From contig NZ_JAGETW010000005.1 of assembly GCF_017571475.1 (NCBI RefSeq), positions 124,001-188,000 of the forward strand: 64,000 nt of DNA, read 5' to 3'. Positions within the stretch are counted from its first letter, which is position 1. Every line of letters starts with the position of its first letter. The notes under the pieces are model-generated. The model searched no databases and was not told the origin of the DNA. It was given only the letters and a program-made list of their open reading frames with translations. Both the position numbers and the translations under genes were made by a program. Positions 1 through 64,000 of the stretch are shown here, one piece after another. This DNA is from Thiomicrorhabdus sp. 6S3-12. GTDB lineage: Bacteria > Pseudomonadota > Gammaproteobacteria > Thiomicrospirales > Thiomicrospiraceae.

Positions 1-1
1 G

Positions 2-487
2 TTTGCGATTTTAACTTGTATGGATGCTCGCTTAGATCCGGCAAAATATGCAGGTCTTGCTGAAGGAGATGCCCATGTGATTAGAAATGCGGGTGGCAGG
101 GCAAGCGATGATGCCATCCGTTCTTTAGTGATTTCTTACAAATTGTTAGGGACAAAAGAGTGGTTTGTTATTCATCATACCGATTGCGGTATGGAAACAT
201 TCACCAACGAAATAATGGGGGATTTATTATCTGGCAGTCTGAAAACGGCAAGTGTAGACGAAACTGGCTGGCATGATAGTAATGCCGGTGGAGGAACGGC
301 AGATGGGAAGTATATCAACTGGCTGACTATCAAAGACAATGCAAAAAGTGTTGTTGAAGATGTGCAACGAATCCGCAATAACTCAATGGTGCCATCCGAT
401 ATACCAATTTACGGCTATATCTACAATTGCAAAACTGGTGAATTAGTTGAAATACCTGAGGCAACAGAAGCAGGCAGGGTAAATTAA
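2..487 (+). CDS. Beta-class carbonic anhydrase, 5' end missing
   Basis: Interconverts CO2 and bicarbonate. The open frame enters at the left edge of the window, so the first few tens of residues are missing. It reads straight through C-M-D-A-R (Cys codon at 17-19), the Cys-x-Asp-x-Arg zinc/catalytic-dyad motif of beta carbonic anhydrases; the ATG at 20 lies inside that motif and cannot be the real start. The remaining zinc ligands are the His and Cys of HHTDCGM, about 50 residues further on. The short C-terminal part ending with a strand-like [16 protein letters not shown] stretch fits the compact bacterial subtype. It is followed by about 225 bases holding only a repeat relic. A role in inorganic carbon supply is plausible but not shown by its neighbours. 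Confidence 0.9.
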
Positions 488-567
488 AACCATACAATCT
501 TACCAACCTGGACTGCCCTGAACAGCTTCGTCATATGGTTGGGGCAGCCGGTTATGTGTTATGTAAT

Positions 568-614
568 AATTGAGGTCAGAGTTAAATTAATGAGTATTAC
601 CTGACTCTGCCCAT
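568..614. repeat. Relic of the GGTCAGAGT transposon-end repeat
   Basis: Bases 568-591 differ at only three of 24 positions from the terminal inverted repeat of the transposase element at 48008-48797. A diverged copy of the opposite end (CTGACTCTGCCC) follows within 10 bases. It looks like a nearly completely deleted, non-coding derivative of the same element. The rest of 488-712 shows no gene. Confidence 0.55.
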
Positions 615-712
615 TGATAAATATAAGTTTCCCTCTCGTTCAAAAAAGCAAAAGGGAAACTATTTAGCCGAAAGACACGCTGCCACGATTAAAAATTATT
701 AATCGGCCTTTT

Positions 713-907
713 TTAGCTCTTCTCGAATTCTTCTCTTCGCTGTTCACAGGCCTTTTCCAGTAGCTCAAACTGTTTGTTGCAGCGGCGGCAGTTGTGGCAC
801 AAGGTCAGGTGAGTTATCAGCCAGGATTGTTCTTTAAAGGTCAGTTTTCGGTCTTGTTTTTGCGACATCAGTTCGGTGGCGTGTTTACAGGAGCTCATCT
901 TTTTCAT
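713..907 (-). CDS. Short zinc-finger anti-sigma factor
   Basis: A 64-residue cytoplasmic protein, probably the anti-sigma factor of the ECF sigma gene just upstream. It has an H-L-T-L-C-H-N-C stretch (residues ~33-40), matching the His-x3-Cys-x2-Cys core of the ZAS/zf-HC2 anti-sigma fold, with more Cys residues nearby (CRRC) and an early SCKH. There is no membrane segment, so if it senses something it does so in the cytoplasm, for example a metal or redox change at the Cys cluster. Its start overlaps the sigma stop by four bases (ATGA), implying translational coupling. Function is inferred from motif plus position. Confidence 0.75.
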   Translation of the reverse strand: MKKMSSCKHATELMSQKQDRKLTFKEQSWLITHLTLCHNCRRCNKQFELLEKACEQRREEFEKS

Positions 908-1503
908 TGTCTATTCTCCTCAGCGGTAAACCAGTTTTGTTCCAGGCAGGCGCGCAGTCTTAGCCGTGCGCGGTGCAGAATGGTCCAGCAGTTGTGTTCG
1001 CTAATGTGCAGAGATTCGCAGATTTGTGCGGTTTCAAATCCCATAAACTCGCGTAGCGTAAATACGCGTGATGTCTGCTCCGGCAGGTGAAAGACGCAGA
1101 TATCAAAAACCTGCCAAAAATGTTCGTTTTCCAAAGTCTGATAAGGGCTGCTCCAGTTCGAAGGCGCATGTTCGTTGTGCCAGTGTTCGTCTTTTTGAAA
1201 CCAGCCGTCGGTATCGGGCAGCTTTGATTCGTTATATTCGAAAGTCCGGATTTTTGAGTGATGACGATAGAGGTCAATCAATTTGTGTCGCAAAATGCCA
1301 AATACCCAGGTTTCCAGAGACGACTTGCCGGCAAACTTTTCCAATTGTTTCCAAGCGCTAATTAAACATTCCTGAACTGCGTCTTCGGCATCTGCTTCGA
1401 ATTTCAGATGCAATTTCGCAAAGGCAATCAGCCTGGGACGTAGAGGATCTATGCGTTGTTCGAATTCTGTTTGGCTGCAATTTTGACATGGTTCCGCTGG
1501 CAT
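904..1503 (-). CDS. ECF-type RNA polymerase sigma factor
   Basis: A 199-residue sigma-70 family protein. Region 2 spans roughly residues 20-85 (AEDAVQECLISAWKQLE, then SLETWVFGILRHKLIDLYR) and region 4 roughly residues 138-190 (LPEQTSRVFTLREFMGFETA followed by a helix-turn-helix, SEHNCWTILHRARLRLRACL). It has no region 3, as expected for ECF sigmas. It lies 29 bases downstream of the DoxX gene, on the same strand, and overlaps the anti-sigma gene by 4 bases. In the Hvf/Buf/Gig type operons of other proteobacteria an ECF sigma of this kind controls a Cys-rich peptide and DoxX gene, so it probably activates its own cluster. The N-terminal CQNCSQ is unusual and could bind metal. Confidence 0.88.
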   Translation of the reverse strand: MPAEPCQNCSQTEFEQRIDPLRPRLIAFAKLHLKFEADAEDAVQECLISAWKQLEKFAGKSSLETWVFGILRHKLIDLYRHHSKIRTFEYNESKLPDTDGWFQKDEHWHNEHAPSNWSSPYQTLENEHFWQVFDICVFHLPEQTSRVFTLREFMGFETAQICESLHISEHNCWTILHRARLRLRACLEQNWFTAEENRQ

Positions 1504-1532
1504 TGATTATTTAGCCTTCCTTGTATTGACTC

Positions 1533-2153
1533 TTATCGGTTTGCCGCGCCTCCTTGAATCCAACGATGAATCCAATAGTCGGCACTGACATAACGACCGC
1601 CGCCGGTAAACAGCAAGCTTAATAGCATTATGAAGTAGGTAGCGGCAAATTCAATCCCGTTATTGAGAATAACAATCTGTCCATTACTGGTCAGCCATTC
1701 AAAATTACCGTGCGTTTGCAGGATTTGCTGGCTCATCGCCAGCTGCTGCTGTGCATCGAATACCTGTTGATTAGCGAGCCAACTTGAAGCATCTGAAATA
1801 GCCAGCCAGCCGTTAGGCCAGTGTACAGTGACAGCGGCAACGATCATGGTGATCATTAAGGGGATCGAGAACCAGCGCACTGCCAAGCCGACAATCAAAG
1901 CGATACCGCCAAGAAATTCCGAGCCGCCGGCGAGTAGGGTCATCAGTTCGGGAAAGGGCAGTCCGAGCCCCCATTCAGGGTTACCAAACCAGGCGGAGGT
2001 GTCCGAAAAGTTAGCCAGTTTATTCCAGCCAGCCTGCATAAAGATCGGGGCAAGATAGAGGCGCAGTAATAGTGGCGCCAAGCCGTCAAAATGCATTAAT
2101 CCTGAAAGAGCCGTCTGATAGAGGTTGGCAGATTTTATGATAAGCGTGTTCAT
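1533..2153 (-). CDS. DoxX family integral membrane protein
   Basis: A 206-residue membrane protein of the DoxX superfamily. It has four or so hydrophobic segments, and the family pattern is visible in APLLLRLYLAPIFMQAGWNK near the N-terminus, LLAGGSEFLGGIALIVGLAV in the middle and YFIMLLSLLFTGGGRYVSAD at the end. An upstream in-frame ATG (2198) exists, but the ATG at 2153 is preceded by AAGGAGAAAG at proper spacing and starts at the conserved part, so I chose it. DoxX proteins accompany metal-stress RiPP peptides in Hvf, Buf and Gig operons, where their exact role is unsettled. Here the gene sits 93 bases behind a Cys-rich EGKCG-type peptide and 29 bases before the sigma gene, almost certainly one operon. 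Confidence 0.88.
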   Translation of the reverse strand: MNTLIIKSANLYQTALSGLMHFDGLAPLLLRLYLAPIFMQAGWNKLANFSDTSAWFGNPEWGLGLPFPELMTLLAGGSEFLGGIALIVGLAVRWFSIPLMITMIVAAVTVHWPNGWLAISDASSWLANQQVFDAQQQLAMSQQILQTHGNFEWLTSNGQIVILNNGIEFAATYFIMLLSLLFTGGGRYVSADYWIHRWIQGGAANR

Positions 2154-2246
2154 GATCTTTCTCCTTTGAATTGAGGAGAGAAAGGAAGACCTGAGCATAG
2201 AATCTAGATCATCGTATGCCCAGGACGGTTAGACAAAGTAATGAGT

Positions 2247-2528
2247 TTATTTACCGGCCCCGCATTTAGATGGTTCTTGAGCAGGTTTAGCAGCCCCACA
2301 TTTAGAAGGTTCTGGAGCGGGTTGAACGGCTCCGCACTTTGTTGCCTCTTTCTGTTGACCGCCACACTTGGCTGTACCGCATTTGCCTTCCGATGTTTCG
2401 GTCTGTGCAATTACTGTAAAGCCGTTCTGAATAGTGGCAAAAGGATTATCTGCAGCAGCGCTGGCATTCATCGATACCGACAAAAGCATTGCGGAAAGAA
2501 TCGAGTAAAAAAATGTTTTGGTTTTCAT
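2247..2528 (-). CDS. Secreted Cys-rich EGKCG-type peptide (HvfA-like)
   Basis: A 93-residue exported low-complexity protein. It has a signal peptide (to about residue 26, ending ASAAAD), then NPFATIQNGFTVIAQ, then five Lys-Cys-Gly units: one EGKCG, one TAKCG, one ATKCG and two PSKCG. The last three units are spaced 12 residues apart by Pro/Ala/Gln linkers. The 'NPF...G(F/Y).V' segment followed by EGKCG is the layout of HvfA-type precursors, whose Cys residues are turned by MNIO (DUF692) enzymes into copper-binding oxazolone/thioamide groups. No MNIO or DUF2063 partner is beside it or elsewhere in this window. The start is supported by AGAGG 8 bases upstream. It is first in the operon with DoxX, sigma and anti-sigma. 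It could be modified by a remote enzyme or act unmodified as a thiol metal binder. Confidence 0.75.
   Translation of the reverse strand: MKTKTFFYSILSAMLLSVSMNASAAADNPFATIQNGFTVIAQTETSEGKCGTAKCGGQQKEATKCGAVQPAPEPSKCGAAKPAQEPSKCGAGK
2259..2331. repeat. 36-base tandem repeat inside the KCG peptide gene
   Basis: Two imperfect 36-base units encode the 12-residue period (S/T-K-C-G-A-x-x-P-A-x-E-P) of the peptide's C-terminus. This suggests the metal-binding motifs multiplied by internal duplication and that copy number may vary between strains. Confidence 0.65.
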
Positions 2529-2605
2529 GATAGCGACCTCTGATTTATAAAAAGCTGAACTTAAATAACTGGGCGATTAAAGCCCGGGTTTTGAGTTGTT
2601 CACTA

Positions 2606-2634
2606 CTTAGTCGCAGTTGATTTGAATTCCTTAC
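2606..2634 (-). promoter_or_regulatory. Candidate ECF promoter of the KCG-peptide operon
   Basis: Read on the minus strand, GTAAGG (2634-2629) is followed after 15 bases by CGACTAAG (2613-2606), about 80 bases upstream of the peptide start. This resembles the GTAACC / CG-rich bipartite promoters of ECF sigmas that control peptide-DoxX operons. It is a weak consensus match and only a suggestion. Confidence 0.3.
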
Positions 2635-2652
2635 ACTCTTTTATGAAAAAAA

Positions 2653-3672
2653 TTACCAGAGTTTTCCTGTATCGCAGTCTCTCCAACGTCCAGTGGCGTG
2701 ATCTTTTGTAGCGCATTTTTCCAGAGAGCCGTCTGGATTATAGTAATAAATTTTTTCACTAACACCGTTAAACCAAATAGTCTCGATTCGTTTACCGGAA
2801 ACCTTATAATCAACGCTGTGCCCCACTTTTTGCCCTTGGCTATATTGGTCAACCGAAGTTAAAAAAGGCCCATTTACTGCCGGCATCCAAGTGTAGGTTT
2901 CAAAAATGCCGTCAAGTTTGCCGTTTTTCCAGTTTTTTCGTTTGGCAAAATAGAAGCTGTTTGAATGCTTTGTCCATTGAAGTTCGGTGCCATCTTTTTT
3001 TCCGTGAAGATAGGGGGTTTCAGAAATGATATGGCTGCCGGCACCTGAATAATAGCAACACTGGGTATAGGTGTTACCACCCGTTACGCCGTTTGTATAG
3101 GCCGGCCAGCAACGCTTGTTTTGGGTGTTGAATTTAGGACAGGACGCATAGTACGGTTCGCTGTTATCGGATGGGGACGGGTTTGAGCCGGCTGAATAGT
3201 CTGGAGCGGGGATAGACTCTAAAAAATCAAAGTTGCTTAACTCTCCGGTACGGGTGTCGCTATGTTGCCAGCGAGTGTTGTTTTGTTGCTGGGATTCCAG
3301 TCGCTTGATATCGGCTGCCAGCTGAGGAAGCAGCGTCTGTTTAGCATGTTGCTTTGATAAATTGGACAGCTCGATAGTCTGTCTGACCGAGGTTCGGATA
3401 TATTGCTCAAGAAACGCTCGAGAGGTGTGGATATTGAACTGGGGATTGGAAAGAAGGTTTGTGGTGATATTTCGTTTGACCTGATCAATGGTGACAAACT
3501 GCACATCGTTCATAAAGATGGAGGTAGGCAACCAGAGAATATTGGGATCATTAACCATCTGGTTAAGTTCGTTGTACCACTGTTTCTTTTCAGCCAGACT
3601 CTCTGCTTTTGCAGTCTGTAAGGTAAAAGAAATGAGCAGGAAGCTCATCACGATAATACTGATTTTTTTCAT
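2653..3672 (-). CDS. Secreted protein with MORN-like C-terminal repeats
   Basis: A 339-residue exported protein of unknown function. The ATG at 3672 has GGAGG seven bases upstream and begins a good signal peptide (MKKISIIVMSFLLISF...AKA); an ATG 39 bases further upstream is less likely. The middle (residues ~75-150) is helical and Gln-rich. A Cys-containing stretch follows (SCPKFNTQNKRCWPAY, then TQCCYY). The last ~120 residues show repeating units such as HGKKDGTELQW, NGKLDGIFETY and YYNPDGSLEK, resembling the MORN-2/YwqK type of beta repeat. It is read in the same direction as the KCG peptide but lies 124 bases upstream with a possible promoter between, so co-transcription is uncertain. No enzyme motif is seen. 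Confidence 0.65.
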   Translation of the reverse strand: MKKISIIVMSFLLISFTLQTAKAESLAEKKQWYNELNQMVNDPNILWLPTSIFMNDVQFVTIDQVKRNITTNLLSNPQFNIHTSRAFLEQYIRTSVRQTIELSNLSKQHAKQTLLPQLAADIKRLESQQQNNTRWQHSDTRTGELSNFDFLESIPAPDYSAGSNPSPSDNSEPYYASCPKFNTQNKRCWPAYTNGVTGGNTYTQCCYYSGAGSHIISETPYLHGKKDGTELQWTKHSNSFYFAKRKNWKNGKLDGIFETYTWMPAVNGPFLTSVDQYSQGQKVGHSVDYKVSGKRIETIWFNGVSEKIYYYNPDGSLEKCATKDHATGRWRDCDTGKLW

Positions 3673-3950
3673 TCTCGTCCTCCGGGTTTTCTGAAAAAGC
3701 TTGAGAGTCATGGCTTACCTAGTATGATTTTCATAAATTGAATTTTCAACAGGGTCTAAAGTATTTTTTTAAATACGAATAAAACAGAAAAAATTTTCTA
3801 TTCAACTTTACCTAGTCATCATTTCAGGGGTTACGGCATCTGTTCGAGCACAGGGTATGCCTTTACAGGTTTTTTAGCTGCGTTGTATGATGCTGTAAAT
3901 TTTTTGCAGTTTTTTCGCTGTAACCCTATCCTCCACTTAGACTTGCCGGG

Positions 3951-4892
3951 ATGTCTCGTATGACCGATAAATTTCACTACCTGTTTATTTTCTTTGTGCT
4001 GCTGCAGGTTCCTTTGCAGGCATTAGCGGATAATTTAACCAGCAAGCATCCACAAACGATAGCGGATCCTGTGGTCAGAGATTCTTTGCAGGAAAACCGG
4101 CACGCATTCGATGAAATACAGGAGTTTGCGCTGCAAAACTGCCTGAACCAGTGCCAAAGGCGCCATCAGAATGTTGCAATGGGGGTGGAGGCAATAATGG
4201 CTGAGTGCCATCGTCAATGTGAAAAAGAACAGGCCTTGCAGCTGATCCAGTCAAACGACCTTGACGATAAAAGCCGCGGCATTCGCCAATTCTGCCTGCT
4301 TGCAGAAAAATCTGATGTCCCTGAATTGCTAAGTTTACTTAAAGAAGATCTTAATCAAAGGACTGGGATCTGGGCGGAAATTATTCCGACTCTTGGCCAG
4401 CTAAAAGATGTAAGAGCGATTCCACTGCTTACGGATTTGCTGCAACTCGCTGATGAAGATTGGCTTGGCAGGGAAATGGCTGCGCGGGCACTAGGGGAGA
4501 TCGGTGATTCCCGAGCGGTACCGGTTCTTATTCAGGCTGCCTGGAGAGCCGAAACTCGTGACGAAGCTATAGCCGCTTTGGCGCAGGTGGTTGATGTCCG
4601 GGCAGCTCCTGTACTGGTTTCAGCAATTCAACCGGGCGAAGAACAGCAAACTCAAAAAAATGCCGCAAATGGGCTTGTCCGTCTCGGTTCCGCTGCGATT
4701 GCCGATATAACGCAAGAATTGAATAACTACTCGCGTGAAAACCTGCAAACTCAAAAGCGAGTACAGCTCTGCCAAATTTTAGGTGCCATGCACAATGCAC
4801 CGGCTGACAGCGCTATTCGAAAATTAGCCAAGGATTTAGATCCAGCTGTTCGCCAGTGTGCGCAGAAGATATTGCAAGACAAAACGGAATAG
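3951..4892 (+). CDS. Exported HEAT-repeat protein
   Basis: A 313-residue protein with an N-terminal signal sequence (hydrophobic FHYLFIFFVLLQVPLQALA) and then a Cys-containing helical segment (ALQNCLNQCQRRHQ...AECHRQCEKE, a CxxxC/CxxxC pair). At least four HEAT/PBS-lyase-like repeats follow (DVRAIPLLTDLLQLADEDWL, MAARALGEIGDSRAVPVLIQA, DEAIAALAQVVDVRAAPVLVSA, and AANGLVRLGSAAIADITQEL). Such repeats form protein-protein interaction solenoids. The twin CxxxC pattern recalls small intermembrane or periplasmic disulfide-bonded hairpins. The start is uncertain: ATG 3951 is used, but ATG 3960 preceded by GGGATG is possible. The function is not known. Confidence 0.7.
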   Translation: MSRMTDKFHYLFIFFVLLQVPLQALADNLTSKHPQTIADPVVRDSLQENRHAFDEIQEFALQNCLNQCQRRHQNVAMGVEAIMAECHRQCEKEQALQLIQSNDLDDKSRGIRQFCLLAEKSDVPELLSLLKEDLNQRTGIWAEIIPTLGQLKDVRAIPLLTDLLQLADEDWLGREMAARALGEIGDSRAVPVLIQAAWRAETRDEAIAALAQVVDVRAAPVLVSAIQPGEEQQTQKNAANGLVRLGSAAIADITQELNNYSRENLQTQKRVQLCQILGAMHNAPADSAIRKLAKDLDPAVRQCAQKILQDKTE

Positions 4893-5046
4893 AGTTCTTT
4901 ATATTTCCCCTGCATTGAGTAATAAATGAATCGACGGGGCAGAACGTATTCATCGGTTCATAAAAAGAAGCGCTAAATTTTCTGTCCAGTCACTTTTTCC
5001 GTAAAATACACCTCAGTTATCCTTATGAAATCTCTATCCTATAATT

Positions 5047-5550
5047 ATGTCTAATCTCAAAAATAAAATTCCTGCTCCTGCATTCAGTCAAATCGCTAAA
5101 GATCCTGCCCAGTTCTTAGGCTATGGTCTCGGTTCCGGGTTAATTACCCCGGCACCGGGTACCTGGGGAACCTTGGCCGGGCTGATTCTATTTCTGCCGA
5201 TTTTATTGTGGTCGGAAACCGCGGCCTGGATTGTTCTCTTAATCGGGTTGTTTGCCGGCAGCTGGATTTGTCAGAAATCGGCCGATGCGATCGGTGTGCA
5301 TGATCACGGCGGGATTGTCTGGGATGAGTTTGTCGGTATCTGGATTGTGATGATTCTGTTGCCGGAACAAAGCTGGTTTGCATGGCTGGCGGCGTTTATC
5401 GCCTTTCGTTTTTTCGATATTGTGAAGCCTTGGCCGATCAAGTGGCTGGATACGCATTTGGAAGGTGGTTTCGGCATTATGGTCGATGATGTTATTGCCG
5501 CAGTCTTTGCCGCTGTGTCAATCTGGCTGCTATACGCGCTTGTCTGGTAA
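5047..5550 (+). CDS. pgpA: Phosphatidylglycerophosphatase A
   Basis: A 167-residue inner-membrane lipid phosphatase that removes phosphate from phosphatidylglycerol-phosphate in phosphatidylglycerol synthesis. Family signatures are clear: GLGSGLITPAPGTWGTLAG near residues 25-45, HDHGGIVWDEFVGIW around residues 80-95, FRFFDIVKPWPIKWLD around 120-135, and the end GGFGIMVDDVIAAVFA, with acidic metal ligands in the last two blocks. Length matches the usual 160-170 residues. It stands alone: upstream is the HEAT-repeat gene and downstream a 235-base gap before a rhodanese. No strong ribosome site is seen before ATG 5047. Confidence 0.95.
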   Translation: MSNLKNKIPAPAFSQIAKDPAQFLGYGLGSGLITPAPGTWGTLAGLILFLPILLWSETAAWIVLLIGLFAGSWICQKSADAIGVHDHGGIVWDEFVGIWIVMILLPEQSWFAWLAAFIAFRFFDIVKPWPIKWLDTHLEGGFGIMVDDVIAAVFAAVSIWLLYALVW

Positions 5551-5785
5551 AACTGACAAGGCAAAGGATTTCAGTGTTTACTGAAATAAGGGCGGTTTAA
5601 TTGGTCGTGTCGGTCAAAATGAGAAGTGAGCGATTTTGATAGTGATTGATCGACTTTTCGTTTTTGGGCGTGTTTCGCGATAAAATTTATTTATCAAAAT
5701 GGATTTGTTGATATTGAGATTATCGAATAATTCTGTATTATTACCTGCAAATTAAAAAATAAACAGTAGTTTGGAGATAGATGTC

Positions 5786-6079
5786 ATGTTTATCGCATGT
5801 GAAGAAGCGAAACAATTAGTCAAAAACAAAAATGCCCAACTTGTTGATGTTCGTACTCCTGAAGAGTACGAGGCAAGCAAAATTCCTGAAGCAACCAATC
5901 TTCCTTTGCAGGAATTGGATCGACTGGCGGCGCAGCTGGATAAATCTCGTCCGGTAGTCGTTTTCTGTCGTTCAGGTCAGCGTTCGCAAATGGCGATGCA
6001 GATGCTTCTGTCTATGGGCTTTGCAGAAGTATATAATCTAGGGCCTTATATGGCTTGGCATCAATGCCCGGACGCTTAA
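5786..6079 (+). CDS. Single-domain rhodanese
   Basis: A 97-residue cytoplasmic rhodanese-like sulfurtransferase. It has the typical LVDVRTPEEYEASKIPEATNLP segment and an active-site loop VVFCRSGQRSQMA whose Cys would carry persulfide sulfur. The ATG at 5786 is chosen because GGAG lies 9 bases upstream; an in-frame TTG at 5771 overlaps that ribosome site. The gene is followed by a terminator and stands alone. Small rhodaneses of this kind shuttle sulfane sulfur in thiosulfate and sulfide oxidation, consistent with the persulfide dioxygenase near 19.5 kb, though no direct link is visible. Confidence 0.88.
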   Translation: MFIACEEAKQLVKNKNAQLVDVRTPEEYEASKIPEATNLPLQELDRLAAQLDKSRPVVVFCRSGQRSQMAMQMLLSMGFAEVYNLGPYMAWHQCPDA

Positions 6080-6098
6080 TTAAGCCGTCTTGTTGAAT

Positions 6099-6127
6099 AA
6101 AAAGCGCTGTATAAGGCGCTTTTTTTA
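6099..6127 (+). terminator. Rho-independent terminator after the rhodanese
   Basis: AAAAGCGC and GGCGCTTTTTT form a short stem with a T run, 20 bases after the rhodanese stop and before the symporter gene. Confidence 0.7.
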
Positions 6128-6159
6128 TAGCTGAAAAAAATACACAACTGGAGATTGTT

Positions 6160-7422
6160 ATGAGATTGGCCTTGCACTGGCAAATTCTGATCGCCTTGGT
6201 ACTGGCGGTGGTAATGGGAACCTGGAGCGGTGAAGAAGGGACCATTCTGGGGGTGCACTGGTTGGCTGTGTATACCTTTATCGGAACGCTTTTCCTGAAT
6301 GCGTTGAAAATGATTGTTGTCCCGCTGGTGGTTTCCGCGATCATTACCGGCGTTTCGGGCATCGGCGCAGACGGCGGTTTCGGCCGTTTGGGGCTTAAAA
6401 CAATCTCTTATTATCTGTTTACCAGTTTAATCGCGGTCATCATCGGTCTGACGATGGTGAATATTATTCAGCCCGGTGTCAGCGATCAACCTCCGCCGCA
6501 GCTTGAGGCACAAGAACATATCAGCGAAGTAATCGAAGGGCGTTCGGCCGGTGATGCCGTCGACGTATTCCTGCGCATGATTCCGACCAATGTGGTGGAA
6601 GCTGCCGCTGAAGGGCAGATGTTGGGACTGATCTTCTTCAGTTTGTTATTCGGTTTTTTTATGACTCAGATCAAAGGCGCTGCTCAGGAAACGCTTAAGA
6701 ATTTCTGGCAAGGGGTCTTCGATGTCATGATGCTGATGACGGCACTGATTATGAAGTTCGCGCCAATCGGGGTATTCGGTTTGGTTGCCGCCTCGGTCGC
6801 CAAAAACGGTTTTGCACAGTTCGATAATCTGGCACTGTTCTTTGTGACGGTTGTCTCCGCGCTGCTGATCCATTTCGCGATTGTCATGCCGATGATACTG
6901 CGTTTTATCGGCGGCGTGAAAAATCCGTGGCTGCATTATCAGGCGATGCTTCCGGCACTTTTGACCGCTTTTTCCACCAGTTCATCGTCGTCGACTCTTC
7001 CGGTGACGATGAACTCTCTGGAGCACCGGGCCGGGGTTTCCAACCGAGTCACCAGTTTTGTCCTTCCTTTGGGGGCGACGATCAATATGGATGGTACGGC
7101 TCTGTATGAGTGTGTCGCGGCGATCTTTATTGCTCAACTGTTTGGTGTGTCGTTGGATTTAAGTACACAGGTATTGATCGTATTTATCGCTCTAACGACT
7201 TCCATTGGCGTGGCGGGAATCCCGTCAGCGAGTCTGGTGGCGATTTCGATTATTCTGGTCGCGGTCGGCTTACCTGCAGAGGCGATAGGGCTGCTTATGG
7301 TGGTTGATCGTCTTTTGGATATGATGCGTACCACGGTTAACGTCTTCAGCGATTCGGTCGGAGCCGCCGTCATTGCCAAATCCGAAGGCGAAAAACATGT
7401 TCTGGTCAGTAAAATCTTTTAA
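6160..7422 (+). CDS. Dicarboxylate/amino acid:cation symporter
   Basis: A 420-residue transporter of the DAACS (GltP/DctA) family that imports glutamate, aspartate or C4-dicarboxylates with Na+ or H+. It has about eight membrane segments. Key sequence marks are the serine-rich re-entrant loop FSTSSSSSTLPVTMN (residues ~270-285), the NMDGTALYE motif (~310) that binds cation and substrate, and the second re-entrant hairpin TTSIGVAGIPSASLV (~345). Length is that of the family. The ATG at 6160 follows GGAGATTGTT. The gene sits alone between two terminators. Residues deciding substrate (Arg versus Gln in TM8) cannot be assigned with certainty by eye, so I give no gene symbol. Confidence 0.92.
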   Translation: MRLALHWQILIALVLAVVMGTWSGEEGTILGVHWLAVYTFIGTLFLNALKMIVVPLVVSAIITGVSGIGADGGFGRLGLKTISYYLFTSLIAVIIGLTMVNIIQPGVSDQPPPQLEAQEHISEVIEGRSAGDAVDVFLRMIPTNVVEAAAEGQMLGLIFFSLLFGFFMTQIKGAAQETLKNFWQGVFDVMMLMTALIMKFAPIGVFGLVAASVAKNGFAQFDNLALFFVTVVSALLIHFAIVMPMILRFIGGVKNPWLHYQAMLPALLTAFSTSSSSSTLPVTMNSLEHRAGVSNRVTSFVLPLGATINMDGTALYECVAAIFIAQLFGVSLDLSTQVLIVFIALTTSIGVAGIPSASLVAISIILVAVGLPAEAIGLLMVVDRLLDMMRTTVNVFSDSVGAAVIAKSEGEKHVLVSKIF

Positions 7423-7450
7423 GAGCGGATTGTCCAAAACGGTTCTGCTT

Positions 7451-7477
7451 AACCCGGCCTGAAAGCCGGGTTTTTTA
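7451..7477 (+). terminator. Terminator after the symporter gene
   Basis: AACCCGGC-CTGAAA-GCCGGGTT followed by TTTT, an eight-pair GC-rich stem with T run, 28 bases after the stop. Confidence 0.85.
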
Positions 7478-7541
7478 TTGCCGGTGTAATGATGCGAAGC
7501 GTTGAATAGCGACAGATATTCAGTGCGAGAAGCAGTGTGCT

Positions 7542-8288
7542 TTATTCGAATTCGTGGATTCTAATTCCGTCGGCGTTCAACGATAAATATTGTGTGGCCG
7601 GGCGCCAATCGCTCAGAACATAACGCCGGTAATCGTGACCGTTGAAGTGGTGTGTATGTTGCGCCGGTTTGTGTGTATGGCCATGAATGACTGTTGCACA
7701 GCCCGGGTGGCGTTCGAGCAGTTTCTGTAGCGCGTCTTCCGTGATATCCATGATCTCTGCATTTTTGTCTTTTCCTGCCTGCATCGACTCCTGACGCATC
7801 TTCTCGCCGATTTTGATCCGTCTGCTTTTGGGAAGGTGCAGAAATAACCATTGAATCACTGGGTTACGGAAAATACGACGCATTTTCTGATAGGCGATAT
7901 CGCCGGTACAGAGCTGGTCGCCATGTAGCATCAGGATTTCCTGGGCTCCGATTTGCAGTGTGTATTCATCAGGCAGCAGGCGGACGCCGCTGGTCTGTTG
8001 GAAGTGCTTACGCATCAAAAAATCGCGGTTGCCGTACTGCAGATAGAGTTCGATGCCGGAATCGCTTAGTGCTTTGAGAGCTTGTATTTCTGTCGGGTAT
8101 TGCTGCAGGCCGATATCGTCGCCAAGCCAGACTTCAAACAGGTCGCCGAGAATATACAGCCGTTGTGCATGAATCGCCTTTTGCTGCAGGAAGCGCAGAA
8201 ACGTTTGGTTGATAGGGTGCTGCGGCTGATTGGGTTGCAGATGGATATCAGCAATAACAAGACTGGTTTGTAGCGTTTGATTGGGCAT
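7542..8288 (-). CDS. lpxH: UDP-2,3-diacylglucosamine hydrolase LpxH
   Basis: A 248-residue peripheral membrane metallophosphoesterase that cleaves UDP-2,3-diacylglucosamine to lipid X in lipid A synthesis. The calcineurin-like metal motifs appear in order: ADIHL (residue ~14), GDLFEVWLGDD (~47), YGNRDFL (~85), MLHGDQLCTGD (~118) and HGHTHKPAQH (~200). Length is normal (about 240). It is monocistronic or leads leftward alone; the upstream side faces a terminator serving the cyclophilin genes. LpxH supports an outer membrane with lipopolysaccharide. Confidence 0.95.
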   Translation of the reverse strand: MPNQTLQTSLVIADIHLQPNQPQHPINQTFLRFLQQKAIHAQRLYILGDLFEVWLGDDIGLQQYPTEIQALKALSDSGIELYLQYGNRDFLMRKHFQQTSGVRLLPDEYTLQIGAQEILMLHGDQLCTGDIAYQKMRRIFRNPVIQWLFLHLPKSRRIKIGEKMRQESMQAGKDKNAEIMDITEDALQKLLERHPGCATVIHGHTHKPAQHTHHFNGHDYRRYVLSDWRPATQYLSLNADGIRIHEFE

Positions 8289-8464
8289 CGGTTCGGGTAT
8301 TTTTACTCATTCTGGGAAATCTTAATGTAAAAACCGATCAATAGCGAATGGGAATTATCCATTAAGGCACTGTTTACGCGAATCAAGGGCACTTGAATAT
8401 ATCGCTTTTTGAGACTGTTCTGAACAAACGATGCCATCTTCGTTGATTGAATAAAGTGAACAAC

Positions 8465-8497
8465 AAAAAAGCCGGGAAAGAGCTCCCGGCTTTTTTA
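8465..8497 (-). terminator. Terminator of the ppiB unit
   Basis: AAAAAAGCCGGGA-AAGAGC-TCCCGGCTTTTTT is a strong stem with T runs on both strands, placed about 50 bases beyond the ppiB stop. Confidence 0.85.
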
Positions 8498-8544
8498 CTT
8501 GGATCGTTTTCAAACGAGCCTGATTCACACAGGTGAATGATCGT

Positions 8545-9048
8545 TTAGTCTTCGATTAGTGTGGTTTTGGTGATCAGAATGTCTTCAACCGGAACGTCCT
8601 GATGACCGCGACGACTGGTGGTTTCGACCTGTGCCATCGCATCGACAACATCCATTCCGTCAACGACCTGAGCGAATACCGCGTAACCCCAGCCCTGCAT
8701 ATCTTTGCTGGTGTGATCCAGGAAGCTGTTGTCTTTGAGGTTAATGAAGAATTGTGTCGTCGCTGAATGCGGGTCCATGGTGCGAGCGTAGGCGACGCTG
8801 CCGCGAACGTTTTTCAAGCCGTTATCCGCTTCGTTTTCAATCGGCTCGCCGGCAGGCTTGTCTTCCATTCCCGGAAGCATTCCACCGCCCTGAACCATGA
8901 AGTTAGGAATGATGCGGTGGAAAAGCGTGCCGTTGAAGAAGCCTTCCATAACATAGTGGATAAAGTTTTCTGCTCCGATCGGCGCTTTCTCTTCATCCAG
9001 CTGAATGGTGATGTCGCCCATAGTGGTGCTGATAATGACTTTAGACAT
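8545..9048 (-). CDS. ppiB: Cytoplasmic cyclophilin peptidylprolyl isomerase
   Basis: A 167-residue cyclophilin-type cis-trans prolyl isomerase without a signal peptide. The fold's conserved blocks are visible: FHRIIPNFMVQGGGM (residues ~45-60), AYARTMDPHSATTQFFINLKD (~85-105) and GYAVFAQVVDGMDVVDAM (~120-138). It lies directly downstream (36 bases) of a second cyclophilin that carries a signal peptide, so the pair serves cytoplasm and periplasm and probably shares a transcript. Confidence 0.95.
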   Translation of the reverse strand: MSKVIISTTMGDITIQLDEEKAPIGAENFIHYVMEGFFNGTLFHRIIPNFMVQGGGMLPGMEDKPAGEPIENEADNGLKNVRGSVAYARTMDPHSATTQFFINLKDNSFLDHTSKDMQGWGYAVFAQVVDGMDVVDAMAQVETTSRRGHQDVPVEDILITKTTLIED

Positions 9049-9084
9049 AATTAAACCTTTATAGAATTAAATCTAGAATTGAAC

Positions 9085-9672
9085 TTATTTAATTTGACGT
9101 GCTTTGATGATCTCGACGGTTTCCGCAGGAACATCGCCCATGCCGTCTTTGAATCCGGTGCGAACGTGACTGATTTCGTTAACGATACGCATACCTTTAA
9201 TGACGCGTCCAAAAACGGTATAACCCCAGGCACGCGACGATGATTTTTCGCGATGATCCAGGAAGCTGTTCTGATTGGTGTTAATGAAAAATTGTGAACT
9301 GGCTGAATGCGGGTCGTTGGTTCGTGCCATCGCCAGAGTACCGATTCGGTTACGCAGACCGTTGTCCGCTTCGTTCTGAACCGGTGCGTGCGTCGGTTTG
9401 CGGTTCATGTACTTATCGAAGCCGCCACCCTGAACCATGAAGTCTTTAATGACTCGGTGAAAGATGGTGCCGTCATAGAATTTTTCATTTACGTAGGTCA
9501 AAAAGTTTTCGACGGTTTTAGGGGCTTTTTCAGGGTAAAGTTCGACCAGAATATTGCCTTTATTGGTTTCGATTAGAACCTGAGGATTTTCCGCTGCCTG
9601 CGCTGTAAAAGCGTGGCTCAGTAGTAAGCTTAAAAAAGCGGCTTTAAGGGCTAAAAATAAACGTCTTGACAT
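9085..9672 (-). CDS. ppiA: Periplasmic cyclophilin peptidylprolyl isomerase
   Basis: A 195-residue cyclophilin with a cleavable signal peptide (FLALKAAFLSLLLSHAFTAQA, cleavage near residue 27). Catalytic-fold motifs are FHRVIKDFMVQGGGFD (residues ~73-88), MARTNDPHSASSQFFINTNQ (~112-132) and WGYTVFGRVIKGMRIVNEI (~150-168). It accelerates proline isomerisation of folding envelope proteins. It is first in the ppiA-ppiB pair, and a 36-base gap without terminator separates them. Confidence 0.95.
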   Translation of the reverse strand: MSRRLFLALKAAFLSLLLSHAFTAQAAENPQVLIETNKGNILVELYPEKAPKTVENFLTYVNEKFYDGTIFHRVIKDFMVQGGGFDKYMNRKPTHAPVQNEADNGLRNRIGTLAMARTNDPHSASSQFFINTNQNSFLDHREKSSSRAWGYTVFGRVIKGMRIVNEISHVRTGFKDGMGDVPAETVEIIKARQIK

Positions 9673-9902
9673 GATTCACTCCAAAAAAAATTCAGCCAGT
9701 AAGATACAATAGGCGCATTCTAACACCTGGGGCGCCGATGATTAAGACAGAATTGGTGTCCTTGGGCGCCAAGGTTGATTTTTAGTGTCGCAGATTCGCT
9801 TTTTCGGACCTTGAATAGAGTCTGACAAAGTGCTTGCGAGGCTTGCAGTTCCGACTGCGCCCGATTGAATTCCGTTTAGTTGCAATTTTCACAGGAAATC
9901 CT

Positions 9903-11270
9903 ATGAGCTTACAGATTTTTAATACCGAAACCCGTCAAAAAGAGATCTTTAAACCGATCCATGAAAATAAAGTGGGCATCTATGTCTGCGGCGTTACGGT
10001 ATACGATCTGTGTCATATCGGCCATGCCCGCGTCATGGTGGTTTTCGATACGGTGGTACGTCATCTGCGTGCTTTGGGTTATGAGGTGACTTACGTCCGC
10101 AACATTACCGATATCGACGATAAAATCATTAAACGCGCTTTGGAAAATAACGAGTCGATCCAGTCTCTGACCAGTCGCATGATTGACGAGATGCATACCG
10201 ACGAATCGGCAATGAATGTTCTGCGTCCGGATATGGAACCGAAAGCAACTGAATATATGGATGAAATCCAACATATGATTCAGACCTTGATTGATAAGGG
10301 CTTTGCCTATCCGGCCAGCAATGGCGATGTCTACTTTAAGGTTAATGCTTTTGAGCGTTACGGACGTCTGTCCGGTAAAAACCTTGAAGACCTGGAAGCC
10401 GGCGCGCGTGTCGATGTTAATGAAGTCAAGCAGGACCCGATGGATTTTGTTCTGTGGAAAGCGTCCAAAGAAAATGAACCTTCGTGGGATTCAAACTGGG
10501 GCGGCGGTCGCCCGGGATGGCATATCGAATGTTCGGCGATGTCGACCAAGTGTCTGGGGAATCATTTCGATATTCACGGCGGCGGTATGGATCTGTCTTT
10601 CCCGCATCATGAAAATGAAATTGCCCAGTCGGAATGCGCCACCGGAGAGCATTACGTCAATACCTGGATGCACTGCGGTTTTGTCCGTGTGGACGATGAG
10701 AAGATGTCCAAGTCGTTGAACAACTTCTTTACCATTCGTGAAGTATTGAAACTGTACCACCCGGAAGTGATTCGTTACTTCCTGCTGGCCAGTCATTATC
10801 GCAGCCCGGTGAACTATACCGAGGAAAATCTGGAAGTTGCCAAAGCCAGTGTCGGCCGTCTGTATTCTGCATTGCAGAACGTCGAGATTGGCGCTCCACT
10901 GGCAGATTCGCAATATGAAACCGACTTTATGGCGGTAATGAATGACGACTTCAATACACCGAAAGCGATGGCGGTGCTGTTTGAACTGGCAAAAGAAGTG
11001 AATAAAACCAAGGATGCCGCTCTGGCAGGATTGCTGGTTAAACTGGCCAACCAGATCGGTCTTCTGGAAGAGGATATCGAGGCTTTCTTCAAATCCCAGC
11101 CTTCGGATTCGGAATTGGACGAGGCGCAGATTGAAGCCTTGATCGAAGAACGCAAACAAGCGCGTGCCGATAAAGACTTTGCCCGTTCCGATGAGATTCG
11201 AGATCAATTGAAAGAGCAGGGAATCGAGTTGTTGGACAGCCCTCAGGGAACTACTTGGCGAAAAATCTAA
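9903..11270 (+). CDS. cysS: Cysteinyl-tRNA synthetase
   Basis: A 455-residue class I aminoacyl-tRNA synthetase that charges tRNA-Cys. It shows the zinc-site Cys and HIGH-type motif in [19 protein letters not shown] (residues ~25-45), more zinc ligands in WHIECSAMS and [12 protein letters not shown] (~205-240), and the KMSKS loop [11 protein letters not shown] (~265). The frame is open for another 23 codons upstream, but the ATG at 9903 after AGGAAATCCT begins at the conserved N-terminus (MSLQIFNT), so it is chosen. Length matches the family (~460). It stands alone, followed by a weak hairpin and by the small-RNA candidate. Confidence 0.97.
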
Positions 11271-11285
11271 CTGCTTTGTTGCTAA

Positions 11286-11317
11286 TGCTAAACAGGGTGT
11301 AAACATTTTGTTTAGCA
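11286..11317 (+). terminator. Weak hairpin just after cysS
   Basis: TGCTAAAC and GTTTAGCA pair across a 16-base loop, 16 bases past the stop; only a short T-rich tail (ATTTC) follows, so termination is uncertain. Confidence 0.35.
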
Positions 11318-11410
11318 ATTTCAATTTATTAGGACTATTGAGGAAGAATTAAAGACCCTTTAATTTATGGGTATAAAATCATTTAATTTGAGTCTGAGTT
11401 TTATTAATGC

Positions 11411-11439
11411 TTGACAGAATAAGTATTTGCTAATAAACT
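11411..11439 (+). promoter_or_regulatory. Sigma-70 promoter of a small-RNA candidate
   Basis: TTGACA (11411-11416), a 17-base spacer and TAAACT (11434-11439) make a near-consensus promoter. The predicted start, around 11446, is exactly the first base of a hairpin. No protein gene follows on this strand, which points to a non-coding transcript. Confidence 0.65.
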
Positions 11440-11445
11440 AAGCCC

Positions 11446-11533
11446 ATTCATGTTTCTTCATGAGTATCCTCCTCTGATTATTTCTAATGAGATAAGTTAT
11501 TTGAAGCCGCGGTTAGATACCGCGGCTTTTTTT
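11446..11533 (+). ncRNA. Candidate small RNA with anti-Shine-Dalgarno stretch
   Basis: An approximately 88-base transcript is predicted between the promoter at 11411 and a strong terminator. It would contain hairpin 1 (ATTCATG-TTTCTT-CATGAGT, 11446-11465), a single-stranded ATCCTCCTC (11466-11474) complementary to ribosome-binding sites, a weaker second stem (CTGATTA/TAATGAG with one mismatch, ~11474-11491), and a GC-rich terminator. This is the general build of trans-acting, Hfq-type regulatory RNAs. It lies on the plus strand between cysS and the leftward slt gene. No known family could be assigned by eye. Confidence 0.5.
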
Positions 11534-11534
11534 T
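11503..11534 (+). terminator. Terminator of the small-RNA candidate
   Basis: AGCCGCGG-TTAGATA-CCGCGGCT followed by eight or more T. There is no A run on the other side, so it acts on the plus strand. Confidence 0.85.
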
Positions 11535-11585
11535 GCTCTGAATTTAACGAATAGTCGTGCTTAAGAGAGAAAGTCTCTGCGTAGC

Positions 11586-13559
11586 TTATTTCTGCGCCAG
11601 CTTCTTGTTTCCGATGCGCGGCATATTATCGCTCAGACGGTTGTATTTGCCGTGCAGCAAAGAGTTGAATACCGTTGTATATTCCATAACCGCCTTCACG
11701 TAATTGCGGGTTTCGGTGAAAGGAATGGCATCGACCCATTGGTCGGCTTCGATTTCCGGAAGATTTTCCGTCCATTGTCGAACTCGGTGCGGCCCGGCAT
11801 TATAAGCGGCGGTCGCAAGCACCTTATTGCCGTTATATTTATCGGAAAGGTAGCGCATATAGGCGCTGCCGAGCTGAATATTGTTTTTGGCTTCAGTCAG
11901 CGCGTGCACCGAAGTGTTTTTAACCCCTATCTGTTTACCGATGTATTTGGCGGTTTTCGGCATAATCTGCATTAAACCAACCGCTCCGGCAGAAGAACGG
12001 ATGGTCGGATTGAAAGCACTTTCCCTGCGGATAATTCCATAGATCCAAGCCGCTTCAATTTCATTTTTTTCGGCATTCTGCATCACTGGCGTTTTATGCG
12101 GCGTCGGAAAACGCAGATCGACCTGATCCCATTCCTTCGCCAGTGCCAGACTACGAATCGCATGCGGGTATTGTTTCCATTGATCGGCTAAAACGGCAAT
12201 TGATCCCAGTTCATTGGCGTTCGCTTTCGGCAGGAAGTGATACCACTCTACCTGTGCCGTGCGGATCCAGTCGATGGCAATCAATTCTTTGATACGTTGC
12301 AGCGATGGGTATTTTTTCAACAGTACCTTGGGATCGGTTTTCTTGGTTGGTTTCGGATTGAATTTGTAGTCGGTGCCGATGCGGTCGGCGGAAAGAAACC
12401 CGTAATAGTTGCGTTTTGTCGCCAGACGACTGTAAATCTGCTTGGCGGTTGCTTTGTCACCACGAGCTTCCAGCGCGCGCGCTTTCCAATACTGCCACTG
12501 ACGGTCGTTCTGTTCCGATTTCGGCATCATGTCGATGGTGTCGAGCAGGTCGATCCATTTGGATTCGCGAATGGCGATCTGTGCCTGCCAGCGCAGAGTT
12601 TCTTCGGTGCGGCTGCCGTTTTTATTAACATCCAGAAGCAGTGATTTAGCTTCGTCTTTATAACGGTAAGCGCTGCGCAGGGCGATGCGTCTTTCAAGAT
12701 CGTGGTACTGGGCTCGATTCAGGCCGTATTGTTCGGCAAACCGGTCCAGCGATTGTTTGGCCTGTGTCGGGTCGGAACTGGCCAGATAACGCGTGGCCTG
12801 CATAAAGGCTTCTTTGCGAACCACTCCGCTGATTTCAAGTATGGGTTGAGTCGCCAGTTTCGGGTTTTTTACAATCTTTATCCAATGGGCGACCGCTTTA
12901 CGGTCTTTTGTCGAAAGATCTTTCGATAGGGCTTCCGCCTGCTTGAATCGTTTTTTATGGATCAGCAGCGTGATGCGTTTCCAAACCATTGCGGCGGTAA
13001 ACTGCTTATGGTTGCGCAGGTAGCGTTCGACGGGCTCACAAGCCTTCGGAGTCGAATTCAGACCTTGCCAGACACTTTGCGCCTGCTTGACGGCTTCGGA
13101 TTTGAGTTTATCGCTGCCGTGCTTGAAGGCGGCTGTGAAGTAGTGGCATTGCAGGCTGGTACTCTGTTGTGCCTTATAGTTGGCCAGATAGGTTTTCCAG
13201 TGTTCTTTTTTAGCCAGATGTTTCAACCAGTGCGTGCGCAACTTTTCGGAAAGGTACAGATCCGGATTGTCATTGATGAAGTGGCGAATGACCCGTGGTG
13301 GTGTGTGCTCTATATTGACGCGGTAGTCGTGATAGAGGACATAAGGGTAGAGAATGTAATTTTTTAACTGTTTCTTGTATTTGGCGATGCTCTGGCGGTC
13401 GTTACGTTTGATCGCTTCATAGGCGTCAATATAAGCCTGTTGTTCGACAGTCAAGTTGCTCTCTTTGCTCTGTGCAGGCACTGGCGTTAAAAGAAACGCA
13501 AAGAGACTGACCAGCAGTACGGCGATTAAGTTGGGGGATTTGCAGTTATAAAAGGGCAT
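11586..13559 (-). CDS. slt: Soluble lytic murein transglycosylase
   Basis: A 657-residue periplasmic enzyme that cleaves peptidoglycan to 1,6-anhydromuropeptides. It has a signal peptide (to ~residue 30), a long helical U-shaped domain (residues ~35-440, rich in Lys/Gln/Ala helices), a linker, and a C-terminal lysozyme-like catalytic domain. The catalytic Glu sits in IIRRESAFNPTIRSSAGAVG (residue ~510), followed by LMQIMPKTAKYIG and AYNAGPHRVRQW. The size and domain order match Slt70. It is transcribed leftward, behind mltD on the same strand with a gap of about 160 bases. Together the two give this region a peptidoglycan-turnover theme, continued by ampD at 37 kb. Confidence 0.94.
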   Translation of the reverse strand: MPFYNCKSPNLIAVLLVSLFAFLLTPVPAQSKESNLTVEQQAYIDAYEAIKRNDRQSIAKYKKQLKNYILYPYVLYHDYRVNIEHTPPRVIRHFINDNPDLYLSEKLRTHWLKHLAKKEHWKTYLANYKAQQSTSLQCHYFTAAFKHGSDKLKSEAVKQAQSVWQGLNSTPKACEPVERYLRNHKQFTAAMVWKRITLLIHKKRFKQAEALSKDLSTKDRKAVAHWIKIVKNPKLATQPILEISGVVRKEAFMQATRYLASSDPTQAKQSLDRFAEQYGLNRAQYHDLERRIALRSAYRYKDEAKSLLLDVNKNGSRTEETLRWQAQIAIRESKWIDLLDTIDMMPKSEQNDRQWQYWKARALEARGDKATAKQIYSRLATKRNYYGFLSADRIGTDYKFNPKPTKKTDPKVLLKKYPSLQRIKELIAIDWIRTAQVEWYHFLPKANANELGSIAVLADQWKQYPHAIRSLALAKEWDQVDLRFPTPHKTPVMQNAEKNEIEAAWIYGIIRRESAFNPTIRSSAGAVGLMQIMPKTAKYIGKQIGVKNTSVHALTEAKNNIQLGSAYMRYLSDKYNGNKVLATAAYNAGPHRVRQWTENLPEIEADQWVDAIPFTETRNYVKAVMEYTTVFNSLLHGKYNRLSDNMPRIGNKKLAQK

Positions 13560-13718
13560 AGACGTCTTGGCTTTTTGCAGGATTTAAAAAATCGACAGCC
13601 ATTCTTTGTCGCGTCGATTGAATGTTAATTTTAGCAAATGCTGCAAGGTTGGCGTGGCTGAGCATAAATCATATATTTTTATGCTCACCACTAAGAGAGT
13701 TTATCTGATTGCTATCGG

Positions 13719-15626
13719 TTAGATATTGAAAGGAATTTTCAGGATTTGACCGGGTTGCAACATACTTTTAACCGGAAGTCGGTTGTATTGCGCCAGACTT
13801 TTAACCGACAGTTTAAACTCTTTGGCGATATCCCATAGATTATCGCCGTTTTTGACGGTGTATTTGGCGTGTTTGCTGGTTTTCGGTCCTTGCCAGATGG
13901 TGAGTTGCTCGCCGGGCTGAATAGTTTTGGCCGATTGAATACGGTTCCATTGCATCAGCTGGCTTACCGACACGCCATGATCGGAAGCGATCTTACTCAG
14001 CGTCTCACCGGATTTGACTTTATAGCTCAGCTGCTGGCCCTGAATTTTGTTTTCGACCAAAACCAATTTTTGACCGACTTTCAGAAGCGAATTTTTGGAA
14101 AGCTTGTTCCATTTAAGCAGGTCATCCGTGCTTACAGCAAAGCGTTCGGCAATTTCCGACAGCGTATCGCCACTCTGAACTCGGTAGATAAACTGGTTTT
14201 GCGGAGCGCGGTTTTTGACGTTTTCCGGTTTACGTACCTTTTGGGCGGCTGCCGGTTTGGTCGCAGTCAGGTTGCTCTGTGCCAGTTGAGTTGAAGTGCT
14301 GACAACAGGGATAAGCAGCGTTTGCCCGACGCGGATGAAGCTGCCGCGCATATTGTTGAGTTTACGAATTGCCGATACGTTCGTGCCGTAACGACTGGCG
14401 ATCTTGCCTAGATAATCGCCGGATCGGACTTTGTGTTTTTGCCAGTTAACGCGGAAAAGAGCGGCATTTTGCTGGTAACTTCTATTGAAAACGTCATCTT
14501 TACCGACCGGCAGCAATAGGTGGTGCGGGCCTTGCGGAGGTGTCGCTTTACGGATATAGCCTGGGTTCAGCATGGCGAGAAGTTCCCGCGGTGTTTGGGT
14601 ATTGCTGGCAACGGCGTACAGGGAGACCTGCTTATCCAGTTCGACGACGTCGAAAAACGGCTCGTTGGCAATCGGTTCAAGGGCGAGCTGATAGCGGTCA
14701 TTATGTTCGATCAGGTAAGCCAGTGACAGCAATGCCGGAACATAGTTCTGGGTTTCTTTCGGCAAATATTTTTTGATCTGCCAGAAACTCGGAAGTTGCT
14801 CGCTCTGTCCATGTTTTTTCTGATAGCGCTTGATCGCCTTGAGAACATTGCCGTACCCGGCGTTATAGGAAGCCAGCGACAGCAGCCAGTCATGCGTGTT
14901 GTCGTAGTGACGCTGCAGGTAGGTCAAAGCCGCTTGAGTGCTCTGTACAACGTCCCTACGGCCGTCATACCACCAGTTTCGTTCAAGGCCGAGCATTTCC
15001 GCCGTTCCGGGCATAAACTGCCACAATCCCAGTGCTTTGCGGTGCGACTTGGCATGTGGTTGGAAGCCGCTTTCGACCATCGGCAGCAGCGCGATTTCCA
15101 ACGGCATATTACGGTTTTTGACTTCTTCGACAATGTAGTACAGGTAGGGTTTGGCGCGAGCGGAGACCGAGACGATGTGTTTTTGACGCTTTTTATAGTA
15201 CGAGATCGAGTGATCGAAATGGCCCTGATTGGATTCGACCAGTTTAAATTCACCCTTGAAATGATCCCAGAGGTTGTTGCTGGCCGGTTTCGCTTTCTCT
15301 TGCGCTAGATACTGCGCTTCGATCTCTTTTTTGATTTCCGGCTTGTCGCCAAGGTGAAGAATTTCGCGTTGAGCCGTCTGTTTCGCAGGTACCACAGCGG
15401 GGGGTATTTCAGGTGTCTGCGGTTTGATCAATTTCTGTTCGTAATGATCGCCGGAAGATTTGGACAGCAGCGGCAGATTACAGCCGCTAAGTTGCAGGGT
15501 TGCCAGCCCCAATCCCAATAAGCTCAGGGATTTCGTCAGCGTGTTCGGGAAAGCGAGACGAGGGAAGGTGCTTAAAGTCGTTTTTTCGGTTTTTTTCTGG
15601 GCTGTAGCGTCAAAGTGATTATTCAT
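13719..15626 (-). CDS. mltD: Membrane-bound lytic transglycosylase D with four LysM
   Basis: A 635-residue outer-membrane lipoprotein. It has a lipobox LQLSGC (Cys near residue 48), a catalytic SLT domain with Glu in LLPMVESGFQ (~residue 190) and LGLWQFMPGTAEMLGL, and four C-terminal LysM repeats that bind glycan (starting HKVRSGDYLGKIAS, YRVQSGDTLSEIAE, YKVKSGETLSKIAS and YTVKNGDNLWDIAK). Four is at the upper end for MltD, which often has two or three. The frame runs 69 codons further upstream into gloB, but ATG 15626 gives a proper lipoprotein start. It lies 28 bases downstream of gloB, the same order as in many gammaproteobacteria. Confidence 0.94.
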   Translation of the reverse strand: MNNHFDATAQKKTEKTTLSTFPRLAFPNTLTKSLSLLGLGLATLQLSGCNLPLLSKSSGDHYEQKLIKPQTPEIPPAVVPAKQTAQREILHLGDKPEIKKEIEAQYLAQEKAKPASNNLWDHFKGEFKLVESNQGHFDHSISYYKKRQKHIVSVSARAKPYLYYIVEEVKNRNMPLEIALLPMVESGFQPHAKSHRKALGLWQFMPGTAEMLGLERNWWYDGRRDVVQSTQAALTYLQRHYDNTHDWLLSLASYNAGYGNVLKAIKRYQKKHGQSEQLPSFWQIKKYLPKETQNYVPALLSLAYLIEHNDRYQLALEPIANEPFFDVVELDKQVSLYAVASNTQTPRELLAMLNPGYIRKATPPQGPHHLLLPVGKDDVFNRSYQQNAALFRVNWQKHKVRSGDYLGKIASRYGTNVSAIRKLNNMRGSFIRVGQTLLIPVVSTSTQLAQSNLTATKPAAAQKVRKPENVKNRAPQNQFIYRVQSGDTLSEIAERFAVSTDDLLKWNKLSKNSLLKVGQKLVLVENKIQGQQLSYKVKSGETLSKIASDHGVSVSQLMQWNRIQSAKTIQPGEQLTIWQGPKTSKHAKYTVKNGDNLWDIAKEFKLSVKSLAQYNRLPVKSMLQPGQILKIPFNI

Positions 15627-15654
15627 TTTTTTATCATGTTTAGTATTATTGTGC

Positions 15655-16452
15655 TCAGTCGATGGACTCAAGACCTTGATCGATGCGGTCTTTCCACTCT
15701 CTAAGGGTCGCAAAGAGCATTTCGGGCGAATCGTCGCTGCCCTGCGACTTGAGTTTTTCCTTAATCGGTGCCTGATCAAAACGCAAAAAAGGGTTGGTTT
15801 CTTTTTCCAAGCCAAGAGTCGAGACCTGTCCATTGTGTATTTGCGGGTAATGGATGTCCAGATTTTCGATGCGTTTTTTCAGGGCGGCGTTGTCCTCGTC
15901 GACATAGGCGGCGAAGCGCAAATTATCTTCGGTGTATTCGTGCGCGCAATAGAAGGCGAGATGATCGGGCAGGTCGCGGAGTTTGATCAGCGATTTGGCA
16001 AACTCTTGCGGGGTTCCGCCGAGCAGTCGTCCACAGCCGCCGGTAAACAGCGTATCGGCACAGAATAATGCATTATCGTTGTAATAGCTGATATGGTCTT
16101 CAGTGTGCCCAGGCGTGTCCAGAACCTTGAAACTCAATTCGTCACTGAGTTTGATCTCGTCACCTTCCTGAAGCCGTTTTTCAATTAATGGATTTTGCGT
16201 TTTCAGCGGACCATATACGATCGCATCGGGATAAGCTTGTTTCAATCCGGGGATGCCGTCGACATGATCAAAGTGACGGTGAGTGATTAAAATGCTTTCA
16301 AGTTGTAGTTGATGAGCTTTTAAATAGTCGAGCACTTGCGCCGATTCACCCGGATCGAAAACCCAGGCTTTGCGTTTGCTGGTATCATGAAGAACCCAAA
16401 TATAATTGTCGTAAGTGCCCACCAGGGCCGGTATGCCCGCAATCTGTATCAT
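15655..16452 (-). CDS. gloB: Hydroxyacylglutathione hydrolase (glyoxalase II)
   Basis: A 265-residue metallo-beta-lactamase-fold enzyme that hydrolyses S-lactoylglutathione to lactate in methylglyoxal detoxification. The binuclear metal motif appears as THRHFDHVDGIPG (residues ~58-70), with further ligands in LDTPGHTEDHISYY (~112-120), ALFCADTLFTGGCGR (~130-145) and YCAHEYTEDNL (~170). The glutathione-binding C-terminal region KETNPFLRFDQ is present. Length is typical (250-260). It is divergent from the methyltransferase gene at 16583 and upstream of mltD, a conserved neighbourhood. Confidence 0.95.
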   Translation of the reverse strand: MIQIAGIPALVGTYDNYIWVLHDTSKRKAWVFDPGESAQVLDYLKAHQLQLESILITHRHFDHVDGIPGLKQAYPDAIVYGPLKTQNPLIEKRLQEGDEIKLSDELSFKVLDTPGHTEDHISYYNDNALFCADTLFTGGCGRLLGGTPQEFAKSLIKLRDLPDHLAFYCAHEYTEDNLRFAAYVDEDNAALKKRIENLDIHYPQIHNGQVSTLGLEKETNPFLRFDQAPIKEKLKSQGSDDSPEMLFATLREWKDRIDQGLESID

Positions 16453-16582
16453 GTCGAATCTTAGAATTTTGAATTAAGATAAGGATTTTACTGATTAATA
16501 ACAGTTTTTTCTATGGGGATAATTGCGATTTAACGGCAAAAGTATTGAAATACCGCGAGAAACACGACTTAAGGTGGGTTCC

Positions 16583-17398
16583 ATGTCAACCAGTTTTCAG
16601 CAGTTATTGAAGCGGCAATACGCCTCTTCGGGACGATGTTCGGTCTATGAGCATGAAAAACAGCTGATCGACAGCGCTTTAAATAAGCTGTTCGGTTATT
16701 TTCTATTACAGATCGGATCGATTTCACACGAGGATATGCTGCAACACAGTCGGGTCAATGCCAAGGTGTTGCTCGACTCCGTTTATCCGCCGGCATCGGT
16801 TCTGGAAAACTCGGTGCATTTCGTTCTGGCCGATTTGGATTTTCTGCCGATCGGTCACGATAAAGTGGATGTGATTTTGTTACCGCATACGCTTGAGACC
16901 GCCGAAGACCCGCACTACCTTCTACGTCAGCTGGATGCAATGCTGTTGCCAGAAGGGCATATTGTCATCACTGGCTTTAATCCAAAAGGCTGTTGGGTGT
17001 GGCGGAATAAATGGTTACACGCCGACCGACTGTTCGAGCAGGCGCACTTGTTCGCCCCGTCCAAATTAAAGGATTGGCTATCGGTTCTGGGGTATGAAAT
17101 AACGCTTGAAAACTACAGTCCGATACAATGCGCATCCTGCGCCAGAAAAGAAGGCTTTTGGGGACGCGTTACCGCCGGCTTCGAGAAAGTCTTGTGCCGT
17201 TTGGGTTTTCAATTCGGCAATGTGTACTGTCTGGTTGCCAAAAAGAAAGTCGATGCACCGACGCTGGTTGGATTGAAGTGGCATATGCCACGCTGGCAAT
17301 CGATTCGCGGCGGCGCTCTGAATTCGAATAAAATAGCCGGGGCGAAATGCTGTCGGCACACCAATACCGTAAAAAACAATATCAAGGAATTATCATGA
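16583..17398 (+). CDS. SAM-dependent methyltransferase, YafS-like
   Basis: A 271-residue class I methyltransferase-fold protein in the place where enterobacteria carry yafS (between gloB and rnhA). The segment [20 protein letters not shown], with the following [18 protein letters not shown], matches the later motifs of the SAM-binding fold. The glycine-rich motif I is poorly conserved here ([14 protein letters not shown]), so activity is uncertain. The frame is open upstream, but ATG 16583, seven bases after AAGGTGGG, is the best start. The stop overlaps the rnhA start by four bases (ATGA), so the two are translationally coupled. Substrate is unknown. Confidence 0.8.
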
Positions 17399-17856
17399 CA
17401 CAATCCAAGCAGCCAATAGTGGAAGTCTATACCGACGGTGGTTGTCGCGGTAACCCGGGGTTGGGAGGCTGGGGGGCGCTGCTTAAATATGGCGAGCATC
17501 TTAAGGAACTTAAGGGCGCGCAAGCCGAAGCGACGAATAATCAGATGGAACTGATGGCGGCGATTCAGGCTTTCGAAGCACTGAAAAAGCCGTGTCATGT
17601 TGTTATTACCACAGACTCCCAGTATGTCAAAAACGGTATCACTACCTGGATGGCGAACTGGAAAAAGAAAAACTGGCGCACTGCGGCCAATAAACCGGTT
17701 AAAAACCAGGAACTATGGCAACGGCTGGATGCGGCAATAGCGCCGCATAAGGTGGAGTGGCACTGGGTGAAAGGCCATTCCGGCCATCCGGAAAACGAGA
17801 GAGTGGATGAGCTGGCAAATCTCGCAATGGATGAATTTGTACAGAAAAGTGCCTGA
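17395..17856 (+). CDS. rnhA: Ribonuclease HI
   Basis: A 153-residue endonuclease that cuts RNA in RNA-DNA hybrids. The four acidic catalytic positions are visible: [12 protein letters not shown] (Asp), [12 protein letters not shown] (Glu), [12 protein letters not shown] (Asp) and [18 protein letters not shown] (His loop and Asp). The basic protrusion [19 protein letters not shown], used to grip the hybrid, is intact. The start at 17395 overlaps the preceding stop and follows AAGGAATT. It is convergent with dnaQ; in enterobacteria the two are divergent neighbours. Confidence 0.96.
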
Positions 17857-17874
17857 GTGGGGCGGCACTCTCCG

Positions 17875-18573
17875 TTACCAGTTAAGCTCCTTGCCCGATT
17901 TCTTGGCGATTTCCGCCAGTTTATCCTGATGACGCGCCAGCTCTTCGCTGCTGGCGTGAATCACCTTTAAAGGCGCACGGTCCTGTGTCTGAATGTTGAT
18001 GTCCAGATTGTTGGCGATGGAGCCATTGTCACTGTCCAGTGAAAGTGCTGTCTGGCCGCCGGTCATGGCCAGATAAACGTCGGCGAGAATTTCCGAATCC
18101 AGCAAAGCTCCGTGGTAGGTACGACTCGAGTTGTCAATATAGAGGCGGCGGCACAGCGCATCCAGGTTATTGCGTTGTCCGGGATACATTTTGCTGGCCA
18201 TTCTCAGACTGTCGGTAATCTGGCAGTGATCCTCGATACGCCCCCAGCGGTTGTTCGGTAACATCGACAGTTCGTGATTGATGAATCCGACATCGAAAGG
18301 CGCGTTGTGAATGATCAGTTCGGCACCTTCGACAAACTGCATAAAAGCATCCACGATTTCAGCGAATTTCGGTTCATCTTTAACGCGTTCATCGGTGATG
18401 CCGTGAACCTGAATGGCTTCGGCCGGAATGCTTCTTTCCGGGTTGATGTACTGATGGTAGTTATTTCCGGTCAGTCGTCGTTTAATCAGCTCGACCGCGC
18501 CGATTTCGATGATCCGGTCACCCTCTTCAGGGTTGAAACCGGTGGTTTCGGTATCCAGAAATATTTGCCGCAT
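17875..18573 (-). CDS. dnaQ: DNA polymerase III epsilon subunit
   Basis: A 232-residue 3'-5' proofreading exonuclease of the replicative polymerase. The DEDDh motifs are present: ExoI FLDTETTGFNPEEGDRIIEIG (residues ~5-25), ExoII IIHNAPFDVGFINHEL (~92-107) and ExoIII TYHGALLDSEILADVYLAM (~155-173, with the catalytic His). The C-terminal tail is short and variable, where epsilon binds the alpha subunit. It ends 19 bases from the convergent rnhA stop with no evident terminator between them. Confidence 0.95.
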   Translation of the reverse strand: MRQIFLDTETTGFNPEEGDRIIEIGAVELIKRRLTGNNYHQYINPERSIPAEAIQVHGITDERVKDEPKFAEIVDAFMQFVEGAELIIHNAPFDVGFINHELSMLPNNRWGRIEDHCQITDSLRMASKMYPGQRNNLDALCRRLYIDNSSRTYHGALLDSEILADVYLAMTGGQTALSLDSDNGSIANNLDINIQTQDRAPLKVIHASSEELARHQDKLAEIAKKSGKELNW

Positions 18574-18650
18574 GTGTTGTCTCTTTTCAGGTTAAAATAC
18601 GCCGGTTATTTTAAAGCATTCAAGCGCTTATTTGCAGCAAAGGGGATTTA

Positions 18651-19076
18651 ATGAAAATTAAAAAGGGCAGTCGCGTCTCTTTTCATTATGAATTGAGAGA
18701 TGAAGAAGGAAACCTGATTGATTCCACGTTCGATTCCGATCCGGTGATCTACATCCAGGGTGAAGGCGAGATTATTCCGGGATTGGAAGAATTTATGGAA
18801 GGCGAGGAGCCGGGGTTTGAAGCCAAGCTGACTTTGCCGCCGGAGAAAGCGTATGGACCGGTCAACGATGAATTAATCGTCTATGCCGGTCCTGATAATT
18901 TTGACGATAATGTCGAGATTGAAGTCGGTTCTAGCGTCGAAACGGAAGATCCGGACGGCAATACAGTGACTTTCCGTATTATCGAAATCGATGAAGATAA
19001 AGTCTTTCTGGACGGAAATCACCCCCTGGCTGGAAAAACGCTTAACTACAAGGTTGAGGTTCTCGAAGTCCACTGA
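18651..19076 (+). CDS. FKBP-type peptidylprolyl isomerase, SlyD-like
   Basis: A 141-residue cytoplasmic FKBP with an inserted-flap (IF) domain. Marks are VSFHYELRDEEGNLIDSTFD at the start, the binding loop GLEEFMEGEEPGFEAKLTLPPEKAYGP (residues ~45-70), and the IF-domain end FLDGNHPLAGKTLNYKVEVLEVH. It lacks the His/Cys-rich metal-binding tail of E. coli SlyD, so nickel handling is unlikely. ATG 18651 follows AAGGGGATTTA. It is divergent from dnaQ and ends before a terminator. A second, more SlpA-like FKBP lies at 26322. Confidence 0.92.
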   Translation: MKIKKGSRVSFHYELRDEEGNLIDSTFDSDPVIYIQGEGEIIPGLEEFMEGEEPGFEAKLTLPPEKAYGPVNDELIVYAGPDNFDDNVEIEVGSSVETEDPDGNTVTFRIIEIDEDKVFLDGNHPLAGKTLNYKVEVLEVH

Positions 19077-19137
19077 GTTTCGAGAAGCGGAGCAAACTTT
19101 TCTTCTAAAGAAAGGGTTGGCTCCGGCGGCGTAAAAT

Positions 19138-19175
19138 AAAAAAGGCTCTGCATAATGACAATGCAGAGCCTTTTT
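19138..19175. terminator. Bidirectional terminator between FKBP and persulfide dioxygenase
   Basis: AAAGGCTCTGCAT and ATGCAGAGCCTTT form a 13-pair stem flanked by A and T runs, between convergent genes. Confidence 0.88.
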
Positions 19176-19244
19176 GCTTTAGGAGAGAGAGGATCTTCGA
19201 AGCCCTTTTAACCTGGTTCAGGTCGCGCAGGGCTTGATCAAATC

Positions 19245-19940
19245 TTACTCTTCGTCCAGATTACCGCATTTCAGGTTACCCGGAACTGCAATGTCGATGC
19301 GACGCGGACGCGGAAGGTTCAGGTTATCCATGATCGTCGAGAAATCCTGATAGGATTTGCCTTCGCCGGCGCGAACATTGTATTTCTTCTCTTCACCGAT
19401 TGTGGACTGGGTAAAGCCTTTGTAATCGTGGCCAGGGAAAACCATGGTGTCTTCCGGAAGGCTGAACAGTTTGTTGGTCAGAGAGTTATACATCTCTTCA
19501 TTGCTTCCCAGTTGGAAGTCAGTACGACCGCAGTCGCGCACCAGTAGAGTGTCGCCGGTGAAAGCGGCACCGTCAATCAGATAGGTGATGTCGGTATTGG
19601 TGTGGCCAGGTGTATGTAGAATACGGATTTCCTGTTCACCCAGTTTGAAAACATCGCCTTCTTCGGCAAGGATGTCGGCGCACTGAGATTCGGAATTTTT
19701 GTGGACGACAATTTCCGCCCCGGTACGTTTACGCAAAGGCCCTGCACCGGTAATGTGGTCTGCGTGGATGTGCGTTTCCATCAGGTATTTTACGTTTAAT
19801 CCAAGCTCTTCGATATGTTGCATGTCGCGTTCGACCTGCTCGATTACCGTGTCGATAACCGCCGCTTCTTTGGTTTCTTCGTCCCACAACAGATAGGTGT
19901 AGGTCCAAGTGTCATAATCAAATAATTGGCGAATTTTCAT
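19245..19940 (-). CDS. ETHE1-type persulfide dioxygenase
   Basis: A 231-residue metallo-beta-lactamase-fold protein that oxidises glutathione persulfide to sulfite. The mononuclear iron ligands fit METHIHADHITGAGPL (His-x-His-x-Asp-His), ILHTPGHTNTD and FTGDTLLVRDCGRTDFQ. The ETHE1-specific stretch SNEEMYNSLTNKLFSLPEDTMVFPGHDYKG is present, which separates it from glyoxalase II. It belongs to sulfide and sulfane-sulfur detoxification and supports a sulfur-oxidising lifestyle together with the rhodaneses here. It is transcribed alone leftward, divergent from hrpA. Start ATG 19940 follows AGGCTCCGAAACT. Confidence 0.92.
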   Translation of the reverse strand: MKIRQLFDYDTWTYTYLLWDEETKEAAVIDTVIEQVERDMQHIEELGLNVKYLMETHIHADHITGAGPLRKRTGAEIVVHKNSESQCADILAEEGDVFKLGEQEIRILHTPGHTNTDITYLIDGAAFTGDTLLVRDCGRTDFQLGSNEEMYNSLTNKLFSLPEDTMVFPGHDYKGFTQSTIGEEKKYNVRAGEGKSYQDFSTIMDNLNLPRPRRIDIAVPGNLKCGNLDEE

Positions 19941-19965
19941 AGTTTCGGAGCCTTTTTTTTGAGTT

Positions 19966-19974
19966 TGGTATAAT
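19966..19974 (+). promoter_or_regulatory. Extended -10 promoter candidate for hrpA
   Basis: TGGTATAAT, a TGn extended -10 with a perfect hexamer, lies about 175 bases upstream of hrpA. There is no good -35, which extended -10 promoters can do without. The AT-rich stretch that follows includes an inverted repeat ATTAG-AATTTA-CTAAT (20101-20116). Confidence 0.45.
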
Positions 19975-20148
19975 GCCGGTTTCTTGAAATATGCAGTACA
20001 AATAACTTGAAACCGTCCTGACTGTCACCCAAACAATTTTTTGTATATCTCAATGCCTTAAAAAAATTTTGGGCTTGTCATAAATTTAGCTAATAAGCAT
20101 ATTAGAATTTACTAATTATTATGCGGATTAAAATGCAGTAGTCAACCT

Positions 20149-23100
20149 ATGTTATTGAATTTACCTAACAAAAAAGAAGAGTTAATTGATCTTATCAATC
20201 AAAGGACGCTGCTTGCAGATAGACATAAATTGCTCAGGGCGCTTAAAGATCAGCCCGAATCCATTGATAATCCTGAAAAAGTTTGTGGATCGGGATGGAT
20301 TAACCGATTAAAAAAATCTATTGAAAAAGTCGAAGAAAAATTAAAAAAATTTCCGGAAATTTCTTATCCGGACAATTTACCCGTTTCTGCCAGAAAAGAT
20401 GAACTGGTCGATTTAATCAAAAATCATCAGGTCGTGGTGATTGCCGGGGAAACCGGTTCCGGGAAAACCACGCAGATTCCCAAAATCTGTCTCGAGGCCG
20501 GTCAAGGGGTTTTCGGGAAAATCGGCTGTACACAGCCGCGACGTCTTGCGGCGCGCAGTGTTGCCGAACGGATTGCGGAAGAACTAGGATCGCATATCGG
20601 TGATCTGGTCGGTTATCAGGTGCGCTTTTTGGATCAGGTCAAAGAACAGAGTCTGCTGAAGGTGATGACCGACGGGATCCTGCTGGCCGAGGTACAGAAT
20701 GACCCGTACCTGAATCGCTACGACACGATTATTATTGATGAGGCGCACGAGCGCAGTATTAATATCGACTTTCTGTTGGGGATTCTCAAGCAGCTGATTC
20801 AGAAACGTAAGGATCTTAAGGTTGTCATTACCTCGGCGACGATTAATACCGAACGTTTCGCCGATCATTTTACCGTCGGGGGCAAACGCCCGCCGATCGT
20901 CGAAGTGTCGGGGCGAACATATCCGGTGGAAGTCCGCTATCGTCCGTTGGTGTCCTATGAGGACGATGCCGGAAACGAGATCGAGCAGGACATGGGCACG
21001 GCGATTGCCGATGCGGTCGAGGAACTGGGGCACGAAGACCCGTTTGGCGATATTCTGGTGTTTCAGGTTGGTGAACGAGACATCAAGGAAACTGCTGAAA
21101 TTTTACGTAAACGAAGCTTGAAAAATACTGAAATCGTTCCGCTGTATGCACGACTTTCCATGGCCGAACAGAATAAGGTCTTCCAGACTTCGCAGAAACG
21201 ACGCATTATCTTGAGTACCAACGTTGCCGAGACGTCTTTGACGGTTCCGGGGATTAAATATGTGATTGATCCGGGGCAGGTTCGAATCAGTCGTTATAGT
21301 GTGCGTTCCAAGGTACAGCGCCTGCCGGTCGAAAAAATTTCCCAGGCATCCGCTAACCAGAGAAAAGGGCGTTGCGGTCGTGTCAGCGAAGGGATCTGTA
21401 TTCGTTTGTATGATGAAGAAGATTTTCGCAGCCGACCGGAGTTTACCGATCCGGAGATCCATCGTACTTCACTGGCGTCGATTATTCTGACAATGGCGCA
21501 ACTGCGTCTCGGATCGGTGAAGAATTTTCCTTTTATCGAGCCGCCGAACGATAAAGCGGTCAATGACGGTTATCGTCAGCTGTTCGAATTGGGCGCTTTG
21601 GATGAAAAGCGCCGCCTGACGGATGAGGGGCGTAAAATCGCCAAGTTGCCGATTGATCCGTCCGTGGCCAAGATGGTGATGGAAGCGGAAAAAAACGGTG
21701 TGCTGGCCGAGGTGATTATTATCGCCAGTGCTTTGAGCATTCAGGATCCGCGCGATATAAACGAAGCCAATATGCAGGCGGCCAGGCAGGCACATAAACG
21801 CTGGGAAGACGAGCGTTCCGATTTCCTTTTTTTCCTGAACTTGTGGCGCTTCTACGAACATCAACGACGTCATCTGTCGCAGAGCAAACTGCGCAAACTG
21901 TGTAAAACCAATTTTCTTTCCTACCTGAGAATGAAAGAGTGGCACGAACTGGCAATGCAGCTCGAGCAGAGTCTCAAACGCATCGGGCTTAAGATCGGCG
22001 AGTTGCACCTGTATGAAGAAGTAAAAAAAGGCAATGAAGTCGTCGAACGTCTCAGTGATCTGCACTCGATTGCAATCCACCGTTCATTAATGGCCGGCTT
22101 GCTCGGTAATATCTCGACTCGTGATGAAGACAAGTCCTATCTCGGGGCGCGAAACACCAAGCTGTTTATCCACCCGAGTTCCGTTCTCTTTAAACGCCGT
22201 CCGAAATGGATGTTGTCGGCCGAGCTGGTGGAAACCTCGAAACTGTTCGCGCGCACCAATGCCGAAATTGACGTGCGTTGGGTTGAAAGCCTTGCCAAGC
22301 ATCTGATCAAACAGAGCTATGCCGATCCGCATTGGCAGAAAAAAGCCGGGCAGGTCGGGGCCTACGAGTCGATCACTTTGTTCGGTCTACCGATTATTAA
22401 TCGCCGCCATTGCAATTACGGTCCGATCAACCCGAAAGAAGCGCACAAAATATTTTTGCGACATGCTCTGGTCGAAGGCGAACTTTTCTCGAAGGTCGAG
22501 TTTTTTGTACACAACCAGAATCTCGTTGCAGAGATCGAGAAGATGGAGTCCAAGCTGCGTCGCCCGGAGTTACTGGTAGATGACGAACAGATTTATCAGT
22601 TTTATGCTGAACGCATTCCAAGTCATATTTACAGTAAGCCGGCTTTTGAAAAATGGGTCCGTAAAGTCGAGAAGAGCGATCCGCAGCGCTTGAAAGATCT
22701 CTTTCTCGATAAAGATCAGTTAATGAAGCAGCAGGCGGATGAGCGTCTGCAGTTCGAATTTCCCGATCAGATGGCCTTGCCGAATAATATCCGCATTGAT
22801 GTCGACTACCATTTCGAACCTGGTAAAAAGCAGGATGGGGTCGTTTTTAAATTACCTTTGGGCAAGTTGAATCTATTCCTGGCGGAGGAATTTGAGTGGT
22901 TGACCCCTGGCTTGCTGAAAGAGAAAGTCGCTTTTTATATCAAGGCTTTGCCAAAGAATCTTCGCAAGCAGTTTATTCCCGCGCCGCAATATGCCGATTT
23001 GGTTCTGCAGGAGATGTCGCCGCAACGTATGGAGCAGGGGAAACCGGTCACGTTTTTAGCGCAACTGGTGTGGGCGTTGAATCGCCGCGGGACGCTAAAG

Positions 23101-24126
23101 GTGAAAAGTGAGGACTTCGATGCACTTGAACTGCCGGATCATTTAAAACCGTATTTTATTCTGCAGGATCGCAAAGGCAAGAAGCTGGCAGAAGGCGATG
23201 ATCTGCAACAGTTGAAAGAAGGTTATCAGCATCTGGTCGAAGCGCAGATCGAACGTCATCAGGCGAAACAGGATTCACAGGTTCGTATTGTCGAGCACTG
23301 GGATTTCGGCGATCTTGAGCCGAGTCAAACGATTAAGGAAGGTGGGGTGCAGATGACGGCTTACCCGGCGTTGCAGTCGGTTGACGGCGAGATAACCTTG
23401 AAGCTCTTCGGTGAACAGGCGCAGGCTCTGAAAGAACACCGTTTAGCCGTGCTGGCGCTCCTGCGGCGCGAGCTGAATGATAAAGATAAGTATCTGCAGA
23501 AAAAGCTGCCGTTGCAGAAGGCGTGCCTGTGTTACGCACCTTATGGAACCTGTGTTGATTTAACCGAGGAAATCATTCATCGGGCTTTGCTCGATCTGGT
23601 GCCGTCGGCGGAAAAAATCCGTACGCAGACGCTGTATGAAGAGACCTTGGAACGGGTTCGTTCGCATTGGGTCGAGCAAGCGCAAGGGCTGGCGAAACTG
23701 GTTACGCAGATTCTGACAGAGCATCAGAAAATCGCCAAGCAAGTCAGAGGAACCATTAATCCGCGCTGGCTGGCTTCACTTGCCGATATAAGAACCCAGT
23801 TGGATAGTCTGATTTCATCCGGTTTTGTACTTAAAACGCCGCCAAAGTGGTTCCAGCAACTGCCGCGTTATTTGCAGGCGTTGCAGAAACGACTTGAAAA
23901 AATCGATCAGGATCCCAGTAAAGATCAGCAGGCGATTCGCAAAATCGCGCCTTTGCTGGAAACCTATCGGACTTTGGCGGAAGACCCTGTGTATGCCGAG
24001 CATGCGGAGCTGACTGAAATTCGCTGGTTACTGGAAGAATTGAGGATTTCACTGTTTTCCCAGCCGTTGAAAACCATAGAGCCGGTTTCGATTCAGCGCT
24101 TGGAGAAACGCCTCAAAGCATTATGA
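20149..24126 (+). CDS. hrpA: ATP-dependent RNA helicase HrpA
   Basis: A 1325-residue DEAH-box helicase of the DHX/RHA type. In order: a short helical N-terminus; a P-loop GETGSGKTTQIPK (residues ~98-110); the DEAH box IIIDEAHERSIN (~198); motif III VITSATIN (~225); motif VI SQASANQRKGRCGRVS (~400); winged-helix/ratchet and HA2 domains (DEKRRLTDEGRKIAKLPIDP); an OB-fold region (~595-700); and the long HrpA-specific C-terminal DUF3418 extension (to ~1325). Length matches E. coli HrpA (1300). HrpA rescues stalled ribosomes. The start at 20149 has only a weak ribosome site. It is monocistronic. Confidence 0.95.
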   Translation: MLLNLPNKKEELIDLINQRTLLADRHKLLRALKDQPESIDNPEKVCGSGWINRLKKSIEKVEEKLKKFPEISYPDNLPVSARKDELVDLIKNHQVVVIAGETGSGKTTQIPKICLEAGQGVFGKIGCTQPRRLAARSVAERIAEELGSHIGDLVGYQVRFLDQVKEQSLLKVMTDGILLAEVQNDPYLNRYDTIIIDEAHERSINIDFLLGILKQLIQKRKDLKVVITSATINTERFADHFTVGGKRPPIVEVSGRTYPVEVRYRPLVSYEDDAGNEIEQDMGTAIADAVEELGHEDPFGDILVFQVGERDIKETAEILRKRSLKNTEIVPLYARLSMAEQNKVFQTSQKRRIILSTNVAETSLTVPGIKYVIDPGQVRISRYSVRSKVQRLPVEKISQASANQRKGRCGRVSEGICIRLYDEEDFRSRPEFTDPEIHRTSLASIILTMAQLRLGSVKNFPFIEPPNDKAVNDGYRQLFELGALDEKRRLTDEGRKIAKLPIDPSVAKMVMEAEKNGVLAEVIIIASALSIQDPRDINEANMQAARQAHKRWEDERSDFLFFLNLWRFYEHQRRHLSQSKLRKLCKTNFLSYLRMKEWHELAMQLEQSLKRIGLKIGELHLYEEVKKGNEVVERLSDLHSIAIHRSLMAGLLGNISTRDEDKSYLGARNTKLFIHPSSVLFKRRPKWMLSAELVETSKLFARTNAEIDVRWVESLAKHLIKQSYADPHWQKKAGQVGAYESITLFGLPIINRRHCNYGPINPKEAHKIFLRHALVEGELFSKVEFFVHNQNLVAEIEKMESKLRRPELLVDDEQIYQFYAERIPSHIYSKPAFEKWVRKVEKSDPQRLKDLFLDKDQLMKQQADERLQFEFPDQMALPNNIRIDVDYHFEPGKKQDGVVFKLPLGKLNLFLAEEFEWLTPGLLKEKVAFYIKALPKNLRKQFIPAPQYADLVLQEMSPQRMEQGKPVTFLAQLVWALNRRGTLKVKSEDFDALELPDHLKPYFILQDRKGKKLAEGDDLQQLKEGYQHLVEAQIERHQAKQDSQVRIVEHWDFGDLEPSQTIKEGGVQMTAYPALQSVDGEITLKLFGEQAQALKEHRLAVLALLRRELNDKDKYLQKKLPLQKACLCYAPYGTCVDLTEEIIHRALLDLVPSAEKIRTQTLYEETLERVRSHWVEQAQGLAKLVTQILTEHQKIAKQVRGTINPRWLASLADIRTQLDSLISSGFVLKTPPKWFQQLPRYLQALQKRLEKIDQDPSKDQQAIRKIAPLLETYRTLAEDPVYAEHAELTEIRWLLEELRISLFSQPLKTIEPVSIQRLEKRLKAL

Positions 24127-24313
24127 TGTTGCGGACTGTGATTGAAGCAGGTTCCAGTTTCTTGTCAGACTTTGCCGGGTGGACTGAGCGAGAATGAATT
24201 CAGGCTTCTAATTAAGGCGGCGGGTAATGATTGTCATAGTCGCTCTGCTTGGTTATAGTGGCATCTCTACCGGATTTAAATAACTTCGCCTGTGGCGGTA
24301 AAGGTTGATTGAT

Positions 24314-24883
24314 ATGTATACAAAAACATCTCTAATTTCAAAAAAGTTCCTGGCTCTATTGATGATGGCGGGCGCATTGAGTTTAACGGCCTGCTCAGAT
24401 AGTTCGGATGGCAGTGCCGAGGAAGCGGCGGCGCCGAAAGAGTCTACTCAGATGACGAACGCCATGGATGTCAAACAGCCTGAGCCGTCGGCTGAAACGA
24501 AAGCGCCTCTGGCAGAAGAAAGCGATATGCCTAAAGTTGTCGAAGCGGCAAAAGAGGCTGCTGAGCAAGAAGTGGCCGCACAAGTTGAAAAGGCCAGCGA
24601 GCAAGTCAAAGAGGTTGTGAGTGCTCCTGCTCCAGCACCTGAACCGGCCGCTGTTTCCGGTGATAAAGTTTATGCGACCTGCGTCGGCTGTCACGGAGCT
24701 CAGGGTGAAGGCGGCGTCGGACCTAAGCTAGCGGGTCAGGCTGTGGACGCTATTGTCGACAAGTTGCAACGCTATAAGGCAGGCGAGCAGGTCGGTCCTT
24801 TGACAGGTATGATGGCACCGATGGCTTCGGGTCTTTCCGATGCGGATATGCAGGCAGTCGCCGAGTACGTCAATCAGCTGTAA
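24314..24883 (+). CDS. c-type cytochrome lipoprotein
   Basis: A 189-residue electron carrier. ATG 24314 begins a lipoprotein signal with lipobox SLTAC (Cys ~25), followed by a ~95-residue low-complexity Ala/Glu/Pro/Lys tether (many EE, AAKEAAEQEV and PAPAPEPAA stretches). A single class I cytochrome c domain then starts at VYATCVGCHGAQGEGGVGP (CxxCH) and has a probable distal Met in MMAPMASGLSDADM. The long linker suggests a membrane-anchored haem domain reaching across the periplasm. An in-frame TTG nine bases upstream is less likely. It stands alone, with a terminator after it; the redox partner is not evident. Confidence 0.9.
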   Translation: MYTKTSLISKKFLALLMMAGALSLTACSDSSDGSAEEAAAPKESTQMTNAMDVKQPEPSAETKAPLAEESDMPKVVEAAKEAAEQEVAAQVEKASEQVKEVVSAPAPAPEPAAVSGDKVYATCVGCHGAQGEGGVGPKLAGQAVDAIVDKLQRYKAGEQVGPLTGMMAPMASGLSDADMQAVAEYVNQL

Positions 24884-24967
24884 CTGCCCGCGTCTGGATA
24901 ATCTCGAAGCGGCTGTTGATTGTTTGGCAAATCCGAGATGAATGCCGGTTTGCCGAGTTAATTATGT

Positions 24968-25000
24968 AAAGCACCTGACCTTACAATCAGGTGCTTTTTA
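24968..25000 (+). terminator. Terminator after the cytochrome c gene
   Basis: AAAGCACCTGA-CCTTACAA-TCAGGTGCTTTTT forms an 11-pair stem with a T run. Confidence 0.85.
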
Positions 25001-25015
25001 AATAAGGGGATGTAG

Positions 25016-25357
25016 ATGAATAAAAGTGCTCTATTACTGGCGAGTTGTTTACTGTTCTCACCTGTGATCGCGCAGGCTGACTGGTGGCAGGATACCAAAG
25101 AAGCTGCGAGTGATGCTTGGACAACAAGCAAGGAAAAGGTGTCGGAGTGGACTCAGGATGCAAAAGAGTCAGAGACCATGCAGTCGGTTAAGGAAGGCGC
25201 AAAGGGTGTGGTTGATACCGTAAGCGATAAGCAGACTTATGTGAATGCCTGGGAATCGACTAAAGAAGCTGCCTCCGGAGCTGCCGATACGGTAACCGAC
25301 GCGTTTCATAAGGTGCATGAAGAGAACGTGCATGATGAAATCGGACCGGAAAAATAG
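25016..25357 (+). CDS. Small exported amphipathic-helix protein
   Basis: A 113-residue protein with a signal peptide (MNKSALLLASCLLFSPVIAQA, cut before DWWQD). The mature part is almost entirely 11-residue-like repeats of charged amphipathic helix (TKEAASDAWTTSKEKVSEW, KEGAKGVVDTVSDK, TKEAASGAADTVTDAF), reminiscent of LEA/YtxH-type stress proteins. No family could be named with confidence. ATG 25016 follows AAGGGGATGTAG. It is the first of three consecutive small envelope genes, 20 bases before the next, probably co-transcribed. Confidence 0.75.
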   Translation: MNKSALLLASCLLFSPVIAQADWWQDTKEAASDAWTTSKEKVSEWTQDAKESETMQSVKEGAKGVVDTVSDKQTYVNAWESTKEAASGAADTVTDAFHKVHEENVHDEIGPEK

Positions 25358-25377
25358 TCCGATTAAAAGGTGACTCT

Positions 25378-25686
25378 ATGAAGAAAATTTTCGCAAAACT
25401 CTTGCTGCTCACCTCACTGGCTGCAACTCCTTTCTTTATCGGAGGTTGTGACAAGGTGGCCAACAGTGCCAAAAATCTGCAGTCGGATTGGGTTGGTCTG
25501 GATCGTCGCATTGAGATTTACAGCTGTATGAGCGGTAAACTGCTGAAAGTGTTTGAAGGTGATGTAAGAATTAATCCGGAAGATACCTTGGGAACTTCAT
25601 TGCTCGTCGACGGTAAGAAGGTGAATACCAATATGTGTTACATCATCACCGAAAAAGGGACTAAGGCGCAAATATTGCCGCAATAG
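25378..25686 (+). CDS. Small hypothetical lipoprotein
   Basis: A 102-residue protein with a signal sequence (KKIFAKLLLLTSLAATPFF) and a probable lipobox FIGGC (Cys ~24). The mature part SDWVGLDRRIEIYSCMSGKLLKVFEGDVRINPED followed by a short beta-rich end has two Cys that may pair. I do not recognise the family. It is 20 bases behind the amphipathic-helix gene with AAAGGTG before the ATG, so it is likely part of the same transcript. Confidence 0.7.
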   Translation: MKKIFAKLLLLTSLAATPFFIGGCDKVANSAKNLQSDWVGLDRRIEIYSCMSGKLLKVFEGDVRINPEDTLGTSLLVDGKKVNTNMCYIITEKGTKAQILPQ

Positions 25687-25775
25687 ACGCGTAAATTTGC
25701 TAAGATGCGTTAATTCAAAAATGCCCGGTCCAACACTAATTGTCTACGTCGGGTTTGAGAGCGATTTTCAAATTA

Positions 25776-26222
25776 ATGAACACTAAAATGGCATCTACTC
25801 CTTCAAAAAATCTGAGACGCGGTATCGGGTCTCTTTCCCTGCTTGTCGTCGTCTCGTTTTTGGCGTCCGGCTGTTCGCTTCAAAGTGGCGCCGCGAAAAT
25901 CGAACAGGGGCTATCGGCAATCGGTCATTCGCTTCAAAAACTGGAAGAGGATGTTCACAGCAAGCAGTTAGCGGAAAACGAATATCTGATCTGGCAGTCT
26001 TCGCACGAGAGTTTCAAATCTTTTGATTCCTCGCATTTTCGGATGGTAGCCAAGCAGGTTTGTCCGATCGGTTATGTCCCGCTGTCCCGTCAGGCGAGAA
26101 AAGACGGCGAGCTGGCGGTATCCGATGCATTATGCGACGGTGAGTGTGGTTATACGCTGGAGTGGCATATCCGTTGTCAGGATGTACCTGAAGAGCCATT
26201 CAGTTTGTTTGGAAAAACCTGA
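25776..26222 (+). CDS. Hypothetical lipoprotein with paired cysteines
   Basis: A 148-residue protein with a hydrophobic signal (GSLSLLVVVSFLASGC, lipobox Cys ~35), a helical segment (AAKIEQGLSAIGHSLQKLEEDV), and a C-terminal domain with four Cys (KQVCPIGY, DALCDGECGY, WHIRCQDV) that could form two disulfides. The start is unclear: ATG 25776 or ATG 25788 (giving MASTPSK) are both possible and neither has a good ribosome site. Family not recognised. Confidence 0.6.
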   Translation: MNTKMASTPSKNLRRGIGSLSLLVVVSFLASGCSLQSGAAKIEQGLSAIGHSLQKLEEDVHSKQLAENEYLIWQSSHESFKSFDSSHFRMVAKQVCPIGYVPLSRQARKDGELAVSDALCDGECGYTLEWHIRCQDVPEEPFSLFGKT

Positions 26223-26242
26223 TCGGGTCTCCCGAATCGGTC

Positions 26243-26291
26243 AAAGCGCTTAGAGATTGAGGTTTTACAACCGATCCGGGCGCTTTTTTTT
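26243..26291 (+). terminator. Possible terminator after the lipoprotein run
   Basis: AAAGCGC pairs with GCGCTTT over a 30-base loop containing a smaller GGTT-TTAC-AACC hairpin, followed by a long T run. Confidence 0.5.
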
Positions 26292-26321
26292 TGTCTGCGG
26301 GTTTTATATAAATTCTTATTG

Positions 26322-26789
26322 ATGGAAAACAAAAAAATGAGTGAAGTGAAGTCACCTTTACCGACTGTCAAAGAAGACAGCGAAATCAGTCTGAGTTTTA
26401 AATTGGAGTTGCTGGACGGCACATTGATTGAAGAGGCGAGTAAAGAGGCCCCGATGCGTTTCAAACTGGGTCAAGGCGAGTTTCTGGATAAGATTGAAGA
26501 GTTATTGGTCGGATTGGAACTGGGTACCACGGCAAAACTGACATTGTCGCCGGATCGTGCTTTCGGTCGTTCCAACCCGGATAATATCCATAAAATGCCG
26601 CGGGAAAGTTTTTCCGCCGATCTTCCGCCCGAGGAAGGATTGGTGATCGGCTTTAATACGCCTACCGGACAGGAGATTCCCGGCACCATTCTGGAGGTGA
26701 ACGAGGAAACGGTTACGGTTGACTTCAATCACCCTCTGGCCGATACCGATGTCCGTTTTACAGCAACCATCGAGGCGATACACGACTAG
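26322..26789 (+). CDS. fkpB: FKBP-type peptidylprolyl isomerase, FkpB/SlpA-like
   Basis: A 155-residue FKBP without a signal peptide, resembling SlpA/FkpB. It has ISLSFKLELLDGTLIEEASKE near the start, the loop FLDKIEELLVGLELGTTAKLTLSPDRAFG, and the IF-domain signature TVDFNHPLADTDVRFTATIEAI at the end. In many proteobacteria this gene adjoins lspA/ispH; here it does not. ATG 26322 or the ATG at 26337 could start it. The downstream gene is convergent. Confidence 0.85.
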   Translation: MENKKMSEVKSPLPTVKEDSEISLSFKLELLDGTLIEEASKEAPMRFKLGQGEFLDKIEELLVGLELGTTAKLTLSPDRAFGRSNPDNIHKMPRESFSADLPPEEGLVIGFNTPTGQEIPGTILEVNEETVTVDFNHPLADTDVRFTATIEAIHD

Positions 26790-26804
26790 CGATCAGATAG
26801 CTGT

Positions 26805-27140
26805 TCAGTCGTTTTCGTATTGACGAAGATGTTTCTCACCGCAGAAGCATTTTCCGTCACGGCAGATCGCGTCTTTTTCTGGCAGATAGGTGTGACATAC
26901 CTCGCATGAAATCATTTTCTGCTTCGTGTCTTTGCTGTTTTGTTCCTGTTGTTCTTTAGCGAATCGACGCTCCTGACGACCACGGATAATGGTCATAACC
27001 AGCAGAAAAACGATAATGACGATTAAAAAAAGAAATATAGCGCGCAAAAGATTCCCCAAAATGTGTTTTTGAATTACGCCTATTCTACCATTCTCGGAGA
27101 CGGGCAAATTCGAGTATGGGAATTTTGTTGCGGAATCCAT
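26805..27140 (-). CDS. PP0621-type protein with TM helix and zinc-ribbon-like tail
   Basis: A protein of about 111 residues. It has one strongly hydrophobic membrane helix (LLRAIFLFLIVIIVFLLVMTII), a basic linker (RGRQERRFAKEQQEQ), and a C-terminal Cys module, MISCEVCHTYLPEKDAICRDGKCFCGEKH, arranged like a zinc ribbon. This is the build of the PP0621 family, whose function is unknown. The start is uncertain: ATG 27140 is used, but a shorter version starting at TTG near 27060 would match the family's usual ~75-85 residues better; an ATG at 27230 seems too far upstream. Confidence 0.65.
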   Translation of the reverse strand: MDSATKFPYSNLPVSENGRIGVIQKHILGNLLRAIFLFLIVIIVFLLVMTIIRGRQERRFAKEQQEQNSKDTKQKMISCEVCHTYLPEKDAICRDGKCFCGEKHLRQYEND

Positions 27141-27279
27141 GGCGCGACAGAGTAAATACGCCTTTAAAAGGCGCTTAACAGCGGATTGGTGGATGCAAAA
27201 TGCCGCTAAAAATCTTACAATAATCGGCAATTTTTGAATTGCTCCCGGTCATGTCTGGGAATTTTGGAGAAGAGAATTA

Positions 27280-28440
27280 ATGAACCTACATGAGTATCAG
27301 GCCAAGGCGCTCTTCGCGCAGTATGGCATAGGCATCCCGAAAGGGGAGTTGATTGAAGACCTTACGCAGCTGGATGCGGCTATGCAGAAAGTCGGTTCTC
27401 AGGCATGGGTGGTCAAGGCACAGATTCACGCCGGTGCTCGTGGTAAGGCTGGTGGGGTTAAGCTGGTCAAAACGGCAGAGGAAGCCAGAGAAGTTGCAGC
27501 AACGCTGCTGGGCTCTAAGCTGGCAACGATTCAGACAGCCGGTAAAGAACTGCCGATCAACAGCTTGCTGATTGAAGAAACCTTGGATATCGAAGAAGAG
27601 CTGTATCTCAGTCTTCTGGTCGATCGTGTCGAACGCAAACATACGTTTGTCATTTCTGCGGCCGGCGGTATGGATATAGAAGAAGTGGCCGCAACTTCTC
27701 CAGAGAAAATTTTCACTGTCCACATCGATCCGACCGTCGGCGTTATGCCGTATCAGTGTCGTGAAGTCGGTTTCGCTCTGGGATTGACCGGTGATGCCTT
27801 TAAACAGCTCGGACAGTTGATGAATAAGTTCTACCAGCTGGCATTGGACAAAGATGTTTCCCAGTTGGAGATTAACCCTTTGATCCGTACGGCAGAGAAT
27901 AATCTGGTCGCGCTGGATGCGAAAGTGAATATAGATTCCAACGCTCTGTACCGCCAGCCGGATCTGGTAGCGATGCGCGATTTCTCTCAGGAAGACGAGC
28001 GTGAAGCCAAAGCTTCGGAGCACCAGCTGAATTATATCGCGCTGGATGGTGATATCGGCTGTATGGTCAATGGTGCCGGTCTGGCGATGGCAACCATGGA
28101 TTTGATCAAACTGAATGGCGGCTCGCCTGCAAACTTTCTCGATGTCGGGGGCGGGGCCACGCCTGAGCGTGTTGCAGAAGCCTTTAAACTGATTCTGTCT
28201 TCGAAAGAGGTCAAGTCGATTCTGGTGAATATTTTCGGTGGTATCGTACGTTGTGATCTGATTGCCGATGGGATTATTCAGGCGGTACAGGAAGTCGGTT
28301 TGGAAATTCCTGTGGTGGTCCGTTTGGAAGGAACCAATGTTGAGCTGGGTAAAGAGAAGCTGGCGCAAAGCGGTCTGAGTATTGTCAGTGCCGACGGTCT
28401 GGCGGATGCAGCGAAGAAAGTGGTTGAACTGGCAAAATAA
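27280..28440 (+). CDS. sucC: Succinate-CoA ligase, beta subunit
   Basis: A 386-residue ATP-grasp subunit that, with SucD, interconverts succinyl-CoA and succinate with nucleotide triphosphate formation in the TCA cycle. Motifs are MNLHEYQAKALFAQYGI at the start, nucleotide loop GARGKAGGVKLVK (residues ~53-65), ISAAGGMDIEEVA (~125), QLEINPLI (~197) and NIFGGIVRCDLIADGI (~320). Length is the usual 386-390. TTTTGGAGAAGAGAATTA precedes the ATG. The sucD gene follows after 15 bases. Confidence 0.97.
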   Translation: MNLHEYQAKALFAQYGIGIPKGELIEDLTQLDAAMQKVGSQAWVVKAQIHAGARGKAGGVKLVKTAEEAREVAATLLGSKLATIQTAGKELPINSLLIEETLDIEEELYLSLLVDRVERKHTFVISAAGGMDIEEVAATSPEKIFTVHIDPTVGVMPYQCREVGFALGLTGDAFKQLGQLMNKFYQLALDKDVSQLEINPLIRTAENNLVALDAKVNIDSNALYRQPDLVAMRDFSQEDEREAKASEHQLNYIALDGDIGCMVNGAGLAMATMDLIKLNGGSPANFLDVGGGATPERVAEAFKLILSSKEVKSILVNIFGGIVRCDLIADGIIQAVQEVGLEIPVVVRLEGTNVELGKEKLAQSGLSIVSADGLADAAKKVVELAK

Positions 28441-28455
28441 GGCAGAGCGGAAAAG

Positions 28456-29337
28456 ATGAGTATTTTAATTAATAAAGACACCAAAGTTATTTGTCAGGGG
28501 TTCACCGGTAAACAGGGGACTTTCCACTCGGAACAGGCGATCGCTTACGGAACCAAAATGGTCGGTGGCGTGACGCCGGGAAAAGGCGGTCAGACCCACC
28601 TTGGTCTGCCGGTTTTCAACACGGTTCGCGAAGCGGTAGAACAGGCCGGTGCTGAAGCGTCTATGATCTATGTGCCGCCGGCATTTGCTGCGGATTCGAT
28701 TATCGAGGCGATCGACGCCGGGATTAAGGTGATTACCTGTATTACCGAGGGAATTCCGGTTGCGGACATGCTGAAGGTTCGTGCGGTGCTGGAAAAATCC
28801 GATGCCTATCTGATCGGTCCGAACTGCCCGGGTCTGATTACTCCGGCCGACAATGGCGATGGCTGTAAAATCGGTATTATGCCGGGTCATATTCACCAGC
28901 CAGGAAAAATCGGCATTGTTTCGCGCTCGGGAACGCTGACTTATGAAGCGGTTCACCAAACAACGACTAACGGACTGGGTCAATCGACCTGCGTCGGTAT
29001 CGGGGGCGATCCGATTCAGGGGATGAATTTCATCGACTGCCTGCGTCTGTTCCAGGACGACCCGCAGACGGAAGGGATTATCATGGTCGGTGAAATCGGC
29101 GGTCAGGCCGAAGAAGATGCTGCCGAGTATATCGCAGCCAACGTAACAAAGCCGGTAGTGGCTTATATTGCCGGTGTTACCGCGCCTCCAGGTAAACGCA
29201 TGGGGCATGCGGGAGCGATTGTCTCCGGTGGCAAGGGAACGGCGGAAGCAAAATTTGCCGCCTTACGCGCAGCCAATGTGACGGTTGTCGATTCGCCGGC
29301 TGATTTGGGCGCGGCGATGCTGAAACATTTCCAGTGA
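28456..29337 (+). CDS. sucD: Succinate-CoA ligase, alpha subunit
   Basis: A 293-residue CoA-binding subunit. It begins [20 protein letters not shown], has the Rossmann CoA-binding region [28 protein letters not shown] (~125), the power-helix [11 protein letters not shown] (~155) and the phosphorylated His in [18 protein letters not shown] (~245). It overlaps nothing but is tightly spaced behind sucC. A 14-pair hairpin without T run follows. Confidence 0.97.
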
Positions 29338-29342
29338 TTTGA

Positions 29343-29524
29343 TTTCTGTGCGGCCAATTTTAGTGGCCGCACAGAAATTACGGCAGACGCCGAGCGTTCC
29401 TGAGCTGGTACGCTGAATCCATATTTTCCTCCCGACCCTGTCTCGAACGGCAGAGTCGGATCAGCCCGAAACCGGGTTTGAAAGGCCAAAGCCTCCTTAA
29501 TCCTGCTAAGCAAAAGGAACTACC
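29343..29524 (+). other. Strongly structured sucD-nadE intergenic RNA
   Basis: This stretch carries at least five possible hairpins. The first is TTTCTGTGCGGCCA / TGGCCGCACAGAAA (29343-29377, 14 pairs, 7-base loop). The others are CGGC-AGAC-GCCG (29381-29392), AGCGT/ACGCT (29393-29414), CCGAC-C-CTGTC / GGCAG-A-GTCGG (29432-29459) and CCCG-AAAC-CGGG (29465-29476). No T-run terminator is seen. It would be the 5' leader of nadE if transcription reads through from sucD or starts here. Confidence 0.5.
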
Positions 29525-31150
29525 ATGACCGATACCGTTAAATTGTTTATGGCCCAGATCAATCCTGTTGTCGGTGACGTTCGCGGCAATGTCGCTATGA
29601 TTACCGATCAGCTTGAACAGGCAAGATCATTGGGTGCGGATCTGGTCGTTTTTCCGGAAATGACCATTACCGGCTATCCTCCCGAAGACCTGCTGCTTAG
29701 AGAAGGGCTTTATCCTCAAGTTGAAGAAGCGCTTATGCAGGTTGCCCAGTCCGCTCTCGATATTGCTTGCGTGGTCGGTTATCCGATGGTGGATGAGCTT
29801 GGCGAGCGTTTCAATATGGCGGCGTTTATTGCCGACGGTCAGATTCAAGCCAGTTACATTAAGCAAAATCTGCCGAATTACAGTGTTTTTGACGAACAGC
29901 GTTATTTCCAGTCGGGCAATCAGGCATGCGTTGTCGAATTCAAAGGGATTAAGTTCGGAATTCTGATTTGCGAAGATATCTGGAAAATCTCTCCGGCGGC
30001 TCAGGCCAAACAGGCCGGGGCGGAGATTCTGTTAACCTTGAATGCATCGCCGTTTTCGCAGGAAAAGCATCAGGATCGAATTGAAACCCTGTCGCACCGC
30101 GTTAACGAAACCGGTCTGCCGATTGTGTATGTCAATCAGGTTGGCGGACAGGATGAACTGGTTTTCGACGGCGGCTCTTTTGTCATGAGTGCTGACGGCG
30201 ATGTCTGTGTGCAGAGTGCTGAATTCAGTAGTCAGCTGACCGAAGTGACTCTGCTTAAGCAGAACGGCTCGACCGTTGTGGTTCCCGGTGCCAAGTCGGA
30301 GCTGTATGAAGATGAAGCGCGGGTCTATCAGGCATTGATTACCGGAGTGCGCGATTATGTCTCTAAGAACGGTTTCCCCGGGGTTTTACTGGGGCTTTCT
30401 GGGGGTATTGATTCGGCACTGACGCTGGCGGTTGCAGTTGATGCTTTGGGGGCCGACCGGGTTGAGGCTGTTATGATGCCGTTCCGTTATACCGCTCAGA
30501 TCAGCCAGGAAGACGCTGCCGAACAGGCCAGTGTTATGGGGGTTAAGTATCAGTCTATTCCGATCGAGCCGATGTATCAGGCTTTCGAATCGTCTTTGCA
30601 GGCGACACTGGCCGGAACCGAAGCGGATATCACCGAAGAGAATCTACAGGCACGAATTCGCGGCACGCTGCTAATGGCGATTTCCAATAAAACCGGAAAA
30701 ATGGTGCTGGCAACCAGTAATAAATCGGAAGTCGCCGTCGGTTATTCAACGCTGTACGGGGATATGGTCGGAGGCTTCTCGCCGCTGAAAGATGTACCGA
30801 AAACGCTGGTTTACCGCTTGGCGCAATATCGCAACACGCTCTGTCCGGTCATTCCCGAGCGCGTCATTATCCGTCCGCCGTCTGCGGAATTGCGCCCGGA
30901 TCAGAAGGATCAGGATTCCTTGCCGGATTATGATACGTTGGATGCGATCATCAAGGCCTACGTGAAACTGGATAAAACGCCGCAGGAGATTGTCGCCATG
31001 GGTTATCCGGAAGATGAGGTACGTCGTGTTATCCGCATGATAGACCGTAGTGAATACAAACGTCGTCAGGCGGCACCGGGCGTTAAAATTACCCATCGTG
31101 CTTTCGGTCGCGATCGTCGTTATCCGATTACCAGCGGCTATAAAGAATAA
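29525..31150 (+). CDS. nadE: Glutamine-dependent NAD+ synthetase
   Basis: A 541-residue two-domain enzyme that amidates deamido-NAD+ to NAD+. The N-terminal nitrilase-type glutaminase has Glu in VVFPEMTITGYPPEDLL (~residue 45), Lys in YIKQNLPNYSVFDEQRYF (~112) and Cys in ILICEDIWK (~150). The C-terminal synthetase has the P-loop LLGLSGGIDSALTLAVAV (~290) and ATSNKSEVAVGYSTLYGD (~400). AAAGGAACTACC precedes the ATG. NadC, the earlier step of the same pathway, lies at 36.3 kb on the other strand. Unlike short NH3-dependent NadE, this form uses glutamine. Confidence 0.96.
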   Translation: MTDTVKLFMAQINPVVGDVRGNVAMITDQLEQARSLGADLVVFPEMTITGYPPEDLLLREGLYPQVEEALMQVAQSALDIACVVGYPMVDELGERFNMAAFIADGQIQASYIKQNLPNYSVFDEQRYFQSGNQACVVEFKGIKFGILICEDIWKISPAAQAKQAGAEILLTLNASPFSQEKHQDRIETLSHRVNETGLPIVYVNQVGGQDELVFDGGSFVMSADGDVCVQSAEFSSQLTEVTLLKQNGSTVVVPGAKSELYEDEARVYQALITGVRDYVSKNGFPGVLLGLSGGIDSALTLAVAVDALGADRVEAVMMPFRYTAQISQEDAAEQASVMGVKYQSIPIEPMYQAFESSLQATLAGTEADITEENLQARIRGTLLMAISNKTGKMVLATSNKSEVAVGYSTLYGDMVGGFSPLKDVPKTLVYRLAQYRNTLCPVIPERVIIRPPSAELRPDQKDQDSLPDYDTLDAIIKAYVKLDKTPQEIVAMGYPEDEVRRVIRMIDRSEYKRRQAAPGVKITHRAFGRDRRYPITSGYKE

Positions 31151-31178
31151 TGTTCAATTATTGGTTATTCAGAAAACA

Positions 31179-31215
31179 AAAAACCGGAGTCAGCGAGCTG
31201 AACTCCGGTTTTTTG
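31179..31215. terminator. Bidirectional terminator between nadE and bamD
   Basis: AAAAACCGGAGT and ACTCCGGTTTTTT form a 12-pair stem with A and T flanks between convergent genes. Confidence 0.88.
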
Positions 31216-31254
31216 TTATTGATCGTATTGAGTCGTCAATAACCGAGATTACGC

Positions 31255-32097
31255 CTAAAACAGATCTTTGAAACCTTCCCAGGCGGAGTCAAAGGTCGAG
31301 CGATTCGGCTCGGCGAGACTGTCCATCTGGTGGCTGGTTGCTGTTTTGACGCCCAGTGCGTCGCGGTTCAGTTCGTAAACTTTAAGTACGTCGTCACGGT
31401 TCTGGATCATGCCCAGTTTATCGTATGAGAATGCCAGGATTTTCAGTGCTTCGCCGGTGACCGCGGCATTCGGATATTGTTCCAATACACGTTTGGCACG
31501 GTTGGCGGCAGCGAGATAAGCTTCGCGCTTCATGTAGAAGTTAGCAACCTGAATTTCATGACGTGCCATCTGGTTGCGCAGTACCAGAAGACGTTTTGCA
31601 GCCTGCTGGGCATATTTACTGTTCGGGAAACGGTTGATCAGTTCGACATAGTAGCCATAAGCGCGATCCGCCGATTTCGTATCACGGCTTGCCGGGTCGG
31701 TAATGAAGGAATCCAGCCAGCTTCGGGTGATCGAGTCTGCTGCCAGAGCACGCAGGTAGAAGGAATACGCCAATTCGCTATGCCGCGGATAGAGTCGGAT
31801 GAATTCTTCCAGCTCACGAATAGCGGATTCCGGCTCGTCGTAACGGTAATAAGAGTACGCGAGTTCCAGATAACTCTGTTCGGCGTAGGAACCATACGGG
31901 AAGTAGGCTTTGAGTTTTTCATAGTTCTCTATGGCAACATCCCATTGCTGATTCTCGAATGCCTCAGTTGCGTCTTCATAGAAATCTTCGACCTTTTTCT
32001 CTTCGTCCGGTTTCTCGACCAGGCTCGAAATGGTCGAGCATCCGCTGAGGGAAAGGCTGCCTATAAGAAAGGCGGATAGCAACGTTTTTTTCATCAT
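31255..32097 (-). CDS. bamD: Outer membrane assembly lipoprotein BamD
   Basis: A 281-residue lipoprotein of the BAM complex that inserts beta-barrel proteins. It has a signal with lipobox LSGC (Cys ~20) and five TPR-like helix pairs, seen in AFENQQWDVAIENYEKLKAYFP, AEQSYLELAYSYYRYDEPESA and NRFPNSKYAQQAAKRLLVLRN. Length is in range (about 240-280). Twin ATGs at 32097/32094 are both possible starts. It is divergent from rluD, the conserved arrangement in gammaproteobacteria. Confidence 0.94.
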   Translation of the reverse strand: MMKKTLLSAFLIGSLSLSGCSTISSLVEKPDEEKKVEDFYEDATEAFENQQWDVAIENYEKLKAYFPYGSYAEQSYLELAYSYYRYDEPESAIRELEEFIRLYPRHSELAYSFYLRALAADSITRSWLDSFITDPASRDTKSADRAYGYYVELINRFPNSKYAQQAAKRLLVLRNQMARHEIQVANFYMKREAYLAAANRAKRVLEQYPNAAVTGEALKILAFSYDKLGMIQNRDDVLKVYELNRDALGVKTATSHQMDSLAEPNRSTFDSAWEGFKDLF

Positions 32098-32282
32098 TCT
32101 TTTGTACAATACGGCATAATCAAAATTGCCGTTGAGTATATCACAAAATATTCCGGGAACATTGTCATATCAAGGCGATTCAAAGCTTTTGTCAGGCCTC
32201 TCATTCGGAGCCAATTTTAGGCTGAAAAGAGGGGGGATCTTGATAGGTGAAATGGCCCGCGGCGTACTTCAAGGAGAGACTT

Positions 32283-33329
32283 TTGTCCAGAGAAATGATT
32301 CAAATTCAAATTCCAGACGGTGCAATGGGGCAGCGTCTGGATGCCATCCTGTCGCAGCAACTGCCGGACTATTCGCGAAACCGTATCCAGCAGTGGATTA
32401 AAGATGGCCGGGTAACGATTGACGGAGCGGTTTGTAAGAAGCCGCGCCAAGCGCTTTTGGGGGGAGAAAAGGCGGAAATCGACGCAGTGCTTGAAGACAG
32501 TACTCAGGTCGAGGCGCAACAGATTTCCCTGAATATCGTCTATGAAGACGATGCGATTATGATCATCAATAAACCGGTCGGTCTGGTCGTGCATCCGGGA
32601 GCGGGGAATCCGGACGGTACTTTAATGAACGCCTTGCTTTTTCATAATCCGGCTTTGCGGGAAGTTCCGCGAGCGGGTATTGTTCACCGTCTCGATAAGG
32701 ATACTTCGGGCTTGATGGTCGTCGCCAAAACAATCGGTGCTCAGACCCATCTTGTGGAGCAGTTACAACGGCATGCGGTAGAACGTATTTATGACGCGGT
32801 CGTGGTTGGCAATCTTAATCAGGGTGGCACGATCGATAAGCCGATCGGGCGCAGTCCGGGCGACCGTAAAAAGATGGCGGTGCGCGCCGCCGGCGGTAAA
32901 CCGGCCGTCACGCACTATCGCGTTCTGGAGCATTTCCGTGCGCACACGCGAATCCGTGTCAAGCTGGAAACCGGGCGTACGCATCAGATACGTGTGCACA
33001 TGTCGAATCTGGGATATCCGTTGGTTGGCGATCCAGTCTACGGCAAGCGTTTCCGTATCCCGAAAAGAATGGATCCCGAGTTTGTTGAATACCTGCGTCA
33101 CTTCCATCGTCAGGCGTTGCATGCCGGAGCCTTAAGTCTGACTCATCCTGTGAGCGGAAAGGTGATGAAATGGAAGGCGCCGATGCCGGACGATATGCTG
33201 GAACTGGTCGATATCCTGCGCGAAGACATCGAGCTGTTCCATGAGCAGCAACTCGGCTATGACGAGTACGATTACGATAATGGCGTCGAAGTCGAGTGGG
33301 TTACCGACGATGATATTCCGGACTATTAA
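32283..33329 (+). CDS. rluD: 23S rRNA pseudouridine synthase D
   Basis: A 348-residue enzyme that makes pseudouridines 1911/1915/1917 in helix 69 of 23S rRNA. It has an S4 RNA-binding domain (GQRLDAILSQQLPDYSRNRI, residues ~15-70) and the catalytic Asp in AGIVHRLDKDTSGLMVVAKT (~140). Further conserved blocks are KLETGRTHQIRVHMSNLGYP and DPVYGKR. TTG 32283 is chosen because AAGGAG lies six bases upstream; the ATG at 32295 has no comparable site. bamD diverges upstream and pgeF follows after 24 bases, as in E. coli rluD-yfiH. Confidence 0.94.
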   Translation: MSREMIQIQIPDGAMGQRLDAILSQQLPDYSRNRIQQWIKDGRVTIDGAVCKKPRQALLGGEKAEIDAVLEDSTQVEAQQISLNIVYEDDAIMIINKPVGLVVHPGAGNPDGTLMNALLFHNPALREVPRAGIVHRLDKDTSGLMVVAKTIGAQTHLVEQLQRHAVERIYDAVVVGNLNQGGTIDKPIGRSPGDRKKMAVRAAGGKPAVTHYRVLEHFRAHTRIRVKLETGRTHQIRVHMSNLGYPLVGDPVYGKRFRIPKRMDPEFVEYLRHFHRQALHAGALSLTHPVSGKVMKWKAPMPDDMLELVDILREDIELFHEQQLGYDEYDYDNGVEVEWVTDDDIPDY

Positions 33330-33353
33330 GAAGCCTGACAAAGGAGTCGTGTC

Positions 33354-34151
33354 ATTCTGACCTTAATCGAACCCGACTGGCCGGCTCCGGATAATGTCCG
33401 GGCGCTGAGTACCACGCGAATCGGCGGAATCAGTCGTACGCCTTATGATTCGCTTAATCTGGCGCTGCATGTCGGTGACGATGCGCAGAAGGTTCTGGCC
33501 AACCGGCAAACTCTGGTTGCGGATTTAGGGCTGAGGCACGAACCCTTGTGGCTCAATCAGCAGCATACGACCGAGTTAGTTTATTTTGGCGAAACCTGTC
33601 TTGAAAAAGAACAAGTGCCGCCGGTTGCCGACGCCTGCTGGAGTGACCGACAGGATCGAGCCTGTGTCGTGATGACCGCCGATTGTATGCCGATTTTGCT
33701 CTGTGATCGGGCAGGTACCTGGGTAGCCGCGATTCATGCCGGTTGGAAAGGGTTGTTGGACGGAATCGTCGAAAGTAGTTTGCAGCAGATTCTCAAGCAG
33801 AAAAAGACCGCGCCGAACAACGTTTTAGCGTGGGTCGGCCCATCGATTTCTCAAGCCAATTTCGAAGTCGGCGTTGAAGTTCGGGAGGCGTTTGTCGGCA
33901 AACACGCTTTCGCAGCAGATTACTTTCAGGCCGAAACGGGCAAAGAGGGGAAATATCTGGCCGATTTAGGTGGCATCGTACAGCGCATTTTGCAACTTCA
34001 CGGAGTGGAGCAGATTACGCAGAGCGGTCTGTGTACTTATGCCGAACCGCAACGGTTTTATTCGTATCGTTACGCCTGCCATTACCCGGCATCCGAAAAC
34101 GACTTCGGACGCACCGGGCGAATCGCGTCTCTTATCTGGCTGGCCGATTAA
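33354..34151 (+). CDS. pgeF: PgeF (YfiH) purine nucleoside phosphorylase, ATT start
   Basis: A 265-residue multicopper-oxidase-like (DUF152) protein; family members edit wrong amino acids in peptidoglycan precursors or act as purine nucleoside phosphorylases. Zinc/active residues appear in VVMTADCMPILLCD (Cys) and WVAAIHAGWKGLLDG (His), with an early His in WLNQQHTTEL. The homologous N-terminus (LTLIEPDWPAPDNVRALSTT, then RIGGIS) lies upstream of the first in-frame ATG/GTG/TTG (the TTG at 33546), and a stop sits at 33336. The only fitting start is ATT 33354 (or CTG 33357), seven bases after AAGGAG. It is co-transcribed with rluD. Confidence 0.9.
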   Translation: MLTLIEPDWPAPDNVRALSTTRIGGISRTPYDSLNLALHVGDDAQKVLANRQTLVADLGLRHEPLWLNQQHTTELVYFGETCLEKEQVPPVADACWSDRQDRACVVMTADCMPILLCDRAGTWVAAIHAGWKGLLDGIVESSLQQILKQKKTAPNNVLAWVGPSISQANFEVGVEVREAFVGKHAFAADYFQAETGKEGKYLADLGGIVQRILQLHGVEQITQSGLCTYAEPQRFYSYRYACHYPASENDFGRTGRIASLIWLAD

Positions 34152-34188
34152 AACCTAAACGACCGCTTTCCATCGACAGTAAATCAGT

Positions 34189-34209
34189 CACCTTCCGAAA
34201 GGGAAGGTG
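34189..34209. terminator. Small hairpin between pgeF and the antiporter gene
   Basis: CACCTTCC-GAAAG-GGAAGGTG, eight pairs, only TTTC following; placed between convergent genes. Confidence 0.45.
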
Positions 34210-34218
34210 TTTCAAGCG

Positions 34219-36231
34219 CTAATCCTGATTACCGGTCCGGATATAGGCTTCGGCTTTGGCGACATCTTCGGGCAATCCACTGAGTACGATGTGGTCGTCG
34301 ATCCGCAGTTTGGTTTCACCGGAAGGATTTTCACCACGTACATGACCGCGTTTAATCGCTTCCGCCGTGACCTGCCAGCTTTCCAGAGGTATCTCTTTCA
34401 ATAGCTTGTTGACGGCAAAGTCGCTTTCATTCAACGGCACACTGTGGATAATCCCTTTCATCAGCTGGTGCGACTGCAGGGGATTGGACGGGTCGTCGTC
34501 GACACCTGGGTAGAAGTTCTCCAGCAGTCGATAGCGGTCGCGTCTTATCAGGCGCGTTTCGCGCAAAACCTTGCTTGGCGGATGCCCGATCATCAGCAGC
34601 AGGTGCGATGAAAGCATAATACTGGATTCAAAGGTATCCGGAATGACTTCGTTGGCACCGGCTTCGATAAAGTCATTGACGTGTGAGTCATCAAGGGTAC
34701 GTACCAGAATCGGAATGTTGGCGTCGATCTGGCGGATACGCAGCAGAATCTTCATCGAGGCATGGTAGTCGCTGAAGGTGATAATTACGATTTTGGCGCG
34801 TTCAATCCCCGCGGCTCTAAGAATACTTTCCTTGGTTGCATCACCGTAAAACACGCTTTCACCGGCGGAACTGGCTTCGTTAACCCGCTTGATGTCCATG
34901 TCCAGTGCGGTAAAGATTTCGTTCGAATTGTGCAGGAAGCGACCGACGGTCTGACCGACACGCCCGAACCCGCACAAAATGACATGGTTGCTGATGTGTT
35001 TGTTCTGATCGGCAATCGATTCCGCCAGTGTCTCATGACTCTGCGCATAGGTTCCTCTATGCAGGAATTTGGCGATATGACCGTTGAACTTGACCATGAA
35101 AGGGGCGATCGCCATGCTCAGAACCGCCGCTGTCAAAAGGATATTGCCTTCTTCCTGCGGCATTAGGTTGTAAGTGAAAGCCAGGGTCATCAATACCAGA
35201 CCGAACTCACCGACCTGCGCCAGCGATAGGGAGATACGTGCCGATACGCCCGGTTCCTTGTTAAACAGCCGCGAAGCGAAATAGATAATGACGCCTTTGA
35301 CTATGATAATGGCGAGGGTGATTCCGATGACCTCAAGGAAGTATTGGGAGAGGATGTCGGTGGAAATGATCATACCAACCGTAACGAAAAACAGACCGAG
35401 CAGAATGTCCTGGAACGGGCGGATATCGGATTCAATCTGGTGACGGTATTCGGTTTCCGATAACATCATTCCGGCCAGGAAAGCCCCCAGTGTCATGGAC
35501 AGCCCCATCTCTTCCGTGAAGGCGGCAGCCCCCAGGGCGACGGTCAATACGGTCAGCGTGAACAGCTCCTGAGACTTGGCCGAAGCAACCTCATGAAACA
35601 GAGGTCGCAGCAGATAGCGTCCGATCAGGTGCATAATCACGACCACGAAAATCCCTTTGAGGAAAGCTATGGTCATGGCCATTGCCAGAGCGCCGTCTTC
35701 GTTGCTGCTCATTGCCAGAGTCGGAATTAAAATCAGCAACGGAATCGCCATGATATCCTGGAAAATAAGTATGCCCAGAACCGAGCGGCCGTGACGCGAT
35801 TGTATTTCGGATTGTTCGACCAGCTGTTTGATCACAATCGCCGTGGACGAGAGAGCGAAAGCGCTGGCAATAACGATATTGGTGTTGGTGTCGAGGCCGG
35901 CGAGGTGGCCGATAAAGAAGACCACCACGGCTGTGGTCAGTACCTGAACACTGCCCATGCCGAAAACCAGTTTGCGCATCGCCATCATCTGATTGATGGA
36001 AAACTCCAGTCCTATGGCGAACAGCAGGAAGACGATTCCGAGTTCGGCGAGAAGCGCAATGTTTTCCTCGTTTTCGATGAGACTGAAACCGTGCGGGCCG
36101 ACAATCATCCCGACGGCAATGTAACCCAGAATCGGCGGGAAAGAGAGGCGGCGCGAAAAGGCGACTGCAATAACTGCAATAGCCAACAGGAAGACGGCAT
36201 TAAACAGTAGGTGGTCTTCGTGTGAGTTCAA
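34219..36231 (-). CDS. Kef-type cation:proton antiporter with RCK domain
   Basis: A 670-residue CPA2-family membrane protein. It has about 12 membrane helices (residues ~1-385) with family blocks PPILGYIAVGMIVGPHG and FLLFAIGLEFS. A Rossmann RCK/TrkA-N domain begins HVILCGFGRVGQTVGRFL (~415) with the nucleotide-binding Asp in FTALDMDIKRV. A TrkA-C domain follows at the end (SVPLNESDFAVNKLLKEIPL). It resembles KefB/KefC or YbaL, K+/H+ exchangers gated by nucleotides or glutathione adducts. No KefF/KefG partner adjoins. It sits 28 bases downstream of nadC on the same strand, likely the same transcript. Confidence 0.9.
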   Translation of the reverse strand: MNSHEDHLLFNAVFLLAIAVIAVAFSRRLSFPPILGYIAVGMIVGPHGFSLIENEENIALLAELGIVFLLFAIGLEFSINQMMAMRKLVFGMGSVQVLTTAVVVFFIGHLAGLDTNTNIVIASAFALSSTAIVIKQLVEQSEIQSRHGRSVLGILIFQDIMAIPLLILIPTLAMSSNEDGALAMAMTIAFLKGIFVVVIMHLIGRYLLRPLFHEVASAKSQELFTLTVLTVALGAAAFTEEMGLSMTLGAFLAGMMLSETEYRHQIESDIRPFQDILLGLFFVTVGMIISTDILSQYFLEVIGITLAIIIVKGVIIYFASRLFNKEPGVSARISLSLAQVGEFGLVLMTLAFTYNLMPQEEGNILLTAAVLSMAIAPFMVKFNGHIAKFLHRGTYAQSHETLAESIADQNKHISNHVILCGFGRVGQTVGRFLHNSNEIFTALDMDIKRVNEASSAGESVFYGDATKESILRAAGIERAKIVIITFSDYHASMKILLRIRQIDANIPILVRTLDDSHVNDFIEAGANEVIPDTFESSIMLSSHLLLMIGHPPSKVLRETRLIRRDRYRLLENFYPGVDDDPSNPLQSHQLMKGIIHSVPLNESDFAVNKLLKEIPLESWQVTAEAIKRGHVRGENPSGETKLRIDDHIVLSGLPEDVAKAEAYIRTGNQD

Positions 36232-36259
36232 ACTGGTAATCCTTTAAAAAAACAGAAGG

Positions 36260-37105
36260 TTATTGATTCATTTTAAAACGCATGGACAAGTCGATGGCGC
36301 GTAGGTGCTTGGTGATTGCTCCGGTCGAAATGTAATCAACGCCGGTCGCAGCCAGTTCGGCCAGGTGCTGAATTTCGACATTGCCCGAGACTTCCAGTTT
36401 GGCTCTGTGGTCAACCATCTCTACCGCCTGATGCATCATCTCTATACTGAAGTTATCCAGCATAATGATATCGGCACCGGCTTCAAGGGCTTGTTGCACT
36501 TCATCGAGGTTTTCCGTTTCGACCTCGACTTTGACCGTAGGGTAGAGCTGTTTAGCATTTGTGACCGCGGCATTGATTCCGCCGGCCGCCATAATGTGGT
36601 TTTCCTTGATCAAAATTGCATCGTACAAGCCGATACGGTGATTTTGCGCTCCGCCGCAGGCAACCGCGTATTTCTGCGCCATGCGCAGACCGGGAAGTGT
36701 CTTACGGGTGTCCAGCAGCGTCGTTGTGCTGCCGGTCAGGTATTTCATATAGGCCGAGGTGGTGGTTGCGGTCGCCATGAGTGTTTGCAGAAAGTTCAGT
36801 GCGGTACGTTCCGCCGTCAAAATATGCCGCGCGGAACCGGAAATCTCGCATAAGATGTCATTTGCATGCACCGGTTCGCCTTCTTCTTTAAGCCAGTTGA
36901 TCTTGATGCTGTCATCAACCTGACGAAACACTTCATCAAACCAGGGGCGACCGCACAAAACCGCTTCTTCACGGCAAATAATAGCGGCATCGGCCTGGGT
37001 TTCCTGCGGAATCAGGCTGGCGGTCAGATCGCCGCCTTTAATGTCTTCCTCAAGCGCTTTCTGGACGGTGTTTTCAATATCTTCAAAGTAGTTAATGTCA
37101 GTCAT
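36260..37105 (-). CDS. nadC: Quinolinate phosphoribosyltransferase
   Basis: A 281-residue enzyme that makes nicotinate mononucleotide from quinolinate and PRPP. Conserved blocks are TAERTALNFLQTLMATATTT (residues ~95-115), LLDTRKTLPGLRMAQKYAVACGG (~130-150), NHRIGLYDAILIKENHI (~155-172), VEVETENLDEVQQALEAGADIIMLDNFS (~190-220) and VSGNVEIQHLAELAATGVDYIS at the end. Length is normal. It leads into the antiporter gene. The upstream 200 bases contain divergent promoter space toward ampD. Confidence 0.96.
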   Translation of the reverse strand: MTDINYFEDIENTVQKALEEDIKGGDLTASLIPQETQADAAIICREEAVLCGRPWFDEVFRQVDDSIKINWLKEEGEPVHANDILCEISGSARHILTAERTALNFLQTLMATATTTSAYMKYLTGSTTTLLDTRKTLPGLRMAQKYAVACGGAQNHRIGLYDAILIKENHIMAAGGINAAVTNAKQLYPTVKVEVETENLDEVQQALEAGADIIMLDNFSIEMMHQAVEMVDHRAKLEVSGNVEIQHLAELAATGVDYISTGAITKHLRAIDLSMRFKMNQ

Positions 37106-37314
37106 TGTCTTTTACTTACTTGGGCTTAGGGGCCACTTTTCTGCCGTACGGCCGGGCAAATGGCTTGCTGCTGATTTTAGTGTCATTAAGGTGCGGTGTT
37201 TGATCGTTACTTTTCGTAGTCTGTCGATTATTTTGCGCACTTTTTAAATAGGAATCATTATACAGAATTGACGTTATACTATCGGGCATTGATACAAGGG
37301 AATTGATTTTAATT

Positions 37315-37878
37315 ATGCAGGTTTTGCCAGATTTACAGCTTCTCGATCAGGCGCAATTTGTGCCAAGTCCGAATTACGATGAAAGGCCGGAAAATGCGTC
37401 GCTTGATCTGATTGTTGTCCACGGGATTTCACTTCCGCCGAATCAGTTCGGAGGCGAGGGCGTCACCGAGCTTTTCACTAATCAGCTGAATCCGCAAACA
37501 GACCCTTACTACGCCAAGATTGACGGTTTGCGCGTCTCTTCGCATCTGTTTATCCGTCGCGACGGCTCGGTCATTCAGTATGTCCCTTTTGACAAACGGG
37601 CCTGGCATGCGGGTTTGTCGAGCTATCACGGGCGGCAGAGTTGTAACGATTTTTCGATTGGTATCGAGCTTGAAGGGACGGACTTCACGCCCTATACGGC
37701 GACGCAATATCAGAGTCTGGCGCAGTCGATCCATGCGATCTGGCAAGCTTATCCGCAAATGCCGACCGAGGCGGTAACCGGACATAGCGACATCGCTCCG
37801 GGCCGTAAAACCGATCCGGGCGTCTATTTTGTCTGGGAAGCGCTTGAAAGATTGTTGCAACAACGATTTTTGCGTTAA
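37315..37878 (+). CDS. ampD: 1,6-anhydro-N-acetylmuramyl-L-alanine amidase
   Basis: A 187-residue cytoplasmic zinc amidase that trims peptides from recycled anhydromuropeptides. Zinc ligands are the His of LIVVHGISLPP (~residue 42), the His of VTGHSDIAPGRKTDPG (~150) and the final Asp of the latter. RAWHAGLSSYHGRQSCNDFSI is the conserved core. ATG 37315 is chosen over an in-frame TTG 12 bases upstream. It recycles the products made by Slt and MltD encoded near 12-15 kb. Confidence 0.95.
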   Translation: MQVLPDLQLLDQAQFVPSPNYDERPENASLDLIVVHGISLPPNQFGGEGVTELFTNQLNPQTDPYYAKIDGLRVSSHLFIRRDGSVIQYVPFDKRAWHAGLSSYHGRQSCNDFSIGIELEGTDFTPYTATQYQSLAQSIHAIWQAYPQMPTEAVTGHSDIAPGRKTDPGVYFVWEALERLLQQRFLR

Positions 37879-37974
37879 GGGTTCAAGCGTGTAATATTTG
37901 ATTTTAAACAGGTCGTTCGGACGAGGCTTGTTTTAAGATGTACCTATTCTTGGATGTTAAGAATGGAAAAATGA

Positions 37975-38214
37975 TCAGGCGATCCAGCTGTTGCCGTTGT
38001 TGCGATTACCCGGTTTCTGATTGCCGCCGGTTTTCTCCGGTTCTTTGGGAACGAATTTCAGACAGATTTCACCGGATGTTTCCAGCACAACCTGACTGGG
38101 CATTTTGGCGGTTTTGAAGCCGAAAGCCTTGCATCCTCTAGGGTTGGAAGGCTCCCAGGTGATATAGAAATGTTTGCATTTGAAGCAGTCGACCGAATTA
38201 GTTTTTTTCATCAT
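37975..38214 (-). CDS. Small four-Cys hypothetical protein
   Basis: A protein of about 79 residues with Cys at CFKCKHFYITWEPSNPRGCKAFGF and again in SGEICLKFVPK, arranged like a compact zinc knot. Proteins of this kind are often mislabelled uracil-DNA glycosylase; no such activity can be read here. The C-terminal tail is Gly/Asn-rich. Twin ATGs at 38214/38211 are possible starts with no good ribosome site. It is convergent with ampD and divergent from flavodoxin. Confidence 0.7.
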   Translation of the reverse strand: MMKKTNSVDCFKCKHFYITWEPSNPRGCKAFGFKTAKMPSQVVLETSGEICLKFVPKEPEKTGGNQKPGNRNNGNSWIA

Positions 38215-38370
38215 TAACAATAAAATTTAATAAATAAGGCGTTAATCTGACTATGCTATGATTGCGCCCAATTTTGCTTGAGTCAATAGTTGATGAAATT
38301 ACCGCCTTTTATCAAGGTGGCTCAGGCCGTAGCAGTAAACAGACAAACTAGCAGTTTAAAGGATCACAGC

Positions 38371-38886
38371 ATGAGTAAAGTTGGCCTATTTTACGGAACG
38401 GATACCGGAAATACCGAACGTGTCGCAGATTTAATCAAGCAGAAGATGGGAGAAGATCTGGTTGATGTTTACGATATTGCCACAGCCAGTGCCGACGATT
38501 TTGCCAAATACGATAAAATCATTCTTGGTCAGCCAACCTGGTATTACGGTGAATTGCAGAGTAGCTGGGACGATTTCTGGGAAGATTTCAAAGGAATCGA
38601 TTTCACCGGTAAGACGGTTGCCTGTTTCGGACTGGGCGATCAGGCGGATTATTCCGAGTACTTCCTTGATGCCATGGGAATGATGCACGACATCGCCGTG
38701 GAAAACGGAGCTACGCCTGCGGGTTATACTTCAACCGACGGTTTTGAATTCGACGAGTCGAAAGCGGTTACCGAAGACGAAGAGTTTTTTGTCGGACTGG
38801 GTATTGATGAAGATCAGCAGCCGGAGTTGACCGATGAACGTGTCGATAACTGGGTTGAGCAGATCAAGGAAGAATTCGAACTGTAA
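38371..38886 (+). CDS. fldA: Flavodoxin
   Basis: A 171-residue FMN-binding electron carrier of the long-chain type. The phosphate loop is GLFYGTDTGNTERVADLI (residues ~5-22), the first FMN loop GQPTWYYGELQSSWDDFW (~52-70) with the stacking Trp, and the second FMN loop FGLGDQADYSEYFLDAMGMMHD (~88-108). AAAGGATCACAGC precedes ATG 38371; the frame is open 27 codons upstream without support. It stands alone, followed by a terminator. Confidence 0.95.
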   Translation: MSKVGLFYGTDTGNTERVADLIKQKMGEDLVDVYDIATASADDFAKYDKIILGQPTWYYGELQSSWDDFWEDFKGIDFTGKTVACFGLGDQADYSEYFLDAMGMMHDIAVENGATPAGYTSTDGFEFDESKAVTEDEEFFVGLGIDEDQQPELTDERVDNWVEQIKEEFEL

Positions 38887-38908
38887 TTATCTGTTTCGAA
38901 TACTTGGC

Positions 38909-38949
38909 AAAAAGCCGTGGTAATGCATTGTCTTACCACGGCTTTTTTT
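38909..38949. terminator. Bidirectional terminator after flavodoxin
   Basis: AAAGCCGTGGTAA and TTACCACGGCTTT form a 13-pair stem with a T run, between convergent genes. Confidence 0.88.
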
Positions 38950-38985
38950 GTTTTAGAAGGTGTTGGTTGAGGGCTGGACGGTCGC

Positions 38986-39642
38986 TTAGTCGCGCAATGA
39001 AATGCACGGCCAGCCGTGTTCTTGAGCATAAGTGGTCAACTTCTCATCACCGTCGACAACGATCGGATGATCGACCAGTTTTAGCAGCGGCAGATCATTG
39101 TGTGAATCGGAATAGAAGTAACTGCCTTCAAGATTTTTATCGTTCTGTTGCATCCATTCCTGCAGACGAACAACTTTGCCCTCCTGATAGGTTGGAGTGC
39201 CTTCGACCTCGCCGGTATAACGACCGGCCTTGATTTCTCCTTCCGTGCCGAGCAGCGTTTCGATTCCGTAACGCAATCCGATCGGGCGGGTAATAAAAGT
39301 GTTGGTAGCGGTAACGATCAAAACATCGTCGCCTTGCTGTTTGTGTTTCTCGACCAGCGCCAACGCTTTGGGCAGAACGATCGGTTCGATAAACTCGTTC
39401 ATGAATTGGCGGTGCCATTCGGCCAGTGTTTCCATGCTCTGTTCGCTTAAAGGTTGTAGAGCGAATCGCTGATAGGCGTAAATATCCAGCGTGCCGTTTT
39501 TATAGTCTTCATAGAACTGCGCGTTGGTTTTGGCGAAGGCTTCGCCGTCAACGTAACCTTTCTGAACCAGAAACTCGCCCCACAGATAATCACTGTCGTT
39601 GGCAATCAAAGTATTATCAAGATCGAAAATCGCTAAAGCCAT
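38986..39642 (-). CDS. HAD-IB family phosphatase (SerB-like)
   Basis: A 218-residue haloacid-dehalogenase-type hydrolase. Motif I is IFDLDNTLIANDSD (residues 4-17, nucleophile Asp), motif II is VLIVTATNTFI (~110), motif III a Lys in QEGKVVRL (~155) and motif IV SYFYSDSHNDLPLLKLVDH (~170-190). The length and helical cap match the HAD-IB (phosphoserine-phosphatase-like/CicA) group. The exact substrate is not evident. It is divergent from rppH with a 264-base gap. Confidence 0.88.
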   Translation of the reverse strand: MALAIFDLDNTLIANDSDYLWGEFLVQKGYVDGEAFAKTNAQFYEDYKNGTLDIYAYQRFALQPLSEQSMETLAEWHRQFMNEFIEPIVLPKALALVEKHKQQGDDVLIVTATNTFITRPIGLRYGIETLLGTEGEIKAGRYTGEVEGTPTYQEGKVVRLQEWMQQNDKNLEGSYFYSDSHNDLPLLKLVDHPIVVDGDEKLTTYAQEHGWPCISLRD

Positions 39643-39906
39643 GACTTTAAAGCCTTATATACAAAATGAATTGATGCGCATCCTAGCGGATAACGCATTT
39701 TTGTCAACCGATTCGACGTCTGAGAATCGTTCCCTCTGCATGAGATTAAACCCCGTAAAATGTTCCAAAGTGCAGAAAAATCAGGCTTGCCAAATATTAA
39801 ACATTTCTTGTCAGACGTGAACTAAGCGACAATTTTAAATTGAAAAATCCGCGCATTTTAGGCACTATTATCCGAATTAAATGATTTTGAGTGTTTTTAG
39901 TTTTTC

Positions 39907-40389
39907 ATGATAGATGAACATGGATATCGACAGAATGTCGGAATAATAATAGTAAATAAAGATGGCAAGCTGTTTTGGGGGAAGAGGGTTCATCAGGAAG
40001 CCTGGCAATTCCCGCAAGGGGGAATTCGTGAACACGAAACTCCGCAGCAGGCCGCTTTTCGCGAATTGAAAGAAGAGGTCGGTCTGGAGCCTTCGGATGT
40101 CCGTGTGCTCGGGCGTACCAATGGCTGGCTTAGCTATGATCTGCCCAAACACCTGATCCGGCACAACAGTCAGCCTTTGTGCGTCGGGCAGAAACAGGTC
40201 TGGTTTCTGCTGGGCTTGGAAAGCGATGCCAGTCGAATCGATCTTAACCGGCACGATACGCCGGAGTTCGAAGATTGGGATTGGGTCGATTACTGGCGCC
40301 CGGTTCAGGAAGTAGTTAACTTCAAGCAGGCCGTGTACCACAAAGCGCTGACCGAACTCGAGCACGCTCTGAATAAATTCTGGATGTGA
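39907..40389 (+). CDS. rppH: RNA pyrophosphohydrolase
   Basis: A 160-residue Nudix enzyme that removes pyrophosphate from mRNA 5' ends, starting RNase E decay. It begins MIDEHGYRQNVGIIIVNKDG, and the Nudix box is GGIREHETPQQAAFRELKEEVG followed by LE (residues ~38-60). WQFPQGG and the C-terminal VDYWRPVQEVVNFKQAVY are conserved in RppH. A hairpin terminator follows 17 bases after the stop. ptsP, often downstream in relatives, is not here. Confidence 0.95.
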   Translation: MIDEHGYRQNVGIIIVNKDGKLFWGKRVHQEAWQFPQGGIREHETPQQAAFRELKEEVGLEPSDVRVLGRTNGWLSYDLPKHLIRHNSQPLCVGQKQVWFLLGLESDASRIDLNRHDTPEFEDWDWVDYWRPVQEVVNFKQAVYHKALTELEHALNKFWM

Positions 40390-40405
40390 TTTAACGCCTT
40401 TTACG

Positions 40406-40432
40406 AAACCCCGCCGCGAGCGGGGTTTTTGT
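40406..40432 (+). terminator. Terminator after rppH
   Basis: AAACCCCGC-CGCGA-GCGGGGTTTTT, nine pairs and a T run. Confidence 0.85.
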
Positions 40433-40557
40433 TTTAATTTCCCCGGAAATGCTATTTATGAATGCAATAGAAGAGTTTTAAAAACAAAAGCTTAGCTTCT
40501 TTGAATGCCTGCAAAGCCCCTCGACATAAGCTTATCACTGAAAACTTAAATAAAAAA

Positions 40558-40566
40558 TGGTATGAT
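40558..40566 (+). promoter_or_regulatory. Extended -10 promoter of aceE
   Basis: TGGTATGAT is a TGn extended -10 (hexamer TATGAT, five of six consensus). It has only a weak -35 (TGAAAA) 16 bases upstream. A start near 40573 gives a leader of about 200 bases. Confidence 0.55.
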
Positions 40567-40572
40567 GCCCCA

Positions 40573-40776
40573 ACTTTTAATAAACCTGCAATTGCGAGAA
40601 ATGTCCCTCTGGTCGGCATTCTCGGGCAGGTTTGCGTCAGGGAAAACTAAGTAGCTGGAAACCTTGGCGTTAAAAAAATGTTGGCGCTAGCGATAAGAAC
40701 TATCCATAGCGAAAAGTCACTTCAGGCTTACCCAGCTCCTGAAGACAAATATCCAACCCATTGAGGAAAACTTATT
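40573..40776 (+). other. Long structured 5' leader of aceE
   Basis: The leader can form a long stem AAACCTGC...GCAGGTTT with inner CGAGAA/TTCTCG (about 40581-40633), a stem CGCTA/TAGCG (about 40686-40711), and a perfect hairpin CTTCAGG/CCTGAAG (40720-40744) just before the ribosome site GAGGAAAA. The loop of the last hairpin contains CCAGCT (40732-40737), complementary to AGCTGG at 40653-40658, so a pseudoknot is possible. I could not match it to a known riboswitch. Confidence 0.5.
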
Positions 40777-43437
40777 ATGAGCGAACAGTTTGTAGATCAG
40801 GATCCACAGGAGACTCAAGAGTGGATCGATGCGCTGGAAGCGGTGGTCGAATTTGAAGGTTCCGACAAGGCTCAGCACATTATTGCCAGTCTAATCGAAA
40901 AAGCGCGTGTTCACGGCATTGATATTCCATACTCTGCCAATACACCTTATATCAATACCATTTCCGTTGAAGAACAGGTTAACTATCCTGGCGATATGGG
41001 GCTTGAAACCCGTATTCGTTCGCTATTGCGCTGGAATGCGATGGCGATGGTATCACGCGCAAATAAAACCACCAGTGTTGGTGGGCACATCGCTTCTTAC
41101 GCTTCAAGCTGTACGCTGTATGAGGTGGGGATGAACCACTTCTTTAAAGGACCTAAGCACGCGCAGGGCGCGGATATGGTGTTCTTCCAGGGGCACACGG
41201 CTCCGGGTATGTACTCGCGTTCTTTTATGGAAGGCCGTTTCGAAGCGGATCGCCTGCGTAACTTCCGTCAGGAAGTGGATCAGGAAGGTCTGTCTTCTTA
41301 TCCTCACCCATGGTTGATGCCGGATTACTGGCAGTTCCCGACCGTATCTATGGGTCTGGGGCCTCTAATGGCAATCTACCAGGCGCGTTTCATGAAATAT
41401 ATGCAGGCTCGCGGCCTGGCACAGACCGAAGGACGTAAAGTCTGGGCATTCCTGGGCGACGGTGAGATGGATGAACCGGAATCACGTGGTGCGATCCAGT
41501 TGGCGAAACGCGAAAAACTGGATAACCTGATTTTCGTAATCAACTGTAACCTGCAGCGTCTTGACGGTCCGGTTCGTGGTAACGACAAGATCATTCAGGA
41601 ATTGGAAGGCGTCTTCCGTGGTGCCGGTTGGCAGGTTCTGAAAGTCATCTGGGGTTCAGGCTGGGATCGTCTGCTGCAGAAAGACGAAACCGGTAAGCTG
41701 ATCGAGCGCATGGGTGAAGTCGTTGATGGTGAATACCAGGCTTATAAAGCGAAAGACGGTGCATTCGTTCGCGAACACTTCTTCGGTAAGTACCCTGAAA
41801 CCGCAGCGCTGGTTGCGGATATGACCGACGACGAAATCTTCAAACTGACTCGTGGTGGTCACTCGCCGCGTAAGATCTACAACGCTTATAAGCGTGCAAC
41901 CGAATCGCAAGGTCAACCGACGGTTATCCTGGCGAAAACCGTTAAAGGTTACGGTATGGGCGCTTACGGTGAAGCGGCGAATACCGCTCACCAACAGAAG
42001 AAACTGGATAAAGACGGCCTGAAATATTTCCGTGACCGTTTCTCTGTTCCGATTTCAGACGAAGAGTTGGAAAAAGACATTCCGTTCTACCGTCCGGACG
42101 AAGATTCCGACATCATGAAATACATGAAAGAGCGCCGTGATGCGCTGGGTGGACCGATTCCTGCACGTCATGACGACGCAGAACCGCTACCGGTGCCTGC
42201 TTTGGATGCATTTAAGATGCTGACCGACGGTACCGGCGATCGTGAAATGTCGACTACTATGGCATTCGTGCGTATTATCTCGATCCTGTTGCGTGACAAG
42301 GCGCTTGGACCGCGTGTTGTTCCGATTATCCCGGATGAAGCGCGTACGTTCGGTATGGAAGGTCTGTTCCGTCAGGTCGGTATCTACGATCCGGCAGGTC
42401 AGTTGTATGAGCCGATGGATGCCGATCAGTTGATGTGGTACAAAGAGTCCGCCAACGGTCAGGTATTCGAAGAGGGGATCAACGAAGCCGGTTCCATGGC
42501 GAACTGGGTTGCTGCGGCGACCGCTTATGCGAACTACGGCGTAAGCATGATTCCGTTCTATATCTACTACTCGATGTTCGGTTTCCAGCGTATCGGTGAC
42601 CTGGCCTGGGCGGCCGGTGACTCGCGTGCGCGTGGTTTCCTGATCGGTGGTACTGCCGGTCGTACGACGCTTGAAGGTGAAGGTCTGCAGCACCAGGACG
42701 GTCACAACCTGATCCAGTTCGACCACGTTCCGAACTGTCTGTCCTACGATCCGACGTTCGCTTACGAAATGGCGGTGATTATCCGTGACGGTATTAAACG
42801 CATGTTCCACGATAAGGAAGACGTTTATTACTACATCACCGGTATGAACGAAAATTACAGCCATCCTGCGATGCCGGAAGGTTCCGAGGAAGGCATTCTG
42901 AAAGGGATGTACTCCTTCAAGAAATCCGCTGCCAAGCATAAGAACAAAGTTCAGCTTATGGGGTCGGGTACGATCTTCCGTGAAGTGATTGAAGCGGCTG
43001 AGATGCTGGAAAGCGATTGGAACGTAGCGGCCGATATCTGGGGTGTACCAAGCTTTAACCTGGTTCGCCGCGACGGTATCGAAGTCACTCGCTGGAATAC
43101 GCTGCACCCTGAAGCGGAAGCGAAAGTGCCTTATGCAACTGAACTGCTTTCCGGTTCCGAAGGGCCGTTCATTGCGGCGACGGATTACATCCGTGACTAT
43201 CCTGAACGTATCCGTGACTATGTTCCGGGTGAATACTATGTGTTGGGTACCGACGGCTTCGGTCGTTCCGATACCCGTGAACAGCTACGTAAATTCTTTG
43301 AAGTCGATCGCCACTATGTGGTGGTTACGGCGCTTAAAGCGTTGGCTGATGCAGGCTCTATCGATGCTAAGGTTGTTTCCGAAGCGATCGCTAAATACGG
43401 CCTGGAAGCGGATAAAGTCTATCCGGTTCACGCCTGA
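40777..43437 (+). CDS. aceE: Pyruvate dehydrogenase E1 component
   Basis: An 886-residue homodimeric, thiamine-diphosphate-dependent E1 that decarboxylates pyruvate. Marks are ANKTTSVGGHIASYASSCTLYEVG (residues ~95-120), the ThDP/Mg motif FLGDGEMDEPESRGAIQLA...NLIFVINCNLQ (~228-260), RLDGPVRGN and, in the second half, the pyrimidine-binding region PDEARTFGMEGLFRQVGIYDP (~520). Length matches E. coli AceE (887). Codon choice is strongly biased (GGT, CGT, AAC), suggesting high expression. It is followed by its own terminator before aceF. Confidence 0.97.
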   Translation: MSEQFVDQDPQETQEWIDALEAVVEFEGSDKAQHIIASLIEKARVHGIDIPYSANTPYINTISVEEQVNYPGDMGLETRIRSLLRWNAMAMVSRANKTTSVGGHIASYASSCTLYEVGMNHFFKGPKHAQGADMVFFQGHTAPGMYSRSFMEGRFEADRLRNFRQEVDQEGLSSYPHPWLMPDYWQFPTVSMGLGPLMAIYQARFMKYMQARGLAQTEGRKVWAFLGDGEMDEPESRGAIQLAKREKLDNLIFVINCNLQRLDGPVRGNDKIIQELEGVFRGAGWQVLKVIWGSGWDRLLQKDETGKLIERMGEVVDGEYQAYKAKDGAFVREHFFGKYPETAALVADMTDDEIFKLTRGGHSPRKIYNAYKRATESQGQPTVILAKTVKGYGMGAYGEAANTAHQQKKLDKDGLKYFRDRFSVPISDEELEKDIPFYRPDEDSDIMKYMKERRDALGGPIPARHDDAEPLPVPALDAFKMLTDGTGDREMSTTMAFVRIISILLRDKALGPRVVPIIPDEARTFGMEGLFRQVGIYDPAGQLYEPMDADQLMWYKESANGQVFEEGINEAGSMANWVAAATAYANYGVSMIPFYIYYSMFGFQRIGDLAWAAGDSRARGFLIGGTAGRTTLEGEGLQHQDGHNLIQFDHVPNCLSYDPTFAYEMAVIIRDGIKRMFHDKEDVYYYITGMNENYSHPAMPEGSEEGILKGMYSFKKSAAKHKNKVQLMGSGTIFREVIEAAEMLESDWNVAADIWGVPSFNLVRRDGIEVTRWNTLHPEAEAKVPYATELLSGSEGPFIAATDYIRDYPERIRDYVPGEYYVLGTDGFGRSDTREQLRKFFEVDRHYVVVTALKALADAGSIDAKVVSEAIAKYGLEADKVYPVHA

Positions 43438-43441
43438 TGTT

Positions 43442-43476
43442 AAAAGCCACACTGTTTTGGCAGTGTGGCTTTTTTT
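43442..43476 (+). terminator. Terminator between aceE and aceF
   Basis: AAAAGCCACACTG-TTTTGG-CAGTGTGGCTTTTTTT is a 12-13-pair stem with a seven-T run, five bases after the aceE stop. It should limit read-through into aceF. Confidence 0.9.
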
Positions 43477-43492
43477 ACGCGAAAGAATTAAC

Positions 43493-43508
43493 GTATGATG
43501 CATCATAC
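43493..43508. promoter_or_regulatory. 16-bp perfect palindrome upstream of aceF
   Basis: GTATGATG/CATCATAC is a perfect, loopless inverted repeat between the aceE terminator and aceF, the usual shape of a dimeric-repressor operator. It does not match the PdhR site. A second inverted repeat, CACTGCCGC/GCGGCGGTG (43524-43552), follows closer to the start. Confidence 0.5.
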
Positions 43509-43575
43509 ATAGTATTTTCGAGACACTGCCGCAGCAGAATTTTGCGGCGGTGGCTCTACAGGAAGGAAAATTCCA

Positions 43576-44892
43576 ATGGCTATTACACAAGTTAATGTTC
43601 CTGATATCGGGGATTTTGATTCGGTCGAAGTTATCGAAGTTCTAGTCGCAGAAGGTGACGAAGTTGCCCTGGACGACTCTCTAATTACCCTTGAATCCGA
43701 TAAAGCGACGATGGAGATTCCATCGCCGTTTGCCGGTAAAATCACCAAAATTTCTGTCTCCGTAGGCGATAAGGTCTCCGAAGGCGATTACATTCTGGAT
43801 ATCGAAGCGGCTGAAGGTGCAGCAGAAGCGCCGGCAGAACCGGCTAAGGCCGAAAGCGCTGCGGCTCCGGAACAAGCGCCTGCTCAAGCGAAACCAGAGC
43901 CGACACCGGCGCCGCAAGTGGTTAAACAGCCTGCGCACAATGTGCCTGCGGCTGCCAAGCCGGTTAATCCTCAGGCGATGGGCGCGGCCTTCCACGCTTC
44001 GCCTTCGGTGCGTGCTTTTGCCCGTAAACTGGGTGTTGATCTGACTTCGGTTTCCGGTTCCGGTCCGAAAGGTCGTATCCAGCAAAACGATGTTGAAGCG
44101 GCGATTAAAGCGGTTATGTCCGGTCAGGCTGCGGCTCCGGGACAAACTGCCGGTTCCGGCATTCCACCGATTCCGGGTATCGATTTCAGCCAGTTCGGCG
44201 AAACCACCACCGAAGAGCTGGGACGCATCAAGAAAATCTCCGGTAAATTCCTGCATGCAAGCTGGTTGAACGTTCCGCACGTTACTCAGTTCGACGAATG
44301 CGACATTACCGAAATGGATCAGTTCCGTAAGGATCAGAAAGCGGCCGCCGAGAAGCAAGGTATCAAACTGACTCCACTGGTCTTCGTTATGAAGGCGGTG
44401 GTCAAAGCGCTGCAGGATTTCCCAAGCTTCAATGCGTCTCTGTCCGAAGATGCGCAATCTATTATCTATAAGCACTACTACAACATCGGTATCGCGGTAG
44501 ATACGCCGAACGGTCTAGTGGTACCTGTGGTTAAGGATGTCGATAAGAAAGGCATCTACGAGCTGTCTCAGGATCTGATGGAAATCTCCGCTAAAGCGCG
44601 TGATGGCAAGTTAGGGCCGAAAGATATGCAGGGCGGTTGTTTCACCATTTCCAGCCTGGGCGGTATCGGCGGTACTCAGTTTACGCCGATCGTTAATGCG
44701 CCTGAAGTAGCAATCATGGGTCTGTCAAAAGCGAAAATGCAGCCGGTTTGGAACGGTAGCGACTTCGAACCGCGTCTGATCATGCCGTTCAGCGTTTCTT
44801 ACGACCACCGTGCAGTTGACGGTGCCGAAGGGGTTCGCTTTACGACGACCGTAGCGAAATATCTGTCTGATCTGCGTCAGCTAATTCTATAA
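43576..44892 (+). CDS. aceF: Dihydrolipoamide acetyltransferase (E2)
   Basis: A 438-residue core enzyme of the pyruvate dehydrogenase complex. It has one N-terminal lipoyl domain with the lipoylated Lys in LESDKATMEIPSPFAGK (~residue 42), an Ala/Pro/Glu-rich swinging linker (~75-130), an E1/E3-binding domain (ASPSVRAFARKLGVDLTSV...GRIQQNDVEAAI, ~138-175), and the catalytic core ending with SYDHRAVDGAEGVRF (His/Asp pair). Only one lipoyl domain is present, versus three in E. coli. GGAAGGAAAATTCC precedes the ATG. lpdA follows after 9 bases. Confidence 0.96.
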   Translation: MAITQVNVPDIGDFDSVEVIEVLVAEGDEVALDDSLITLESDKATMEIPSPFAGKITKISVSVGDKVSEGDYILDIEAAEGAAEAPAEPAKAESAAAPEQAPAQAKPEPTPAPQVVKQPAHNVPAAAKPVNPQAMGAAFHASPSVRAFARKLGVDLTSVSGSGPKGRIQQNDVEAAIKAVMSGQAAAPGQTAGSGIPPIPGIDFSQFGETTTEELGRIKKISGKFLHASWLNVPHVTQFDECDITEMDQFRKDQKAAAEKQGIKLTPLVFVMKAVVKALQDFPSFNASLSEDAQSIIYKHYYNIGIAVDTPNGLVVPVVKDVDKKGIYELSQDLMEISAKARDGKLGPKDMQGGCFTISSLGGIGGTQFTPIVNAPEVAIMGLSKAKMQPVWNGSDFEPRLIMPFSVSYDHRAVDGAEGVRFTTTVAKYLSDLRQLIL

Positions 44893-44901
44893 GGAAGACT
44901 C

Positions 44902-46680
44902 ATGAGTAAGATTGTTGATATTGTTGTTCCGGACATTGGCGATTTCGCAGAAGTAGACGTGATCGAAGTGCTGGTTTCTGCCGGCGACGAAGTTGCACAG
45001 GATGATTCATTAGTTACTCTGGAATCGGATAAGGCGACCATGGAAATTCCGGCGCCTTTCGCCGGTAAAATCGCTTCCTTCTCGGCTGAAGTCGGCGACA
45101 AGGTTTCCGAAGGCTCTATTCTTGGCACCATGGAAATTGCCGATACCGATACGGTTTCCGCAAATGTGGAAGAGTCGGTGAAAGCGTCTGCCGCTCCGGC
45201 TAAAGAAGAAGCGGCCGCCGAAGCACAAGCGCCAAAAGCGGTTTCTGCTGACGGTATCGAAGTCGATATGCACTGCGAAGTCTTGGTTCTGGGTTCAGGA
45301 CCGGGCGGTTATACCGCCGCTTTCCGTGCTGCCGACCTTGGTAAGAAAGTCGCTATGGTTGAGCGTTATGACAACATCGGTGGTGTTTGTTTGAACGTCG
45401 GTTGTATTCCGTCAAAAGCACTGCTGCATATGTCAGTAGTTCTTAACGAAACTCGCGAAATGGGGGCACACGGGATCACTTTCCAGGAACCGGAAATCGA
45501 CACCAATAAAATGCGTGCTTACAAAGACTCGGTTATCGGTAAATTGACCGGCGGTCTGGCGGGTCTGGCCAAAGCACGTAAAGTTGAAGTGGTCACCGGT
45601 TACGGTAAATTCAGCTCGTCAAATACGGTAACGGTTGAAGCGGGCGACGGCACGACTAAAACCATCGCATTTGAACAGGCGATTATCGCCGCCGGTTCGC
45701 GTGTTGTTAAACTGCCGTTTATTCCGCATGACGACCCTCGTGTAATGGATTCAACCGATGCACTGGAACTGGAAGAAGTGCCGAAGCGTATGCTGGTTAT
45801 CGGTGGCGGGATCATCGGTCTGGAAATGGCGCAGGTTTACGACTCACTGGGCGCAAGCATTACCGTTGTCGAGTTGGGCGACACCATTATTCCGGGTGCC
45901 GACAAAGATATCTCCAAGCCATTGCTGAAGAAAATTCAGAAGAAATACGAGAATATCTACCTGAATTCCAAAGTCACCAATGTCGAAGCCAAAGACGAAG
46001 GGCTGGAAGTCACTTTTGAAGGCAAGAAATGTCCGGAAAAAGACACCTTCGACCGCATCCTGGTTGCAGTAGGCCGTACGCCGAACGGTAAACTGATCGA
46101 TGCGGACAAAGCCGGTGTGATGGTTAACGACTGGGGCTTCATCGAAGTCGATGAACGTCAGAAAACTAATGTCGATCACATCTACGCGATCGGTGATATC
46201 GTCGGTCAGCCGATGCTGGCGCACAAAGCGGTTCACGAAGGTAAAGTGGCTGCAGAAGTGATTGCCGGTATGCCGTCCGCCTTTACGCCTATGGGTATTC
46301 CGTCGGTTGCCTATACCGATCCTGAAGTGGCTTGGGCGGGTAAAACCGAACAGGAGCTTAAAGACGAAGGTGTTGAGTACGAGAAGGGCGCATTCCCTTG
46401 GGCGGCTTCCGGACGCAGCTTGAGTCTGGGGCGTGACGAAGGGATGACCAAAGCGTTGTTCTGCGCTAAGACTCACCGTCTGCTAGGTTGCGGTATTGTC
46501 GGCCCTAACGCCGGTGAACTGGTTGCCGAAGCGATGCTGGCCATCGAGATGGGCGCGGATATGCAAGACATCGGTCTGACTATTCACCCACACCCAACGC
46601 TAAGTGAAACGATTTGTTTCGCGGCAGAGATGGCGGAAGGGACGATTACGGATCTGATGCCACCTAAGAAAAAGAAATAG
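44902..46680 (+). CDS. lpdA: Dihydrolipoyl dehydrogenase with N-terminal lipoyl domain
   Basis: A 592-residue flavoprotein (E3). Residues ~1-85 are a lipoyl domain (LESDKATMEIPAPFAGK), followed by an Ala/Glu linker and then the disulfide oxidoreductase. That part has the FAD loop VLGSGPGGYTAAFRAADLG, redox Cys pair GGVCLNVGCIPSKALLH, NAD loop VIGGGIIGLEMAQVY and active-site TIHPHPTLSET near the end. The lipoyl fusion adds about 115 residues to the usual 475. Its lipoyl domain closely resembles that of aceF, suggesting a domain copy within the operon. A terminator follows about 110 bases later. Confidence 0.96.
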   Translation: MSKIVDIVVPDIGDFAEVDVIEVLVSAGDEVAQDDSLVTLESDKATMEIPAPFAGKIASFSAEVGDKVSEGSILGTMEIADTDTVSANVEESVKASAAPAKEEAAAEAQAPKAVSADGIEVDMHCEVLVLGSGPGGYTAAFRAADLGKKVAMVERYDNIGGVCLNVGCIPSKALLHMSVVLNETREMGAHGITFQEPEIDTNKMRAYKDSVIGKLTGGLAGLAKARKVEVVTGYGKFSSSNTVTVEAGDGTTKTIAFEQAIIAAGSRVVKLPFIPHDDPRVMDSTDALELEEVPKRMLVIGGGIIGLEMAQVYDSLGASITVVELGDTIIPGADKDISKPLLKKIQKKYENIYLNSKVTNVEAKDEGLEVTFEGKKCPEKDTFDRILVAVGRTPNGKLIDADKAGVMVNDWGFIEVDERQKTNVDHIYAIGDIVGQPMLAHKAVHEGKVAAEVIAGMPSAFTPMGIPSVAYTDPEVAWAGKTEQELKDEGVEYEKGAFPWAASGRSLSLGRDEGMTKALFCAKTHRLLGCGIVGPNAGELVAEAMLAIEMGADMQDIGLTIHPHPTLSETICFAAEMAEGTITDLMPPKKKK

Positions 46681-46791
46681 GGTCTAAAACACTCAACTTC
46701 TTTGTTGAAGAAATGGTCACATGCTACAGCATGCTCAACATTTCCCCGCCTCGAATTTGAGCGTTTTACCTTCCTATTTGATAATTCTGAG

Positions 46792-46818
46792 AAACCCGCT
46801 TTATGCGGGTTTTTTTGT
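46792..46818 (+). terminator. Terminator of the aceF-lpdA unit
   Basis: AAACCCGC-TTTAT-GCGGGTTTTTTT. Between the lpdA stop and this, a mixed hairpin GAAATG...CATTTC with inner ATGCT/AGCAT (46713-46745) is also possible. Confidence 0.85.
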
Positions 46819-46895
46819 GTCTAAATGTAGTATTTATTACTTATTTTTGCTTAAATTGTTGAACGTTGGATTTTCTTATTTTCTAAGAGGATAGA

Positions 46896-47621
46896 ATGAA
46901 AAAATACATAACTGCTATATTGCAATTTATTACGCTTCTACCTGCCCTAATCACTTCCAAATTTTTAACTGAAATAGAAAGTACATTTACGAATTCCTTG
47001 TCGTCAACCTCTAAGTCAGTTTTCAGTTCTGTGCAAAGACTTAATGACTTGCTAAACAAATCTTCAAGTGTGCTCTTGGTCTTCGAAAATAGAGCTATTA
47101 AAGTTAGATTTAAATCTAAAAACATATATTTTATTTTTTATAAAATGGTTCTCAAAAATTTGATTATTGCTGTTACGGAGTTAATCTCTAAAAATATTAA
47201 TGGTGGAACTAGTGAGCAGGTTCTAAAAAATGCGATAGTCGGGTTACTCGTTTTAAACAAAGGGAAAGAGATACTAAATTCTTATCTATCAATTGTATTA
47301 GCAGTAATTGTGTATTTTGTTTACTTGGTTATATTTCAAAAAGAGATTTCATTAGTTTTTTCATTTTTCATTATTGGGCTTTTTATTAGTTTGTATATTA
47401 ACCAAAGAGCATTAACTTTTCGTATTAATAAAGGTGTCTATGGTAATAATAAATATGAAGCTAAGGAATTGATGGCGTTTATTGAAGAGAATTTTGAAAA
47501 TGATGATTTTACAGACGGTTCAGGTCATCTTTTGAAAATCTATCCGTCTATTAAAAAAAGTAATTCTGCTAATGCAAAAGAAAGCTTGGGTTTATCTGGA
47601 GTAGGCAATAATGGATATTAG
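46896..47621 (+). CDS. AT-rich hypothetical membrane protein
   Basis: A 241-residue protein unlike its neighbours in base composition (very AT-rich, Ile/Asn/Lys/Ser-heavy), suggesting recent acquisition. The first ~70 residues are helical and Ser/Thr-rich. Two strongly hydrophobic segments (LSIVLAVIVYFVYLVIF and LVFSFFIIGLFISLYI, ~residues 133-172) form a membrane hairpin. The C-terminal part (KGVYGNNKYEAKELMAFIEE, then NFENDDFTDGSGHLLKIYP) is probably cytoplasmic. AGAGGATAGA precedes the ATG. Its end overlaps the next gene by 11 bases, so the pair is a unit. No family recognised. Confidence 0.65.
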   Translation: MKKYITAILQFITLLPALITSKFLTEIESTFTNSLSSTSKSVFSSVQRLNDLLNKSSSVLLVFENRAIKVRFKSKNIYFIFYKMVLKNLIIAVTELISKNINGGTSEQVLKNAIVGLLVLNKGKEILNSYLSIVLAVIVYFVYLVIFQKEISLVFSFFIIGLFISLYINQRALTFRINKGVYGNNKYEAKELMAFIEENFENDDFTDGSGHLLKIYPSIKKSNSANAKESLGLSGVGNNGY

Positions 47622-47973
47622 TTTATTTTTAAAGTGGGCTACAGATTTACTTTTACTAAAAAATCCAAAGGGAACTTCTCTTGGAGTAATTTTTGGCTTT
47701 TTAGCCCATGAGTTATTTTCTAAGTTTTACAAAGACTATTTCACGATTCAGTTCAATATCTTACTTGGAGTCTTCATATTTAACCTTATCCCATATTTTA
47801 AAAATAATGGAAGAGAGTTAAGTCGTGAAGCGGAAGAAAAATTAGACTTTATAGAAGTTGCTGTTAAGAGAGGCGGTTTATCATCAGCGCAAGCAAAGCT
47901 TCTATATATAGAAGCCGTCCAAGACTTTATAAAAGAGAAAACTGAAAAACTGGATGAGCCTAAGAAAGAATAA
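47611..47973 (+). CDS. Small AT-rich membrane protein, partner of the preceding gene
   Basis: A 120-residue protein. Two hydrophobic stretches (SLGVIFGFLAHELFSKF and FNILLGVFIFNLIPYF, residues ~22-62) are followed by a charged helical tail (REAEEKLDFIEVAVKRGGLS, then AQAKLLYIEAVQDFIKEKTE). It is translated in a different frame from within the end of the preceding gene. The cassette ends just before the transposase element, whose left repeats begin at about 47971. Function unknown. Confidence 0.6.
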   Translation: MDISLFLKWATDLLLLKNPKGTSLGVIFGFLAHELFSKFYKDYFTIQFNILLGVFIFNLIPYFKNNGRELSREAEEKLDFIEVAVKRGGLSSAQAKLLYIEAVQDFIKEKTEKLDEPKKE

Positions 47974-48007
47974 TTGGAGTAATAATTGGGGTCATAATAA
48001 TTGGAAT

Positions 48008-48797
48008 AATTGGGGTCAGAGTAAAATTAAATTGTTAAACTAGGTTCATCTATTTGATTTAGGAGGGGATATGGCTCGTTTAGAACGTATTACTCCGGCT
48101 GGTGTTCCGGTTTATTTGATTCAGCGCGGCAATAATCGTCAGGTGATTTTTGCAGATGAATCGGACTTCAAAGCTTATCTCCATTGGCTCCAGGAATATT
48201 CTGAAAAGTTTTCGGTTTCTATTCATGCTTGGTGTTTAATGACCAATCATGTACATCTTCTTTGTACTGGCGATGCTGATGATTCGATTAGCAAAATGAT
48301 GCAGTCGATTGGTCGCCAGTATGTCCGTTATTTCAATCATAAGTATCAACGTACAGGCACTTTATGGGAAGGTCGTTTTCGTTCTTGTCTGGTTGATGCT
48401 GATTCCTATCTCTTTGAATTGTATCGTTATATTGAACTGAATCCTGTTCGTGCTTCAATGGTTGAATCGCCTGATGAATATCCGTGGTCAAGCTATCGAA
48501 TCAATGCACTGGGTGTTGAATCGGACTTATGTACACCGCATGAGCGATATTTAGCTTTGGGGAATAGCGGCTACGAACGTCAGAAAAGTTATAGAGATGT
48601 TTTTCAAATTTTGACTTCGAAACCATTGATTGAGGATATTCGTCAATCGACCAATAAAGGTATGGCGATTGGTTCTGAAAAATTTAAAACTGAAATTGAA
48701 CTTTTAACCGGAAGACGTGTGCATGCCAGTAAGGCAGGGCGTCCAATCGGTTGGCGTAAAGATAAAAATGAAGTTTAATTTTACTCTGACCCCAATT
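48008..48797 (+). mobile_element. REP-type (Y1) transposase element with 24-bp inverted repeats
   Basis: Bases 48008-48031 and 48774-48797 are perfect 24-base inverted repeats (core GGGGTCAGAGTAAAATTAA) enclosing one transposase gene. To the left, bases 47971-48010 hold further direct copies of TAATTGG(A/G)GT, as if ends had accumulated. Diverged copies of the end sequence occur at 568-614 and perhaps 52032-52050. Confidence 0.8.
48071..48778 (+). CDS. REP-associated tyrosine transposase (IS200-like Y1)
   Basis: A 235-residue Y1 transposase of the RAYT/TnpA-REP group. It begins ARLERITPAGVPVYLIQRGNNRQ and has the HUH motif CLMTNHVHLLCTG (~residue 60). The helix ELYRYIELNPVRASMV (~115-130) carries the candidate catalytic Tyr, with WSSYRINALG following. 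The typical C-terminal SKAGRPIGWRKDKNE is present. AGGAGGGGAT precedes the ATG. It is intact and flanked by perfect inverted repeats; RAYTs are usually single-copy domesticated transposases that move short REP sequences. Confidence 0.92.
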   Translation: MARLERITPAGVPVYLIQRGNNRQVIFADESDFKAYLHWLQEYSEKFSVSIHAWCLMTNHVHLLCTGDADDSISKMMQSIGRQYVRYFNHKYQRTGTLWEGRFRSCLVDADSYLFELYRYIELNPVRASMVESPDEYPWSSYRINALGVESDLCTPHERYLALGNSGYERQKSYRDVFQILTSKPLIEDIRQSTNKGMAIGSEKFKTEIELLTGRRVHASKAGRPIGWRKDKNEV

Positions 48798-49023
48798 AGA
48801 GTTTTATATTTATGAATCCAGAGAACTTAAAAAAGCTTGTTGAAGTCTCTATGCCTTATGGGAAATATATGGGGCGAGTGATTGCGGCTTTGCCGGTAAA
48901 TTACCTTAATTGGTTTTCCGCCAAAGGTTTTCCTTCTGGAAATTTAGGGAAATTGTTGGCTCTGATGCATGAGCTAGACCACAATGGTTTTTATTTAGTC
49001 CCCCGCAGGGAATTTGTCTTAGT

Positions 49024-49050
49024 AAACCAGCCTTTGTGCTGGTTTTTTTT
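49024..49050 (+). terminator. Terminator inside the truncated DUF3820 copy
   Basis: AAACCAGC-CTTTGT-GCTGGTTTTTTTT. Confidence 0.8.
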
Positions 49051-49054
49051 AAAT

Positions 49055-49100
49055 AATCAGGGTGGTATATGGATACGTCCCTTTTCATATAACCCTGATT
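49055..49100. repeat. Long bulged hairpin after the transposase module
   Basis: AATCAGGGT-(GG)-TATATG pairs with CATATA-ACCCTGATT: 15 pairs with a two-base bulge and a 14-base loop, the general form of REP/IS200-type transposase recognition hairpins. Confidence 0.5.
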
Positions 49101-49208
49101 ACCAGAACCTAACAGGCTAAGTCAGTTGTTAAATTTTACTCAAGCAGCGAGTTGAGTATTCATTATAATAATCTCGTTTCAATACCCAATGATTACCGGA
49201 GGAAAAGA

Positions 49209-49247
49209 ATGATTGTTTTTAGAACCTGCCGGGTAGACTTCTCTTAA
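49209..49247 (+). CDS. 12-residue leader peptide before rsgA
   Basis: CGGAGGAAAAGA, a near-ideal ribosome site, precedes an ATG opening a 12-codon frame (MIVFRTCRVDFS). The frame ends inside a perfect nine-pair hairpin CCGGGTAGA/TCTACCCGG (49229-49262). A second GGGG/CCCC hairpin (49272-49289) follows before rsgA. Translation across the hairpin could control rsgA expression, as in attenuation. The ribosome site is far stronger than needed for a chance reading frame. Confidence 0.5.
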   Translation: MIVFRTCRVDFS

Positions 49248-49331
49248 GATTTTTCTACCCGGCTTGAGTGCCGGGGTGTATTCGCCCCCTAAATATGATT
49301 TTGAAGCGCAGAACTATGCGCAGGGGTTCTT

Positions 49332-50366
49332 ATGGAAACAACATATTCTTTATCTCAGTTAGGTTGGAAAGGCTATTTTCAACATCAGTTATCATTAGAC
49401 GATTTAACGCATTTCACGCCCGCGCGGGTTGCGGTTGCTGAACGCAGCGAGTTGGTTTTACTGACTGAAAACGGGCAGCAAACTCTACTCTTAACTCCTT
49501 CTATGCCTGCAATGACGGTAGGCGATTGGTTGTTACTTGATTCCGATAATCACTTTGTTCGCTTATTGGAGCGATCCAGCTGGCTGGCACGTAAGGCTGC
49601 TGGGCGCGACAGTTATCGCCAATTGACTGCCGCTAACATCGATACCGCGTTTATTGTCAGTTCTTTAAACCAAGACTTTAATCTGAATCGCATCGAAAGG
49701 TATTTGGCTTTAGTTCATGAAGCGGGTATTGAGCCTGTAGTGGTATTAACCAAGCTGGATTTATGTGACTCAGCGGCCGAATACATTAATCAGGTACAAG
49801 CATTGGATTCGATGCTGATGGTGGTTACCGTGAATGCGACGGATCCAAATAGTGTTTCTCAGTTAAATCCATGGATAGGATCGGGCAATACGGTGGCCTT
49901 CATTGGTTCTTCCGGAGTGGGGAAATCCACGCTAATTAATTCTGCTTTGGGCGACGCCATTCAGCAAACATCGGCAATTCGTACAGATGATGCCAAAGGA
50001 CGGCATACCACGACGTCACGAACTTTGCATCTGTTGAGCTCTGGCGGTGTGCTGTTGGATACACCGGGTATGCGGGAACTTCAGTTGGTTGACTGTGAGC
50101 AAGGGGTGAACGAAACCTTCAACGATATTATCGACTTAGCGGCACAGTGTAAGTTTTCGGATTGTCAGCATCAGAATGAGCCGGGTTGCGCGGTACGGGC
50201 CGCAGTCGATTCAGGGCAACTTGATGAACGTCGTTTGCACAATTATCAAAAGCTGATCAAGGAACAGGCGTTTAATACCGCTACCTTGTCCGAGCGTAGG
50301 GCACAAGATAAGAGTTTTGGCAAAATGGTGAAAGCAACGATGAAACTGAAAAAAACGAAACGGTAG
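49332..50366 (+). CDS. rsgA: Ribosome small subunit-dependent GTPase RsgA
   Basis: A 344-residue circularly permuted GTPase that matures 30S ribosomal subunits. It has an OB-fold N-terminus (VAVAERSELVLLTENGQQTL), then G4 VVLTKLDLCD (~residue 140), G1 FIGSSGVGKSTLINSAL (~195), G3 LLDTPGMRELQL (~240), and a zinc finger CKFSDCQHQNEPGCAV (~270-285). It sits between two copies of a transposase-DUF3820 module rather than in the usual orn/psd neighbourhood, so it may be a second, mobile or relocated rsgA. Confidence 0.93.
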   Translation: METTYSLSQLGWKGYFQHQLSLDDLTHFTPARVAVAERSELVLLTENGQQTLLLTPSMPAMTVGDWLLLDSDNHFVRLLERSSWLARKAAGRDSYRQLTAANIDTAFIVSSLNQDFNLNRIERYLALVHEAGIEPVVVLTKLDLCDSAAEYINQVQALDSMLMVVTVNATDPNSVSQLNPWIGSGNTVAFIGSSGVGKSTLINSALGDAIQQTSAIRTDDAKGRHTTTSRTLHLLSSGGVLLDTPGMRELQLVDCEQGVNETFNDIIDLAAQCKFSDCQHQNEPGCAVRAAVDSGQLDERRLHNYQKLIKEQAFNTATLSERRAQDKSFGKMVKATMKLKKTKR

Positions 50367-50370
50367 GAGA

Positions 50371-50439
50371 GTGAGTGCAAAGAAGTCTGCCAGGCCAATT
50401 GGTTGGAGAAAGCCGCGTGCAGGCGATGAAAAACAGTAG
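50371..50439 (+). pseudogene. C-terminal remnant of a REP-type transposase
   Basis: Immediately after rsgA, 23 codons translate to a peptide containing AKKSARPIGWRKPRAGDEKQ and a stop. It matches the C-terminus of the transposase at 48071 (ASKAGRPIGWRKDKNEV). No N-terminal part remains. It precedes the intact DUF3820 gene exactly as the complete transposase precedes the truncated copy. Confidence 0.75.
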
Positions 50440-50495
50440 AATTGGTTCTGGCAGCTTTTGTTAAACCATTAAACACTTATTAAATACCCTAAATT

Positions 50496-50705
50496 ATGAA
50501 TCCAGAGAATTTAAAAAAGCTTGTTGAAGTCACTATGCCTTACGGAAAATACAAGGGGCGTATCATTGCCGATTTGCCGGGAAATTACCTTAATTGGTTT
50601 GCCAGTAAAGGCTTTCCATCTGGAAATTTAGGGCAATTATTGGCGCTAATGCATGAGCTGGATCACAACGGTTTAAAGCATCTTCTTGATCCGCTAAGAA
50701 AATAA
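50496..50705 (+). CDS. DUF3820 family protein
   Basis: A 69-residue protein of the DUF3820 (putative quorum-sensing-regulated virulence factor-like) family. It has the conserved MPYGKYKGRIIADLPGNYLNWF (residues ~14-35), FPSGNLGQLLALMHELDHNGL and the C-terminal LLDPLRK. Function is unknown. It is the intact member of a duplicated pair; the copy at 48812 lacks the last ten residues. A terminator lies about 95 bases downstream. Confidence 0.88.
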   Translation: MNPENLKKLVEVTMPYGKYKGRIIADLPGNYLNWFASKGFPSGNLGQLLALMHELDHNGLKHLLDPLRK

Positions 50706-50798
50706 GCATTCGATTAAAAATCAACGGAAGCAGAATCGACTGATTTTCCATTAAAATCATAAAACCTACCTGGCTGGGGTAGAGTTACTCTTTATCAT

Positions 50799-50826
50799 GC
50801 CTCGCATTGCGAGGCTTTTTTGTTTT
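50799..50826 (+). terminator. Terminator after the DUF3820 gene
   Basis: GCCTCGCATTGCGAGGC followed by six T. Confidence 0.8.
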
Positions 50827-50909
50827 TTAAAACAATGTGTTATAAAGGATGTGGTTGAGTTTTATTGCGTACACCAATGTCAGACTATAAACGGCATAAA
50901 GGAGGAATG

Positions 50910-52028
50910 ATGAATCCTTTAGAAATTCAAGATCGTGCGGCGGGAGCCATTATGGGCGCTTTTATCGGCGATGCGCTTGCACTGGGGCCGCATTGGTATT
51001 ATGACCTGTCGCAACTGCATCGAGATTATGGGGAGTGGATAGACGATTACACGGACCCAAAACCGGGTCGATATCATGACGGTTTGAAAGCCGGTCAACA
51101 ATCTCAAGCAGGGTTTATTCTGGAACTTTTGTTGCGTTCTTTGCTTGCAAACAAAGGGTACGATCAACAAGATTTTTGTCGTCGAATGGACGAGGAACTT
51201 TTTCCTCTGATTGATGGTACGCCGATCAGCGGGCCTGGAAACTATACCAGCCAATCCATCCGCGATGCTTGGCGCAAGCGGGTGCAGCAAAAGCTGCCTT
51301 GGGGTGAAGTCGGTGGACATGCGGATACAACCGAAGCGATTGAGCGTACCCTCGCCATTGCGGTTCGTTATGCCTTTCAGCCAGACAAACTGGCCGCTGC
51401 CATCTCTGATAACACGATGCTGACGCAGAATGACGATACGATCATTTCCATGAGCGTTGCTTTTGGCGCGGTATTAGCGCAGCTTGTTCAGGGTAACCGC
51501 TTAGATAAGGATATCTCCGCAAAATTGATGAAGTTGGTGAAAAGGGGTGAGTTGCCGTTTCACGCCGTGACGAATGATGATTTGCAACCGCCGAAGAAAG
51601 GCGATCCCGATCCGCCTCGCGCAGGCCGTTTTGCTTCTCCGGATGCGTTACTGTCACCGTCTTATATGGCGGAAGCGGCCTTTGATCCTGATATTCGAAT
51701 TGATCCGCCCTGGAAAGTCTCAATCGTTTACGGCATGCCATGCGCCATTTACCATCAACTGCCCGCGGCTTATTATCTGTCCGCTTTATTTCATAATGAT
51801 TTTGAGTCTGCGGTGTTACATGCCGTAAACGGCGGCGGCCAAAATCAGGCACGTGCCATTCTGACCGGTGCACTTACGGGAGCTCAAGTGGGTTTGAGTG
51901 GTATCCCTAAGCGGTTTCTTGAAGGGCTCGACAATGCAGAAGAGCTGATGACATTGGCTGAAAGCCTGGCTTCTCATATTGACTTAGCTAAGCTTCTGAA
52001 TCAAACCGGCCTGGCTTGCTTAGTTTGA
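50910..52028 (+). CDS. ADP-ribosylglycohydrolase family protein
   Basis: A 372-residue protein of the DraG/ARH fold, which removes ADP-ribose from proteins or hydrolyses related N-glycosidic bonds. It has the N-terminal metal motif AGAIMGAFIGDALALGPHWYYD (residues ~8-28), GHADTTEAIERTL, and a DDTIISMSVAFG motif (~172). The C-terminal block is VLHAVNGGGQNQARAILTGALTGA (~315-338); the family's usual GGDTDT there is replaced by GGGQNQ, so the metal site or activity may differ. AAAGGAGGA precedes twin ATGs (50907/50910). It is followed by a terminator. No partner ADP-ribosyltransferase is seen. Confidence 0.88.
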   Translation: MNPLEIQDRAAGAIMGAFIGDALALGPHWYYDLSQLHRDYGEWIDDYTDPKPGRYHDGLKAGQQSQAGFILELLLRSLLANKGYDQQDFCRRMDEELFPLIDGTPISGPGNYTSQSIRDAWRKRVQQKLPWGEVGGHADTTEAIERTLAIAVRYAFQPDKLAAAISDNTMLTQNDDTIISMSVAFGAVLAQLVQGNRLDKDISAKLMKLVKRGELPFHAVTNDDLQPPKKGDPDPPRAGRFASPDALLSPSYMAEAAFDPDIRIDPPWKVSIVYGMPCAIYHQLPAAYYLSALFHNDFESAVLHAVNGGGQNQARAILTGALTGAQVGLSGIPKRFLEGLDNAEELMTLAESLASHIDLAKLLNQTGLACLV

Positions 52029-52066
52029 AGCAATGAGGGTCAGACTTGATTGTTTTAGAATGATTT

Positions 52067-52090
52067 AAGCCTGCAAATGCAGGCTTTTTT
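52067..52090 (+). terminator. Terminator after the ADP-ribosylglycohydrolase
   Basis: AAGCCTGC-AAAT-GCAGGCTTTTTT between convergent genes. A GGGTCAGACTTGATT stretch resembling the transposon-end repeat lies at 52037-52051. Confidence 0.8.
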
Positions 52091-52095
52091 GTTTT

Positions 52096-53265
52096 CTATC
52101 GTTTGTGGTAATTAAGAATTGAAATCGGTACCGCTTTGCGTACCGGGAATTCGGCAACTTCTCTGCGTTCAAGCAGGTGGTTGAGCAGGCTTTCGATCAT
52201 ACAGAGGTTTTTAAAGTCGTCTTTGGAGACTAATGAAATGGCTTGGCCTTTTTGCCCCGCACGTCCTGTTCGACCGATGCGGTGAATATATTCTTCTGCC
52301 GGGTATGGCAGGTCGTAGTTGACGACACGGCTCAGGTTTTGCATATCCAGTCCGCGAGCAGCAACACCGGTGGCGACCAGAAATTGCAGCTTACCGGTTT
52401 TAAATTCATTCCAGACTTTTTCGCGCTGTGCCTGACTGCGCCCGGCATGGATCGAGTCGGCAATAATGCCGCGTTTGCCGAGTTGCTCGACCAGTTTTGC
52501 GGCGGAGTGTTTTTTCTCGACAAATATCAGCGCTTGATCCCAGTTGTTCTCTTTAATCAAGTGGCTCAGCAGAGCCGATTTGGTGTCTTTGTCGACGGCA
52601 ATCATCCACTGTTCAATATTCGGTGTTTTGCCTTTTGGCGCAATCTTAAGCTCAACCGCATCGTCATAAACCGTATCCGCCAGATAACGGACTTTGTCAT
52701 TCAGGGTTGCCGAGAACAGCATGCTTTGACGGTTGCCTGGCAGACGTTCAATGATTTTATTGAGGTCTTCAATAAAGCCCATATCGAGCATTTTATCGGC
52801 TTCGTCGAGCACAAAGAATTCTAAGTCATTAAAATACAGAGCGCGCTGGTAGGCCATATCCAATAGTCTGCCGGGTGTCGTGACCAGAATATCGACACCT
52901 TGCGCCAGAGTCTCTTTGTCAGACTCTATGTCGGTACCACCGTAGATGGCGAGCGAACTTAAATTTAGGTATTTACCATAGTTTTTAATGCTGGTTTCGA
53001 CCTGTTTAGCCAGCTCCCGGGTCGGAACCAGAATCAACGCACGGATTGAGCGTCCGCGGACAGTTTCGCCATTATCGAGTTGTTCTAGAATCGGCAAGAC
53101 AAAACTGGCGGTTTTTCCGGTTCCGGTTTGTGCCGAAGCAATAATATCTTCGCCTTTCAGAAGTAATGGAATCGCTTTTTTCTGAATCTCAGTCGGTTGC
53201 TGGTAGTTCGCATCCTTAAGCGCTTTAAGAATCAGGCTGGATAATCCGAGTTTGGCGAAAGACAT
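52096..53265 (-). CDS. rhlE: DEAD-box RNA helicase, RhlE-like
   Basis: A 389-residue ATP-dependent RNA helicase. Motifs in order: the Q-motif region YQQPTEIQKKAIP, motif I ASAQTGTGKTASFVLP (~45), Ia PTRELAKQ, Ib TPGRLLD, II VLDEADKMLDMGF (~152), III FSATL, IV ALIFVEKKHSAAKL, V VATGVAARGLDM and VI HRIGRTGRAGQKG (~335). The C-terminal extension is very short (ends ISILNYHKR), unlike E. coli RhlE with its basic tail. It probably unwinds rRNA or helps mRNA decay. Confidence 0.93.
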   Translation of the reverse strand: MSFAKLGLSSLILKALKDANYQQPTEIQKKAIPLLLKGEDIIASAQTGTGKTASFVLPILEQLDNGETVRGRSIRALILVPTRELAKQVETSIKNYGKYLNLSSLAIYGGTDIESDKETLAQGVDILVTTPGRLLDMAYQRALYFNDLEFFVLDEADKMLDMGFIEDLNKIIERLPGNRQSMLFSATLNDKVRYLADTVYDDAVELKIAPKGKTPNIEQWMIAVDKDTKSALLSHLIKENNWDQALIFVEKKHSAAKLVEQLGKRGIIADSIHAGRSQAQREKVWNEFKTGKLQFLVATGVAARGLDMQNLSRVVNYDLPYPAEEYIHRIGRTGRAGQKGQAISLVSKDDFKNLCMIESLLNHLLERREVAEFPVRKAVPISILNYHKR

Positions 53266-53459
53266 TATGGCCTCGTGTCCGTTTTGAAGTTATGGGCTGA
53301 ATTTTACGCGATTGTCTTGACCGAGATCGACGAAAATCCCTTTTAATTTATTATTCCTACGTCGTTAGATCAAATCAGAAAGAGTTAATTAAGATCGCCT
53401 GTCAATAGGCCTGTGATTCTGAGCAGTTAAGTTCTTGAAGTGGGTTTTCAAGGCTACTG

Positions 53460-53602
53460 TTTGTGTCGATATTCCTGACGGCAGGGGGGAGGAGTTTAGC
53501 GTGGGTTTCGTTTCTGTCGTTTCTATAAACATTGATGGAAGAGCTGTTCTAATCAAGTTTTCTCAACTGGTCACAGCGACGTTACCGTCCTTAAATTTCA
53601 CT
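53460..53602 (-). pseudogene. Broken fragment of an SMP-30-like gene
   Basis: The minus strand matches about 45 codons of the SMP-30-like gene at 55441-56331: VKFKDGNVAVTS here against VKLKDGSLAMSS there. A TGG codon has become TGA (minus strand at 53565-53563), about 12 bases are inserted, and then SINVYRN realigns with SIDVYRN. Both flanks are lost. The plus-strand 60-codon frame at 53435-53617 is a by-product. The rest of 53266-53663 shows only the terminator at 53621. Confidence 0.75.
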
Positions 53603-53620
53603 TTACGCATTAATTAATTA

Positions 53621-53653
53621 AAAAAGGGGATGTTTATAAACGATCCCCTTTTT
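53621..53653 (-). terminator. Terminator of the DUF3617 gene
   Basis: AAAAAGGGGAT and ATCCCCTTTTT form an 11-pair stem with A/T runs on both sides, just past the stop at 53664. Confidence 0.8.
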
Positions 53654-53663
53654 CTGTCAGCGC

Positions 53664-54065
53664 TTAATCACAAGGCCCGATGTAGGTGCCTTTGATTGTA
53701 GAATTCATTTTCATACCGGCGGCGGTTGTGGTCATCTTGCCGTTCATGCTTTTACCGTTGTAGGTAATCTCTCCGCTTCCGGAAGAATCGTTACATTTGA
53801 ATTGCCACGTGACGGTATTGCCGTTGATATCATGTTGCATCATTTCACATTCCGAACCGTCCTGATTTTTCTGTTCGGGAACCAGATCCTGTTCAGTTAT
53901 ACACTGCTCGACGGTGACAGGTGGAATCATCATTGGCATGCCTTCCATTTCGATAGTCGTCTGGATTCGCCATTTACCTTCTTCCATGTTTATTTCACTT
54001 GTATCCGCCGAACAGCCGGAAACCAATAATGACAGGAGAAGGAGTAACGCTCTGCTGCTTTTCAT
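53664..54065 (-). CDS. DUF3617 lipoprotein
   Basis: A 133-residue lipoprotein (signal LLLLLSLLVSGC, lipobox Cys 18) with the DUF3617 pattern: GKWRIQTTIEMEGMPMMIPP, TVEQCITEQDLVP, CEMMQHDINGNTVTWQFKC and KGTYIGPCD at the C-terminus, with Cys residues that likely form disulfides. Function is unknown. It is divergent from the secreted protein at 54192, and a perfect FNR-type box lies 40 bases before its start. Confidence 0.82.
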   Translation of the reverse strand: MKSSRALLLLLSLLVSGCSADTSEINMEEGKWRIQTTIEMEGMPMMIPPVTVEQCITEQDLVPEQKNQDGSECEMMQHDINGNTVTWQFKCNDSSGSGEITYNGKSMNGKMTTTAAGMKMNSTIKGTYIGPCD

Positions 54066-54104
54066 ATAAACCTCTTTTATCTATTTATTTTTCTCTGGTG
54101 GCAA

Positions 54105-54118
54105 TTGATCAAAATCAA
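54105..54118. promoter_or_regulatory. Perfect FNR/ANR-type box
   Basis: TTGATCAAAATCAA matches the FNR consensus TTGAT-N4-ATCAA at all ten defined bases. It lies in the divergent promoter region between the DUF3617 lipoprotein (start 54065) and the secreted protein (start 54192), so either or both could respond to oxygen limitation. Confidence 0.65.
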
Positions 54119-54191
54119 TCTGTCTTTTCAACGACTAAAAACAATTGTGATATCTTTAGTTGGCAATATCAATAAAAAAAAGGATAAAACG

Positions 54192-55253
54192 ATGTACAAG
54201 ATGTCACAGGTCATAAAAATGCTTTTAGCATTTGCGGTCGCGATCGGAAGTACTAATCTGTATGCCGCTATAGAGAAGAATGAAGGACTGCTTCATCAGG
54301 ATCTGGTGCTTTACAACGGCAAGAAAGGTGATCCTTATACTATGTTTTATCCATTTGAAGTGACCAAGCCGGGCAGGGTCAATATCGAAGTAAAAGTGAA
54401 CAACTATAAGCCTGAAAGATTCAGAGATGCGAATCGCCCGGTGCGTATGATGCTGGTGGATTCCCGTTTCTTCTCAGCTGAGAAAAAGCCGATGAATCAG
54501 AGTCAGTTCCAAAAGATCGTTAACGATATTAATAAATATAATCCGGCCGAGTATATCGCCGGTGATCAGATTCGAGGAATTACCAGAGCGCTCAAAAAAA
54601 CACTCGATGGGCTGATGGGCAAAAAACGTAAGCCTAAACCTTTACCTGGATACATCCATGTTTACTCAAATACGGTACGTTTTGCCTCCACTCCGGATAA
54701 CCAGGTCACCGTCGGGAGACGACATTATGATATCGATGCGGTGGAATTGTCGTTGACTCAAGGGATGTACTTTGTGGTATTGGAGAATGTAAGCCGCAGC
54801 CTGGCACCGGAGATCGAACTGAAAGTCGATTTCCCTGGCGAGCAGTATGCAGTGGCTGACAACCTGATGCCTCCCCGTGACCTTGGGATCCGTATGATAC
54901 GGTTAAGCGGTGATAAAGTTCATGTGCAGGTCAGAAACAATGGCGAAGGTCGTTTGAGCGACGACTTGTATGAGCGCAGAGGTAAGGATGCTTTCGCACT
55001 GAACATCAAAGTGAATGGGAAACACTGGGGCGGCGTTACTCTAAAGGGACTTGACCCGGATCGCGTGTTAAAGACGCCGGGAAGTCGTGTCGGTTATACA
55101 TTTGATAAGCTGAAAATCGATAAGACGACTGAGATTACAGCGACATTGACAATGCCGAAATTCAAAGACGCCAATCGGAAGAACAACAGCAAAAGCGTGA
55201 CATTTGAAGTCGATAAACCGTCTGCACAGATGCCTATGATGCAGGTACGTTAA
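54192..55253 (+). CDS. Exported protein with CARDB-like C-terminus
   Basis: A 353-residue secreted protein of unknown function. ATG 54192 (after AAAGGATAAAACG) begins a signal peptide ending TNLYA. The N-terminal half is beta-rich (VLYNGKKGDPYTMFYPFEVT, then KPGRVNIEVKV). A middle helical stretch is basic (RALKKTLDGLMGKKRKPKPL). The C-terminal part (DLGIRMIRLSGDKVHVQVRN, then KNNSKSVTFEVDK) resembles a CARDB/adhesion Ig-like domain with its typical 'N-N-x-G' and 'KNNSK' turns. The upstream frame (from 54105) overlaps the FNR box and is not coding. A terminator follows the gene. Confidence 0.72.
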   Translation: MYKMSQVIKMLLAFAVAIGSTNLYAAIEKNEGLLHQDLVLYNGKKGDPYTMFYPFEVTKPGRVNIEVKVNNYKPERFRDANRPVRMMLVDSRFFSAEKKPMNQSQFQKIVNDINKYNPAEYIAGDQIRGITRALKKTLDGLMGKKRKPKPLPGYIHVYSNTVRFASTPDNQVTVGRRHYDIDAVELSLTQGMYFVVLENVSRSLAPEIELKVDFPGEQYAVADNLMPPRDLGIRMIRLSGDKVHVQVRNNGEGRLSDDLYERRGKDAFALNIKVNGKHWGGVTLKGLDPDRVLKTPGSRVGYTFDKLKIDKTTEITATLTMPKFKDANRKNNSKSVTFEVDKPSAQMPMMQVR

Positions 55254-55336
55254 GCTTTCACCTATGTTTTAAAATTTACTTGCTGACTTAAGGCAAACCG
55301 AAATTAATGAAACCGGGATTGCTTTAGTTGCAAGAT

Positions 55337-55365
55337 TAAAAAAGCCTGCAATTGCAGGCTTTTCT
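55337..55365. terminator. Terminator between convergent genes
   Basis: AAAAAAGCCTGC-AATT-GCAGGCTTTTC with flanking A and T runs. Confidence 0.8.
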
Positions 55366-55440
55366 GTATTAAGGATGTGTTTGCTATGGCCTGATTGGCA
55401 ATAGCCTTGATCCCTAAAGAGAGTCGTTTCCGCTTGTGTT

Positions 55441-56331
55441 TTACAGCGGTAAAATCAACACCTTGTCTTCATTAAAGAGCGGAATCAGTAAACGGTTACG
55501 TTTTGTATCGACATCCATATCGGCAGGGGAGTTAAGGAACTCGGCAATGGTCTCGTATTCGCCGTTTCTATAAACATCGATGGATGAGCTTTCCCAGCTG
55601 GACATAGCGAGGCTACCATCCTTTAACTTCACCAGACCGTCCAATCGCGCACCGTAGGGCTCAGGCATTTCCGTGATCTCGCCTTGCTCGTTCATCTTGA
55701 CCATTTTCGCGCTGCTGAAAAAGACCACGTAAATATCGCCATTATCATTCAGAATGCCGTTCGGTCTGCCCATGTCGGGATCTTTCAGAATGGTTTCAAT
55801 CTTGCCGTTTGTCCAAACTTTATAGATGGCATCGGTACCGGAAGATTCAAACCCCGGTTTCATGCCGGTATCGGTGACATAGACGGAGTCGCCATCGGCG
55901 GGGGTAATGCCGTTCAAAAAGCTGCTGCCCTTAACGTCAATCGAAGACAGCTGTTTGCCGCTTGGCAGTTCAAATACACGTATTTGAGTGATATCGGCGA
56001 CAAAGAGTTTATTGCCTATAATCGTCATACCTTTAGGAGCGTGTAATTCAACGTTGCTATCTGCGCCATCAATCCATTTCAGGTCAACGACTTTACCGTC
56101 CGGACTCAGTTTTGAGATAAAACCGTTGTCGTCGGCATCGAATGGACTGCCGTTGATATTCGTGACCAGATATAGATCTTCGGCGGCATAATATTCGACC
56201 GATTCCGGCGTTGCAAAACCGACATCGCTTACCATGATTCTTGAGGTTTCCGGGTTTGCAGCGCTGTTCATAGACCACAGTGCGGTCAGTGAAGCGAAGA
56301 AAAACGTTTTAATACTTCGGGTAGATTTCAT
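55441..56331 (-). CDS. Exported SMP-30/gluconolactonase-like beta-propeller protein
   Basis: A 296-residue protein with a signal peptide (FFFASLTALWSMNSAANP). Six-bladed propeller repeats of the SMP-30/NHL kind are visible: GFATPESVEYYAAEDLYLVTN, LHAPKGMTIIGNKLFVAD, SFLNGITPADGDSVYVTDTG, GRPNGILNDNGDIYVVFFSS and GARLDGLVKLKDGSLAMSSW. Asp/Asn residues at blade starts fit a metal-binding pocket. Substrate is unknown. AGGAG lies six bases before ATG 56331. A broken copy of part of this gene lies 2 kb away at 53460. Confidence 0.85.
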   Translation of the reverse strand: MKSTRSIKTFFFASLTALWSMNSAANPETSRIMVSDVGFATPESVEYYAAEDLYLVTNINGSPFDADDNGFISKLSPDGKVVDLKWIDGADSNVELHAPKGMTIIGNKLFVADITQIRVFELPSGKQLSSIDVKGSSFLNGITPADGDSVYVTDTGMKPGFESSGTDAIYKVWTNGKIETILKDPDMGRPNGILNDNGDIYVVFFSSAKMVKMNEQGEITEMPEPYGARLDGLVKLKDGSLAMSSWESSSIDVYRNGEYETIAEFLNSPADMDVDTKRNRLLIPLFNEDKVLILPL

Positions 56332-56554
56332 AATCAACTCCTGAAAAGGTGGATACTCTGGTTGGACACTGGTCGCAGTGTTTTGCCTGTTTATTGTAGC
56401 GCGCCTGATTGTCATTAGGGCTAACCGCAATGACCTGCTATTGTACGGGAAATGACTACGTAGTTTTACGATTTGCCTCTTAGCGAGAAAATGCTGTTGG
56501 GCCTAATCTGTCGTCTCAATTATCTTTGATTCGAAAATTTTCCGGATCGCAAAA

Positions 56555-56590
56555 ACAAAAAAGCCGAGTCATTGCGGACTCGGCTTTTTT
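56555..56590 (-). terminator. Terminator of the cold-shock gene
   Basis: AAAAAAGCCGAGTC-ATTGCG-GACTCGGCTTTTTT, a 14-pair stem, about 50 bases beyond the csp stop. Confidence 0.88.
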
Positions 56591-56638
56591 ATCTGATTTT
56601 CAAGCTCGAAGTGCCGTTTGCACCGAGCGGAAAAAATC

Positions 56639-56848
56639 TTAGATTACGGTAATGTTTTCAGCTTGTGGGCCTTTTGGTCCTGGCTTAACAACAAATTCTA
56701 CCGCCTGGCCTTCAGCCAAAGTTTTAAAACCTGAACTGACAATCGCGCTGAAGTGAGCGAAAACATCCGGGCCAGACTGCTGTTCGATAAATCCGAAACC
56801 TTTGGTTTCATTGAACCACTTAACGGTTCCTGTAACTGTATTAGACAT
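56639..56848 (-). CDS. Cold-shock domain protein
   Basis: A 69-residue CspA-family RNA chaperone: [20 protein letters not shown] (RNP1 KGFGFI) and DVFAHFSAI (RNP2), ending [24 protein letters not shown] precedes the ATG. It is flanked by a strong terminator. The upstream 323 bases (56849-57171) hold no gene. A TATTAT -10-like hexamer (minus strand, 56960-56955) would give a leader of about 100 bases, as is usual for cold-shock genes. Confidence 0.95.
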
Positions 56849-57171
56849 AATAACATCCTAAAATTTTAATAAATAATGTTGCCTGCAATAGGCGTGACTT
56901 GCTAGAGATAAATACTGGTGGAACTTAGATACTGCAGGACGAGGTGTTACGGAAATAATACAGCGAAATGTAGAATGTAAATCTTTATAGAATTTTTCAA
57001 GCCCGTGAAGTATACGGGGGAATTCGTTAAATAGCCAGAAATAATGCAATTATTTGATAAAAAAGTGAAAAAATATCGAGTTCGATTGAACGCAGGCTGT
57101 TGCATGAGGCGTGATGGAAGCGGTTTTTGGGCGAGTTTGCGAATTCTAAGCGGCGGTATTCAAGCGCCTAT

Positions 57172-57834
57172 TCACTTGTGCTTTTTTTTGCGCAGATAGG
57201 TCAACACAACCCCTTTAAAGGCCGGTGCGTCGTCATTGGGTTCCGGTTTGTATTGCTGGTGACTGAAACCCAGTTCGATCATTTTTTTGCTGAATTTGGC
57301 ATGATTGCCGCGCCCGGGATCAACAATAATGACTTCGCATTCATCCTCGGCATGTTGCTCGATAAATTCCGAAAGCAGGGCAATATGATTCTGTTCGTAC
57401 AGTAAATCGGAGCCGATAATCACATCAAAGGTGCCGAGCTGGTTATGCTGATCATGCCATCCGGTGCGCAGGAAAGGAATAGCCTTACCGTGGTTCAGAT
57501 CGGTGTTTTTAGCCAAAAAGTTACCGGCTTCAGGGTGGTAATCTGTAGCAGTGATATCGGCATGACGCGCATTCAACAGCAAACTGGACAAACCGATGCC
57601 GCAGCCGACTTCGAGAATACGTTTGCCTTGAATATCAAAATCCTGCATTTTGTCGGCCAGTATTCGGCTCGATTCCCAAACGACTCCGAACAAAGACCAC
57701 TGCGCATCGGAAATCCCCAGGGCTTCGGCTTCGCCGAAAGGATCGGAAAATTGGTTTTTATCGCGCAGACAGCGCAGATGGATATCAAATTCTTTGAATT
57801 CAATGGTTTGGTACAGAATACGAAATGGAAACAT
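57172..57834 (-). CDS. Class I SAM-dependent protein methyltransferase
   Basis: A 220-residue methyltransferase of the lysine-methyltransferase-like (METTL/family 16) group. Motif I is RILEVGCGIGLSSLLLNAR (residues ~68-86), followed by ITATDYHPEAGNFLAKN, the post-I Asp of FDVIIGSDLLYEQNHI (~133), and EDECEVIIVDPGRGNHAKF. The N-terminal YQTIEFKEFDIHLRCLRDKNQF is conserved in the group. Its substrate is probably a protein but unidentified. It is preceded on the same strand by a DUF2058 gene about 185 bases away. Confidence 0.87.
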   Translation of the reverse strand: MFPFRILYQTIEFKEFDIHLRCLRDKNQFSDPFGEAEALGISDAQWSLFGVVWESSRILADKMQDFDIQGKRILEVGCGIGLSSLLLNARHADITATDYHPEAGNFLAKNTDLNHGKAIPFLRTGWHDQHNQLGTFDVIIGSDLLYEQNHIALLSEFIEQHAEDECEVIIVDPGRGNHAKFSKKMIELGFSHQQYKPEPNDDAPAFKGVVLTYLRKKKHK

Positions 57835-57980
57835 AGCGAGCAGCGCTCCAGAAATTGTTGACGGGTAATCGCAACAAGTCCGGCTAAAAATTCGCTACGT
57901 CGAATAAGTTACTATACGCGCAATTGGCTGTGGCTGCTGGTTTTAATAGGTTAATAGCCACTGACTCAGTGATGAATCGG

Positions 57981-58002
57981 GCCTCTCATCAAGACGAGAG
58001 GC
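57981..58002. terminator. Hairpin between DUF2058 and methyltransferase genes
   Basis: GCCTCTC-ATCAAGAC-GAGAGGC, seven pairs, no T run. Confidence 0.3.
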
Positions 58003-58018
58003 ATATGTTATTCGTGAA

Positions 58019-58582
58019 TTACCAGACCAGATCGTCCGGAATCTCGAATTTGGCGTAGTAGTCTTCGTCTTCCTTGGAGAGTTTGGTTTCCAGGCTTTCG
58101 TTTTTAACGATCACGGATGCATCACGCTGCTCGATTTTTTCCTGCAGTTCGGCTTTGATCAGAGCGTAACCTTTGCCGAAACGGACGATCAGGATTTTTT
58201 CGCTGGCGAGTCCTTTTTGGGTTTTTTCATTTACATTCAGCGTTTTGACCGCTGTGCCGTCGGAAAAGTTATAAACGATATCGCCTTCGTAGCCTTTGAG
58301 CTGATTGCTTTGAATAATCTGTCTCAGTTCGGCTTGCTTGGCCTTCTCAGCCTGCTCCTGCTGGCGTTTCTGATTCAACTCGCGATCGCGTTGTGCTTTT
58401 TCTTCGGCCGCTTTGGCGGCGAGCAGAGCGGCTTCGTTCTGTGGATCGCCGTTTTGACCTTTTTTGCTCTTATTGGCTTTTTTCTGTTTGTTTTGCTGCT
58501 GCTTTTCACGTTGAACTTTTTTGGCTCTTTTATCATCGACTAAGCCGGATTTTTTCAGTTGGTCAAAGAGTGAACCCGCCAT
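58019..58582 (-). CDS. DUF2058 (YaiL-like) nucleoprotein-type protein
   Basis: A 187-residue protein of the DUF2058/YaiL family. It starts MAGSLFDQLKKSGLVDDKRA, continues with a long highly charged Lys/Gln/Ala coiled-coil (AKKVQREKQQQNKQKKANKS through QEQAEKAKQAELRQI, residues ~20-90), and ends in a globular domain (YNFSDGTAVKTLNVN, YYAKFEIPDDLVW). Its function is not established; homologues are associated with nucleic acids. It stands alone. Confidence 0.9.
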   Translation of the reverse strand: MAGSLFDQLKKSGLVDDKRAKKVQREKQQQNKQKKANKSKKGQNGDPQNEAALLAAKAAEEKAQRDRELNQKRQQEQAEKAKQAELRQIIQSNQLKGYEGDIVYNFSDGTAVKTLNVNEKTQKGLASEKILIVRFGKGYALIKAELQEKIEQRDASVIVKNESLETKLSKEDEDYYAKFEIPDDLVW

Positions 58583-58809
58583 GACTGCATTCCCGAAGTT
58601 ATTTTTAAAGGCGCTTATTTTACGCTAAATTCTGCGCAGCTTAAGGCTTGTTTACGCGGGCGTATGGAAAAGGTTTTGACTGGTGAAACGGGGGTGAATA
58701 AAGCGCAAGAGTGCTGCTTTGTAATTCGAGATTGAAAGACAGAGGACAGAAAATATCGAAACTGAGCAGAAGCGGCTAGCAGCGATTTGCTGCTTGGCCG
58801 CATGGATGA

Positions 58810-59880
58810 CTAACTTTGCATAAACGGATAGTCGGTGTAGCCTTCCGCACCAGAGGTGTAGAAGGTGTCGGGATCCGGATTATTCAAAGCTGCCCCCGCC
58901 TGGACACGCGCCGGAAGATCCGGATTGGCCAGGAAGCCGGTTCCAAAGGCGACCGAGTCGGCCATGTTGTTGTCGATGGTCTGCGCTGCTTCTTCTGCGG
59001 AATAGCCCATATTGACCATCAGGTGGCCTTTATAGTGTTCGCGGGCGATAGGAATGACATCGGCTTTCTGTATGCCGAAAAAGTCGGCACGCATGACATG
59101 CAGATAAGCTAAATCAAATTGATTCAGGTGCTGTGACAAATAACGAATCCACGCTTCCGGATCGCTGTCTTGCATGCTATTGAAGCTGTTGAGCGGTGAA
59201 AGACGCAAGCCGACGCGTTCACCGCCGATCTCGTTGGTGACGGCGGTAAGGATTTCGCTCAAAAAGCGTGCGCGGTTTTCCAGAGAGCCGCCGTATTCAT
59301 CGCTGCGCTGGTTGCAGCCGTCACGCAGAAACTGGTCGATAAGGTAACCGTTGGCTCCGTGTACTTCGACGCCGTCGAAACCGGCGGCAATGGCATTTGC
59401 GGCACCTTGGCGGAAATCGTCGACAATTGCCGCGATTTCTTCCTGCGTGAGTTCATGGGGAACTGTATAGGGTTTTTTGCCTTCCGGCGTATGGGTTTCG
59501 TCGTCAATGGCGACGGCGCTTGAACTGACCGCCTCTTTGCCGTTGTTGAGCAGAGGATGGGCGGCGCGGCCAGCATGCCAGATTTGCAGATAAATACGTC
59601 CGCCGGCATTATGCACGGAGTCGGTTACTTTCTTCCAGCCGTCGATCTGTTCCTGAGAATAGATGCCGGGATCGTTACCGAATGCCGACGTTTGCGGTGT
59701 GACCATACTGCATTCGGTAATGATTAATCCCGCGCTGGCGCGTTGAGTATAGTACTCGGCCATCAGCTCGTTGGGGATATGGTTTATCGCCCGGCAACGG
59801 GTAAGCGGAGCCATGACAAAGCGGTTGTCGAGAGTGAGGTTTCCTAGCTGTACAGGTTGAAAAAGTGTATCTGTCGACAT
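58810..59880 (-). CDS. Old Yellow Enzyme-type alkene reductase
   Basis: A 356-residue FMN-dependent enoate/nitroester reductase similar to NemA. Conserved blocks are MAPLTRCRAINHIPNELMAEYYTQRAS with ASAGLIITECSMV (residues ~22-62), LQIWHAGRAAHPL (~98-110, flavin and substrate His), VEVHGANGYLIDQFLRDGCNQR with the following SDEYGGSLENRARFL (~170-205), LRLSPLNSFNSM (~225) and FGTGFLANPDLPARVQAGAALN (~310). Electrons come from NAD(P)H. It is divergent from the HAD gene across 373 bases; no NemR-like regulator gene adjoins. Confidence 0.94.
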   Translation of the reverse strand: MSTDTLFQPVQLGNLTLDNRFVMAPLTRCRAINHIPNELMAEYYTQRASAGLIITECSMVTPQTSAFGNDPGIYSQEQIDGWKKVTDSVHNAGGRIYLQIWHAGRAAHPLLNNGKEAVSSSAVAIDDETHTPEGKKPYTVPHELTQEEIAAIVDDFRQGAANAIAAGFDGVEVHGANGYLIDQFLRDGCNQRSDEYGGSLENRARFLSEILTAVTNEIGGERVGLRLSPLNSFNSMQDSDPEAWIRYLSQHLNQFDLAYLHVMRADFFGIQKADVIPIAREHYKGHLMVNMGYSAEEAAQTIDNNMADSVAFGTGFLANPDLPARVQAGAALNNPDPDTFYTSGAEGYTDYPFMQS

Positions 59881-60253
59881 GGTAACGTTCCTTCCTTATG
59901 GAAAAGTCCTGTGGATGTTGCTGCTGTAAAGTCAGTATTCGCTTGCCGGCTCACGGTCATACGGCGCACTCAATAATTTGAACCGAACAACTTGATGCGT
60001 AGGTGAGCGTGCATGATTGTGGAAGTCCGACTCTGGCAACGGGCTCGAATAAATCATTATATTCATTGTTGTCGATTGATTGGTTTTTTTGCGTAGCAAT
60101 CTTGAAAACGGCGCTGCAAATAGACCTATATTCGAATTGACTCGATTGTAGTGCGCTTTGTTTTGTCTGATTCGATCCGATCGACTTATGCGATCTGAGG
60201 TGCCAGATCCGGTCTATAATCTTCGTTTATGAATCAGACTCTTAGGAAGAAAA
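59881..60253. other. 373-base divergent intergenic region
   Basis: It separates the OYE and HAD genes. I see a TATAAT (60215-60220) 34 bases before the HAD start, without a good -35, and no open frame, hairpin terminator or clear operator. Confidence 0.4.
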
Positions 60254-60727
60254 ATGCTGCAGATAGAAATTCCCGGTAATCAAACGCTGGCTTTGGCGCA
60301 TCTGGTATTGGACTACAACGGGACAATTGCCTGTGACGGCGCCATCAAAAACGGTGTGATCGATAAATTGCGTGATCTTTCGCAGTATTTGCAGGTGCAT
60401 GTTATTACCGCGGATACGCACGGCTCGGTGCATAAAGCCTGTGCGCAAACCTTTATCACCATTCATGTGATTGCCAAAAACGATCAGGATCGTCAGAAAC
60501 TGGAATATATCAGACAACTGGGGGCGCAAAACTGTGTCGCCGCAGGAAACGGTGTTAACGATGCTTTGATGTTGCATGAGGCTGGTCTCGGGATTGCGGT
60601 GATGCAGGAAGAGGGCTGCGCAACCAAAACGCTGATGGCCAGCGATCTGCTTTTCGGTTCGATTGACGATTTGCTGGATTCTCTGCTGCAACCGAAACGA
60701 CTGATCGCTTCGTTACGCAATGGATAA
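60254..60727 (+). CDS. Small HAD-like hydrolase (P-type-ATPase P-domain type)
   Basis: A 157-residue soluble protein resembling the phosphorylation domain of P-type ATPases without its transporter. It has HLVLDYNGTIACDGAI (motif I, with the second Asp replaced by Asn), VHVITADTHGSV (motif II), and AAGNGVNDALMLHEAGLGIAVMQ followed by EEGCATKTLMASDLLF (motif IV and the hinge-like end). Motif I DYNGT instead of DxDGT, and the GNGVND motif in the style of KdpB/CopA, place it in the 'soluble P-type ATPase' HAD group. Function unknown. AGGAAGAAAA precedes the ATG. Confidence 0.8.
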   Translation: MLQIEIPGNQTLALAHLVLDYNGTIACDGAIKNGVIDKLRDLSQYLQVHVITADTHGSVHKACAQTFITIHVIAKNDQDRQKLEYIRQLGAQNCVAAGNGVNDALMLHEAGLGIAVMQEEGCATKTLMASDLLFGSIDDLLDSLLQPKRLIASLRNG

Positions 60728-61073
60728 CGGTTTAAGCAGGTGGGGTCTACTTGCGAGTGTCTGCTGTAAGCGCAGATCGGACTATGCTTGTTTGCTGATG
60801 TGAAACAGGTTCAGCGGCCGTGAGCGAATGCCCGGATACCCGCTGATTCCATTACTGAACAGTAAAATTTAAGTACTTGATTTAGTAGAGAGTAATTTTT
60901 ATTTAATTCCTTATTTTGTCTTTTAACTACGTATTTATAGGTATATGATGGATATGCGCCTCCTGTAAATTACGGCTTCGCTGATGAAGCCGTATTTGTT
61001 GGAGATTCATAGGCCTTGCCTTAAAAGTTTTGTATGTATTTAACAAATTTGAGTCATGGCAAAGGAGTTAATC
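60728..61073. other. 346-base intergenic region before the exported rhodanese
   Basis: It contains a hairpin TACGGCTTC-GCTGAT-GAAGCCGTA (60971-60994) with a short T-rich tail and AT-rich promoter-like sequence (TATTTATAGGTATATGAT, about 60931-60949). No coding frame is supported. Confidence 0.4.
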
Positions 61074-61733
61074 ATGTTCAGCAAAACATTTCCCGTAACG
61101 GTTTTAATCAGTTTGTTGTTGCTATCGACCTCGGCGTTTGCCACCGAAGAGGTCAAAGTCAAAATTACCGACAAACTGGCGGAAATTCAGGTCGATCACA
61201 ACGGCAAATCCGTCACCATCAAGCGTAATCAGGATCAAACCAATACCATTGATGAAGATTATGCGCTTACCTCCCGCGTCTGCCCGCCGTTTTGTCTGCA
61301 GCCGATCAAACTGCTTCCGGGCGTGCAAACCATCGGCGAGTTGGAAATGCTGGATTTCCTGAAGCGCAAGGCGAAGGGAGATCAATCTATTGTCATCATT
61401 GATTCGCGAACTCCGGACTGGGTAGCGAAAGGAACGATTCCGAGCGCGATCAATATTCCATGGACGAAACTGTTTCCGCAGTCTTCTTCCTACGAACCAC
61501 TCGAGGTCGAGGATATTCTCACACTGAGATTCGGCGCGGTTGCAGTGGATGGTCTCTGGGATTTCTCGAATGCGAAAACGCTGGTGATGTACTGCAACGG
61601 TCCCTGGTGCGGACAGTCGCCGACTAATATCAAAGCGCTGGTGAATCTTGGCTATCCCGCGCACAAGATATTTTGGTATCGCGGCGGGATGCAGGCTTGG
61701 CATGCGGCCGGTTTGACGACCGTAACGCCTTAG
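61074..61733 (+). CDS. Exported rhodanese-domain protein
   Basis: A 219-residue periplasmic protein. It has a signal peptide (FPVTVLISLLLLSTSAFA), an N-terminal segment of about 60 residues (VKVKITDKLAEIQVDHNGKS), then SRVCPPFCLQPIKLLPGVQT with a CPPFC pair. A rhodanese domain follows (IVIIDSRTPDWVAKGTIPSA), with the loop VMYCNGPWCGQSPTNIKALV (catalytic Cys in CNGPWC) and a final WYRGGMQAWHAAGL. The extra CxxxC and the CNGPWC make thiol chemistry likely. ATG 61074 has AAAGGAG seven bases upstream. It may act on sulfane sulfur in the periplasm. Confidence 0.87.
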   Translation: MFSKTFPVTVLISLLLLSTSAFATEEVKVKITDKLAEIQVDHNGKSVTIKRNQDQTNTIDEDYALTSRVCPPFCLQPIKLLPGVQTIGELEMLDFLKRKAKGDQSIVIIDSRTPDWVAKGTIPSAINIPWTKLFPQSSSYEPLEVEDILTLRFGAVAVDGLWDFSNAKTLVMYCNGPWCGQSPTNIKALVNLGYPAHKIFWYRGGMQAWHAAGLTTVTP

Positions 61734-61772
61734 CAGTCTGTTTTCGGACAGGAGTCGTAAAAATACACGACT

Positions 61773-62207
61773 TTAAGGCGTCTGAACAGGGCAACCGAAG
61801 CGGTCGGATTTTTGATCCGCTCCGGTGCCGGGACACTTGTCACGATAGTCCGGAACGCCATCCAGATCGGAATGCAGTGGACAGCCGTTTGCCGAAATTC
61901 CTTTGGACAGTTCCTGCGGCGTATTTTCCGGACAGTAATCCTTGCTGTTGACCACGCCATCCTGATCGTCATCCAATTCGCATCCTTCGGCATCAACCGG
62001 GTAGGCTTGAATGCCATCATCAAGCCGCTCAGGATTGATCACCATTCGGTAACGGAAGTCTTGGCTTACCTTTTTTAATTGTGCTGTATCGGGACACTTG
62101 TCCACCGCATCTTCGACACCGTCAAAATCGGCATCCGCCGCGAATGCGGCAAAGGAAATGGGTACGGAAGCTAGGATCGATAGAGATAAAATTAAACGAA
62201 TTTTCAC
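61773..62207 (-). CDS. Exported thrombospondin type-3 repeat protein
   Basis: A 144-residue protein with a signal peptide (LILSLSILASVPISFAAFA) and three Asp-rich calcium-binding repeats: DADFDGVEDAVDKCPDT, DDDQDGVVNSKDYCPENT and HSDLDGVPDYRDKCPGTG. Such repeats usually link to an OmpA-type peptidoglycan-binding domain; here the protein ends after the third repeat (FGCPVQTP), so that domain is absent. It lies 18 bases downstream of the DUF2202 gene, likely the same transcript. Confidence 0.85.
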   Translation of the reverse strand: MKIRLILSLSILASVPISFAAFAADADFDGVEDAVDKCPDTAQLKKVSQDFRYRMVINPERLDDGIQAYPVDAEGCELDDDQDGVVNSKDYCPENTPQELSKGISANGCPLHSDLDGVPDYRDKCPGTGADQKSDRFGCPVQTP

Positions 62208-62225
62208 TGACAGTCGCCCCGGTTG

Positions 62226-62894
62226 TTATCGGCCAAGAATGGTGTCAACTTCATCCTGCGACAGGTATTGGGCTTGGTAATTGCCTTCGCCGATTACCGC
62301 TTCAATCTGTCCGACATAGGCGCGCAGATGGTATTCCGAACCATCGACAAGCGAGCTGTAGGCATTGATCAGAGCACTTTCATCGGTATATTCAAGACCG
62401 CAAACCTTAGGGTAATTGCTCTCGCGCATCACTTCCGGGCAGACAACGATATCGTTCATGTCCAATTCTTCGATAAAAGCGCCGACATAAAGTGCGCTCA
62501 GTTCGCTTTCCGTCGCTTTGGAGATCAGCGCGTCGAATTTTTCTGTGAAATACCAGCCCCATTCTTCACCGTAGAACTTGCCGATCTCTTCCGGTAGGTT
62601 ATTGGCGTCCGGGTTCGGGTCGGTTAAGTTAAATTGCTCCAGTTTATCGCGCATGGTATCGGTATGGGTTTGTTCGGATTGCGTGGCGATCTGGTTGAAG
62701 ACTGATTGTTCTGGATACATTTCGGCCAGTGTTAAATAAACATCGCGGGCCAGCTTTTCTTCCTCGCGCATAAAAGTCAGATGCGAAGCTTCCACTCTAT
62801 CCAAGCCGGACGAAGTGGCGTTCTTGTCGGCATAGGCTTCCACGGAATTGAATGATAGTGCGGTAAGCAGGGCAGTGTATAAAACCTTTTTCAT
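62226..62894 (-). CDS. Exported DUF2202 ferritin-like protein
   Basis: A 222-residue protein with a signal peptide (KKVLYTALLTALSFNSVEAYA) and a DUF2202 four-helix domain. Conserved carboxylate/His positions lie in FMREEEKLARDVYLTLAEMY (residues ~38-58), NQIATQSEQTHTDTMRDKLE (~68-88), ALYVGAFIEELDMNDIVVCP (~135-155) and HLRAYVGQIEAVIG near the end. The fold is ferritin-like and may hold a di-metal centre, but the role is unknown. The next gene encodes a calcium-type repeat protein. Confidence 0.88.
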   Translation of the reverse strand: MKKVLYTALLTALSFNSVEAYADKNATSSGLDRVEASHLTFMREEEKLARDVYLTLAEMYPEQSVFNQIATQSEQTHTDTMRDKLEQFNLTDPNPDANNLPEEIGKFYGEEWGWYFTEKFDALISKATESELSALYVGAFIEELDMNDIVVCPEVMRESNYPKVCGLEYTDESALINAYSSLVDGSEYHLRAYVGQIEAVIGEGNYQAQYLSQDEVDTILGR

Positions 62895-63369
62895 GATTTT
62901 TCTCTATTGTTTAGTGGCAAGTAATATCTATTTTTGTTTTTGCAGCAGTCTAGCAAAAGACATTAGAGGATTATGAAATTAGAGTGGGGAGTTGACTGAA
63001 GTCATGAACTTTTTTGCGGGAAGATCACAGAGGATTTTGCAGACGGTGTTTTATGGCCTTTTCTATTGATTAATGTACTGCACGTTGCCTGTTTGGCATT
63101 TCGAAAGGGGGTGCATCGCTAATCAGGCACCGACATTTGCGGCAAAGGGTTTAGAAAGTCGGTAGCGCAAAGGCAATTTTCTTAAAGCTGATGGTTAACG
63201 ATGGCAAAAAAAAACGATCAAAAAGACCTTGTTCATGTTGCTAAGTCCCTTTGCTGGCAGGAAAAGAAAGAGGAGAAAGCTATAGGTAATGGGGTTTGAT
63301 TATGCTTGTGAAATATCAGCACCGATTAGCGCATTTATGGTTAAATGCCTGCTGATTTTGTTGTTTTAG
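62895..63369. other. 475-base intergenic region
   Basis: I see no supported gene. A 32-codon frame (63201-63299, Lys/Glu-rich) lacks a ribosome site. There is no clear terminator or repeat. It holds the divergent promoters of the DUF2202 and metallo-beta-lactamase genes. Confidence 0.4.
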
Positions 63370-64000
63370 ATGCATATGACTGAATTTGAATTGCAGATTT
63401 TAGGGACCGGCGCCGGCGCGTCTCAAGTTTATGACGGTTTGCCGAGTAGCAGCTTTATGCTGTTACAGAATGAAACGCCAGTTTGTCTGATCGATTTAGG
63501 GCTGGGCGTCGGGCACGAAGTCATCAAATCTTTTGGTGGTTTTCCTAAAGACATTATCGTTACCCATAACCATTCCGATCATGCCGGCGACCTGCCGGTT
63601 GTTTTGCGCGTCGAACAGGCAAAAGGAAGGAAATGCCGGGTAATCTGCCAACAGCAGATTGCCGAGCGTCTTCAACAGCACCGTCTGGCAGAACACCTTG
63701 AACGGATTGCTGCGAAGGATTTGGCCGAATGGCTGACGCCGCCGCAACAGGTACGCACGGCACTGAACGAATATTTCTCAATCGAATTTTTCCAGGGTCG
63801 GCATTCCGAGTTGAGTTTTGCCTTTATTCTCTATTATCAAGAGCGAGCATTATTGGCTTATACAGGCGATTCGACCTTGGAAAGCGAGTTGTATCGGACG
63901 CTAAGTCAGGCAGATACCTTTATCATCGACGCCCGTCCCGATTCAAACACCTGGCACGCCAGCTTCTCAGAAGTTGGGCCCTGGCTGAAACCGGGCTGCT
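63370..64000 (+). CDS. Metallo-beta-lactamase-fold hydrolase, 3' end missing
   Basis: The frame is open from ATG 63370 (or ATG 63376) to the right edge, at least 210 codons. It begins with a beta strand and LGTGAGASQVYDGLPSSSFM, has CLIDLGLGVG, the metal motif VTHNHSDHAGDLPVVL (His-x-His-x-Asp-His), FQGRHSELSFAFILYY and LAYTGDSTLES, the layout of the RNase Z/cyclic-nucleotide-phosphodiesterase branch of the family. The final His block lies beyond the window. Substrate unknown. Confidence 0.85.
   Translation, partial: MHMTEFELQILGTGAGASQVYDGLPSSSFMLLQNETPVCLIDLGLGVGHEVIKSFGGFPKDIIVTHNHSDHAGDLPVVLRVEQAKGRKCRVICQQQIAERLQQHRLAEHLERIAAKDLAEWLTPPQQVRTALNEYFSIEFFQGRHSELSFAFILYYQERALLAYTGDSTLESELYRTLSQADTFIIDARPDSNTWHASFSEVGPWLKPGC

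Follow-up and report, generated by a model that had tools for sequence, protein, structure and literature searches.

Organization of the four-gene operon

Positions 713 to 2528 of the window (the whole stretch of 64,000 nucleotides that was analysed) hold four genes on the reverse strand, with a candidate promoter on their 5' side and a possible terminator on their 3' side:

2607..2635, reverse strand: candidate ECF promoter, TGTAAGGA-N14-CGWCTAA, 5' of the KCG peptide gene and also found 5' of the peptide genes of relatives
2247..2528, reverse strand: KCG peptide, 93 aa, with a Sec-like signal, NPF...GF.V and five KCG motifs; above the NF050137 cut-off; orthologs in G031, G009 and G011
1533..2153 (alternative start 2198), reverse strand: DoxX of the HvfX family (NF050144), 206 aa, zero cysteine
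904..1503, reverse strand: ECF sigma factor of the TIGR02943 family, 221.7 bits
713..907, reverse strand: zf-HC2 anti-sigma, 64 aa, with HLTLCHNC; above the PF13490 and NF052368 cut-offs
627..660, reverse strand: inverted repeat 3' of the anti-sigma gene, a possible terminator judged by eye

The original prediction had placed here a signal peptide followed by NPF...GF.V and five KCG motifs, then genes for DoxX, an ECF sigma factor and an overlapping zinc-finger anti-sigma, and we recovered all four reading frames in this arrangement. It had also called the genes leftward and tightly spaced: the direction holds for all of them and the spacing for DoxX and ECF (29 nt), but not for the peptide and DoxX genes, which lie 93 nt apart when DoxX is started at the ATG at 2153, a start that is kept in the three relatives with the operon. 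The ECF and anti-sigma genes overlap by 4 nt.

Against NCBIfam profiles, the peptide scored 25.2 bits with the KCG domain NF050137 (cut-off 19.5) and 30.7 bits with the HvfA equivalog NF050188, far below the cut-off of 95, while DoxX scored 233.4 bits with HvfX NF050144 (cut-off 80), the ECF factor exceeded the TIGR02943 cut-off of 162.2, and the anti-sigma scored 57.9 bits with NF052368 (cut-off 50). The Pfam families DoxX, Sigma70_r2/r4_2 and zf-HC2 all exceed their cut-offs in the operon proteins. The operon shows the pattern of an ECF factor with a small zf-HC2 anti-sigma, having both proteins, overlapping genes and, by sequence only, a promoter of its own. The peptide lacks a twin arginine ahead of NPF and the five KCG motifs, of which one is still EGKCG; here and below, Sec-like and twin-arginine signals were assigned by motif and visual reading. 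A beta-helix fold, published as a prediction for other EGKCG proteins, was rejected for this peptide, the structure model of which has a mean pLDDT of only 46 and no confident fold, and the helical model of DoxX had zero match in the PDB at E<=0.001. The gene 5' of the operon, at 2653-3711 and likewise on the reverse strand, encodes a secreted 352-aa protein that has no confident family; it adjoins the operon in G031 too and is not in the loci listed for G011 (L068) and G009 (L069).

Enzyme genes in the genome and its relatives

The original prediction that the genes for both modifying enzymes are missing from the operon and the window held and extends to the whole genome: the genome search that it had called for, run on the window's own genome (G000, rated 100% complete), gave zero matches at E<=0.001 to PF05114 (MNIO, DUF692) and to PF09836 (DUF2063), the latter having been searched genome-wide in G000 only. 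PF05114 is likewise without a match in the other three genomes with the operon (G009, G011 and G031), two of which, G011 and G031, are single-contig; the suggestion that a remote MNIO modifies the peptide is therefore not supported here. The same PF05114 search detected MNIO in 18 of the 32 genus genomes, mostly near E 1e-100, leaving 14 without, and MNIO is present in 32/62 genomes of the bacterial family.

Because the flanks of 45 of the 80 DoxX loci retrieved are without MNIO, a DoxX of the HvfX type is not specific to the captophorin/HvfA system, and we discarded DoxX as a marker of MNIO systems. Elsewhere, 10 of the 12 genomes tested have an MNIO though most of their DoxX loci have none nearby. 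Remnants of the enzyme genes were sought with tblastn over 20 loci, and the sole match was to DUF2063 at E 0.32; short blastp matches to MNIO (L064, E 4e-4) and DUF2063 (L071, E 4e-4) were set aside, their frames overlapping longer genes. YcaO was rejected as a substitute enzyme: six MNIO-free genomes with KCG peptides have a single copy each, on other contigs or far off, of a length that we take to be that of a housekeeping YcaO. Among MNIO-free genomes of other genera, 0/16 matched NF050137, a soft count because at E<=0.01 the NF050137 census failed to pick up the known KCG peptides in G000 and G031. We also observed a KCG peptide gene followed by DoxX in L138, from a Chromatiales MAG of unstated completeness, with zero MNIO in the record set searched.

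Conservation of the operon and its candidate promoter

The order peptide-DoxX-ECF-antisigma, which the original prediction had proposed to look for in relatives, recurs identically in G000, G009, G011 and G031, that is in 4/32 genus genomes, all of them MNIO-free. Exactly these four genomes have a TIGR02943 protein above cut-off, encoded in the operon. A chance assembly, which had been considered for the case that the linkage was absent from relatives, does not agree with this conservation, and as judged from gene order the four-gene linkage is more than chance. Identity to the window proteins goes down to 77% for DoxX and 63% for the ECF factor. Between G000 and G031, dN/dS is 0.17 for the peptide (a value from 8 changes), 0.17 for DoxX, 0.09 for the ECF factor and 0.12 for the anti-sigma; for the peptide of G000 versus G009, dN is 0.18 and dS is saturated. 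Comparing window positions 713-3711 with L070 of G031, we noted a dS of 0.10 for the peptide and 0.07 for DoxX versus 0.41 for the ECF factor, 0.63 for the anti-sigma and 0.47 for the upstream gene, a local dip in divergence that perhaps reflects recombination. In the DoxX tree the window group has a support of 0.999 and stands beside stand-alone DoxX genes at only 0.74.

The regions 5' of the peptide genes in all four genomes share the candidate promoter, and over a stretch of 30 nt G000, G009 and G011 have 22 identical columns versus a maximum of 16 in 100 Markov-sampled sets. We scanned 12 genomes (four with the operon and eight without), allowing one mismatch. Each of the 4/4 operon genomes has one exact site, 5' of the peptide; because the pattern was derived from these four sites, their recovery is by construction, and the new information is that the operon genomes have no second site. 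The eight other genomes gave zero sites with up to one mismatch. The reversed pattern, used as a control, gave 6 matches across the 12 genomes, so lone one-mismatch matches are not rare. A shorter pattern matched four of 80 named DoxX loci (L101, L130, L174 and L157): the match in L101 is G009's own operon, that in L157 falls inside an ECF gene, and those in L130 and L174 lie ~100 nt 5' of KCG peptides, both in MNIO-containing KCG operons of other bacteria.

Signal type and cysteine context of KCG peptides

We read one MNIO-adjacent peptide in each of 25 of the 32 MNIO-positive family genomes (left out were G014, G050, G052, G054, G055, G056 and G059); this reading was not blind, the loci having been found partly through twin-arginine/KCG motifs. 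The twin-arginine motif RRxF is present in 24/25 of these peptides, the exception being G062, and absent from the window peptide. It is also lacking in 8/10 peptides from MNIO-free genomes, and the two exceptions are the second KCG genes of G000 and G031, each beside a truncated DoxX. These second peptides (L066:8678-9387 in G000:C12 and L067:9177-9936 in G031:C1) have 10 and 13 cysteines, and the adjacent DoxX remnants span ~50 residues. By eye, G049 (L187) also has a twin-arginine KCG gene near a DoxX-like sequence.

In the 25 MNIO-linked peptides, 171 of 179 cysteines (151/158 plus 20/21) stand in [E/D]GxCG, compared with 5/75 in the ten peptides of MNIO-free genomes, counts that are not independent because these ten stem from few lineages; the CG context is kept at 75/75 of their cysteines. 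In the fragmentary but MNIO-positive G014, an unlinked KCG peptide combines AKCGA repeats with a Sec-like signal. Two limits apply to how these differences are read. Signal type alone says little because Sec-type signals occur on MNIO-linked peptides, commonly outside the family and within it in G062. Similarly, because FonBC once modified an AKCGA variant (PMC13097082), the motif change is no proof of escape from modification, and we rejected the lost [E/D]G as such a proof. Because the HvfA signal peptide serves as the leader for HvfBC (PMC13419390), by analogy an exchange of the signal would plausibly remove recognition by the modifying enzyme.

A parallel case at the yajL locus

We located yajL in 25/32 genus genomes. 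In genomes with MNIO, genes for a twin-arginine KCG peptide, MNIO and DUF2063 lie downstream of it, adjacent in some (for example G002, G004, G010 and G012) and separated by an insertion of three genes in others (G008, G013 and G029). Because the direct yajL-KCG-MNIO arrangement is also present in G051, of a sister genus, the gene order suggests that this site is ancestral. In G005 and G030, both MNIO-free, a KCG peptide whose signal is Sec-like is encoded between yajL and a hydantoinase-like gene, with spacings of ~80-90 nt. Among the remaining genomes, nothing lies between in G009, G011, G021 and G027, one other gene does so in G000, G031 and G007, the flank differs in G001 and G003, G017 ends there, and yajL of G028 has an internal stop. 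A midpoint-rooted tree of two proteins from 24 genomes groups G000, G031, G021, G009, G011 and G007 with a support of 97, and G005 plus G030 join this group at a support of 47 only. The yajL-site peptide of G005 and G030 could have been replaced instead of altered.

The MNIO-free genome G005 encodes a second KCG peptide; downstream of it are genes for a different ECF factor, an anti-sigma of the RskA type and a DsbH-like thioredoxin (L063:4115-7420). G030 has the same layout (L064:4577-7894); Pfam was run on G005 only.

Proposed function and alternative explanations

With moderate confidence, and reading from genes and their conservation, we suggest that selection maintains the operon as a derivative of the captophorin/HvfABCX system that does without the modifying enzyme; the peptide is probably a plain thiol metal trap. 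The second option of the original prediction, an unmodified thiol-peptide/DoxX module, fits better than a remote MNIO. In the proposed mechanism, stress acting on the small anti-sigma, at its zinc/cysteine site, would free the ECF factor, which would transcribe only the peptide operon, itself included. The peptide would exit via Sec with its thiols free and, in the periplasm, trap soft metal ions, most likely Cu(I), or reactive sulfur or oxidants. DoxX would assist in some way at the membrane. Copper is favoured as the trapped metal, by analogy, because the modified KCG products are copper binders (PMC13097082) and because KCG-MNIO genes adjoin a large pump gene in four sister-genus loci (L203, L204, L205 and L207), the pump being of the AcrB type by Pfam in L203. 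Like these loci, L075 (G026:C23) has a twin-arginine KCG gene beside a large pump operon.

As to the origin of the system, we consider it about an even call that a RiPP reverted to an ordinary peptide. One lineage would have discarded MNIO and its partner, the twin-arginine signal, which would double as the enzyme's leader, would have given way to a Sec-like one at one conserved locus, [E/D]G would have drifted with every CG kept, and the bare thiol peptide would have been redeployed at least two times beside different ECF/anti-sigma pairs, the anti-sigma being of the zf-HC2 type in four species and of the RskA type in G005 and, judging by layout, G030.

Three other explanations bear on this reading. 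An enzyme may still modify the peptide: an MNIO whose replicon is missing from the assemblies, one that has diverged beyond what PF05114 detects, or an enzyme of another class. The remote MNIOs that serve unlinked peptides elsewhere and the one YcaO in each of the six MNIO-free KCG genomes speak for this; we nevertheless think it unlikely, given that PF05114 finds nothing in four species, two of them single-contig, yet detects MNIO in so many congeners, and that the YcaO genes lie at a distance from those of the peptides and are presumably housekeeping in view of their length. The operon might also be what remains of a RiPP cluster in decay, functionless now. Decay does occur in this lineage, as the second KCG genes of G000 and G031 beside truncated DoxX show, and the repeat number is variable (93 and 81 aa); against this stand reading frames and a promoter that are intact in four species and a dN well under dS, and we regard such a leftover as very improbable.

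A further possibility is that the module responds not to metals but to oxidative, chlorine or reactive-sulfur stress, in which case the thiols would be attacked by oxidants or persulfide or would buffer them. The bacteria concerned, which are marine, are sulfur oxidisers, and the other MNIO-free KCG operon, that of G005, runs on into the DsbH-like thioredoxin gene. In Haemophilus influenzae, the ECF factor RpoE2 with a 67-aa anti-sigma is HOCl-responsive and controls a DoxX/DUF692-type/DUF2063 operon (PMC7907618). Set against these points are the copper binding of modified KCG products and the pump genes of the sister-genus loci, and we judge this explanation quite unlikely as a whole; by analogy, HOCl or sulfur stress would be the main alternative to copper.

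KCG peptides are understood as metallophores since an iron enzyme converts their cysteines. If a selected, enzyme-free system is the correct reading, a regulated and conserved peptide without the enzyme would show that the unmodified form is useful by itself, and the operon offers a natural enzyme-minus comparison for the contribution of the modification and for the action of DoxX in its absence.

Comparison with known systems

Antoine et al. (2025; PMC12452194, Table 3) counted 67 of 2,583 Buf_EGKCG genomes without MNIO, a count given without explanation in the text available to us, which considers that precursors unlinked to MNIO genes might be unmodified. These 67 genomes resemble the present case in having a precursor without a genomic MNIO, and operons such as this one could account for part of them; operon, promoter, synteny and signal change are not described in that text, which mentions neither Tat nor twin-arginine. 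In the literature covered, mostly at abstract level and with most subscription papers outside its scope, we found no description of an MNIO-free KCG-DoxX-ECF operon. Beyond the published count, our comparisons point to an MNIO-free operon with conserved linkage, a candidate promoter and a parallel case at yajL.

The HvfABCX and captophorin clusters (oxazolin, fontiphorin and gonophorin) are a class marked by 5-thiooxazoles on the cysteines and by copper binding. Like them, the window operon combines an exported KCG-repeat peptide with an HvfX-type DoxX and stress-linked regulation, but its genome is without MNIO and the DUF2063 partner, its repeats are mostly [A/S/T]KCG[A/G] rather than EGKCG, and it has its own ECF factor and anti-sigma. 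With H. influenzae RpoE2-HrsE it shares an ECF factor and a small cytoplasmic anti-sigma over a DoxX operon, whereas that operon contains DUF692-type and DUF2063 genes and the sigma factor has further targets such as msrAB (PMC7907618). The sigF-nrsF bufferin operon of Caulobacter is also an ECF-controlled peptide/DoxX operon, one that answers heavy metals, but it differs (PMC3511200) in its DUF2282 peptide, its membrane anti-sigma NrsF, the presence of MNIO and DUF2063, and its promoter, GTAACC-N16-CGAA. The Pseudomonas aeruginosa plasmid pPALO11 (L227) has sigma, zf-HC2, KCG, DUF692, DUF2063 and DoxX in another order and without the motif. In the Solemya velum gill symbiont (L174), the order is KCG-MNIO-DUF2063-DoxX-ECF-antisigma with a promoter motif as in the window. 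The window operon equals this order minus MNIO and DUF2063, which in L174 stand between the peptide and DoxX; an operon of the L174 type may have been acquired and its enzyme pair then lost, or the operon may have been acquired without the pair.
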